This document shows positions 1 to 64,000 of a stretch of DNA of 64,000 nucleotides, piece after piece. Within the stretch, counting starts at the first letter, position 1. Each line of letters begins with the position of its first letter. The stretch lies in NCBI GenBank assembly GCA_037576195.1, contig CM075102.1, forward strand, positions 27,152,745-27,216,744, written 5' to 3'. This DNA is from Phytoseiulus persimilis (Eukaryota; Arthropoda; Arachnida; Mesostigmata; Phytoseiidae). The notes below the pieces were generated by a model, which searched no databases, had not been told where the DNA came from, and was given only the letters and a program-made list of their open reading frames with translations. The position numbers and the translations under genes were made by a program.

Positions 1-3000
1 ACTTATTTTCTGTTTTTTCTTGTTGCTGTTGTCGTCGTCGTTGTCTTCTCCGTCGCTGTTGAACTCAACGCTCGGCTGCTTCCGTCGACGGCCATCTTCC
101 TCCAAGTCCAGTCATTCTACCACCGCCTTCAAGAATTCTTCTTCAAGAAGTTATTGTTGTTGGCGTCGGCGGCCCCGGCCAACTTGCCAGTGGTGCTAGT
201 AATGGCAGAAACGACTCAGCCACCACGACGATATTCCCCCGCTTGCCTGCCTGCTAGATTACTTGCTCTGCTGCAGAATGCTCAATCTGAGCGAATCTCT
301 GTTCGGGACGAGCTCATAAACACTAGCTCGATTGAACTACGTCTTGAATCTGAAGAGCTGGGCAAGAATGTTCGAGGCACGACGGAAATCGCCGGAACAG
401 TGCCCCCCTCCCCATCTGGACTCCATGCTGGATGGATCGGAAGCCTCATCAACCCTCACTCATAAAGGCTCCGCAATCAAATCAAGCTCCAGACCCGGGC
501 GGCTCAACCAGAGCCGAAAGTGTGCGCGCATTCGGGTGCGAAGCGTCGGGTCCAGGCAATTTCGAATTTGGACAAAATTAAGCGTGCTGGCCGAGAACGC
601 CCACCGGGTGCGAAGTACTTTTCGCCTAATCCTGGGCTTGATTCCAGACTGAACTTGTTGAAGATCTTCTGTGACCCCTATGGTGTTTGAAGTTTACGAG
701 ACGCAATCTTTTTGTTCTCTGAGGAATCGTCTCGTGCACAACTCCCACATCAGCAGCGGCGGTAGTAGACCAAGATAATTGCATTGGCGCGTAATAGTGG
801 TCGACGTTGGCAGAAACGGCGGCAGTAGCATCAGAAACAGCGGCCGCGCCGGGCGCGGCATGATGATTATGCTAAGTGGAGACACCGCATCCGGCCATTT
901 TGATCTACAGAAGGATGCACTGAAGTCCACCGGTAGATTGCTCTGTGCGGCGGCCTGGGTTCGGGACCTATGCTGCTCGAAATTTTGCAGAAATGCTGTT
1001 TTGCAGAAAACCCATCGAAAATCAACCGCGTTCCCATGGCGGCTGCAGCGACCCGGTTCCGGAGGAGGAACATGTGCCGAATGAAAGAGGCGAAGAAACT
1101 CAAAAACAAATCATGGATAGTTTTTTTTCCTTCATTGGACACAGTAAACAGCTTCTCAGAGCCGGAGATGCGGTTAGTGGGCAAAATCATCACCTCGCGC
1201 TCGAATGCGAAACAGTCGGCGTGGTGAGCAAGGGGAAACGACTTCTTCAATGAACGCCTTTGTGCCTTCCCAACATCTTCCTCTCCTAAATCTCCACGAA
1301 GCGCACTGGCTTGTCACCGTCTCGCCTTCGTTCAGATATCCCCCGTTGAAGACCACCCGTCCGAAAGAACGGGGAGCGAGCAATGTGTCGTAAACTTCAA
1401 CGAGTTTCCGGGACCCCCGTAAACCCAAGTCGATCGTTCTGGTGGTGATGGCTGAACTCAGGACGACTTCTGCAGAACCACTGTTGGTCCGTCTGCGCTC
1501 GGGTCTTTACTCGGTCCGCCAGGGATCCTTTCTCCGCGCCATCTTCTTGATGGAAATCACACGGAGCTCAAGTCCTTCGGTCGAATCAGCATTTCGACTC
1601 GCTCGGACAAGTTCTAACCAGCTCTTGCATGAAAGCAACATAAGAGCTTGTAAGGAACCCTCGCTCCAGTGCTACCGTGTGTAGAACAGGATGCCGAACT
1701 TCGGAATGATGCTGCGCGAAGACTCATCGCCGTCGTTCTACGGCCGACGGCGGATGATGGATTCATCTACGATTCACAGAGCACGAAGCTGACCATTACA
1801 ACTTCCCTCGGCACCAACCTACAATGGCCGACAAGTCTCGACATCGGTCGATCCGCGTCAGACCGTCGCTGTTCGTGGGCGATTCAGTCGTTTTCAACAG
1901 AAGCATAGCTCTGAACAAGGTATCAGTCGGCAGCACAAGCCGGCCAACGAGAGACAGCGGCGTGAGAGAAACACTCAGGGAATCATGAGAACACCGGCGA
2001 AGAAACAAACGAAGCCCTGAACGGAGTGAGCGGTTTCCGGTGAGAAAGGATGCATATACTCCCGAGTCCAGCGACACGGGAAAGCCTCCGGCTCTCCTTC
2101 GACGGGGCCTGGACCTTCGTCTGCCTCCCACATGAGGCGCCCGAAAATAAGGACCCTTCTCCCGAATGAATTCCAGCTGATTCGTCGCTGCGAGAATTCG
2201 TGCGCGCCCTCCTCCATCAGTTACGCCGAGCCGCAGATGGAAGAAGTTGCGGGTTCTGCGCATCGACGAAGTCCACCTCGTTTTTCACGTTTATTCGAGG
2301 GCGATCTGCCGTGATAGCTCCTCACTGCTCCAGAGGGGATGTCGGAGTAGCAGGGGACAGTCGGAACCAAAAGACTCGGAGCACGAGGAATGATTGGGAA
2401 GATGGAGGGTGGCGGACGTGCGGACTGCTCGCTCGTCAGGTCGGCTCATGTTGCCGGTGGCTGGCTGCCCGGTCGGACGGACGGTCGAATGTCCTTGCTT
2501 CTCCTCCGCGCCCTCTCTCGTTCCGTGATCCCTCTCCGTCTTTCCGTCCCTCCGGCAGTGAGCCCGTCAGTCTGTCGATCCATCCGTCGACGTAGTCGTC
2601 TGCTGTGAGACACGACGTCAGCGAGTCGACGTCGCGGTCGCCACCGTCGACGGTCGCCGTAGTCGTCCGGAGGAGGAGGACAACGGCGACGAGGAGAAGG
2701 AGTGACACATAGGCTCAACTACTCGTCAGCAGTTCCTCCGTCCGTCAGTCAGTAGATGCATCCGTCGCACCAACGCTGGGCTTCTGGGACGGAAGACCAA
2801 ATGAACGAGCGGCTCGACCACGGAGAGTCACTCTGTCAGTTGGTCGTTGGCTCAGTCCACAGACGGAAGCACAGACAGACAAACAGAGAGTCGGTCGGAA
2901 CGTTGTGTGATGGTGCTCGTGTTGCGCTACCTGTTGCCATCTGATGGTGTTCGTGGTCGGCGACTGTCGACGATCATTCCTGGCGTGCTCCGGCCAGCAT

Positions 3001-3975
3001 CAGACATTTGTTTCTGTAGCGACATCAAGCAGGTAACGTTGTTTGAATATGGAAGCCCTTCTCGGAGGGATCGCCGCTACTTTTCACATGCGATTTGTTT
3101 CTGAATGCCGCCAAACAGTTCTGGCGCTTCACGTTCAAGGGGTGCACCGCGACGTCATCGGAGAACCAGCCGCAGAAGCAGTTCTGGAGATGGTCGAAGT
3201 AGACCCATCGATGATCGCGCGCTGACTGGAAGTACGCGCGCAGCCACACCGGTCTTCGAAGCTTTGGTCGTGGTTAATGCGGGGCTGGATCGTAGGGGAA
3301 CGGCAGCTTGGACGAAGACCCCAGACGAGCTCCTTCAGCGCTGCATGGAGACGGAGCAGTACTTTAAGGATCTCTCAGTCTCGAGGGCAGAGCTGTGGCT
3401 CGTGGTGAGGTTGTTCCTGGCCTTCGAAGAAACTGTGCGCTTCCAGAGAGATTTGCGGAGGGAAACAGAGAAACCTGCAAACTGTGACAACTGCAGCTCC
3501 TACGGCCACTTCGACGGCTGCGGCGTCGATGTTGCGGCTGCCGCGGCAGACGTTCTCTCGAACAGCCTGTTACCCTACGCGACCGCCTGCTCGGCTGCCT
3601 ATCTCTTCGATTGGTTCCAACCTGACCGTTGCTCATTGTTGGCCATTGCTGCTCACTCCCAGAGAAGCGGTCAGACGAAAGGATGATGACTGCGATGCTG
3701 ATGATGCCGACTTCTGCAACGAGGCAAGCTGCCAGCGTAGATTACCTCCGTTGCCTTACTCGCTCTTAGTTTCGGACGTCATCTCAGTTGTTGTAGCCGT
3801 TTCCGCCGCTGTCATCGCGGCCGTCGTGATGGTCGACATTTGCCATCTTGGTGGAGGCAACACGACGCGGCCTATGATCGCCTGAATCCAACAGTCGGCC
3901 GCGAGAAGAATCTGTTGGCGATACGCCGGCCGCTGGTCGGTAGATGCCCGTTCGACAAAGATCGGCCTTCCTGCG

Positions 3976-3995
3976 TACCTACCTACCTACCTACC
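3976..3995. repeat. (TACC)5 microsatellite
   Basis: Five perfect tandem copies of the tetranucleotide TACC. It belongs to a wider region where four-base units of the TACC/CTGC/GTCN type are common. Confidence 0.9.
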
Positions 3996-6900
3996 TGAGT
4001 GCGGGCCTGCCCGCCTGACTCTCTCCTACTCGATCGTCAGCTCTGCTAGTTCAGCTGCTACCTTCTCGACGACTGTTAGCTTCGGACTGAGCCACGCAAG
4101 CAGTCGAGCCTGAGCTAGATAATCGAGGTCCGATTCCGGCTTTTCCGAAACTCCAAGTCGCCGCCGCCGTGAATCCCGAAGAAACTCGCTTGCAGAGGAG
4201 CCTCGCTGCGTGCAATGCGGATGCTACAAAGCGAAGGGAGAGGCGACGGTGGTGATGGCGCCAGAAATGGTTGGACGTCCGTTACGGATGAGGAGTTTGG
4301 CTGACTACAACAGAACACGCCAGCAAGTCTCCCTGGCTGCCTACCTCCGTGTTCCAATAGGACAGCGGGCTCAGTCTCGCGTTGGCTCTTCAGTGCTCCG
4401 GACATTCGCATGCCTCGGCGCAGAAGTCGTTCGGTCGTTTCGCTCGGCTGCCCTACGAAGTTCCGCACGGACCTCGTGCACTTTGCGAGAATCACAATCG
4501 AGGAAACATTGAGCTGACTGTTTTCTCATTGAATTCATTTCAAATCACTCGATCATATTTGAGTTCGGCTCGAAGAGAACTTGCTGACTCCGTCGAAGTT
4601 TCGAATGCGCGCCACAAAATGGTAAGTCTCATATCGATCATTAGCAAGTAACAAGTAGCCGGACGGACGGTTCGAACATCTGTGTCAAGCTCTCTGTTGG
4701 CCTCCAAGGCTCTCACGCCTCGTGATTCCGCCAGAATGTGATCGCTGATCGCTCGGACAAAGTAGACCTGGGACTCCTGTGTCTGTCATCTTCTCCGGTC
4801 ATACATGCAGTCGGTACTTCGAGAAATGCCGGGCCATGAAACGATAAAGAACCACCAGCGACCGATCGAGAGTGAAAGAGCAGGGGAGAGAAAGCAACGA
4901 GAGACGGAAAAGCAAATTACGGATTGTACGCTTGGAGCTTCACGAAGTCGATGGCTTGTGAGTGAAGCCCTCTGTGTGTCTGTCTTCTGTTGAACGCAAT
5001 TCACGGTCGGTTCTCTGAAAGTTTGGCATCATCTTTTTTTCCCCATTGCTTGACGCAGGATTGCCGACCAGCTATCCAGCCGACGGCGGTTCCATGGACT
5101 CTCGTTTCGTGGCGGTGGGTTGGTTGCTGTGGTCGCGCGGACTGGTAAAAAGATCCGATCGAAAGCCGACATTGTTCGTTCGGAGCCAGCGTTGACAGAT
5201 ACACAATCTTCCCGGTCGGTTCCTGAACCAGGGTTAGCAGGCCGCCGGGTAAGCCGAGCGATGAGCTGAGCGGCAAGCTGCCCGTTTGACGTGTGCACTG
5301 CCTCAGTAGTCACCGACTGCCTTGTGAACCGAGAGGAATCGGCGTTTTTTGAATGATCGATTCCCGATTCCTCGAAAGACTCGGGCATCCCACCGGTTGA
5401 GCTAGTCGGAAGGGGGGAATTCTCGAAAGCTCGAGTTTCTAGACAGATTTTCCCCGGTGTGCAGCTGTGGCCACACTGTGGGTCCAACGCTCAGAGGTCC
5501 AAGAGGTCGATGAAGATTTTGGGACGATTTCGACAGTATTCTCATTTGACTGTTGTGTGGAGAATGATCCACTGGCTCCACGATCACGGGTTATCCGTGA
5601 CCGGTGTTCGGCCTCCGATCGCAAGAACCGCATCTACGATTGGATGAAGCTGAGCAATCAAAAGTATAACGGCGGAACGCAGCGATGACTGAATCAGTTT
5701 TTCGTTCGTGATGGTGCGCAGGTCTCTCTGATGGATCTTTACTGGTGTTCCAGTGGCTGCATTTCCGAAGTAGCTTTTCTGTCGCTATTCTCTGCCGCTG
5801 TTGTCCCAGCTGCTCCTGTGGCCGCACGCCCTCCGTTGGTCCCGAGTCTGTCGCAGCCATGACTCTCCGCCAAACAGCACGAAACGGACAGAAATCGGCG
5901 CAGACCGCTCTAGCTCCCTAATTACTAGTTCACAGGCTGCCGGGAACATTCGTCGGCTGGGTGGCCGATGTTTGTGCAATCGCCCAATAAAAAAATGGAA
6001 TTAGAACTACTGGTGCGTGTCAAAGATGATGAATCACGCGAGCGTTGAGAAGAACCTGGAAGAGGAAATCCCGAGTACCGGCGCTTCTGAATAGAGGAAA
6101 GTTTCCCGCTCGGCCAAGACTGAGCTTGGGAAGAAATCCGCCGCTCCGTTCGTCCACGACTGATGTTACTGCGGGGACATTTTCTGGACGTTTCCGTACA
6201 GGTTGACAGTTTGTCATCGTCGTCCCTTTCGGAGCCGACCGCTAACGCTAGCCAACAACTCATTCAGAACACCGATCAGCCGAACAATGCATTCACCGAA
6301 TGGTCTGGTCGGCTGGGATAAAAACAGAGTTCAACAATTTTTTTGGAAATGCGCAAAACAAAGAAATCGACTCCGTCCGTCTTCATGCTCCGATCGTGAT
6401 TTTCCGCGGCGGGTTTCCGCAGTGCGTAGCCCCTCGCGGTTGCCACAGGGTTGAGCCACTCCTGAAAGCATGAGAACCTCGCGGGAAGTTCCCTCAGCAA
6501 ATCTCTGCCATGTCGATCAACGAGGGAAACTTTTTGATGAGCTCGTTTCAAAGTTGTTCGCCTCACCGCTCGAGGAGCTTGCTGGCACACATTTTGTTCT
6601 GGTGCGATATTCCGGCTCGTACGGCTCAATCGTTAGATGAAAAACTGGATGGCAATTTGTCTTCTAACTAACGGAGCGTGGCTTCGACGCCGTCGCCGAT
6701 GCTTCGGTCATAGTTCCCGCTGCTCCTCCAGGCCTGGCAACCGTCGTCGCCGACGGCGGCAAAGACGACGAAGTGTTATAAATGATCCTCTTCGTTTGGC
6801 TGTTTTAAATCGAATACAAATTCTGGTGGAAGTTTCTTGCCTACCTGCCTGTCTCCATAACGCTCGTCCGTCGATCAGTCCGTCTGAGGGTGCTTGGACG

Positions 6901-7774
6901 TCCAGACGTCTGCGCGGGGATTTGCCCGCCAGCGACTTTCTGAGTAGACGAGCGAGCAAGCGAACGAACTTTCACTTGCGCAGAACACCGAGCGGAGCCC
7001 ATTCGGATCGGTGTCTGCTGTGGAGGCGAGTCGCGTTGGTCACCGCTGTCGCACGAAAGCAGAAGTTCCAGCGAAAGGTTCGAAGGTGCCAGGTAGCTGT
7101 GAAAGTCCTTTGGTTAACGACATAGAAGTAAGTTAATCGATGTAATTCAGTAGATAACCGCCACCGAGGCTGACTTCGGGGCGCTCCAGCGATGCCGCGT
7201 GAAGCGTTATCTCAGTTGGAGCGGTGACACCGCGAGACGAGGATCGATCTGTGTGGATCGCCAATTCGCCGGCGAGTTGAATGGATCTGAGGAACGACAA
7301 ACGGCCTGATCTCGAAGCCATTACATCCTGATGCTCTCGCTCCCCGACGCACCAACCAGTAATGGGGTGACTGAGCGACTCTGGCTGTCTTCTGTTGTTG
7401 TGTGCGAGTGCGTCGGGTCAGAGCAGAAAGATGCGGAGAATAGGCATCACAATATTGGGGCCCGTTGTTGAAGACTTCCATCTGCGCGGACCATGCCTGC
7501 CAGCCTGAGCGACTGCCAGCCAGCCTGGCTCGCTCCGACGGGAGGATGTTGTTCCGGTAGATACGATTCGGCCTCTCTATGTGGCACTGCAGAGCCGGTA
7601 TTGTCTTGCTCCGGGTTTTTTTCCTTCCTTCATCTTTTTTTTTACGAAGTGCCTCCCATCTGAAATGCAGTTCCACATTTGTGCCTGCCTGCCGCCAGCT
7701 CGACAGTCAGTCAGTGGCCATCAGTGCTCGAGCGGAGGTGCGCTGCCGCAGGTCGTTGTTCGTGGCTCGTCGTC

Positions 7775-8158
7775 ATGGTAGACGAGGAATGGACTCGGCG
7801 GCCGGACGCTCGGACGGACGCGCCGAAGATCGCTATACCTGACGCCGTTCTATTGTATCAGCGAAGCCAAGGTGACGGTCAGTGCACAACGGGTACTGGA
7901 GGCACCGAGCGGCAGCAGATGTCGGCAGGGCAGTCACAGACCGCAGAACCATTACGAGCCGACGATACAGCCGGGTACGCAGCGTATCCGGCCGGTCGTC
8001 GTTGTCGCCGAAGAAGCGCATCGGAGCGTCTTCCTGAGGTGCTGAAAAACGTATTCGGATTCGATGATGAGCTCGACCCGATCTGGTACTTGCCTGCAGC
8101 GCCCGGCCGGCGGCGACGGCTGATCGTTGATGCTTCGGAAGAACCCGCCTCGCCTTGA
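7775..8158 (+). CDS. weak candidate small ORF, unrecognised
   Basis: An ATG in the context GTCATGG opens a 127-codon frame ending in TGA. The C-terminal part reads as plausible protein: an acidic-hydrophobic stretch with LPEVLKNVFGFDDELDPIW, then an arginine run and an acidic tail. No family is recognised and no splice partners were found. Because the surrounding DNA is GC-rich and has long open frames everywhere, this may be chance. It is reported only because its hydrophobic pattern is better than that of its neighbours. Confidence 0.15.
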   Translation: MVDEEWTRRPDARTDAPKIAIPDAVLLYQRSQGDGQCTTGTGGTERQQMSAGQSQTAEPLRADDTAGYAAYPAGRRCRRRSASERLPEVLKNVFGFDDELDPIWYLPAAPGRRRRLIVDASEEPASP

Positions 8159-9468
8159 CAAAGACCTGTGCGGCTTTTGCTCCGTTTGAGATCGTTTCAG
8201 TCAGTCAGTCATCGTTCTCGGCTCAATCTCAATTTAAGTTATGCCGAAATCGAGACGGATCTACCGTTTGACGGACGATGTTCTCCAAAACCATCTTTGA
8301 CGAAGTATTTAGCTCCGTCAGTGAGACACGGTTTTCGAGTTACGGGGTCCCGTCGTTGTAGCACAGCGTCATATCACGAAAAACTGCGCTAGTTCCGTGC
8401 CAAAATGAACATCGCTCACGAACGGCGGAGGTACACAAAGGATTCGAGCGTTCAGGACCCGGGAATCGGGCTCACCTGAACAATATCGACGCGAGCCAAC
8501 TTCGCGGACTCCGCTCCGAGAGCCCGGCTCGAGCTGATTCCCGCAGCTGTAACAACTATCGATGTCGTAGCGCACGGCGAGACCCAGCTCCCTGCGGAGA
8601 GATCGGCCGGCACCCGGATCGATGGGTCGATGGGAGCGTTCGATTCCAATCGATACATAGCTGTCCAGAGCCGCCGTGGAGCGCTCGTTGGCGTGTCCAA
8701 ACGCAGTGTTCGAGCTCTCGTTTATTCCTCAGCGGCACAATCTCGAGAAGTTCTCGTCGATCTCCGCCTCGGCGACGGCCGTTTCGAACTGCATGCGATT
8801 CGAGGGACGACCGCGCAGACGACGGAGGTGGATCAAGTCAAATGGGGAGGTATCGGCGAGCTCTGCGGCAGAAGACCGATCACCTGGTGGAACGTAGCGG
8901 CGGAACTCGGGACTCGTGTGGAACTCTGGCGGCGCAATCCTTCCACAGCCATACTCGAACCACGCTCATGGTTGACAGTTTCGACGTTCAATCGATCTAA
9001 TTGTAACACGCTTTGCAGGAGTCAGGCGTTGCGCGCTTCTGAGGCGATTCGAGGGCTGCAGGCGGGATGATGGTGCTTTTCGCGAGTTTCCGTACAATTA
9101 TGCGGTCGTGCCGACTTGTGTACCGTGGCGGAATCTTCGATAACCGCAGCAGGTCAGTCAGTTGTCGGAGTTGTTCTTGTTATCGTCGTCATCGTTGTCG
9201 TTGCTGAGAGGTTTGTGCGGGCACCGCGGGTTTCCTCGTGACGACCGTTTGTCTTCAGGCGTCTCACGCTTTAGTCAAAACAACGAAAGTACGGCCGCTG
9301 TAATGAGGGCCTTGTCCTGGTCCTCAAGAGCCGTCTCCCGCCCCGTCCTTTGGCTTGTTCCCCGTTCGTCTTCAACGACTCACTCGAAGCCCCGTCTCAC
9401 CATCACGTTCCTCCTCCTGTGCCTGAGAGCGGATTCCGCTCAGCCGAACGAGTGAATCCCAGTTTTAG

Positions 9469-9499
9469 ACGCAGAGTCGACCTCAGGTCGACTCTGCGT
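9469..9499. repeat. 31-nt perfect inverted repeat (15-bp arms, 1-nt centre)
   Basis: Positions 9469-9483 are the exact reverse complement of 9485-9499, with a single C at 9484 between them. Each arm contains GTCGAC (a SalI site). The symmetry stops at the next base on both sides. Read as RNA it would form an uninterrupted 15-bp stem with almost no loop; as DNA it could form a cruciform or a two-fold symmetric protein site. No coding frame overlaps it convincingly. Confidence 0.9.
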
Positions 9500-10820
9500 T
9501 CCCTCTCAATCGATCAGGCGTGATTTAGGGGGTTTTCGAAGAAGGAGTAGTCGAGTCTGGAAGGAGAATTAAGCGGTTGACCAGCATCGCTGCGCGCAGG
9601 CCGCGAACGAGGCATCTCGAGTGGCGCGCATGGAGGCAGATAAAAATAAAGTGACCACCACAAAAATCAGCTCACCACAACACTATTCGTCATGGCAGTG
9701 GCACCGGCGGTGATGGTAATGTCGGGAAAAAGAAAAAACGAGAACACACGATCGTTGAGTCTTCGGCAGAAACGACCACCATTGACATTTGAGCTGGCGA
9801 TTCCGCTGCTTCTGCAGCTACTGCGGTAGGGGCACCAGACGCGGCCATGACAGCGACGAGCATAACAGCGAGATGATATCGAAGTCGATTCCGCATTCGA
9901 GAACTTTCAAAACGCTCCGATCAGTTACTGAGATATCGGCGGCGGCGCATTCCGTTCCTGTTGCAATAGTCTCGGACCATCTTCACCGTCGTCAGCGCTC
10001 CCTGTCCTCGGCGATCCCCGGGTTCTGGTCGAGCCCCATAAACAGCATCGACTTCCCAGGCCGGAGAATAGCTGCCGCGACCAATGGCGGCTCAGAGCGC
10101 GGGAATCGAACCGGAAGCGACTTGAACTCCCGGGGGACGGACGGCCGCTGGTTGCCATGATTGACAACGATATTGACCACGATGATGGCGGTTACATCGT
10201 CGGTCGGTCGGTTCCCCGGTGCCGTGTCTGTACAGCTTGTTTGTCTCTGACTCGCGAGGGAATGGATTGCGCTCGTTGGAGCGTTTTTTTCAGTGAGAGA
10301 GCGACCCAAGAGCGGAGCACTGTCCAGATTACATTGCTCACGCATTCATTGTGACGGCAGCTGTGAAGACTTCAGCCGGGTGGTAGCGGGTGGGAATGAA
10401 CGGGAGCGCCCAACCGTCGAGAATCCCTCCAGGAGAATCCGAACGCAAGGAGGAAACCGCTGGCGCTACTGTTCTTGAACTTGCCAACTGGTTAGATGCG
10501 TCCGGTTGGCTTGAATCGGTGAGCGCCACCACGACCGGCACCATCAGCAGACTTGAGTATCTCGTTTGCCTCCCGGTCGCCTGCTTGCTCCGTTGGTCAC
10601 CTCGCTTCCGAGCGGCTCGCCCGCCTACCCACCCGCCAGGGTACCCGCTTGCGCCCGGGCGAGTGGTCATCCCTGCCCCGTCCAGCTAGCCACTCATCCG
10701 GCCACTGAAGCAGATGGACGGACAGTAACAGACTTTCTGAAATGGAAACTTGCCTGCCCGCGAGCTCGCTTGCTGGCTCTGCCAACACACCAACGTCCGA
10801 CGAACGGGCTGGCCGGCCTG

Positions 10821-11000
10821 ACGGACGGACGGGCGGACGGATAGATGAACAGACCGACAAATGGAAGCACAGGCAGGCAGAGAGCAGCAGGCTGGCAAGC
10901 TTGGACTTGTGGGAGTCGAGTCAGTAAACGTGGCCACCGAAGCGTGATTCCACCTAGCCAAGCGGCCAGTCAGTCAGTCAGCCGGCCAGCGAGCGAGCGA
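10821..11000. repeat. cluster of short tetranucleotide runs (GGAC, CAGT, GCGA)
   Basis: Within 180 bp there are imperfect GGAC repeats near 10821-10841, CAGT repeats at 10967-10981 and GCGA repeats at 10989-11000. They mark the densest part of the cryptic simple-sequence region. Confidence 0.7.
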
Positions 11001-14000
11001 CTGAGCGATCCGACGCGGAGCGAGTCAACGAAGGGACACGCCGACAGACGGATGCACTGACGGACGAATGGACGGACGGTCAATCCTCCCCCGTTGTTGC
11101 TTGCCGGGCCGGCGGGATGTCTACCGGCCTGACTGCCCGCTAGAGTAATCCACCCAAGCAAGCAGCCTTTGGTCCCTAAATAAGTCGGACGCGAAGATCT
11201 TCCCGGGCGCAGCGAGCGTTACCCAACCGACCGACTGAGCTGAACTTTCTAGTTGGTGCTATTGTTGTTGTTCTGCTGTTGATGATGCACTACAATCCGC
11301 TCTCTCATCCGAGAAGTTGGTGTTCAACAGCGATGATACGGGGCCGTGGCCCGGTCTTCTTCTCAGTCTGCTGCCGCGACAGCCTCCGACACTGGCGGCG
11401 GCGCTGTTAATCAAGCTCGCTAATATTGAATTAGTTGGTCATCATCTCACCTCGTTCCGTCTCGCTCGAGACTCGAATCAACACCGCTCGCAGGTCGCAA
11501 TCGTGATTTCTCGCCGTTGCGCACCTTATCGTCCCTTAGATTCGCTCCTCCGCTCTGTCGAAAGAGCCCAAAAAGACAACTGAGCGCGGTTGCCGCTTCT
11601 TCTTATTGTCCTAAATCAAATCATACTCATCGTCGACATCACGTCTTCATGGTCGACTTCGTCGGTTGTTCTTCTTTGTCATCTTCTGCAATTCGTTCTT
11701 GTTCTCTGGAAAAGGACACTGACATGGAGGATAATAGGAAGCATGAGACGGATAAGAGCGGGAGGGCGCTTTGTAGACGCATTGTTTCCTCCGTCTGGGA
11801 GGAATTTTTATTCACTCCAAACGTGGAATTGTTTTTTTTTTTCGAGTTATTTCTCCAACGACGTCGGAATCCTCCTCAAATCTCCGGCCAACGCTGGGAA
11901 AGGTCAAATAATCGTTGATCTGATGTTGTCGAGTTAATTTCCCGTTCCGTTCGCCGAACGTCATTCAATCCTGGCCCTCGTCCTGAAACTCCATTCAGAG
12001 AACGATGATGACGATGGGCCCGAGTGCTTCGCAGTAAAATATCAGCGGATCAACGAACGCGCCAACTTATCTCGTTCGCAGCTGTTCAAAAATCTCAATA
12101 CGAATGGTTGCGCTGCGCTGCTTGCCGCCGAGTTCCTGTAGCCGCCGCTGTCGATGTCGTTATTGTCGCCGCCAACGTCATCGACGCTTATTGTTGTTGC
12201 TGTTGTTGTCGCCGGTACCCGAGCAGTTCTGCGCCGAACAGACGAAAGGGCTCTATCGGATCTAAAGGTGCCTTTGACTCGATTGGAATTGCATTCGCAT
12301 TCGCTCGCAACGCGCGCCTCGAATCAACGTGAGCCATCGGCGATCGAGCACCGCAATCCGGTGTTGATCTGGAACGTCGACTCTGAGGCCTTCTGACAGC
12401 TTCAGAGAATACAGCAGAGCTCATCTCCCGTTCAAGCTCGATCGACTCGTCCCGGAGGTTTCGGAAACTTCTCGAATTGTAGAGGATTCCGCTCCGAGCT
12501 CCGAAGGCACGTCGCTCCACTCCTCGATCCGTGATTGTACGTTGGCTTGAACGTGGAGCAGTTCATTCAGAGCTCCTGTTCTACCGTTGTTGCCGCCAAA
12601 ACCTCGCTCACCGGCGGCTCGGCGGAACACAGATCCATATCTACTGTAGTTTGGGGCCCACAACAACGACGACGACCACGGCGAAACGGCAGCTGCAACG
12701 GGCTGCAGATGTCCCGAAGTGACGTCCCGTTGCTCACCGCTCGCTCCACGCCGAGCTACATTTCCACCCGGTCGGCATGAATGCTGTACCCAGTGTCTCT
12801 GCTCTGCCCGTTCTGACTTCTTCGTTCCCCGTGATCGACAAGTAGCTCTTGTGATGGAGCTCTTCCATCTCGGCGCGCAAGATACAGACCGAATCGTGCT
12901 CGAGCCGTGGAAAGGCCCAGTTAAGGGCTCTGTCAAACCACGGAGAAACTTCGAGCTCTTCTGAGCCGTGCGCCCACAGTTTGGAGATTGCTCCGGGGTC
13001 TGGCCCAGAGAACGAAGATCTTTGTTGGTACTTGCGAGAGGAGATGGGGGATGCAGTTTGACATCTGAAACTCGCCCGAGTCCACATTCAAATCATCTTC
13101 AGTGCTGCTTAAGAGTTGGTGACTTCTGTGGACTACTCCTGGCAGAGTCGAGATCTTCGCCGGGGAGCGCTTCGACCTGATCGCCGCAAAGGTAGAGGTT
13201 TACTTTGTACCCCGGCTGCTGTTCTTCGACTCTTTGACGCCGAGCGAGCAGACGAATGTTCCGGTTGCTCGCTGTTCTCACGCTCAAATGTACTTCGGCC
13301 AGCTGAAATTTTGGCGAGTTCTTCCTCGGCCGCCTTCCCTCTTCGGAATCGTTGGCTGTCGCCGTTGCCACTCGGCTCCGCGGTCTCGTGTTTCTTCGTT
13401 TTTCTTCTCCGCCTCCTACTCCGTCTTCTGGAAGTGGCCAGCGGCGACTCAGCTCTGTTCCACTGTGAATCAGTGTGATTTTGGAATAGAATATCTCCTG
13501 CCGCTTGTCTCTTTTTGTCATCCGGAACGCCGCAAGTGGAATCCGTCAAAACTATGACAGACCGCGAGCTTCGCAAAGGAAAAGCCTGAAATGATGGTGA
13601 CGGCGGCGTGGTGGGTCCACTCTCGTGATTTCGGTCCTTCGATGATGTAAAAAGGAGACGAGCGGTCATCATCGCGGCTGTTGCTCGCTAACGGTGGCAA
13701 CAACGCATAGAGTCGTCATTCGTTCACACACATCGTAACACCTCGCAGCGGGGTTTCCCCTCTGCTTTTCTGCTGCTCCCCGACGTCTTACGAGCTGCCT
13801 TCTGTTCGCTGCAGGGTTTCGATGACATATCATTTGTCATCAAGGAGACGGAGCCGCCGACGCTTTTGCGCTGACCACGTGACCGCCCATCGGATCGAGT
13901 TGCCATCACGCTGAACTTCTTCTCGACAAACTTCGGGAATCATGCGCTCAGAGAATAGCTCGGCGAACTCCTGTCGAGCTCTGCCGACGACCGAGCGGTT

Positions 14001-16078
14001 CTCTAAATACATGAAGCCACTAAGTTCCTGCCTTTCGTACAGTATGGACGAAATTGCTGCGCTCGGCTCGAGTTCCACGGACCTGACCTTCGGTGAAGTT
14101 TGGTCAGAAGAAACCCGTGTGTGGCCTCGTTTGTTAGTCGTTTGTTATTTCAGAAGCGAAAGTGTTATTATATCGGCGCACCCGTCGTCTCTTCTTCGTT
14201 CACTTCTGCGCTTGTTTGCCGCGGTCGCTTTTACTTTTTCGTCTTCTCCGTGTTGGCGGTACGCGCTTAGTCGCCTGATTTATTAGCGACCGAAACCGTT
14301 GCTGTTGCCGATAACGGGGCTTCGCTGTCTTCTGTTTTCGCTCCTCGTTTTTCTGATGGCTCATTGATTCATTTGTCTTCCCTCGGCGCTTCGCTCATCG
14401 CTGAGACGAGCAATCGATGCGAGCCCTCGATTGCGTCAGAACTCAAAATTTCGCCTTCCAGTCCTGTCATCCGGCATTCAGCTAGAATTGATTCCCTCGA
14501 CATCTGAAACACAGGGCTCGGCGGCGATGGCGCATGTTTTCGGGTAAACCTCTGGCTCTACCCTCGGTCGGCTGATTACTCCGATGCCATGACCCAGGTT
14601 CAGATCTCGAATCTCGCCGTTGTCCATTGCCAACTTGGAGCTGCTGCTCGTTCTGTCGTGCTGATGAAGTCGTTATGTGAGAACGGTTGATCTCGCGCCT
14701 TCCTTCTCACGGACGTCGCCCGCCTTGCTCAGACCCTCAGTTGTTTGGTGCTTGAATTGTTAGATGCTGCTCGGAGGGGACAGCCGCAGGCAAACGTTAC
14801 GACGTCGACGACAACGATCAAAACGGACGCTGCTGCTGCTGCTGTTGCCGGCGTTTCGTTGTATGCTGCGGTGGTTGTGTGCTGTAGAGTGGCGGTGGAG
14901 GTAGTGATGCTGCCGGCAGTCGAAGCAGCGGCATCGGGCAAGCCTGCCTTGTGGTCCGTTGCTTCGTTTGTCTGTCTCTCCGAACATTCGACCATCCGTC
15001 CGTCCGCTCAGCGGACGGGCGCACGGGCAGAAAGCAAAAGCCAACCGAACTACTGCCTGCGCAGGGACATCGACAGAAAACGAAGCAAGAACAACTACCG
15101 ACGGCAACGTCGACGACTACGTCGAATGGAATGAACTGAGCGAACAACCAACCCACCAGCCAGCAAGCCAGCCGAGCTCGGTGTTTGCGCGAGAAGAATT
15201 GAACCAAATGGAGCCATCACGAGTCAGCCGAGCCGACCATCCGAGGAAGCATCCGAGGAATCGGCAAGCCACCATCGCCACCGAGAAGTCACCAGGGCAA
15301 AGAATTTCAAAGACCAGCGTACGTTGTCGCTTTATGGCGGAGCACAAACCACATGCCCGGCGTGAACACTCAACGAAACTCACAATCGGCGAACAGGATA
15401 TAAACAAACGAAACATTTCAGCTTTAGCCGTCTTACCTTTGTTCAGCTCTTGCTCCTCTTGCCGCGGTCGCGCCGATCGGAACCGAACCTTCGGTTCCTC
15501 GGGAGGAACTCGGGACTGGCTCAGAACTTTATTCCCTCCTCACTCGCTTGGGTCTCTTCTTTCCTGATCTGGTCCCGACTAGTCCCATCCCCCTCCTGTT
15601 GGAAAATCTACTGTTCCACTCACGTGCCGAATCTATTGTACAACTCTGAGGATTGGCACTGTGACCTCGACTACTCATCTCCATTCAACCAAGAACAACC
15701 ACTTGATCGAGAGCAACTCCTCGTTGAACCATTGGTTGGACTGGAATCCGGCCTGCCGTGAGCAGTTTAGAGGAAGAGGATATTATCGCCTCGCCACAGG
15801 TGCAGCCACTGCCGAAGCTGGAATCCTTTACGTTGGTGAAGTCATTAATAGATTTGTACGCGGGCTGAAATGGAATTGAGCTCAGACAGGGAAAAATGAC
15901 AGTGTCTCGCTTGAAAGACTCGTGAGAACCGAGCTGTGCGCCGTCACCTCATTTCTATGCGAGCGCTCGACCATACCTGGCTTGCGTGCGATTGTTTCTG
16001 GTGTATGTTGTACAGCCACAGCAATCTTCCGTGATGAATCGAATACAAACTTTGTTTTAGACGAGCCAAGTGGTGAAC

Positions 16079-16094
16079 AGAGAGAGAGAGAGAG
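16079..16094. repeat. (AG)8 microsatellite
   Basis: Eight tandem AG units, directly followed by a GG. Confidence 0.85.
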
Positions 16095-16763
16095 GGAATT
16101 CAGGATGAAATCAGGGGACGAAATCTGTTCCCTCATTAAGACGGTCACTCGGTCCGTCAGTGTGTCGGGCAGTCGAGTTTCCGCCAATCTAGACGTAAAA
16201 CTGTTCAAAGCGACCGGAGGCACTGCACTTATGAGGGAGGCTCGTGATGACAGAGAAGATCATCGGAGCCAATCTGAAACGAGGGAATTCCTTGACTGCT
16301 CTACCTTTCTGCGTTCCTCCGACGTCACCTGTCAACCGGAGTCAATGCTAGGACTCACCGGCACAGGGCCATCGTATAAAACCCCGCCACCTCAGCCAGT
16401 GCTCGGTGATTGCCTCGCCTCGACATTTTCAGTGTGAGTCTGGTGCCCGTTCAGCTTTATTTCAGAGGAAACGAATTGTTCTTGAACGAGTTCCCCGACC
16501 GAAGAGGCAACGCACGACACGCGCTCGCGCGAGAATCATCGAAACAACGGGTCCGTCCGTCTCATCGAGTACAGGCGTGTGGGCGGTGAAAGCCAAATCA
16601 GTTCTCGGCGGAGCCATCACGTTCGCCGTCCCCTCATAATTGTCATCATTGATATATAATGAGGTCTTCATGTCTTCAGTCGCTCGAGAAATGCCTGCCT
16701 CCCTGCCTGCCTGATGTTCTCGACTGAGCCAAACGCTGCGCCAGCGACCGCTCGACCGATCGA

Positions 16764-17045
16764 TCAATCGAGGCTTTCTGCTTCTTCTTCTCCTCCCCAG
16801 TTTTGCTTGTTTTTTTGCCCCGAATGGCACTGCAAGAATTCACGGTTGACTTTTGGAATCTGTGGCTTCTGTAGTGCCTTCTGAGGCATTAATTCGTTCA
16901 TTGTTATGTTTTGCTGAGTTTTGAGACGAATTAGTTTGCTCTGAAGGTAAGTCTGCTCCAATATTTTGTTTGGTTCTCTTCCCACCAACTCTCCCAAGAG
17001 TGCCTCTGTGACATGGGTCGTGTTTCGGTACACGTTCGATGTCAT
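16764..17045 (-). CDS. weak candidate ORF or exon, unrecognised
   Basis: An ATG at 17045 opens a 93-codon minus-strand frame ending in TGA at 16764. The local GC content is lower than in the surroundings. The predicted peptide is polar, rich in Gln, Lys and Asn, with an acidic C-terminus. A second minus frame is open over part of the same DNA, so the coding frame is not certain. No family is recognised and no introns could be attached. Confidence 0.15.
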   Translation of the reverse strand: MTSNVYRNTTHVTEALLGELVGREPNKILEQTYLQSKLIRLKTQQNITMNELMPQKALQKPQIPKVNREFLQCHSGQKNKQNWGGEEEAESLD

Positions 17046-17362
17046 TCGACAATCGAATCATGCCACGAGTCGTACCATTTGTGAATACTCGTTCCACCAT
17101 CACGTTTGGATTCGCTGATCAGCCTCAGCTGAACACTTTGCACTGACTCAATCCTGTTTGCACTGCATGAAAGCGAGCGACGACAGCAATAGGCCCTAAC
17201 TCTCTCGGCCGAGTGCTTCGCTGCTAGGGTGAGTCAGCGAGGAATTCGGCGCCAGACAGGGTATAACGGAAGAACGTACTGCGAACGGGACGCGGTTCGT
17301 CCAAAAACGGTGCTGGATTCGCATTATTCACAGTGCGTGTGGCAGTGCGTTGTTTGGCACTA

Positions 17363-17397
17363 GCACATTTTTGTTGGAAACTAAGCCAAAAATGTGC
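17363..17397. repeat. 11-bp inverted repeat with 13-nt spacer
   Basis: The arms GCACATTTTTG (17363-17373) and its reverse complement (17387-17397) could form a hairpin. No T-run or gene end makes it a clear terminator, and this is a eukaryotic sequence, so only the symmetry is reported. Confidence 0.6.
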
Positions 17398-19134
17398 CGG
17401 TGTCGACTAATTTCACTTGCCAGGTCGTCGGAACGACTCCCACCCCACAACTAACAGAGCTTCTCCGTACCACGACGTCTTGTTCTCCAATGCTTCTTCC
17501 AGGGTCCTGGGATCAGTCCCTCCGCGTTTGGACCGAGTCAAGGACTTGGGGGGAACCCCATCCGAAGGATGGATTCGGGGCTTGTGACTCCGACTCGGTG
17601 TCGATTACAGGTTTTGACGACGAAGACAGCTTGAACGACTGTTCGGCGACTTCCTGCTATGCAGGCCTTCCACCGAATCCAGTCTAAACTGCCGGGTTAT
17701 CATCTCTTTGTTCCGAAGAAATTCGGATGTCCGTCTCGACGAAGACACTGTTTCAAACTCGCGACTACGTGGGCTCCTACTCATGGACGAACTCTTCCGT
17801 CCGAGCCTGCCGAGGCTTCGAAAAACTGCTCCACTGAGCTCTTCGTCGCAACGAGCGTCTCCAATCACTCGACTTCTGAACACTAGGCGACCTCCGCTGG
17901 GATCCTCTTTGGCCATGATCGGATATGAGAGTTCGGAGAGAGCTCTTCTGTTAGAATTCCATGAGTTGATCTTCCCCAATTTTCAGCTCAATGATGGTTT
18001 GAATCTGTCAGGTTATCTGATACTGTCTGTTCCAGGAGCCCTACGTCGTCGGCGGAGCCCTCAGAGCCAATACCATTGTGTTCTTTGAGGGTGTATCAGC
18101 AGGAAATGACACTCGGGCGTTAGACCGCCTCGTAGAGCTGGCAAACTTGATTCAGGCGCAGTTGCTTCATAAGTAGATCGAGGCAACGGCAAAAGCGAGA
18201 GACTCAATTTTACACTGTCAATGAATCTACCCGCCTCGAGGCTTCGTTCGACGTTGCTGACCTCGATGCAGTCCGGGCGGGAATACAACGGACCCAGTCA
18301 TTGAACTGAATCTTCCCACGAAATCGGCGTTTTCCGTGCTACTGCGAACCTGCCTCAGTTGCTCGAGGTTCTCTAGAGGGGACAACATCGATCGGTTGTT
18401 GAATCGACCCACCGATCGGCGTTGACTACCTAGGCAACCGAGGACTCGGACAAGAAACTCGGCCAACACAACACATTATGAGCAACAACGCTGGGTTCAA
18501 AGTAGGGGAATCTTTGTCATATACCTCGTCGATTAGCACCGACTTATGCCAGCCTCAAGTCGCCCGAAGCATCAATCATTCGTGGATTCCACCGCCAAAA
18601 TTGTTTGGCGATGTTTTACTCCAGCCCAATTCCAAAATTTTCCGGCGATACGGTCTAATATTCACTGCCTTGTTCGCTTTCTGACTTTCAATACGAATCA
18701 ATGGATTCCGAGCTCACAAAGTTCGTTCGCCACGAGATTCAAACTCGGGACCGATCAGAAGCTAGACGCTCTTTGGGATCAATGGCGTCGTTGCTGTGTT
18801 CTACTAAGCGCATTCCGAAGAGGAATCGTTTCCGAGCTGATTTTCCTCTATCTTCACCGGAAACAAAAAGCCGGTGAACTCGGTCAACCAACCTGGAGCA
18901 TAAGAAAACCGAGACGAAGACGCTCAACCTTGTTACCTATTGGCACCATATCGCCTTCATGTGTTCCTCGTTTGAATGGATGATGGCACAACTGGAACCT
19001 AGCTGAGAATCAGTCCAAGAATCGTGGTCTTCTGTGCATCATTTTTTTGCATTTCTCTGTGTGCGCGAACAAGTGAGCTGGCGACCCCGCGCTTTTCCTC
19101 GCAGAATAAGTTCATGTCAAGCGTGGAATTTGTT

Positions 19135-19446
19135 CTACCATTCTACCTGGGATTCTCGCACAATGGCGTTGCCGAAGCGTTTCATTGTAGATAAAAAAAA
19201 ATCAGCCCAGGCTCCCCGAGCCGGCCGGACGCCGACCAGCTTCGACCGAGTCACGTTCAGCAAATCGTAAAATGGCATCAGAATCTGTCGCGATAGCGGG
19301 ACTGATTTCACGTAACGAATCCACTGCACGGTATGCACCGTGACGTTCAGCTCGGGATCCGCGACGAGCGTCACATTCATTAATGCCCGTGTTCCAGCGG
19401 AAACGATGTTCCTGCTCGAAGATTCTCCCGCGTGACGGCTTAGCTC
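19135..19446 (-). CDS. candidate terminal exon of an unidentified minus-strand gene
   Basis: On the minus strand an acceptor-like TTTCGCTCATCAG ends at 19447. It is followed by a frame that stays open to a TAG at 19135-19137, about 103 codons. Third positions are C/G-rich in a way resembling the confident genes of the window. An internal ATG at 19380 could instead be a start. The peptide contains a hydrophobic-aromatic segment (VQWIRYVKSVPLSRQILMPF) and then a basic stretch, with no domain I recognise. Upstream minus-strand exons could not be connected. It may be the 3' end of a gene lying back to back with POLQ, or chance. Confidence 0.25.
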   Translation of the reverse strand, partial: ELSRHAGESSSRNIVSAGTRALMNVTLVADPELNVTVHTVQWIRYVKSVPLSRQILMPFYDLLNVTRSKLVGVRPARGAWADFFLSTMKRFGNAIVRESQVEW

Positions 19447-20850
19447 TGATGAGCGAAATCATTCGTCACTTCAAGCTGTCACTTCTGATACATTGTGTCA
19501 AATCAAGGATGCCTCGGGAGGCAGGGGCACGCGGACCGCAATCATAAAACCATTGATGCCAGATTGAAAGGCTTCAGAACTTGTACAGAAAAACTGCATC
19601 CCGAAAATTTGTTCGTCAGAAACGTTTCGTCAATGTTCGGAGCCGAACCTCAGACTGCTTTAGAGGCCACTAATCAGCGCAGTCCACGTGACCCATGAGT
19701 TCTCGTAAAAGACAAGCTGAGATTGCAATATCCGCTGCTACGCCGAGGCCAACGAAATGGCGACAGCTCACAGAGCAGGATTCATCTCTCATTTCGGAGG
19801 CTCGGACTTTCTTTCCATCAAAACTTACCCTAGAATTAACCGTCAGCGATCTGCTGCGGTGAGCTTGACTATGCTTGCTATGAATAATAAAAATTGTGGA
19901 ATCAGCTCTGCTTCTTCCATGAGTTCTCACAGACGAGTATATGAAGTTCGACGGATGATCGATGCCAGTGGAAGATGATAAATAATTGTTCCCTCGCAGC
20001 TAGCAGGATCGCAGGTCAGGAACAGGAATCTCAGCTGATCGGTAACTTTGGTAACTCATTCCTTTAGATCCTTCTCAATTCCTCGAGACATCTTTGACGG
20101 ATTCGAGCGTTCGCGTCTCAATGAAGGACAGAACGACGTTGGGAGTTTTCTGGTCTTGACTATAGGAACTTTTCTGCTTCGTCGACTATCTGTGGTGTTT
20201 CCCGATGACGACCGAGGGAAAGATTCTATGGGTGAACAGAAGGAAATTGTCGATGGGACACACCTTCCAAGCTTAGCTTTTCACTAGGGAAAGGGACGGT
20301 TCGTGTCGGACGGGTGCCCGAAGGAACTTGCAAAACCCCGGAAATAACGTTTCCTCGCAGTTTCACCCATCCAGAGTAACGATCGAGAAGAAAAAAAGAT
20401 CAGACGGTTTCTCTCGGAACCAGTCCCGGAATCCATTGCAGCGGGATTCTCCAGCTGTATCGTCGTGATTCATCTTGACGAGAATTCCCACCTCACTGTG
20501 CGGTCGGCCGGATGAACTGCACGGTCGGCCTATGTTATGAACGCATCCAGATGACCGCGCCAGACGTCTGCCTAAAGACCTCCCGGTCGCGGCGCTGCCA
20601 ATGGATTCTTCTCTGAGACGACGAATGTAAAATAGCAGACTGCAGCCCGCCTAACCGAAAAATTCCAAAATTTCTATATCGAGGCCAGTCAGCTGTTATA
20701 GCGTGTTCGTTGGACACTTCCGAACCCGGGGCGTCAAACTCTGCGGAAGCCCACGGAATGGTTCTCTGATACTGAAAACTTCAACTTTCCTCTCTCACGT
20801 AGAGTATTCAAGAGACTCCCGAAGAGTGATCCCCCGGAGGCAACATAAGA

Positions 20851-29461
<8,611 letters not shown>

Positions 29462-32341
29462 CTGAAGCTTTTCCTCCGCATCGGAAGGCTTCGTGGAGCT
29501 CAAGCTCAATTGTTTTAGACCTTAATTCTACAGAAAAGTTGATGGCTTAGTTTTAGGTAACAAATTTCTATAGAGTTTATATTGTGCTCAGAGCCAATGG
29601 CTCTCTGCGTTTCGTGATGGAACTTTGATTCTCGGAAATCAATGATTTTATGTACTGTTATGGATACTTTTCCAAAAACTTGACCCTGATAGGGAAGCGA
29701 CCTATGCAGTCTTATAAAAAAAACTTCGTGGACGAGCTTTGGTCGATGTCTTCATTGCGTTTTCTGGAAACTCGTCCGGGGAGGAACCTTTCTCTCGTTT
29801 CCAAAATTAGGAATGAGAGGGAATGGAAAATACTCCATAGGCTACATAAGGAAGGGAAGACAACCAGCAAGGGTGGTGCGAAACGTGGTTTATTATTACA
29901 AGGTTTCATTTGAACTCAAGACTCGTGCTGCTTTTCGAATCTCAAAGCTTCAAACGGAAATGGCGTTTCTTACCCTTCTGATATGGATCACTTGCGAACA
30001 GCCTTCGATTTGAACTCGCTAGGCTCGGAGTTTTGGCTTCAACAATTCTTTGCTAGATTATAATCCGTGTAAGATACAGTTCGGATCAAATCGTGCTTCA
30101 TCGTTTTCTGTTAGCTGGACGACATTTGAATGATTCCGGGTACGAATTTTTCCGAAGATATCAACCCTTTCCCTATGACTAGATTTTTGTTCCCAGGTGA
30201 AAGACCTCTGATATGTAAACTATCGTGGCCAGTTCGTGGAGCATGTTCTGGAATTCGTTTCTGTTCATGAACCCGAATCACATCACGGCCATCACTTGCC
30301 CTCTATCACGTCACGTCGTCGAGGGTCTCCTTGTCTTCGTTATTGACGATCTCTTCACTTGACAATCACAGGTTTTGCTATGTTTTGTACAACGCTTGGA
30401 TTCTGAAATGACCGCGCCGAATTCGTTGGGCCGATTGATTTTTCGATCGGAATCAAAAGGGAAGAGTCTTCATCTGACATGAGGTCACGTGTTCCGCTTT
30501 CGAAAGGGACTATGTTGTTGCTGTTTTCTGTGGGTGCTGCTGCCCCCGGTCCCGCCGTCAAGCCCGTTATCCAAAGCCAATGGCGACAAGAAGGAGGAAT
30601 CGTCACAGGCTTCGAGGCCGGTGAGTTCACGGACCAAATGGTTTTGCTCCAAGAACAGATCGCACGAGCCGTTACTTGGGTTTGGACACACCAAGAAGGC
30701 TTGTAGCCACAGAACCGAGTTCAGGTCAACTGTTACTTTCCCCGCCCAGAACGCAGACACTTCTAGAACTTACACACCAAGGAGAATTGGGATCCTTCTC
30801 CATTGATCCTTCTCCGCTTCACGAACTCGAGTTTGCTACATGGCTCCTTGGTTAGCCGATCATTTCAAATATCTGGGGACGGTTCCCCTCTCATGCATCT
30901 GACATGAATTAATGGAAGATTTATCACACGTTTTCGTAGCCATTTTGTCCGGGAATTCGCGACGATACTCAACCTCGTAGATCATTGCAGGGAAGACTTG
31001 TGAAAATTGCATGTTTCTTGTGAGCCGTATGAGAGGAAATTGATGCAGTTATGGCACGCCGAAAGGGAGCTCCAGTCATAAGAGCCGAAGAGCCGGATTC
31101 GCTGAACTGTTTCGCATCGATCAACTGAACTGATCGTACCAGGCTGAGTTATCGTCTTGGGTCGAATATAATTTGATACGTAGTCTCTGTTCCCACTCTT
31201 TCCGAGCCTTAAACACTACATGTATAGAACTGCTGACTCACCATTACGGACCTCCACCGTCTATCTCCGTTCGCATCTGCATAGAGGCTTGAGCCTTGTC
31301 TTACCCTCGTATAATAGCGGCAACCCTCATCTCTCTATGGACAGGGATTCATACACGCTGTGTCTCTGTGTCGATGTGATGCTCCCAACTAATATATATT
31401 AGATTGAGATTACATTCCTAAACGAATATCATTTTGTACTTAATCCAGTCATTCACGCGGACCGGGAACCTTTCGCAGGTCAGAGCCCGTCGGCGAGCTT
31501 TTCCCTTTTCTACTTCACCAACCTTCACTTCATCCACACCGAGTATCACGAGTGCTCGCGGAAACTCGGGAAACACTCGTTGCGCCGGAAGCTGCTTGCG
31601 AACCGATGTGTTTCATGTCTACGCTCGACTCTTCGCACCCTTCAGAAATCCTTCCAGGTCCTAGAGTTTCGACCTACCCGAGAAACCTGCTGCCTGGAGC
31701 AGCAAACTCTCAACCAACAAATGTTTCCAACAATATTACCTGTATCAGGACCGTCTGCTGTGTCGTCACTCGAGAAACAGTGTTTAGTAATCTATATAAA
31801 ACGATGCTTGAATGTTGCGAGGTCAGCCTCCCGGAAACGTGAGTACATGTCAGTCGAAGGCTTCAAGTATCGCGTCTTTCGAGGGAGCATCGTCGAAAAC
31901 TCGCAAGCCACTCTGCTGAACGTTCGTGGAAGGTCCACGCAAGGGATAACTCGCCGATATTGGTACAATTAATACTGGGCCAAGAGTTGCTCGCTCGGTT
32001 ACGAGTCAGCGAGCCAAACTTCGCCGGCGAATCGTCATGACTTGAGGAAAATGTTGACAGTTTCATCTCCTGCTCCGTATTTCTTGGTCGCGCAATTCAT
32101 ATCCGTGATGTCTTCGAATCCTCAGAATCATCATTAGTATTGCTGTCATTGAAATCCTCGGTAAAAACTGGAATTTCTATTTGAGCCGAAGAGAATTGAG
32201 CGCGATTCGTTGTCGACGTCTGTTCTACCCGTCCGTTTTTTTTCGGTTCCGGCCAAAGAAGACTTCACGTTGTACTGCCTAAACAGCTGCTATTCGGCCG
32301 AGCAGAGACGTCCGCGGTTTTTGACACGGGAACTCTCGATC
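29462..32341. other. intergenic between convergent POLQ and LAP gene ends
   Basis: I see no gene here. POLQ ends at 29461 (+) and the LRR gene ends at 32342 (-), so the 3' untranslated regions of both must fall here. Open frames are short and unsupported. I looked on the minus strand for a PDZ domain that would extend the LRR gene and found none. Confidence 0.6.
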
Positions 32342-35300
32342 TCAAACTGGGTCTGCCTTGACGGTGCCGTTGGCGGGTGGAGATATCACTTCGGGAGGTT
32401 CTGGGGAAAGAGCGAACGGTACTGAGCGGCGGTTCCACGCAGCGATTTGCGAAACTCGCGAACCCGTCTGGAAGCGCTCGAGAAATAGAAGAAACTCACC
32501 CGTGGCGATGGTCACGTGACTGGACGTGTGGTGCGGTGTGCTCTGACCTGTAGGTGACTGAGCCAAAAGATTCCCAGTGCCTGTCGGCTGCTGAGTGACA
32601 GTGCCGTCTTGTTGTGCGGGAGCTCCCCCCTGTCTGTTTTGCAGCAGGCGCATGTGCCGTGCACGGAGTTCTTTGGGGTAAGGAGTGGGCGAGCGCACGA
32701 GCTTCGCCCCTGCCTTGCCCAACGAATCGCCAAGGAACTGTATGCGTCCCTCCCGTTCGCGTTCGGCGGATCCTGTCGGCGTCAAGCTGGGAAAATAGAA
32801 AACTTGCTCACCGATTCCTGCTCTCAACCTGCATCCGCGACCTCGATATACTGCTCTTGTCGGAGCGCTCTCTGATAGCATGATGGGCTACGCCAGAAAC
32901 AAGTAACGAGGTCATACCGTTCAGTGCTGGAGCTGTAACCTCCTTCTTGGGGAAGCAGATAACAAGTAAGCCTCCTTTGACCGGTGGCATCCTCCGATTG
33001 CAGGAGAATGAGGGGCTTCGTTTGATTTTCCGAGAGCCATAGAGCGTCAAGCTGCGTGAGCCTCGTCAGCGTTGCCGGGAGATATCTGCAGCCGGCATTA
33101 GCATCGAACTATCATTAATGCACGAGGGAATCTAGTGTCCCGACAACAGGACAGCGAGTCTTCCAAGAACCCGATTCCACTCCTCTTTTCTGCCCTCTCC
33201 ACGCTCTTACCGTAAGCGATTAGCTGAAACGCTGAGAACTTTCAGATTCGATAGATGGCCGATTTCGTCCGGCAAATCGACGAGCCTGTTGTCTCTCGCC
33301 GACAGAATTTTCAACTCGTTGCATGAACCAATTTCGGCGGGGATTTCATCCAACCAATTTGAGTCGACCATCAACAGTGACAACTGTCGCAGATGCCCAA
33401 TGGTTCCTGGGGACGGACAGGGGTTAGAACTCTCCGAGCAGACATTGCGAGAGCCGACTCCGCGAAACTCTCCGGCCGTTCCGCTTACCAGGCAAAAATT
33501 CGATGTGGTTTCCGTTGGCGATGAGCTCTTCCAATTGCGAGCAGTAACCGAGGGAGTCGGGGAGGCCCAAGAGCTGATTATCGTCAGCGCGAAGCGTCGT
33601 TAGTTTGGTGAGTTTGCCGATTGTTTCGGGGAATCGCGTGAGACGGTTCGAGGAAACCGTGAGGTCCACCAGATTCGAGAGATTTTTGAAAGCGTTGTCT
33701 TCTATGCACGAAATTCGGTTGTTCGAGGCATCCAGGTATCGCAGCTGTTGCAAATTTCCAAGGAAGCCTGGGAGATAGGAGAGCCGATTGCTGTCACACC
33801 AAAGCTCCGTCAACGAAACGAGAGACCCCACGACTTCGGGCTGTAAATCGAAAAATTCAGGCTTCAGGGTCCAGGTCGACAAACGGAAGTCGAAAAGAGC
33901 CACCGAGAAAACCCGGCTCAAGCAGAATATTCGAGTTAAGAAAGAGCTGGTTCTCGAGCCGTAGGTGGAAACCTGCACGTCACGATAACCACGTCATTAT
34001 CTAATGGCTCGATGGTCTGATTGCTAAGACGGGGGGGGGGGGCTCGCTTTCCCACTTTTCCCGAGTCGAATCCCTTCCGACTGCAGGAACTCAACCCGAT
34101 CTGTCCCCCTCGAGATGCAATCGGCAGTCCGGAATGATTTTTAATGACGCACGCAGTCCTGATGACATCGCTTCCCCGATTAATGATGGTTGATGAGGGA
34201 TGGAAGGATCGCATTTCAAATCCGGCTTGGGTGACGTTCCGAATTCAAGCAAGTCAAATCTGGACGACCCCGAGCGGGATCGAGTCCATCGTGCCTAACA
34301 GACAGTCGCGAGAGCACGGAGCCATGCGTCCAAGCATGCGCCGGCTCGAATCCAGTCCAACGGGGACGTCGGAACGAATGACGGTACTTTTTTCGGCATG
34401 ACAGAATCGCGGTTTGACTCGGCCAACGCGACTTCAACATCGAGAGGACGGCTTTTCGCAGCGGAGGAAACGTCGATGGACACAACCCGTGGGATCGTCC
34501 GTTCACGACGTCACGGAGAGCGAGTCATGAAGCGCTACATTGAAGGTCACCGGTCTTCCCTTGGTTAACGGAAAGAAAACCGCGGATGTGCGGCTCCGGT
34601 TGCTCAAGAATCGGCTGACGGTCGAGCTCGCTCGCGAGCCATCCAACGTCACGATGCTGCGATGTTTTGATAGAGGAGGCAGGGAAAACACCAGCTCAGA
34701 CTCCAGCATAACAAGTGAGAGCTGCGGTCAGATCTGTATCATCTCGAAGTTGGGATTTGCGTTTCACGGGCCAGATACTGCGCCATGCGCCCGCTGACGA
34801 CGTCCGTGGCTCCACGCTGTCTGTTGGTGTTGTTCTCCGAGAGTTGGTCATCTGGCGTGAAAGTTTTGATGACACTAGTAAAGCGCGACATCCTGCTCTG
34901 CGGATCCACAATGCACAATACGTAAGCCCAGGAATTGCTTTTTGCGATGGCAGCCAGATTCAGGACCCCGGACTCCGCAGCCACTCGTGCGATCTTTCCG
35001 AGATGCTCTGATCGACTTGGACTTGGCGACTCGCGTCAGATTCTCAGCCGTAAAGAGACTTTCCTCGAGATCCGGATCGAGTCGACATCAAAGACGCCGC
35101 TGGGTCGATACTCGGAGAAACCCCATTCCTGAGATTGCGGAACTGACGACGGAATCCTAGACAGCCGCAGTCGGATCGGTCGAGTCCGAATTCATCGTGC
35201 GGGATCCGATTTCCCCGCGGCTCAAGCTCCATGCGAAATTCCCCGTTACCGATACTCCCGCCCGCCGGGCAAGTGTTCGCATATTGTAATACACACATCT

Positions 35301-38300
35301 CCCAATCGAGAGGCGAGCGATATCCAGGATGTTGAGTACTAAAGTGTCGTTCGCAAAGATTCTTCTATGGATGGAGCGAGCTGATATAAGCTGGGAGTTC
35401 CTCGAGTAAAATCCTCACAATGCCTGTTTGCCCTGACAGGGGCTATGAATGCTCGGCCCCAAGTATCCAAGCGTGTCGGACCGTCTCGGTGAGTTTCGAC
35501 TAGTTTCATGACGTCGCTCCGAAAAGCGCACCTCCGAGCTTCCCATTTGTTGGAGCCGGGGGTTCATTGTCTCCGCGATCGAGCCCCTCGCTTGAAAAGT
35601 CTCTCTTTTCCTACATTCCAACATCCATGCAGTGTTCCAATCAGCCGCACGGTGGATGGGGAGTCGGTTGGACGACATGAACTTGGTAGAGAATTGGATT
35701 CGACGTGTCCTTCCCTGCGCCGCTCCGCCTGGGAATTAAAGTCCCGTGGCCGAGGGCGGCTCCCGCTAAAAATATCTTTCAACAACTCCCGACCTGAAAG
35801 GCTGGCTTGGTGGCTGGCTCGCCGACTGGCGGTCGGGCGGGCGGGCGGGCGTTCAGGCGGGCAGGAGGACCGAGCGACCGACTGCATAGCTGGCTAGCCA
35901 GCTCGCCGACTCGTCCGCTCGCTACGTTGTCCCCACTTGAATTACCGCGCGTAACGACTCTGCTGTGGCGCGGATGCAAGCGAACCGCCTGGCTGTCTCT
36001 CATTTGACTATCCGTGTATTGTTATTTTTATGATCGGTTTTTTGGAGAACCATCAGCGCGATGATCTCCACTCGTTCGGGGAGCGTGGAGACTTATGTAA
36101 AGAGAAGATTTGATTGCCTCTGCTCCTCCATCCTGGATAAGTAATTTCCCGGTTATCGCGGTGGCGTCCGTCGGTGGCGCGCTGGAGTGAATGCTCCGCC
36201 GTTTTTCAAGCGCTTGTGGGCGGTACATGAATCTTTCACTCCGCGTTCGGAGCTATCTTCGAACCAACCGACCCAAACGGGGCAGGGGATCCCGATCGGC
36301 CCCTGGCTCGAAGATCTCGGAGCGATCTGGCGGGGGTCGCGTCATCTCTCTCCCGCGTTGTCTTCGTCATGGAACATCGAGTTGGGTTTCCACGAACTGA
36401 AGCGATCTTCTAGGAGCTCGAGAAATGAGGGAACCTCAGATCGAATTGAAGGTCGGACCGTGATCCGGAGTTTGGAGGGAGTCCTTGTTTCCTCAAGATC
36501 GACATCGGTGGGGAAAGAATAAGATGTGACTGGGGAAACACTCATGAAAGGACATACGAGACCTTTCTCGGTTGTTCAAGAGCTTTGCTATGAACGAGTT
36601 TTCCACGACTGCGTAGTCGGGCGCTCAAACTCTTGAGGATCGGAGTTGGGCGCCAGTCAATTCCCCCGACGGAGGACTGAAGAGTCTCCTACTGGGAGAT
36701 GGCAACAAGCACTCCGCTCAGCGTGTTCCTGACATTGCAGTTTTCGAGCTCAGCATGAAACTCTCATTGAGCACATCGAGTCAGCTGTTGTAGGCATGAA
36801 TATCCACTCTGAGGTGATCAGGACCGAAACCAACATGATTCTCTCCAGCCTCGCCCCTGCGTCGGGGGTACTTTCTGTCACACTGGAAGCCCAGTGTCGA
36901 GTCATCGCCTTCGGAAAGAAAAACTACGTTTCGATGAGCTCAAGCTCCGGGGAAATCCGTGCGCCGCACCGAACCTTCGAACGTACGATTCGAGCCCCCG
37001 AGGTTTCCCGTCGATCACTGCCATGACCAGCGGGGAATAAGGGAGCTTCGACTTCCTCACTCACCATATCGACGAAATCGTTCTGGCCTATGTCCAGCCT
37101 GACCAATTGGGTCAGCCTTGCCATAGACTTTGGCAGCGTCTTCAAGTGATTCTCTCGCAACTCTAGGATTCGTAGTTTGCTCAGTCGTCCGAGATTTGCC
37201 GGGAGAAACTCAAGCAGGGTGTCATTCAAATACATTTCTTCAAGGCTGACGAGCTGCGTAAAGCTTTCGGGCAGCTTCGATATCGGGTTCACTGACGCGT
37301 CCACTGACGAGAGGAGTTTACCTGGAATTGAGTATTTTTTTCCGCAAATTGTCCCTCGAGCGTTTAATCGATCGCACGTCGAAAAATTATGACGTCTTCC
37401 TCCGCGATTGGCTGAACGGGCTGCTCGGAGACTCTCGTCCCGCGGCCCGGAACCCTTGGAAGCGATCTTTCCCCGGAACTCCCCGACGGATTTGAAAGGG
37501 AAACTCGTTGAGTTCTCCCTCCCGCTTCATCGTTTCTAGAGGTCCCGCAGCTTTCTTCGGGCTCGAGTGTGTGGCGCTCAGAGTTAGCTACCGCAGTTTC
37601 TTCGGCCATGAACTTGACGACTCGGGGCCGGTTTTCCGACTCGAACAGCGGATATAATCATGCCTGCGGTTGCAAAAAAACCGCGATGCGCGAGCAACGA
37701 AACGGAATGGAGGCATTGATTGTGTTAACCACCGCGCTCTCTTTCGGCGCCCGGGGCCGAATCAAACCCTCGGACGTTCGCACCAATATCGAACTAGGAA
37801 TAGATGCTGAGAGGAAAAGGGCAGAAAACTCCATCGAACACTCCCGAAGAACCCTGGTCAGGGAGGGCTTTCAAGCCGCGAAACTCGAATTCGATTTGTT
37901 GCCGGTGTTGATCGGTGACTTCAGGGAGAAACTGAAGGCTCGCCTTTCTTGGCACGGCCGAGAAGCCAATGTTTCTTCCGAATGGGTTCCTTTACCCGGT
38001 TCCTGACCCGTAAAGAACACAGGCCTCGAAGCAGGCAACCACTAGCCGGGGAAGTTCTTCGATATACACTACGCGCTTAGATACAAATAAATGTCGGCGG
38101 TTAATGGGTTTCACTCCGGGTCCATCCAATGATGTTTATATTGAATGGCTCCGATGTATTGACCCTTAACTCTCCGACCCGGAGGAGAAGTTTTGGGCAA
38201 ATGGCGATTCGGCGAGCTCAAACAACGGGCTCGGTTGTTGGACGGGAGCTGAGATCTCTCGGATCGGAAATGAGAACTTCGAATCTCAGTGATCGCATGG

Positions 38301-38964
38301 ATTCGTTCCAGATGTCGCGGTCAGCGTACTGTACGAAAGATCATACTCACATCCACGAATGGATTCCGGAATTTCAGAGATGTTGTTTCGGCTGAGATCT
38401 AAGTGAGTGAGTTGGGTGAGCGACGAAATCGCTGCCGGCAGATGCTGCACGTCATTGTCCTGGAAGGTGAGACGCCGCAATGCGTGACAATAGAAGAGCT
38501 GCCTGGGCAACTCACCCAGCTGGTTAGCGTCTAGGCAAAGCTCCTGCAGGGTACGCTCATAGCTGAAAATCTGCGAATGAGCCGAAAAATCGTTGTCAGA
38601 CAGTTCCGATGCAACTGTATCTCCAAATGTCTCAAATACGAGACGGATCCGTGGCCGGCCGACTCACTGACGAGTCCCTCATTTCGTCACTGAGCTGCGG
38701 AAATTCATTTGAGCGCCATGAGTGACTTCTTCCTAACGCTTAACGTTGGCGCTCTCCGAACAGCTGACGGCCACTCTGCGAGCGCGCCCATCCCGCACGC
38801 TCGCTCGAGTCTGCCGCTGACAGATGAGTTAGCCAAACAGCTTGTGGTCTTCGATGGAGCTCACTAACCTCGTTTGGAACTTCATCCAAAGTGCAGTGCG
38901 AGTAGTCCAGTGCTTGTATATCCTCGGTCTCGCCCTTGAAACACGGGCATCTACCGAACACCAT
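32342..38964 (-). CDS. LAP-family leucine-rich-repeat protein without PDZ (LRRC1/erbin/densin-like)
   Basis: Membrane-associated polarity and adhesion scaffold by family. Minus-strand exons are 38869-38964, 38351-38570, 37065-37321, 33489-33840, 33211-33406, 32918-33085, 32500-32786 and 32342-32400, giving 544 aa in phase. The protein opens with [12 protein letters not shown], matching the Cys-rich basic N-terminus of erbin and densin (CRCLRGEEE). It continues with the family's DYSHC motif and then about 16 LRRs of 23 residues, including [13 protein letters not shown] and LPANLGRL. After the LRRs come LAP-specific segments, among them [10 protein letters not shown] (erbin YPTPYPDELK). The frame then stops after a short Pro-rich tail, so no PDZ domain is present, as in LRRC1/Lano (524 aa). 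The last intron (32401-32499) is 99 nt and stop-free. The 3.2-kb intron 33841-37064 is the longest seen. Whether it is orthologous to LRRC1, erbin or insect Lap1 needs a tree. Confidence 0.93.
33841..37064 (-). other. 3.2-kb intron of the LAP gene with unassigned coding-like patches
   Basis: The intron is bounded by a GT donor next to 37065 and a TTACAG acceptor next to 33840 on the minus strand. It contains a run of 12 G (34031-34042), GGGC repeats near 35831-35850, and a minus-strand open frame at about 34739-35010 with coding-like codon choice that I cannot identify. A plus-strand frame near 34540-34797 is also open. No transposon protein is recognised. Confidence 0.6.
34031..34042. repeat. 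G12 homopolymer run
   Basis: Twelve consecutive G on the plus strand inside the long LAP intron; C12 in the sense of the LAP transcript. Homopolymer length is often uncertain in sequencing. Confidence 0.85.
37569..38006 (+). CDS. candidate ORF nested in LAP intron 2, unrecognised
   Basis: An open plus-strand frame lies inside the LAP intron 37322-38350, antisense to that gene. The first codon is TTG or GTG-like, and an internal ATG at 37608 could be the start. The C-terminal 80 residues have a charged, helix-like pattern ([16 protein letters not shown]) and C-ending codons similar to the confident genes. I recognise no domain. It may be a nested gene, an exon of another transcript or chance. 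Confidence 0.2.
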   Translation: MWRSELATAVSSAMNLTTRGRFSDSNSGYNHACGCKKTAMREQRNGMEALIVLTTALSFGARGRIKPSDVRTNIELGIDAERKRAENSIEHSRRTLVREGFQAAKLEFDLLPVLIGDFREKLKARLSWHGREANVSSEWVPLPGS

Positions 38965-39720
38965 CTCCACGCCGGACTGCTCGATCACAGATCACTGAGA
39001 TGACAATAATTTGCGGGATGAGTGGGCCCTCTGGGTCCCCTAAAGGGTAGCGGCGAATGGTGACCAATGCGTGGATGTATCGAGCATAGCTTCATCGTCA
39101 ACGTTTCGGCGTCCAGGGCTCGGTCCGCTCTGGAGCCGCACTCACTGTTCGGTCGTTCTCCGAGAGGTGTGGGCCGCCATTTTGACATCAGAGCAGCAAC
39201 GGAGCCCAGAACTATCTGAATCGGCGAGCCGAGAAAAGCCCAATGTTTCAGTGGGCGAGCTGCCATCGCTGGGGCTCGAAGCGCCGCCTGTCGGTTACTT
39301 CAGCAAACGTGCGCTCTTCTCTTTTGCGGCCACAGACCCGAATAGAACACCTCTATCAGCTGACTGGCTGCAACCATGCGCTGATGGAGGGTACGTAGGA
39401 ATACGGAGCTTGTTCCGTTACCGAACCTAGTCCGAACCCGGTTCAGCGTATTTCTGTTCAAGGATGGACATCAGGTGTCGTGCCGACCATCTCTCCATCT
39501 CTCTGCCTCTCAAGAAAGCTAGGAGAGATTTTTTCGGGGTCACTGGGTTACACTGAGGAGAATAGTCGCCAGTCTCGTACCGGCACGATTCAGAGGTCTG
39601 GTGTATCCTCAATACGTATTGCTAACTTCATTGCGAGCAGAAACTATAGTTGACAAGAGTTCGGGAGAAAATCCATTGTTCTGTTTCTGTATTTTCAGGG
39701 ATCCCGAGATCCAGCAGGCG
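38965..39720. promoter_or_regulatory. divergent promoter region of the LAP gene and the SLC35A-like gene
   Basis: The LAP gene starts leftward at 38964 and the sugar-transporter ATG is at 39721, so both promoters must lie here. A strong acceptor (TTCTGTATTTTCAG, ending 39698) directly precedes the transporter coding exon. A donor-like GGAGG/GTACGT at 39390/39391 could end a 5' untranslated exon. No TATA box was identified. Confidence 0.5.
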
Positions 39721-40860
39721 ATGATACCGTCAGAATCTGACATCGCCGGCAAGATTTCAGCGAAAGCGATCGCCTTCCTCGACAGCGATGAAGTGCCTCT
39801 CGCACGAGAGATACCGCTCCTGAGTGTGACTTCGATACTTCTCTGCGCTCTTCTCATAGTGACGGACGTGGGAAAGACATGTCTTTCCTACTCGATGAAG
39901 CATTTCAACGAAGATGTATATCCAGTGGACTCCACGATCATTGTCACCGTCACCGAACTATTCAAAGCAGCCGTTGTCATCGCATTCCATCTATACTACG
40001 ACGGCGACAACCCTTTCAAGGAAATCAACGCGAAAATTTTAGTACCATGTGCCCTATACGTGTTCACCAACAACTTGTTCTATGCCGCACTACACTACGT
40101 CAGCCCTGCGATATGGATCGTGCTGGCCCAGATGCGGGTGGTCTTCTTGCTCTTGATTTACCGATTCTACCTGAAACAAGAGATTACTGCTGCACAGTAC
40201 ACTGGAGCGTTGGTGCTGATCGTTGGCGTCGGACTGGCGCAGATGGACCTGAAAGCTGATTTCAGGACGATTATTGGTCCAGTTATCGGCATCGCAGCCG
40301 TGTCCTCGATACTTGGTGCGACTGCCGGGGTTTTCACCGAGCTCGTCTTAAAAAAAGGGGGAGCTGCAAGCATCTGGAGGAATCAGTCTCATCTTTATTG
40401 CGGTTCTGCAATGATCTCAGTCCTACCGTTACTGGTATCGCAATTTGTCTTCGAGAAAAAAGGTGAGGGCGATGTGCTTGCTCGCACTCAATAGTACACA
40501 CGCATACCCTCCTTGAAGCCAAGGTAGGAACGAACGAATAACCCTCTCCGATTTACAGCTTTCGATTTCCGACGTACATCGGGAGTATTGATAACGCTGG
40601 TGCTGCTGACCGTGATTTTGACGGTGCTCAATGGGATTTGCGTTTCGCTGGTGATAAAAAGCCTCGATAACATTGTGCGTTTTCAAGTATCGGCAATCAC
40701 CTACATCATCACAGCAGGTTTCAACAAGATATTGTTCCCCGAGAAATTTCATCTGAGTTTCTGGTACGTAGTCAGCATTGTGGTTATTTTATTCGCTGTG
40801 TTCCTCATAGAACGCAAGAAGTTCGGTTTTCGTCGAAAGACTGTTATATGTGCGGTTTAG
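39721..40860 (+). CDS. nucleotide-sugar transporter, SLC35A type
   Basis: Golgi antiporter that by family exchanges a nucleotide sugar for the nucleoside monophosphate. Two coding exons, 39721-40462 and 40559-40860, give 347 aa. I chose ATG 39721, just inside the exon that begins at a strong acceptor, because the frame upstream has no ATG. About ten hydrophobic helices can be marked. One lies near LLSVTSILLCALLIVTDVG. The helix with IWIVLAQMRVVFLLL aligns with the 'AAVYQVTYQLKI' region of SLC35A. The last is YVVSIVVILFAVFLIERKK. The tail is basic. Sequence resemblance is to the SLC35A4/A5 branch rather than the well-known CMP-sialic acid carrier. The substrate cannot be read from sequence. 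Confidence 0.88.
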
Positions 40861-41660
40861 GGGACGAACTGGCGAGAGAGGTCGCTTCGAAACTTGTTCA
40901 TGATTCCTTGAGCGCCCCCTTCCTGAGCTCTGTCGCCTGCTTCATTCTAAAAACCGCGTCATCGAACTTCACGAGATACGCTGTCCAAGCCATGTGTTTG
41001 AATGGCAAACGAACTACTGTATCACTTGTTCAATTGTTGAAACCGAGAGTCGTGGAGCTCGAAACGTACACCCGAAAGCGGGGAGTTGTTCCAACAGTTT
41101 TTGTAACTATTGTATAAAATCCTGTTATACATAATAAGCTCTGATAAATAAGTTCGTGCCATGCTGTTAACAATTGAAAAGTCTATTCAATAGAGCTACG
41201 CCCTACAGCTTCCTCTCATCTCTGAACTCGTTTTCTTCTCCGTGTGATATAATAACCCGAGCTTTCAGCGAGCATCCGGCGTCCAGATATCGTCAAGTAA
41301 ATAGAGATGTATCCGATTCTCGACCTCGTCCGATTTTCTAAGAAGGCGCCGTGGAGGCTCTTGATGTGAAATAAGAGCACGTTTCATTCGATGGAAGGTT
41401 TCGCCAGCTTGAGACTAAGGAGGAGTCCAAGCAGGCTTCTACATCGCACATCGATGCACTATCGGAGAGTTTTCGATGCGATGAGAAAAAAAGCAACATA
41501 CCTAAGAGGAGCCGGAGTTTCCTCGGCCTGCACAGTCCCGTGCTTCCGGTCCCTGCTTTCGACGAGTCTCATCATGCCCCCGAAAAATTTATGGTTCTCA
41601 TAAGACGAATTACAGGGAACGCGTCGATCATTTATTGCGAAAATACATTTACATTGCCAT
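40861..41660. other. intergenic, convergent 3' ends
   Basis: About 800 bp between the stop codons of the sugar transporter (+) and PDCD5 (-). It should hold both 3' untranslated regions. No further gene is visible. Confidence 0.6.
41631..41636 (-). terminator. AATAAA poly(A) signal of PDCD5
   Basis: On the minus strand the hexamer AATAAA lies about 25 nt after the PDCD5 stop codon, a typical spacing for a very short 3' UTR. Confidence 0.6.
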
Positions 41661-42354
41661 TCACCATTCGTCATCGTCGGAGTCAAGACCCGCTCTCCGC
41701 CTGTTGAACGTGACTTTCGTTTCCTTCTTATGCGTGCTCGAAGAGAGCCTTTCCAATATTGCTCTCAAGTCCTGGGGGAGAATGCTCGTGTAAATATTCT
41801 TTCACAACACCGCACACGCGATTTTTCCTAATCACATATTCGAAACGAACTTCATGTTTTCCATGGAAGGGGCCGTTCATCTCCAGCGGACGAGAATAGA
41901 ACGTTCAGGACTTCGCTCCGAACGCTGTGTTGACAAGTCGAAGAAGAATAAGCACGTACCTCATCAGACACCTTCATCTGACTCCGTCCACCACCCGTCA
42001 TCCGCAGGATACTCTGGATCGCGAGCTCAGCCAGCTCCGGCTTGGTCATTTCGATCATGGCGAGGCGAGCTCGAGCTTCTTGAGTTAATATCTGAGGGAG
42101 AAAGATTCGAAGGCATAATCGAAATTCGCCTTCCTTCGATGGTGACATCTTGACGGTCCCGAGAGGAACCGCCCCAGAAAGGACAGAGACCCCGTACTCA
42201 CCTGCTGCAAGACTTGATTTTTCATCTGTTCCGCCCTCTCACGAGATTCTTCGGCCTGCTCCTCACGAGAGGCATTCCCTCCGTCACCTCGAGCGTCCGC
42301 TTGGAGCTGAGCCATTCTTTGAGCCCGGATCCGCGCGAGTTCAGCTTCCTCCAT
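41661..42354 (-). CDS. PDCD5: programmed cell death protein 5
   Basis: Small DNA- and chaperonin-binding protein involved in apoptosis and tubulin folding control. Three minus-strand exons, 42202-42354, 41960-42091 and 41661-41771, encode 131 aa (human 125). All intron phases are zero. The N-terminus MEEAELARIRAQRMAQLQA matches the acidic start and the RRQRLAELQA helix of the human protein. The core ILTQEARARLAMIEMTKPE matches [23 protein letters not shown]. The C-terminus has KVTFNRRR followed by DSDDDEW, as in the human KFNRRKVMDSDEDDDY. The gene faces an unrecognised ORF with start codons 20 bp apart. Confidence 0.96.
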
Positions 42355-42374
42355 CTCTGCTCGGCTCGTTGGCG
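42355..42374. promoter_or_regulatory. 20-bp gap between head-to-head start codons
   Basis: The ATG of PDCD5 (leftward, 42354) and the ATG of the unnamed ORF (rightward, 42375) are separated by 20 bp. If both are right, each 5' leader must come from inside or beyond the other's first exon, so the transcripts would overlap antisense. Confidence 0.35.
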
Positions 42375-42914
42375 ATGTCTGTCACTCTGAGTGGAGGAGT
42401 TATCAATTCAACTTTTGCGATGAAAGAGAGCGAGTCGGCGCCGTCGCACCAAGTCCATATACAACGACTGACTATACTTGCGGCTCAACCCTCTCCCAGG
42501 AGAGTTTTCGTTGTTTACAAACAAGGAGAGGCGCCAATCTTGAATCTCGTTCGCTGCGCGTACGATACGTCACGAGCGATTTCACGGGGTCCTCAGCTCC
42601 GATGGAATTGTTTGAAATGGTCTCAAGTCGAGGAGCAGCGGCTTTCAGGTTTTCTGTTGGGTTGTGGTCGACAGAAACCCGCTCTGTGCGGATTGTTCTC
42701 TGAAAGTGACTTGAATCATGCTTTGAGAGCCCGCAATCTCTTCCCGATACCTTCTCTCCGAGCAATCAGGTGTGCTGCGTGTCCCAAACCCGGGTCAGTG
42801 GTGTTATCAGCTCTTGCGGTTCTGAGATATGATACGGAAAGGGCGGCACAGGTTCTCGCAATGTCCTCGAACGGAATCCTTTCCGACGTCGACACTCTCC
42901 ACTCTCTCCGATAA
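42375..42914 (+). CDS. hypothetical protein, 179 aa, single exon
   Basis: An intronless frame from ATG 42375 to TAA; the same frame stays open upstream across the antisense of PDCD5 exon 1, so the start is not fixed (a later ATG lies at 42420). The composition is that of a normal soluble protein. A beta-like segment (RRVFVVYKQGEAPILNLV) is followed by a Cys/Gly stretch (GFLLGCGRQKPALCGLF) and a C-terminal helix (VVLSALAVLRYDTERAAQVL). No signal peptide or membrane helix is seen. I do not recognise the family. The length, the codon pattern and its position between two genes support it as real. Confidence 0.55.
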   Translation: MSVTLSGGVINSTFAMKESESAPSHQVHIQRLTILAAQPSPRRVFVVYKQGEAPILNLVRCAYDTSRAISRGPQLRWNCLKWSQVEEQRLSGFLLGCGRQKPALCGLFSESDLNHALRARNLFPIPSLRAIRCAACPKPGSVVLSALAVLRYDTERAAQVLAMSSNGILSDVDTLHSLR

Positions 42915-43244
42915 CGATGGAGGTCGCACGCGTCTGAACATTTCGTGACCAGTCTTCGATCGAGAACTTGAAATCCTTCGATGAGTCAGCAGTTCATCCC
43001 AGCGTCCGGATTCCACCAATTATCTCGATTCGTTATCACATGCACCTCGGCCAGAGAAACACAGGGAGTATGGTCGCGAATCTGGAAGCCTTATAAAGAG
43101 GGCGCTGGCGTCCGTGTCCCCTCCGACGACGTACACCTGCATCGTAGGTGGTTCTCGGGTCGAGCGTGCAATGTTTACCATCTCTCCAGAATTCATTGAC
43201 CAGCACTGACAGGAGATCCTCCGAATCGGACGAAATTAAGTGTT
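42915..43244. other. intergenic, promoter region of TUBGCP3
   Basis: 330 bp between the hypothetical ORF and the TUBGCP3 start codon. Nothing specific is seen beyond being the only space for the TUBGCP3 promoter. Confidence 0.4.
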
Positions 43245-46200
43245 ATGGAAGCGAAAAGTGCTCGCCGAGGCGGCCATCGGAGCCTTCCGAATTTTAATGC
43301 GAGCGGGAGCGCGCGGGATCAGTTGAATGATGACACCATGGTCTCAGCCTCAGAGGATGCAACCGGGAGTCTCGGATCGTATAGTGTTCAGAGTGCGACA
43401 GGTATCATCATGACGGTTTCACAGAGAGACTCGAACACCCAGGAGTTCCTCAAGAGATTGTGTGCACACCTCAGTCCGGATCAAGGCAAGTTCCGTTCGC
43501 ACACGTCCAACGGACATCAACGAATGAATTGAGTACGGTGAACCAGAGCTTCCGTAAAGAGCAAGACTCCACCTGATGCCAGGAATCTTCTGGAGAAACG
43601 CACTCCTTCGAGTTGCTGGCTGAAACGGCGCATTTCTCGCCTCCTTGCGGTCTTGGAGAGTGAGACTCTCAACATAAAATGCCGTGACCACAGTGTTTCA
43701 CATTCGATTTCGGGCTCTCAGACAGTGAACGACTGTCGTTACCGAAGGATTCAAACCCTCTGTATTGCAGATACCGCCAGTAAACGCTTCCAGAAAGCCA
43801 TCGGCATCTTGAAAACAAGGTTTGTTTCTGAAGACGGGAAGCCGGAAGAGATATATATTCGATCGGAATGATAGTGAAGGTAGATGGGATGATCCGGGAA
43901 GTCCAATCAGAAACTACTTTCTTCGATGCAGAGACCTGTCTTTTTCTTTCAGAAAAGCTACTGGGTTCGATGAAACCATCCAGAACGAACACGTATATAT
44001 TGAGAGGATCAGAGAGCACTGTGAGTACAATGTTCGAGTCCTCGATGACGTCGCGCGTTCAAGGGGAGGAGCTTGTCCTTACACCTCATTTAAGTCTGAT
44101 CCGAAGACTCCGATTTCAGTGACTCGGACCCAAGGTCAGGAGGCAGCAGATAAGTTCCTCAAACTCAGCGGTCAATTAGCGCTGAAGTGTCACGCCAAAG
44201 GGGACTACATCTCGAATCGGACCGCCTTGCATTCGTTCCTGCTCACACTGACGACTGGAATCGATGACACAAATCATAATAATATACCACTACCAGCCCA
44301 GAACGATAAGCTCAGCCAAATTTTTCGTCGACAGAAAGGTTCGTCGTCCGTCTAACCCTGATCGTCGTGGCGTCATCAGGCTGGAACAAAGACTCACTCA
44401 TCGGCTCATTACAGCTGGCCGTACTCATGGTAGACCCTTATCAACGCCCTGCCCACCCACAATCGATGCTGGTGACGAGCAGCTCGATAAGAAGATCCTC
44501 AAGAGCCTTCTGAACTTTTTGGTTGGCCTCAGATCCGACCTAATCTCCGTCAAGCTCGATGAGGGGAAGCTGTCGTTCAATATCGTGGGCATCGTCAGTA
44601 CATCGCTCGGCTATAGAATCGCTATGGCTGGGGAGGTCGCTGAGCATTTTGTGCGGCTGTCGAATTTCACTCAACTCGCCGCCAAGTCGAAATCTCTGGT
44701 TGTCCAAAGGTTGGCTGAGGCGGTGGAACAGCAGCTCTTGCGTCACAAACAGTGAGTCCATCTTGCCGGCGAAATGCTGTGTTCTTGCTATGTCTTATCG
44801 CTTCTGCCAAGCAGCGAATGCCGCAGAATCCGACTCGAAGACTCGTTCTGTTTCGAAGGTTGGTTGCATTGCTTGAACAAATGGCTAATGCGGGCCAGCT
44901 GAGCCTCGCTCGAATGGAGTACCTGTGCCTGCAGCCGGACAATCTCATGCACAAACTGGCCACAGTCTGTGCCCCTTTCATTGAGAACGTCAGAATCATG
45001 AACGGTAAGCATCCAGCAGATCACAAGTGGTCACGATGCTCTCTAAGTGATTGACTCCCTGATATCGGTTACGATTCGCGCTGAGGCAGCCGTACTGAAA
45101 ATCGGGCATCTCAGGGAACCAAGTGCTCGACGTGCTGTACGAACAAGCTGCGTGCTCACCGACAAACAGCGATTACTTCAAGCTGGTGAACGGATTGTTG
45201 GAAAGCGTGCTCCGGCCCTGGTTGGACATGTTGCATTCTTGGATGTTACGAGGGGATCTCTCCAACACCCACTGGGACTTCTTCATCCACAACGTCGGCC
45301 GGGAGGGTGTTTCAAATCTTTGGTACGAAAAGTTCGCTATAAAGAAGGAGTACGTGCCCGCTTACCTCAACAATGAAGACACACGAAAGGTCAGTTTTTC
45401 CCCTGCAACTTCTCTATGCGATGAGCTCTGGAGCCGCTCGATCGTTCCAATGAATTGTCAGAGAATCTCACGAAAACCACGAGCTCTACCCGCTTGCAGA
45501 TCCTGTCGGTTGGCAAAGCAATGGTGTTCCTGAAGGAGGCCGATGACGTGCACAACGTGTCAGATGTGCAAGCCCAATTGAAAACGATCTTCACCGACGA
45601 AGGCTGTCAGAAGGATTTCCTCAGATCCGCTTACAGCCTAACGATGGACCGGATGAAAACTGTGATCCTGGATAATTTCCACCTGAAAACTCATTTGTCG
45701 GTGAGAAATGCGAACAATAAGTTTTATGAATCATCGGAACACTTGTGCACGTGCCGAAATTATTCAACCCATCAATATTCTGTGAATAGCGCCCTACACA
45801 ACATTGTTGATTATCCTCAGCTTATTCGCGATGTGGTGCTTCTCTACGACGGTGTTTTCAGCAAGGGGCTCCTCAGCAACCTGAGGTGGGTCAGAGGGAA
45901 TCGTTTTCGATGCAGCTATCCGGACCTGCTACAAGCGTACACCGGAAATATCTGACTCTGAATCCCATGTTTCCAGCGGCGAGCTCGCTGATACCACAAG
46001 GAGCCAGGTAGAGCGTTCGGAAATCACCAGAATGATCTACAGACTTCTGCCGGAGTTCCCCAAAATTGAGGCGGCATCGTTGATCAGCGTGAACTTCAAT
46101 GCCGGCGGTGACGACGCCCCTCTCATGGAAGGATTCGGTCTCAGCTATAAACTTCAGGAACCTCTATCCTTTGTGAGCTTCCCTCCAATCGCCTCGAGAA

Positions 46201-47407
46201 ACATAACTCCGGACGGACTCTTTTGATGCTGGCGTTGATCCGGAGTTGGTCTAATCCTATTCCTCGCACTCATCTTTCAGGTTTTCCGCAGTGATTCGTT
46301 CGCGCTGTATCATAGAATATTCGCACACCTGTTTCGCGTGAGGAAGTTCTCCTATTTGTTCACTGAACTCAGTGCCGAGCTCCAAATGTGAGTTCTTCCC
46401 AAGACTTCGATGCCCTGCCACCAAGCGATCAAGTCTGGAGAAGGGCCGCGTTTAACTGATGTTGATATCGCAGGCTCAAGGTGAAAGCACCAGAAATCGC
46501 GGGAGTCCTGGCCCAGACCCGGCTTTTCCTCCACGAGATCATGAATTTCGTGCTCAATCTCGAATCATATCTCTTCTCCCATGTGAGTTTCCTCGTTCTT
46601 CGAGTGACGGACGCTTGGCGATGAGAACGAAATCGAGCACACACATTCGACGAGCCTCAATCCTACGTTCCTTCAAGGTTGTAACAACTGCTTGGGTCGA
46701 ACTGGAGCACAGGATTGATGCTATGAGCTCCGTCGACGATCTCAGTCATGCGCACATCGAGTTTGTTGAGAACCTCCTCAGGGGGGTATTCCTTGAGGGC
46801 GATGACCTCGCTGGCACACATCTAAGGTGCGACTTGTCCTTTCTCCCTTTTCGATAACTTCCTGCGGCATGTTCCGTTTCGAAATGAGTTTTGTCTTCAC
46901 AGAATCTTGTTTGTGGAAATGGACGAGATTCATTCGCTGGCTCGTATTTTGATCGATGGTTTCGAGTCTCCGAAGAGGAGTCCGGCCTCTGCCAAGAATC
47001 TGATAACATTGTTCGCGAAGTGCGACGCACGAATCAAGCGCTACAGGGTACGTTTTTCGAGACTCATCCTTGCAACTCCATCTGAACAGACTGTGTGAGC
47101 CAGATTATCAATATTTCCCAGACCAGTATGTTGGAATTCCTCCGCATTCTAAGTGAGCACGAGGATGACAAGATGGTTCAATTCTTGTGGATGACTTTCG
47201 ACTTCAACCTGTTCTACTCGGAGCAGCATCACTCGTTGAAGATGTCGACAACCCAGGCGTTCCGCAACAAGATCAAGTATGTAGGGGAATCGACAAGTAG
47301 CTCCGGGTCCGAAGTGAACGGTAAGTACGGTCCGCCTGTTTCACTCAAATATGAGCTTCGGCTAACGAATGCACTCTTCATTCCCAGATTCAGCCGGAGC
47401 CTTCTGA
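43245..47407 (+). CDS. TUBGCP3: gamma-tubulin complex component 3
   Basis: Subunit of the gamma-tubulin ring complex that nucleates microtubules at centrosomes and spindle poles. Sixteen exons: 43245-43485, 43771-43819, 43953-44020, 44135-44338, 44414-44751, 44859-45004, 45115-45389, 45500-45700, 45821-45885, 45977-46172, 46282-46387, 46474-46582, 46678-46826, 46903-47047, 47104-47320, 47388-47407; 842 aa (human 907). The N-terminal FQKAIGILK / DKFLKLSGQLALKCHAKGD part fits the GCP3-specific region. GRIP1 includes LRGDLSNTHWDFF (human YDGELEDTYHEFF) and ILSVGKAMVFLKE (VLLIGKSINFLHQ). GRIP2 includes FRVRKFSYLFTEL, LEFLRILSEHEDDKMVQFL and FDFNLFYSEQ (LDFNEHYK). Intron 1 uses a GC donor (CAAG/GCAAGT at 43486). 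Intron 45701-45820 is 120 nt and stop-free, so it could be retained (882 aa). The final exon adds only six residues. Confidence 0.95.
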
Positions 47408-47622
47408 CAAGTTCACTAAATACGAGTTCTATGAGCGCGATGTTAGAGTGAATGAGCAAAAAAGTCAGTCAGCGGGGACAGGATCGTAGTGCCAAAAGAG
47501 ATCGGAAGAACCTGAGAATGTCTCTAGTAGTTTTCAGCAAGCACGGGTTACGCAACGGAAAATATGTAAAATAAGCATATTACTCTAGATAACAGCGATT
47601 GTCACCAGAGCAGAATGGGTGG

Positions 47623-47628
47623 AATAAA
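47623..47628 (+). terminator. candidate AATAAA poly(A) signal of TUBGCP3
   Basis: The first canonical AATAAA after the TUBGCP3 stop codon, about 216 nt downstream. Confidence 0.45.
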
Positions 47629-48439
47629 CTTCATATCATACTCTTTAACGCTTCGCTCAAAGCTCCCTCTATAAATTAGAATCTGTACGTTGACACAGAT
47701 CAGCGAAGAGCCGGGAGATGAGAAAAAGAACATTTTCGTCCTCATAGGCTTTGCGGATTTGATGAGTGAGACAAACTCGTTCTGAACCGGAGGAGCTACT
47801 TGATAACATGGAAAATGCGAAGCTTGAGATTGCAGCGTGACCGGTTGTTGAAGAGGTGACACTGCTCTTGACTCTGGCAGCCGGTGACGTGCGGAGTCAC
47901 GCCGAAAAAATGAACGAGACAATCATGGATTGAAGAGAACCACGACAAAAATCGACAAGATGTCCCAACTGTGGGGTTACAAACAGCGGAGAGGGGGACG
48001 GGTAGAGGAGGATTCGTCGGCGCAGAACTGCACCGAAACACGGCCTGCTTTACCCACCACGGAGCGGCCATCGAGCGAGCGCTACGTGCGTCTACTTGGC
48101 TATGCGTGAGAGGGCAAGAGAACAGGCGCGCAGAAAGGGATCGGGAGTGACGATAAAAAAATAGAGGGACGGGTGATTCTGACAGCCATGTGTAGCCTCT
48201 CAGTATGTGTGCTTTCAATCTTGCGGGACGGAGTAGAAAAGAACAAATGAAGGAAGTTCACAAAAATCACTTGCCCGAGGCAAGGAGTAAAGAGTAATGA
48301 TGCTATCCCGCTCACTTTGACGGGATACAGAAATCTAGGATCGGGTAGAGAACTCTCAGAGGAATGGGAAATCTCATCTCAGTGGGTCGCAAGTTTCGGA
48401 AGGATGGATTCATTTCTATCCCATCATATTATTGAATGA

Positions 48440-49500
48440 AGGAATCAAATGATCTCTTTCAGTATCCATGTGGCTCATGAGGATGTGAGGAAGAACATGG
48501 TTCTCCACGAAAACATCAACCATGTGATACGAGAGAGGAATGAGAGCAGATCAATGATCAGAATCGGCGTTGAAATGAGTTCCCACACCGGCAATTTTGG
48601 TGAGAGCCGTTTCAGAGGAGAAGTAATTGTCGAATTCGCTGATGTGAGAGAAATCAGCGGGAAATATCACACCTCAAAGAAATGCAGATGGAGACATATT
48701 TAGTGAACAGAGAGCAGTCATCGATTACGCTCTATGAAACGACAACGTTCATAGTTATGTCAGGCAGATTCACAGAAATGAAGAAAGATTGAGACGTCGA
48801 ATACGACGACTTCGAGATCCGGACACGGTTGTGAGAATCGACCAAGAGCCATTTGGTCGAAAAAGATAGCAGAGCTGGGATGAAAATAGAGCATGGACCA
48901 GCGTCGAAGCGATAACATATTGCAATTCACTCACGGTGATGACAACAGCTGCGGGGAGAAAGTGGAATCAGCGCAACAAGGAGCTGGTGATTGGGCTTTA
49001 CGACAGCCGGCTTCCAACTTTGCGAATGTACTCGAAGATAAAGACCTGGGTTGAGCAACTTTCGAAGCGAGGAAAGCCGACGTGAAATCCTGTCATCTTT
49101 CGGTTGTGCAGAGTCCCCGGTGTGAATGAGAGATCAACAATAGGTGGTGCGAGATGATTTTCGGTACAACGAGAATTTTGGCAAAACTCGCAACTTTGGG
49201 TGGCTATTGGCCATCCAGCGGAGAGAGAAAGATGGAGGAAGGAATTAGATGCTACTTCGAAAGCCCCTGAACGATGGGCTTTCTGGCGATGATGCGAGCG
49301 TTCAGAGCAAACTGGAAGTAGAGCATCGCTTCTCAGGAGTGGAAGACCACGTAGGTTGAGGAACGAGGTTGGGTGCACATGATTCTGCAATGAGCAGGGT
49401 CGCAAAGAGCAATGAGAAGATCAAAAACAGAAAGGCAGATGTAGTACGAATAAAACGGAACGGAAAAATAGTGCATGGCGATGAAGGACCTCGATGAACA
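48440..49500 (-). pseudogene. possible decayed membrane-receptor gene
   Basis: Reading the minus strand from 49.5 kb, membrane-like pieces occur one after another in different frames. One is YYICLSVFDLLIAL, followed by YFQFALNARIIARKP. Then come KILVVPKIISHHLLLI and a piece near TQVFIFEYIRKV. Stops interrupt each piece. The pattern resembles a broken multi-pass receptor, perhaps of the arthropod gustatory type, but no diagnostic motif is present and introns could explain some frame changes. I would not defend the family. Confidence 0.2.
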
Positions 49501-49532
49501 ATTCACGAGCTGACTAAGGAATCGTTCCTTCA

Positions 49533-51560
49533 ATGAGGTTCATTGGAGGACTAAATACCTCGAAGGCAATCGACTTCCACTTCATCTGTCCCACCCTCGA
49601 GCTTCTCAAGAACCGGACCAGCAAGGACTATCTCTTGTCTGCCCCCTTTTCGTTGATGAATGAAAACGCTGCCCGAGACCCCGGGCCCAAGGCCTTGATG
49701 CCCACGGCGGGACCGTCTTCTCCGCACCCCCCTTGTTACGCTACTGGTTGTCTGTGGCACCGAGCTCCGCAACCTGCGATGCCACGAGTTTCTCATTGAT
49801 AACACATTTCGTCCGAAGGAAAGGACCATTCTACTGTGAAAACGTGGGGAGTTCCTCCTGAACTACGAAATGGGATCGGAGGACTTTCGGGTGGTGACGT
49901 TAGTTGATTGTTATTGCTCAGACTGGGAAGAGCTGCGTTTGGAGCTCAGCGAGATCATCGGCGGAAGAATGGTTCACGCTCGGGCCACAGAGCTCTCCCC
50001 AGTGTCATCTACGTCAGGACATAGAATACCCGGTCGTAGGTGCCAGGTCTCCCGCGGTGGTTGAGCTCGACTATCTCGGTAAATATGATCTCACATACGA
50101 TCCAGATTCTGCGAGAGCACGCTGGAAACAGATATACTGGGGCAGCATCGCTCCGCGTGAGCGTTATGTACATCGGTTGACAGGTCCGTCAATCAATCGA
50201 AGAGCATGCAAAGGTATGGGTTTTTGGAAAACTGGGACCGGCGTCTGTAGAGTTCTCTCGTTCATGACAGCGGGTCGTCGACGGATGAGGACGCTGATGA
50301 AGCTGAATGACGAATCTCGGAGTTCCAAGATGCTCTGGAGCTATCTGATCCGCTCGTCGATCGAGGTCGGAGAGGGTTCAAAGTCTGGGCCTCGTTATGG
50401 TCTTCGAGATTTAAAGAGTTTTCCGGAGCCGCTTTGTGGTGAATTGACTTCCTGAAGCATAATGCTCATTCTGAAGTCTGTGTCACGCTGTCGTGCCGAG
50501 TATCGGGAAGGCACAGACGCATGTGGGGGGTCACTTCTATTTCCTTGACTTGAGCGTAGTTGGGAGAACTCGTCAAAGAATGCGACTGTAACGATCCGGT
50601 GACTACCGCTCGAGAAGGCGCATTGACCTACTGCAATCCATTCTTGAGAACTGGACAGCTGTTGGAGGGTATCTCCGTAGGAGAGATCCGTCCACGTACG
50701 TGTCGGCTTGATAATCGCTGGTACGGATTCCTTGATTGGAGCTCGCGCTCCAGATCAAGTAGAACTCCATATACAAAGCGCGGGATTCCTGCAGAACAAG
50801 TTTCGCTTTGTTGCCCTCATGGCTCCGGAAACCGTCCTATACCAGGAGCGTCTCAACGAATAACGATGGACAAAGTGTCCCGCGGAGAAACATCGCAGTA
50901 GTTTGGTCCTTTATCCACGGAGGAAGAAACACAGTTCCTGAGGACCTGGGCGTCTTATTCCACAACTGACAATTTTGACCGTGAAGGACCGCTTTTTTTA
51001 TTTTCGACTTCCTTAACTGAGAAGTTTTGCTTGTATAGAACAGATATGCAAGCTTGCCAGAAACAAAACTGAGACACTACGAAGGTCTCCAAAGCTTTGC
51101 TGCGAAACAGGAAAAACACGGTCCGGCCCGAAGTCGAAGGAGCAAGCAGCGAGGGCGTTCTCGCGTTGAACCAAATTCGATGACGTCGTTAATGGCCTCG
51201 TCGTCATCCTGCGGGGTCACAACTGGGCTCAAACATCCTGGAGTACCCTGGGAGATCATTAGAGAGTTCTGAAGCTAACCATGACCATTGTTTGAGGCAT
51301 AAATCTTTTCTCATTGCAGGTTATCGTTCTCCATTCGGCAGAGCTATTATGACTCTGCGAAACCCGAGCAATTTTCCCACTTCACCTTTCGCTACTCGGC
51401 ACTAATCCAAGAAGGAATTCTACCTCCTTATCGTTCGCAAAACTTTCGAGGCCCACGGAATCCCTTGCTCTCTCCGCGGCGACTCTTCTCGCTCCGTTAT
51501 CCTACTCAGCGATTCCCTTCCACGCCTGCACTCGAGCTTTGTCTCGAAGATAAGAAGTAG
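49533..51560 (+). pseudogene. coding-like but interrupted plus-strand sequence, unidentified
   Basis: Several stretches read as real protein in plus frames but break off at stops or frame changes. Near 49.75-50.0 kb are TELRNLRHEFLIDN, then a stop, then FLLNYEMGSEDFRVVTLVD. Near 50.08 kb is ELDYLGKYDLTYDPDSARA. Near 50.33 kb is ISEFQDALELSDPLVDRG. Near 50.77 kb is LHIQSAGFLQNKFRFVALM. Near 51.32-51.56 kb, SYYDSAKPEQFSHFTFRYS follows a good acceptor (CATTGCAG) and runs to a TAG. I could not connect them into one frame or name the family. Either a decayed gene or an active gene whose introns I failed to resolve. Confidence 0.3.
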
Positions 51561-51818
51561 CCAAGTTGAAATAATTCTGTAAGAAGTGATAAGCTCGATT
51601 CCAAATTGATTGAAACTGTTCAAGATCGCGACAACTTGAGGATCATTGTTTGCTGTCAGGATGGACACGAGGAAAGAGTGACCTCGCGGCTGCCACCGCC
51701 TCTCCATTCGTTTCCGACGAGCTGAGAGGGGTAGGCGGACGATCGCGCTCCCTCAGTTGTACGATTGAACATCTCAGCGTTCGCTATTCGGACGGTCCGC
51801 TGTCGAAGTGTTGCCAGT

Positions 51819-54800
51819 ATGCTTACTACAATCAGATACTTCTTCTGGAGAGCATGGCTTTGGGCGACCGCTGGACATCGAATTGATCGTTTCAACAAAC
51901 TCACGGATTGGTATTCAAAAGACCCTTTCAAATACGGCTTGTTGCCATCGGCTAAAGAGCTCGAGTACGAATATCCAAGAGTGAATCTTGGTAATCGTGA
52001 AGATGTCATAGACTTCTTCCTCCAAAATTCGAAGCAGCAGTGTTTGTTCGCGCGAATTTCAAGGCTCGGGAGTGGTAAGTCTGAGCTCAAGAGTTCTGTG
52101 TGAGAGGGAGATGATCACGCGCTGGAAAAAAGAGTGGACGTGAGAATCGCAGATATTCTGGTAAAGTGTCCGCCGCCTTCGTCATTCCCTCGGCAAATGC
52201 TCGTTGACCGGATACTCTGAGTCCGACGGAATTTCTTTTCGAAGATAGACGTAGGATTCGGCATCGGGACGGCTTCTCGATCCGTTTATGGGCTTCTCGA
52301 CCAGTCCTGAATCCCTTGAAACTTCACAGGACTTGCGTCGATGTCTTTCTATGTCCGACTGGGCGACAAGGGTTCCTGGAGAGCGGAGTCTGTGGTCGTT
52401 GACCAGAGCACCTCTGACACTTTCATTGCTGGCGGCTTACGCATTGAGTCACTTTATTCCATGAGACGATACAGGATATCGTACAACGGTGTCGTTCACA
52501 ATTCACAAAACGAAGCCACCCATCTACGAGCGATTTTCATGTGAGTTCAATTTAGTTCAGCGTTTTCCGACTTTTCCCGTGGGAATTCTGAAGTGCTTTC
52601 AGATAGAGAACGGGCGAATCGAGATCGATGATTGAGTGACTCATTTTCCGTTGAGCGCTGTTTCACATCCTGATCAAATTCTTGTCGTTCTTTTTTCCGG
52701 CGCAAGTTACAGAGTGGACTCAATGAACCTTAACACTCCTTCCAGAGGAAACCACATAACAGCTTGCGGAGATTACCAAGCTTTCCATGACAATCACTTT
52801 CTGGCCAAGCAGCTGCCGTTCAGTGCTGAGATAGAATCGCTGAAAAAACTCGATATCTATGTGCAGACCTTCTCGCTGACCGGTAAAGTTTTCGTAGAAG
52901 ATTCCGAGGACGAAGTGTATCTTTGGGGATACAGACGGAAACAAGCTCTTGATTGCGACCCACGCGGAGTAGAGCTGAAAGCTCGCATCACGGCTTACAC
53001 CGAGGTAACTTTCTCCCCGATCCTAAACTTCCTCAAACGAGATGTGCCGGCGGCATCACTCCGAGTATGACGTTCGGGTGTCTCGAGGGAATCGATCGGA
53101 GGAGATATCTTGAGAAACATATCAAGCGTCTGCCATCATCTCTGCGAGAGAATCAGTGTGGCAATCCGTATTCATGGAGTGCTTCTAATGATCTCGTCGT
53201 TGGTCAGAATGGACTCGGCCTTGATTTCAATGAAGCCAGCGTCAAGGACTTGTCTGCAGCCCTGCTGTTCGGTCATCTGAATTACCCGGCTCTTCAACAA
53301 CGACCAATCCAGAATTGTTCTGTCAGCTCTATCATCGGCGCGAAACGATTCCGGATAGGAGCAGGTGGGATCAGCTGAACCATTCACAGCAACAAAGTGA
53401 CGATCCGTTAAGGGCTGGAAGCAAGAAGATCGGCCATCCATCGAACGTTCTCTTAATGTTACAGCTCAATTCAAGAATCTGGAATTCTCCATCGAGTCGA
53501 TGATCGACGAGTTCTTCTGGACCGAACCGATTGGGAACGAATGGCACAGATTCAGCGCCAAAGTTCTGAGAATCAACTACGATGGGAACGTTGGACACGC
53601 GATGCTGATGGTTGCGAATGAGTGGGTGGTACCAATTTTGCATGAACACGCAACTTTTTTCATATTCGACCCATGGGCCTCCTAAAATCGTCTAGTCTGA
53701 TTTCTGGTCTACTGTTTTTCAAAGAGGTGTTCCGAGGGACGTACAGTTGCCCACAGTGTCACCTTATGTTCACATTCTTGGACTGCGGAAAGAGTTCACC
53801 TCCTCGAAGCATGTGCTCCGCTTTGACGATCCTCTTTGTAGAGAAGAACCCCTCACCGGGGGAAAAGGAAGCAGCCTCGCTATCCTCACCGACATCTCCA
53901 ACAAGGAGCAATCTGTGAGTGTGTCTTACGTCATAAGCAACTGAGATCTGAACAGAACAGTTTTCGCAGGGGGGGAAAGCTAGAGATTTCCGATTACAGT
54001 TTAAGGTGCCGCGAGGAATCTGCATCACCACGAGAGCATACAGGGCTTTCATTGCGTCCAAGGCAAGCCGCCAAGCGGTCGACAAGCTGGTCAGCTCTTG
54101 CGGAGCTCAGCCATCGAACGAGAATCTTCAGAGTTTGTGCGAGGAGTGAGTAGTTTTCTCGGACATTGTTGCCGTCGAGTTTTCTAGCAGCCCTGATGGA
54201 GGTGTGCAGGAGCGTGCATCCTCCGACTTCCGTTTTTGATGTTCCTGCGTTGTTCCCGGTTGTCCAGAACTCGAGCCATCGTTGCTTCAGCAACGCTACC
54301 CAACGAGACTTTAGAACAGATTCGCTCAGAACTTGAAAACCTATTTGGTGAAAATGCTTCCAAAACTCGATTTGCCGTCCGGTCTTCTGCGTGCGGAGAG
54401 GATTCTGAAAACATGTCCGCTGCCGGTGAGTTGTGTTCGGATTAGCCCTGACCTTCCTCCCAGAAGTGACTCGTGAAGTTCCAGCTTCGGATAACTCATG
54501 CTTCCTCCGCAGGACAAATGGAAACTTTCTTGGGCGTCGTTGGCTTCGCGCAGCTCGCGTCGGCTGTAGCGAAGTGCTGGGCGAGTCAATTCGGATTCGT
54601 GGCCGTGCAGTACAAAAGACGTTATGGACAGTTGATTGACGCTGATATGTGCGTTGTGATACAGGAGATGGTGGCTTCAGATGTGTCTGGTGTCATGTTC
54701 ACCGTGGATCCAATCACGGCGAATCCCCTACTCCTGTCAATCACCGCTAACTACGGACTAGGCGAGGTGCGAACTCCACATTTTCGGAAGCGGCAGGTGT

Positions 54801-57800
54801 GCAGCGGGGCTCAAACTCACTCACTCGAGTCAATTTCCGTCCCCAGAGTGTGGTATCAGCTTCTGCTGACCCCGATACGTTCACCGTCTGCCGGGAAGCG
54901 AACGGTTCCCTGTCCATCGCGAGCATCCACCTCGGACAGAAGAAACTGTCGACAGTTATGAAAGGTTTCCGGGCCGGACGAGCTTTCTTATCAGGATGAC
55001 GCGTGCGAAATATCAATCCTGAATGAGTTTCTTGGGTTAATTCTGAACTATGACTCGCCTTTCAGGATCTGGGGGTACTGTCGATGTGGTTGGGCAAGAC
55101 CGCTCCCGGGAACAAACCCTGACAGAGGAGCAGGTGCTCCAGTTGGGGAGAATAGGCTTGCTACTGGAAAGCGAGTACGCAAGCCCTCGCGACACGGAAT
55201 GGGCTTTCCATCAAGTGAGCTCCTGGGTTTCTCAAAAGCACCTGGGATGCTCGAGGGAACGACGAAGAATCATCGCAATAATATCAGAGCATTCACTGAT
55301 AAAAATAAGCGTCATTAACGATTCAGGGAACGCTACATATGCTGCAAGCCAGACCTGTCACCTCTGCTGATAACATCGATTCGGAGTTTGAAGCCTTCCA
55401 CGAATCAGACTGCGGTCTCGTTGCCGAATTCGACTCCGTAACAAAAGCCAACGTTGGGTGCGTGATCGAATTCGAAATGGGAATAAATTACTCCCGGTTG
55501 ATCTAGGCGAATGCCAATCGTGGTGCAGGAAGCCATGTTCCATTAGTTCCTCCCAATTCGAATGGCTCTGACCCATTCCTAACTCTGAACTTCCAGGGAA
55601 GTTTTCGGCGGAAGTGTGTCTACCTTGACTCAAACATCCTTCTTGCAAATGTTTCTCAAGGAGAAGATCGATGCACAAAAAATGGGTTTGGACTATGGGC
55701 AACACGCATTAGCGAGGCAAACCCTCTTCATGTTCCATCACAGTCAGGGCTTCTTCCACACGTTCTCGGCAAGTCCGATCTCTGCCATAGGAACTTCCTA
55801 TGGTTACTTTCTACAACGAGGTTATTTTCTGCTATTGTGTCCCACGAGGGCCTAATTCTCTTTCCTCCTCAGTCAATGGGAGACCTTTCAGCGAAAGATG
55901 CTGCTTCTATGGGATTTTCCATTGCGATTGCTGGGAGGTCCATGGACGACAGTATCGTGTTAAAAAGCAATTCAAACAAGAAGAAGTATCTCTGTACTGT
56001 AAGTCGATTCTTGGTCGAAAGGCATCCGCGTCGATTGTTCAACGTGCGAGCAACAGTCGGGTCTGTTACTCCGTCGTTTGCGGGCGATATCGGTTGTGAC
56101 TTCGGGTTCCATCGCTCAATGCCGATGTTTCCATTCTAATTTTGCGTCCCTACAGGATAGGCCGATTCCTGGATTGCTGCAGATGCTCCCCGTATTTTGG
56201 ACAGTTACCAAGAGTGTCGATTCGGCTGAGAAAATGATATCAGGGTACTCACCCGAATCTCTGAAGAAAACGGAGGTCCGAGATATATTCCTCACAGCAT
56301 TCATGGATCCCGACCTCAACACTACGGTATGGAAGTGCCAGTCATCAGAATACTGTGGAACTCTGATTCTCTTGCGATTGATCGTGATGGAAAAAATTAA
56401 GAGTATCGGCATGATGAAATACTCTGTCTGTCACGGTTTCTCGGAATTTGAATGCGCTTTCCAGGCCGGCGAAACTCACGTTCAAGCGATTTGTTATGGA
56501 TCTCTGAGCAACGTCGCTCTGATGACTCTTCTAGCAAACGCCGAAGGGGGTGAGTATTCTGAGGTCGTCAGAGATTGCTCCTAAGAGAGAAAGACTCCTT
56601 TGACCATGAGAAGCGTCGAAGTATTCTATTCTCGGCAGCTGTCGTTTTCGGTGCAAAGTCGGGTACCGGGCGGCCCATCAGGGTTTGGAATTAGCTCTGA
56701 ATCAAGCGTCCATCATTGAAGTTGGACGTGGGTCAATCATGACCACGGAACTATACTATGTGGGAGAGGTGTCTAGTGCTTCCCAGGGGTCTGGATTATG
56801 TAGAAATAAACTGAATCTAGATCTCAATCCTACTGCTTCGCAGGATGGACGTCAAATGTTTTCGGAGACTTCGCCGCCCTGGTTTCCTCTTGCAACGATA
56901 TAGTTAGTGCTGGAGTTCCGCAGTCATTGCAGAAAATCGCATTCTACCTCAAACAGGACCATGGAGCAAAGTGAGTGACATCCTGAGTTCATGAACTCGA
57001 GCGCCAGGTATATCCGAGGGAAGGACAGCACGTCAGAGCCTCCCTGAAACCTCCTTGCTGCCGCAAACTCTTCTTGCTGTAGATTCATCGGAATGGAGCC
57101 CGCGGAAGCTCTGAAAATGCTCAAGGAAGGACACACAGAAAGTGCAAAGCTCTTCCAGAAGTTCCTCGAAGATCACGGACATCGCTGTTTGCACGAGGTC
57201 TGTCTTCGTAATAACTGTTGAATAATTTTCACTCAGAAGATGAGACATCGAGTTGTGAATTCCGGGGGTTTCTCTCCAGTTTGATCTCGTCGTGAGACCC
57301 TGGGGTATGGACCCGCTACCTGTTGTGAGAACGTTGCAATCGATGGTCTCAAGCAACACTGGTCGGGCAGATCACGGGAAAGAGATAACCATCGACGAGA
57401 TTCTCGATAAAATGACCATAAAAATGTCGTGGGGCAAACGGTAAGCGATCCGATCATGCGGAATTCCGATGGAGGACCCAGGCGTCCAAATCGTCCAAAC
57501 TCTGTCCTCGCTTGTGACTGTGGACGAACTTGCTCTTCGCAGGCAATTGTTGAAGTTCATTCTACATCGAGTAAGGAAAGGCATAGCGCTGCGAGAGCGA
57601 GCGAAGTCTTGCCTTGTGAAAAGCACTCATCAAATCAGAAGATCGATTCGACATCTGGGTAATCCTGGAATCCTTGTCCAAACTTGATCCGCTCCATCGG
57701 TCGATCCTCGGCGACGCATCTGACCCTTTCCATTTCTTTTCAGCGAAAAGAATGGTCGAAGATGGCCGTATTCCGGAGCAAGACCTACTTTTCTTCCTGA

Positions 57801-58786
57801 ACCCCAGTGAACTGCTCAACTTGATTGAAACAAGGTGAGAAAACCCTGCGCGGTTGGAGTCTCGACATGGATAGCATACGTTTCGGGAATTCTTTGGTCC
57901 TGGTCGCGAGGTACTAGCCCATGCGATCGTTTTTTTTTTTTGTCGGGACCCGTTGCAGGAACCCGAAGCTCATCGTGCGGGCAATGCACCGGATGAAGAA
58001 CGCGAAAATGGCGGCGAAGAACCTCTACGCTGAGATAATAGCTTGCCCCCCTTTCATTCCTGTGAGTTTTAATCCCACGACTTGCACGATGGCTCTCTCT
58101 CTCTCGTCGCTCGTGTCGCATCTGGATGCAACTTTAAGCAAGAGGATCTTTGCAGACCAATTCGCCCCAAGTGGTGACTGCCCCACCCACCGGAGCGCGT
58201 TCTATGACAGGTACTCCGGTGTCGAAAGGACGCGCGGTCGCTCCAGCTCGGGTCATCACTAGACTCGAAGACGCCCATCTCATCCAGAAGGTAGAGTCCT
58301 GAGAAACTATGGGGTCGCTCTGAAATTTGGGTGTCCGCCGAGATTTTCGCGATAAGACTCAACAAAGGAAGTAACTATTCGAATATCGATAGGGAGACGT
58401 TTTGATCACCTACGCGACAGACATCGGTTGGAGTCCCTACTTCCCACTGATAAGCGGTATAGTGACAGAGTTAGGAGGTCTGATTTCTCACGGTAAGTGG
58501 ATCCGAGAGCTCCACTGACCAGAAGGAGCATCGATAGAAAGACGCTGATGCTATCAGAGGGTGCGGGAACTCGATATTGACATAACATACAAGCATCGGG
58601 CTGTCAAGCAGCGCTGAAGGTAAAATCATCGTTTCAGGTGCGGTCGTCGCCCGTGAGTATGGGATCCCATGCATCGTGGGCTGTCATGGTGCGACAAAGC
58701 TGTTCGTTTCCGGTGAAGAAGTTCTCCTCGACGGCAACAAAGGTTTGATTGCGACGACATCCGTCGCGGAATCGCAGTCTGCGTGA
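51819..58786 (+). CDS. PEP-synthase / rifampicin-phosphotransferase-like enzyme
   Basis: Predicted ATP-dependent dikinase that loads a catalytic histidine; substrate unknown. Twenty-five exons: 51819-52074, 52330-52540, 52713-53004, 53088-53364, 53465-53621, 53725-53914, 54000-54145, 54268-54425, 54513-54766, 54847-54964, 55066-55214, 55327-55457, 55597-55768, 55873-55998, 56156-56326, 56465-56549, 56844-56970, 57083-57197, 57280-57440, 57543-57658, 57744-57834, 57959-58061, 58156-58290, 58393-58492, 58638-58786; 1329 aa. A hydrophobic N-terminus (IRYFFWRAWLWATAG) and a roughly 400-aa unrecognised region precede the ATP-grasp part: GGKGSS (about 441), VRSSACGED (about 548), SGVMFTVDP, NYGLGE. 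LHMLQARP closes that domain. The phosphohistidine domain has GGLISHGAVVAREYGIP (His about 1280). There is no PEP/pyruvate barrel. Intron 13 uses a GC donor (55769). Exons 4 and 5 are the least certain. Confidence 0.88.
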
Positions 58787-58827
58787 GAAATGGGGTCCAC
58801 TTCTACTATGCTCCACGAACCTTCCAG

Positions 58828-58833
58828 AATAAA
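58828..58833 (+). terminator. candidate AATAAA poly(A) signal of the PEP-synthase-like gene
   Basis: AATAAA about 42 nt after the stop codon, before the retrotransposon fragment begins. Confidence 0.55.
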
Positions 58834-58959
58834 CTCGAACCCTTCATTAGGCGTCGATACATGTTCATTTCGCTGGATAGTTCCCGCGGTGGCTAAAGAA
58901 CACTGCAAAAACAGGGAGTCGGTTTCAGAGTCAAGACGGACAAACGGACGTGAAATACA

Positions 58960-60171
58960 AGGGTAAAAACCTTTTTCTGTATACCCGGTCTCCTGTTCGC
59001 GGATGATATTGTACTCATGGCCAGGAATCACCAAGAAATGGGAAAAGTCTTGGAAGCCACGACGAAATATGGAGACGAGAATGAGCTGACATTCAACCCC
59101 GCAAAGAGCGCGGTAGTGGTATACTCAGCCCATGACCTGGGGCCCAAGAGGGAACTGAGGATACAAGGCGAGGAGGTACCGACAGCTCGTAACTAAAAAT
59201 ACTTGGGCATCAGGCTTCCGGACTCCAGAAACTACCTGAACAACCAGGAGGAAGTCTGGGAGAAAGTAGCGATCACCGCCCTACACCAGATGCACGCATC
59301 GTCACTTTGGGGTTTCAATAGATTCGAAATCTCAACAGTGCAATCGAAATCTACAGCGGTGCCGAAACTAAGCTACGCAAACGCAGTACTAGTCACGAGC
59401 ACATCGCTGACGGAAAAACTCGAAAAATAGCAACGAAAAGCGGGAAAGTGGGCGTTAGGAATCCCAGGTTCCAGAGTCCCCAACGAGTTCATCCAAGGAG
59501 AGCTTGGATGGTCGTCCTTCGAAGCAAGAGGGGCCCAGAGCAAGCTGAGATATATAGAGAGGGTCAGGGCAATGCCAAATACCAGGTGGCCGAAGAGCAT
59601 CCTGAGAATGATGGAGCTTACAAACAAGAAGACCAAAATGTACCAGGAAACGGAGCGCCTCAAAGCAATTTACCATTGCGAAGATATCAGGGTGGACTCC
59701 GATGACCAAGGTCGACCGCTCCTCGGGCTTTACGGTAAACTCATCAAGAAGAGAATCCGGGAAACCCAGGACAGACTTTGGAAAGAAAACATGCTCTTTA
59801 AGTCTAGTCTTCAAGCGTACAGCAGGGGAAAAACTACCCGTTGTGTGACTAGCTACCTGTACGTCAACAGCAAGGGTAGCGCCCTACTGGCTCTGGCACG
59901 AGCGAACATGCTGCCAACCAGAGCCCATAAGATGAACTCTGGATTAGACAAAACCTGTCCTAGATGTGGCGTATACGAGGAAACGACAGAACACGCTATC
60001 TTCGAATGCAACGACATCTATTTTACCGAAGATGAACTTGTGTACCGTCTCGGACTCCACGAGGAAGCGAATAACGCGACCGAAGTAAGAAGGACGAAAA
60101 AGATCCTGGAGGACTGGGACAAAAACCAAACTCGATCTGCTGAATCACTCGCGCCTGATACGAAAGGCTGA
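58960..60171 (+). mobile_element. 5'-truncated non-LTR retrotransposon (reverse transcriptase C-terminal half)
   Basis: A single reading frame begins inside the reverse transcriptase at the catalytic motif LLFADDIVLM (near 58987). It continues through the thumb/connection (KYLGIRLPDS, RKAGKWALGIPGSRVPNEF) to a C-terminal Cys/His finger (CPRCGVYEETTEHAIFEC) and a stop at 60169-60171. It is broken by only two in-frame stops, TAA at 59194-59196 and TAG at 59428-59430, with no frameshift. The endonuclease and the N-terminal half of the reverse transcriptase are missing, as in ordinary 5' truncation. An AT-rich TATA-repeat tail follows at 60177-60205. The layout is that of a LINE-type element; the clade is not determined. 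Dead copy, probably fairly young. Confidence 0.88.
59572..60171 (+). CDS. longest intact frame of the retrotransposon fragment (199 codons)
   Basis: After the second stop codon of the element, ATG 59572 opens a 199-codon frame covering the region C-terminal to the reverse transcriptase, with the CPRC...HAIFEC metal-binding pattern near its end. It lacks all polymerase motifs and is not expected to work alone. It is listed so it is not taken for a host gene. Confidence 0.6.
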   Translation: MPNTRWPKSILRMMELTNKKTKMYQETERLKAIYHCEDIRVDSDDQGRPLLGLYGKLIKKRIRETQDRLWKENMLFKSSLQAYSRGKTTRCVTSYLYVNSKGSALLALARANMLPTRAHKMNSGLDKTCPRCGVYEETTEHAIFECNDIYFTEDELVYRLGLHEEANNATEVRRTKKILEDWDKNQTRSAESLAPDTKG

Positions 60172-61854
60172 TTACCCATATATGTATATATAAAAACATA
60201 TGTGTTAATGATAATCTGGATCAATAACACCATAAACCATAACCTGAACACTCTCACAGCCTCGAATGCAGCATGGAAGGTGCGCAATGCGCTATTTGGC
60301 ACGAAGTGTGTTGGCTGCTTGGCTGATTCTTGCTGTGAACCTTCCTGTTGATTCCAACGAGACTGAGTTCGCGGTGTCAAGTCAAAACCTTTCCAGCACC
60401 TATTTGAGGTGGCCGCTCCTCACGGCCTCCGACTAACTGAGTGCAACTTGTCGACACGTGACTGTGGAAGCTCACGTATAGGCCAAAACTGAAGCTGCTG
60501 CTCTCGCAGTGGCGCATCCAGGAGTGACTCAAGGGGGGGCGGTCGTAGATTTCTGATGGAACTTCTGACTTTTCCCCCTTGCTCTCGGTGGTCATAACTG
60601 GGGAAATTGGTTTCCGACTCGATGAATGAGGGAGCGTACGGTGTTATCGAACTTTGAGTGGCTTCAAGACCGTGACGGAATCGATAGAGGAGAGTCTCTA
60701 GTTGAAGGGGCCACTCTGTATGTCGCTCGGAAAAAATCGAGGGGGGGGCGATCGGGGAAGCGATAGGCGATACGGGCTTCGGAAAACGCTGTGTATGCTT
60801 CTCTCAATGACGACTCTCGATTCAAATCGCTCCTCAAGCAGTCAGATGGAGAGTTTGACGAGCATTTCCAGAGTGAAATTCGATCTTGGCGATGTTCTCG
60901 ACCGGCCTTCCCTCCCCGAGATCCGGGAGAGTCACAGAAAGCAGGGGGAACGGGGGGAAGGTGGTACAGCCTACTCAGCTCCCCTGGCTCCACCAATGGA
61001 GCCAATGCCGATGTGCACACAACGAGAGAGGCTTCTCAAGACAGCCGCACGCTTCTCCGGACTGGAACCGTTCGATTGTTCTGAATATTAGTCCGCAATG
61101 GCACAATCGTATAGCATTTCTCATCTTCGTCCCGCAGGTCGAATTGTTGCTGGCCACCTAATATGGAGGTCTCGTCGAGCAGTGCCAGCGACATCCATCT
61201 GGGAGCGTTAACAACTCACACTTAGCAGCTCGAGATCGAAGTATCTGCCACCTTGATATCGATGTGCCCCGGAGTACTCAAATCGTGACGACCACCTAGT
61301 CGTTCGTTTGATGTTACTTGAAAGTGGCTACGGACGTTCGCGTTCGTGTGAGTCAGGGACCCAAGATTCCTTCTTGACGATTCTGTGGATGGGAATATTT
61401 CGCTTTTCGCTCCAAAACTTGGTGTGATTCTGAGCCACAGTCGCTGAACTAAAAGAGCTCGAGGGTTGATGTAGGCCGCCCTCGAGCTGAGAAACGCGCG
61501 CGTTCGAAATCGCCAGTTCCATCAGTTAGTACCATGTATGCTTTGAAAGAAACAATTTCCACGGTCTGTGGTTCGCTCGGTAGTCATCGAGGTTGACAGC
61601 CGTTGGATGCTTTGCTCGACGGACCATCGAGGGCTCTGGACATCTTCGCTAGCAGGTGGAGACGTCCCACTCGGTGTGGTGCGCGAGAACTGACCCGACC
61701 TCGGACGACCACTAGTGACTCGTCTCGCATGCGCGCTTCTTTTGTCATTTCCGGGCGCGTGTCCAACCAGGCCCGTTGGGCCAGCGCCGCGGTAGAGGGT
61801 TGGAAGCAGGGCTCCAACTGCGATCATTCGCTCGGCGATCGTTTCAAAACAAAC
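60172..61854. other. 1.7 kb intergenic, retrotransposon tail to MRPL1
   Basis: No gene recognised. It starts with a TATA-rich microsatellite at the tail of the retrotransposon. Open frames at 60.7-61.1 kb overlap on both strands without domain support. The promoter of MRPL1 must lie at the right end. Confidence 0.5.
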
Positions 61855-63268
61855 ATGAGTGTCGGCATGCTGCGCGGTTTGCTCGGAGGACTTCGGGGCT
61901 CCCCTTCGGGATTGTTGCCGTGTGCGGTGCAAGCCCCGTACGCTCAACAGACTCGAGGTTACCCTACACAGAAGTACTTCAAAATTTTGGCGGAGAACAG
62001 GAAAAGGAACAGACTCCGGAAGTTACAGAAAGTAGATGAAGTCAAGGTAACGTTCGCCGAAGCTCAAAAATCCAAATTGAAGAAGACTGTTCTCGGGAGT
62101 CGGAGGTGAGTGGGTATTAGACGGGATCCGTGAAGAGTCCCAAAGGCTGTGTGCAATGCTCCGCGTGCCCAGTCAACAGTAAGATGTGAACCTGCGAACT
62201 TCTCAGATACACAGAGAAGAACTGGCCAAAGCAAATAAACACGGACGACGTCCATCGCCTGAAAAGCGTTGTGAGGCCGGTCTATGATCTCGAGTCATGC
62301 ATCCGGATGCACCGGGAAATTCTCCATCCAACCATGTACAACAGACCCGATGCTCTGTTGATGGCCACTGTGGAGCTTGATATGAGCGCGAGGAAGAAAA
62401 ACCGCTTCCTCGATCAGATTTCGGTAAGATTCGACCTCTATCCAGAAGGAGCGTTGATGCTCTCGATGCCTGTCCTGAATGGGACCATTTACTAGATCTC
62501 CTCATAGCAGAACTCCATCGGAGGAAGCGATTGAATCGTCATGAATCCTCTTCCGCAGGGCTCCCTGTTGCTGCCTCACTTTTTCGAGTATAAACGTCAG
62601 ATCACAAGAATCTTGTGTTTCTGCAAATCGGCGGACGAGGCCACTGAAGCGTTGGAAAAAGGAGCTAATTTGGCTGGAGGAGAGCAGCTGATCAAGAAAA
62701 TAGAGTTGGGCGAAGTCGACGTGTCATCCTTCGACACTGTCGTCTGTCATGTGAATATGTTCGAAAAGATCGGCTCATTGAGGAACGTTCTCAAGAAACA
62801 AATGCCGAAACTGGGACAACCTGACACCGTCACTGATGATGTTCTGACTCTAATTGAGCGTCATCGCAAAGCGATCCTGTACGCGGCTCAAGGAGATCGG
62901 TACGAACCAGACTACGCGTCATTCACCATCCCGATAGCAACACTCCAGATGCACATCGACCAAATCCACGAAAACATCCAAGAGCTTTTCGTTGGGGTGA
63001 GTTGATGTGGAGGGAATTTGATGCTATATGATACCGAATTCCGCCTGAAAGCTGAGGGAACAATCGAGTAATCATTTGCCGTTTCTTGACTTTTCCCCAG
63101 GTGAGCCAGCAGCAACCGAAGGGGCGACCACCGAATAGCTTCATCACCGAAGTATTCCTGAGCTGTCCACCGTCACTCGAAAAACTTGTTATGGACAGGA
63201 CTCCTTTCTTTGCGAAGCAACAGTCAACTCCACGAGATGAGGCGAAAACTGACACCACAGAAGACTAG
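61855..63268 (+). CDS. MRPL1: mitochondrial large ribosomal subunit protein L1
   Basis: Component of the L1 stalk of the mitochondrial ribosome. Four exons, 61855-62105, 62207-62423, 62559-62996 and 63101-63268, give 357 aa in phase. The start at ATG 61855 yields a basic, Ser/Arg/Gly-rich N-terminus suited to mitochondrial import (cleavage perhaps near TRGYPTQKYF). The L1 core includes SCIRMHREILHPTMY and VELDMSARKKNRF, then YKRQITRILCFCKSADEATEA and LIKKIELGEVDVSSFDTVV. The C-terminus is charged and rich in Thr and Asp. A poly(A) signal follows at 63313. Confidence 0.9.
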
Positions 63269-63312
63269 TTTGTTCGTTAAACAACAGATAGAATTATTAT
63301 GCGAAATGGAGA

Positions 63313-63318
63313 AATAAA
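63313..63318 (+). terminator. AATAAA poly(A) signal of MRPL1
   Basis: AATAAA about 45 nt after the MRPL1 stop codon. Confidence 0.6.
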
Positions 63319-64000
63319 AAGATTGTGGAACGGGATTCTGGGAGTTGGGTTTTCCTCGACGTGAGCTGCCGAGTCGAAGTCGATTACAGATTCACTCGAA
63401 GTCTCGAGAGCCCCGAGAGTTTCGGTGGTTCTCGGGTAAACCGCTTCATTTTCCAACTTTCCAAGAAACGCCACGTGATCTTTCTCAGCGCGTTGAGCAA
63501 TCATCCTGGTCGATCCGGGCTGGGAGAGTCTCAGCTCGGGTCCAGAGATCTTGAACAATAACTATGGGCGACTTTCTCTCAACGGGGAAACAATCTGGAA
63601 TTCGCACGTAACGATCCTCCGCGTGAAAGATTGGATTAGTATCGGCTCAATGATCTCGACTCGATTTGCCATACGTACCCGATTGACGATCCGGCCGAAT
63701 CAACCCTCCCCTTCGGTTGCTCCTCCCAATTTCCGGGGGCAAGCTCCGTCTCGTACCCTAGCGATGGGTCTTGCATCTTTCCCGGTAGGCCAAGAACATC
63801 GAGGAGATTATCGACTGTGCGGTTTGCGTCGTTCCATTTGAATAATATATGTTGGAGCACCTTTTCCTGTATACCGCGAATCGGGCATGCATTGTCACCC
63901 CGTTGCTCGGGGCCCTAGAACTGCCAACATGGCTCCTCTCGCTGGGGCTGATAGATTGTCTCCTCTTGCATTGCCACGGGGGCAAGATTTCGTACCGGGC
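63319..64000. other. unassigned right edge
   Basis: No gene recognised. On the minus strand a frame from about 63.98 kb to 63.64 kb reads as plausible protein (EKVLQHILFKWNDANRTVDN, then LLDVLGLPGKMQDPSLG) but has one stop near 63.92 kb. It could be a fragment of a transposon or of a gene continuing beyond the window. Confidence 0.3.

Follow-up and report, generated by a model that had tools for sequence, protein, structure and literature searches.

What does a gene built like a bacterial phosphohistidine dikinase do in the genome of the mite Phytoseiulus persimilis, and how did it come to be there? The window analysed, a stretch of 64,000 nucleotides to which all positions below refer, carries such a gene on the plus strand at 51819-58786. 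An independent splice-site search, in which some borders were placed by hand with known domain motifs as a guide, gave an open, intron-rich model of 25 exons and about 1289 amino acids: exons 1 to 7 at 51819-52074, 52330-52540, 52713-53004, 53208-53364, 53465-53621, 53725-53914 and 54000-54145; exons 8 to 14 at 54268-54425, 54513-54766, 54847-54964, 55066-55214, 55327-55457, 55597-55768 and 55873-55998; exons 15 to 20 at 56156-56326, 56465-56549, 56844-56970, 57083-57197, 57280-57440 and 57543-57658; and exons 21 to 25 at 57744-57834, 57959-58061, 58156-58290, 58393-58492 and 58638-58786. The start at 51819 and the stop at 58786 are identical in this model and in the 1329-residue model of the initial annotation, in which our H1240 is numbered H1280. 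Mapping the protein onto the genomic sequence with a spliced aligner returned identical borders except at the intron after exon 10, which has a weak donor and was overlooked; the other weak spots are the GC-AG intron after exon 13 and the acceptor of exon 6. As a prediction from DNA, the gene is intact, as the initial annotation had proposed.

The closest paralogue in the genome (L133, 57% identical) shares the position and phase of 22 of the 24 introns, which agrees with the earlier description of the introns as those of an ordinary animal gene. Exons 4 and 5, which had been singled out for a check, are both present in the paralogue's model, and exon 4 gives a match even when taken alone (E = 8.7e-14, 52%). 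Between the two genes pN is 0.285 and pS, which is saturated, 0.805; nonsynonymous change is suppressed, being much rarer than synonymous change, and the selection surmised earlier is borne out to that extent. The gene sits on a 52-Mb contig of a 181-Mb animal genome, and mir-263 and an exon of DNA polymerase A are present in the same 64-kb window. The locus has what a resident animal gene should have, namely spliceosomal introns, a large contig and animal neighbors (the two just named); contamination was rejected on the strength of the introns and the contig.

Behind a 385-residue N-terminal region, considered below, residues 386-712 (53807-55374) form an ATP-grasp domain (PPDK_N, PF01326, E = 1.4e-69 at residues 400-712), and residues 1166-1289 (58165-58786) a phosphohistidine swivel domain (PF00391, the PEP-utilizers swivel, E = 1.1e-22 at residues 1205-1276), both as initially annotated. 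Between them, residues 713-1165 (55375-58164) are the counterpart of the substrate-binding domain of rifampin phosphotransferase (RPH), an enzyme of similar layout that phosphorylates rifampin (PMC4844700); the assignment draws on blastp matches to bacterial relatives (best L010 at 1e-18 and L009 at 1e-15), the second half of RPH and shared motifs. In the Pfam scan two further matches fell below cut-off, the first 385 residues had no match, and no C-terminal PEP/pyruvate barrel was detected, the protein ending 13 residues past the swivel match; the lack of a TIM barrel noted earlier is upheld. The best solved structures by sequence, which also delimit the ATP-grasp domain, are the Listeria RPH-Lm entries 5hv2, 5hv1 and 5fbs, with E about 2e-82, matching in two colinear stretches at residues 386-710 and 981-1278.

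The same source lists K22, R117, T136, R666 and E667 as critical for the two half-reactions of RPH and H825 as catalytic (PMC4844700). Alignment with RPH-Lm, with an apparent 12-residue offset between PDB and published numbering, finds animal counterparts of K22, R117, T136, E297, R666, E667, K670 and H825, the eight positions that the comparison covered. Lys22 corresponds to K405 (53864-53866), the Arg666-Glu667-Lys670 group to R1076-E1077-x-x-K1080 (57592-57606), and the predicted catalytic histidine is H1240, encoded by the last full codon of exon 24 (58489-58491). To judge by alignment, the visible catalytic residues are intact, as had been claimed.

The gene, presented singly in the initial annotation, is not alone in its genome: PPDK_N was found at 19 places and the swivel domain at 21. 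Among 17 further genome regions, the N-terminal, ATP-grasp and middle parts could be modelled in 16, and the models reach the swivel histidine in 16. The gene is one member of a family of about 19, multiplied in the P. persimilis genome.

The family also gives an identity to the N-terminal domain (residues 1-385, exons 1-6, 51819-53806), which had been called unrecognised. Taken alone, this N-terminus was not recognised by Pfam, by tblastn on plasmids, in viral contigs, or by hhalign and HMMER; 80 of 600 shuffles scored equally high, and with HMMER it ranked 181 among the 4002 sequences supplied. A profile of 17 animal sequences, on the other hand, matched bacterial DUF7065/7064-type proteins in profile-profile comparison (Prob 93.8, E = 1.7e-7) over a core of about residues 66-293, with none of 500 column shuffles reaching the score (best 20.5 vs 62.7) and the reversed profile scoring 14.2. 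Recognition came only with the paralogues because only they supplied sufficient signal. A stronger match (Prob 97.5, E = 8.4e-12, 195 columns), one without a shuffle control, was obtained against nine DUF-type proteins picked for their position beside dikinases. The Pfam models themselves (DUF7065, PF23213; DUF7064, PF23212) are weakly matched by some bacterial relatives of the domain (4 of 6 tested, all below cut-off), whereas none of the 7 animal N-termini tested matched or reached the gathering score. These profile comparisons indicate that the N-terminal domain is homologous to bacterial DUF7065/7064-type proteins. A literature search on DUF7064 and DUF7065 returned no paper.

In bacteria of the sister clade the corresponding domain is found as a separate gene near the dikinase. 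At 29 of the 32 loci examined in this prokaryotic sister clade of the animal genes, the 1.5-kb flank holds a DUF-type gene oriented like the dikinase. A general scan covering 80 dikinase loci, with flanks of up to 4 kb, found such a gene at just one of them, so the association characterises the sister clade and a few others rather than dikinases at large. When 396 genomes were searched with the profile of the animal N-terminus, the result was four stand-alone frames of 325-371 residues, three directly adjoining a dikinase and three also matched by the bacterial DUF model; the L193 protein, matched by the animal model only, has no match to the bacterial model at E 1e-3. At this sister locus, the one bacterial example seen of the order, the DUF-type domain precedes the dikinase and the ends of the two genes overlap, given a putative start codon.

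Phylogenetic trees place the animal genes near these bacteria. The 15 animal models used, out of 18, form a single clade (100/100), sister to L009 and L010 (100/99), and a second tree, with 10 of the animal models and a larger bacterial sample, gives the same grouping; branches are long in these trees, and letter composition is unlike in 16 of 41 rows of the first and 19 of 37 rows of the second, with L009 and L010 among those affected. A tree built from just the ATP-grasp domain did not resolve where the animal gene belongs. The sister group consists of mycobacterial/MAG dikinases and not of canonical RPH, and orthologues of L009 occur in 38 of the 251 genomes sampled within its family. Dikinases of the L009/L010 type share substrate-domain motifs with the animal proteins and have a DUF7065/7064-type gene nearby, but they are about 800 residues long, with the two parts in separate genes that lack introns. 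Since the closest prokaryotic relatives found carry both halves as nearby genes, we infer that the animal gene arose by fusion of a bacterial gene pair.

Descent from an old eukaryotic gene, lost in most lineages, would be the alternative to transfer into animals. The animal genes do fall among prokaryotes, in trees whose only eukaryotic rows are models from this genome; trees and homologue searches covered prokaryotic sequences and this genome's models, and relatives confined to prokaryotes are partly a product of that design. In print, the record of the animal family consists, among the matches listed, of name-level mentions from tick, shrimp and bdelloid rotifer, and similar names in these three suggest that the family may be old. 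The two-part make-up shared with split, nearby genes in the closest prokaryotic relatives argues against vertical descent, which we consider unlikely.

Were the proteins folds that had lost their enzyme activity, duplicated for binding or storage, the size of the family and the faster evolution of the substrate and N-terminal regions relative to the ATP and swivel domains would fit. However, in the four pairs compared constraint is strongest on the ATP and swivel domains, and the eight catalytic positions are invariant in 18 of 18 models, save for the histidine in one model that stops short of it (17 of 18); R1076, E1077 and K1080 are identical in all 18. Such a loss of catalysis seems improbable.

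The initial annotation had likened the layout to RPH and PigC. The order of domains (ATP-grasp, substrate domain, C-terminal swivel) and the critical residues are indeed the same, RPH structures are the top solved matches, and the curated models do match; canonical family membership does not hold. Scores of 353 bits for RPH (NF041857, cut-off 999) and 320 bits for the prodigiosin ligase PigC (NF052631, cut-off 1300) fall far short, and membership in both families was rejected. The animal gene lies outside the clade of annotated rph genes in three trees, its substrate domain shares about 25% identity with its closest bacterial match, and it has the additional 385-residue N-terminal domain. An enzyme that has kept its bacterial substrate, whether as a genuine phosphotransferase inactivating rifampicin or as a ligase of the PigC type, is very hard to reconcile with these differences. 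Phosphoenolpyruvate synthase, the name given to tick and shrimp entries, shares the PPDK_N and swivel domains, but with no PEP/pyruvate barrel found by Pfam, the swivel at the C-terminus and model scores far below cut-off, this identity was rejected and has next to no chance of being correct.

We therefore return to a dikinase for small molecules to which a substrate-handling domain has been joined, the product of a bacterial gene pair that fused and then multiplied, a reading to which the sequence evidence would give a probability of about 0.7. In the proposed mechanism, H1240 would attack the beta phosphate of ATP on the ATP-grasp domain, yielding AMP and Pi; the swivel domain would ferry the phosphate over to the middle domain, where R1076, E1077 and K1080 would position it for delivery to a hydroxyl group on the substrate, a small and probably hydrophobic molecule which the N-terminal domain may bind or present. 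The adjacent bacterial genes would have entered an animal lineage, become fused, gained introns and been duplicated. Compared by description, HpeHI, CreHI and PpsAB likewise use RPH-type parts on small hydroxylated molecules, and HpeHI phosphorylates phenolics, but their ATP-grasp and swivel domains lie on split chains and serve aromatic catabolism (PMC12167813). By this analogy the targets may be small hydroxylated molecules as a class; that the substrate is a xenobiotic, or a lipid, we can only infer.

Arthropod genes named "phosphoenolpyruvate synthase" or "YvkC-like" probably belong to the same family as the mite genes, going by name and by a presumed likeness in sequence. Those so named in published records are tick IrSigP-110295 and shrimp LOC113821593 and LOC113805473. 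IrSigP-110295 shows a 451-fold over-representation in the partially fed midgut (PMC5099782); term searches for the animal family in the main text of PMC13389597 and PMC13342648 gave no hit. A wider proposal, which we hold tentatively and at slightly under even odds, is that a bacterial operon of DUF7065/7064 carrier and RPH-like dikinase became a single animal protein, since expanded to about 19 genes, that its DUF domain presents the substrate, and that these genes, the arthropod "PEP synthases" included, perform a hitherto unrecognised ATP-to-AMP phosphorylation of small lipophilic molecules, whether dietary, defensive or hormonal.

New here, at the level of sequence comparison, are the family of about 19, the kinship of its N-terminal domain with DUF7065/7064, and the separate bacterial counterpart gene near a dikinase. 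An animal gene family that is probably misnamed elsewhere becomes a testable enzyme class, a domain of unknown function gains a testable role as partner of small-molecule kinases, and the locus offers an example of neighboring bacterial genes turned into a single fusion gene. If ticks and mites do turn these enzymes against compounds from the host or against acaricides, the family would be relevant to detoxification in pests and vectors.

With a purpose-built splice-site search the gene could be modelled on the forward strand as 25 exons in an uninterrupted reading frame, running from the ATG at 51819 to the stop codon at 58786, several exon borders having been placed by hand under the guidance of domain motifs. 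The 25-exon gene of the initial annotation was thus recovered independently, but its length was not: the protein has 1289 rather than 1329 residues, and the catalytic histidine is H1240 rather than His1280. Pfam searches confirmed the ATP-grasp (PPDK_N, residues 400-712, 1.4e-69) and the phosphohistidine swivel (PEP-utilizers, residues 1205-1276, 1.1e-22), with no further domain above cut-off in the protein, and the PEP/pyruvate barrel, already described as absent, was not found. Entries for rifampin phosphotransferase (RPH) are the top solved structures by sequence match. Residues K405, R508, T527, E691, R1076, E1077, K1080 and H1240 align with RPH Lys22, Arg117, Thr136, Glu297, Arg666, Glu667, Lys670 and His825, respectively, in a numbering whose offset of 12 was inferred from chain lengths; the catalytic residues claimed earlier are in place. 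In a mutational study of RPH (PMC4844700), rifampin is reported to be no longer phosphorylated once Lys22, Arg117, Thr136, Arg666 or Glu667 is changed, whereas Glu297 proved dispensable; our comparison with the residues of that study covers the eight positions listed.

The window sits on a 52-Mb contig within an assembly of 181 Mb, in which PPDK_N is matched 42 times at the level of single exons, spread over 19 places; for the swivel domain there are 25 matches, spread over 21. Four of the 19 places lie on small contigs and might be alternative copies; on one 14-kb contig (C77), three swivel matches accompany PPDK_N at a single place. Using the window protein as query for spliced alignment, we modelled 17 further regions; the computed models, some with unresolved junctions, are 34-57% identical to the query. 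All 17 contain the ATP-grasp and middle parts, and 16 the N-terminal part, the exception (L148) beginning late in a stretch that is cut. Only one pair among the 18 models exceeds 67% identity: L139 and L140 (contig C1, 12.87-12.88 Mb) are 100% identical, inverted and about 12 kb apart, either because of a recent inverted duplication or as an artefact of assembly. All 18 models agree at the eight catalytic positions, save for the histidine in L146, whose model stops before that residue. That model may mix two genes, tandem PPDK_N matches with identical scores lying about 3 kb apart on contig C3 (37172869 and 37175978).

Six of the 17 paralogue models carry one frameshift mark each, and two (L133 and L137) one in-frame stop each. 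Such marks may indicate damaged copies, although missed introns are the most likely cause. The closest paralogue shares intron position and phase with the window gene at 22 of 24 introns. Across four gene pairs, nonsynonymous differences are far fewer than synonymous ones, which are saturated or nearly so (window versus L133, pN 0.285 and pS 0.805); the swivel and ATP domains show the least nonsynonymous change. Because of the kept catalytic positions, common introns and rare nonsynonymous change, family members look like old, constrained genes, in line with the long residence and selection originally proposed. Elsewhere in the window, all on the forward strand, are a mir-263 family microRNA precursor at 16812-16892 (Rfam, 52.9 bits, just over the cut-off of 51.3) and, within 21354-28519, frames with a family A DNA polymerase part (8.7e-46) and a helicase-like part (DEAD, 1.9e-5, narrowly missing the cut-off), which we take to be, probably, DNA polymerase theta. 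The microRNA match and the polymerase exon fit animal DNA, as expected. Also on the forward strand, a non-LTR retrotransposon remnant at 59431-60168 (zf-RVT, 1.4e-4, below cut-off) starts about 650 bp beyond the dikinase stop codon, and a ribosomal protein L1 family frame follows at 62535-63002 (8.1e-14).

The N-terminus, exons 1-6, had been called unrecognised, and as a single sequence it remains so: it found no match in Pfam or in plasmid and viral contig searches, gave hhalign E-values of 0.069 and 0.17 against bacterial DUF7065/7064-like (DUF-type) proteins, with 80 of 600 shuffles as high, and ranked 181 among the 4002 sequences given to HMMER. A 17-row profile of the window and 16 paralogues, in contrast, matched 17 bacterial proteins over 139 columns (probability 93.8%, E 1.7e-7). 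Its score of 62.7 compares with none of 500 column shuffles above 20.5 and 14.2 for the reversed profile; it is 63.5 without the window row and at least 60.8 without any one of four bacterial rows. Against nine DUF-type proteins picked for adjoining dikinases, a comparison run with no shuffle control, probability rises to 97.5% (E 8.4e-12, 195 columns). In Mycolicibacterium pyrenivorans (L009), whose dikinase surfaced in the first scan as a close relative, the second gene upstream is a 173-aa ORF, similar by eye. Plasmids encode relatives of this ORF as stand-alone proteins some 370 aa long, four of six tested matching Pfam DUF7065 or DUF7064 weakly, below cut-off; these two Pfam models did not match the animal N-termini tested. 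Across 396 genomes of one phylum, the animal profile found four proteins (E 4e-6 to 2e-4), all stand-alone frames of 325-371 aa. The bacterial DUF model matches three, the exception being that of L193, and three of the four directly adjoin a dikinase on the same strand. In the 10-kb stretch L194, where the animal profile matches a DUF-type protein at 4363-5337 (reverse strand), no dikinase was found.

A tree of the three catalytic domains (41 rows, with 15 of 18 animal models, L139, L146 and L148 omitted, and 26 of 48 prokaryotic proteins) united the animal models in a single clade (100/100), with L009 and a second bacterial locus, L010, as sister (100/99). An annotated rph gene and its kin fell elsewhere. 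The tree program flagged long branches and deviating sequence composition, with L009 and L010 among the rows concerned. A second tree (37 rows, 10 animal models, more bacterial relatives) placed seven bacterial rows in the sister clade, six adjoined by a DUF-type gene; in the seventh, L010, a 120-aa ORF resembling by eye the C-terminal half of the DUF protein ends just before the dikinase. Of 251 genomes sampled from the family of L009, 38 carry an ortholog of its dikinase (E < 1e-110).

We examined 32 of 34 returned sister-clade loci, leaving aside two weaker, secondary hits from the genome of L009; a further ten matches came without a locus. At 29 of the 32 the 1.5-kb flank contains a DUF-type gene in the same orientation, always as a separate frame. 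Of the three lacking one, L154 comes from the L010 genome; in the other two, L184 and L185, the match starts inside the gene, so that the flank extends less far. Outside the sister clade linkage is patchy: one of 80 general-scan loci (L009 itself; flanks of 4 kb at most), five of 17 plasmid DUF loci, and two more loci placed elsewhere in the tree (L191, L192). In L193 the DUF gene precedes the dikinase, as in the animal protein, and their ends overlap, given the first in-frame start; in L186 the order is reversed, with an ATGA overlap. No fused bacterial gene was detected among the 80 general-scan loci (animal N-terminal model, best E 0.86) or the 29 linked ones. An Anaerolineales ORF of 1429 aa (L012, 3932-8218) matches dikinases in its first part and has an unexplained C-terminal extension.

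Plasmid DUF genes also tend to neighbor small-molecule kinases of a different type: 10 of the 13 annotated stretches include a gene labelled phosphotransferase (family) or ecdysteroid-kinase-like (four more lack annotation, some of the stretches share a plasmid, and gene tables are incomplete), and two of the other three (L099 and L104) have dikinase genes instead. As controls, three 49-kb stretches from plasmids of this kind show no gene annotated phosphotransferase family in similarly incomplete tables, and one held a two-gene dikinase. It is possible that DUF7065/7064-type proteins are general kinase partners. In L099 and L104, both from Rhodococcus plasmids (L104 from R. oxybenzonivorans), the DUF-type gene lies amid several split dikinase genes and AMP-ligases.

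Judged by its sequence, the window gene combines an RPH-like dikinase and a DUF7065/7064-like domain in one protein, and it belongs to a sizeable family of animal genes. Tick and shrimp genes named phosphoenolpyruvate synthase or YvkC-like presumably belong to this same family. Three papers use such names for arthropod and rotifer genes (PMC5099782, PMC11011141, PMC3499245), and the literature matches listed, whose full texts may hold more, gave no description of the fusion, the N-terminal domain or an animal function.

In RPH and HpeHI, as described for these enzymes (PMC4844700, PMC12167813), the swivel histidine takes up the beta phosphate of ATP while AMP and Pi are released; the swivel swings, and the phosphate is handed on to a hydroxyl of the substrate, placed in RPH by an Arg-Glu-x-x-Lys motif. 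By analogy, H1240 would take the beta phosphate as AMP and Pi leave, the phosphorylated swivel would swing toward the substrate, and the phosphate would pass to its hydroxyl. Because the parts for this chemistry are present, we put at roughly 70% the probability that the window protein phosphorylates some small molecule in an ATP-dependent manner. The N-terminal domain, since it is fused here and neighbors kinases in bacteria, may bind or present a hydrophobic substrate. PMC5099782 lists a tick gene annotated phosphoenolpyruvate synthase with a 451-fold over-representation in the partially fed midgut, in a table that also includes a phospholipase, a sphingomyelinase and a sulfotransferase. From this midgut rise in a gene linked here by its annotation, a xenobiotic role for the animal dikinase can be suggested, tentatively and at less than even odds.
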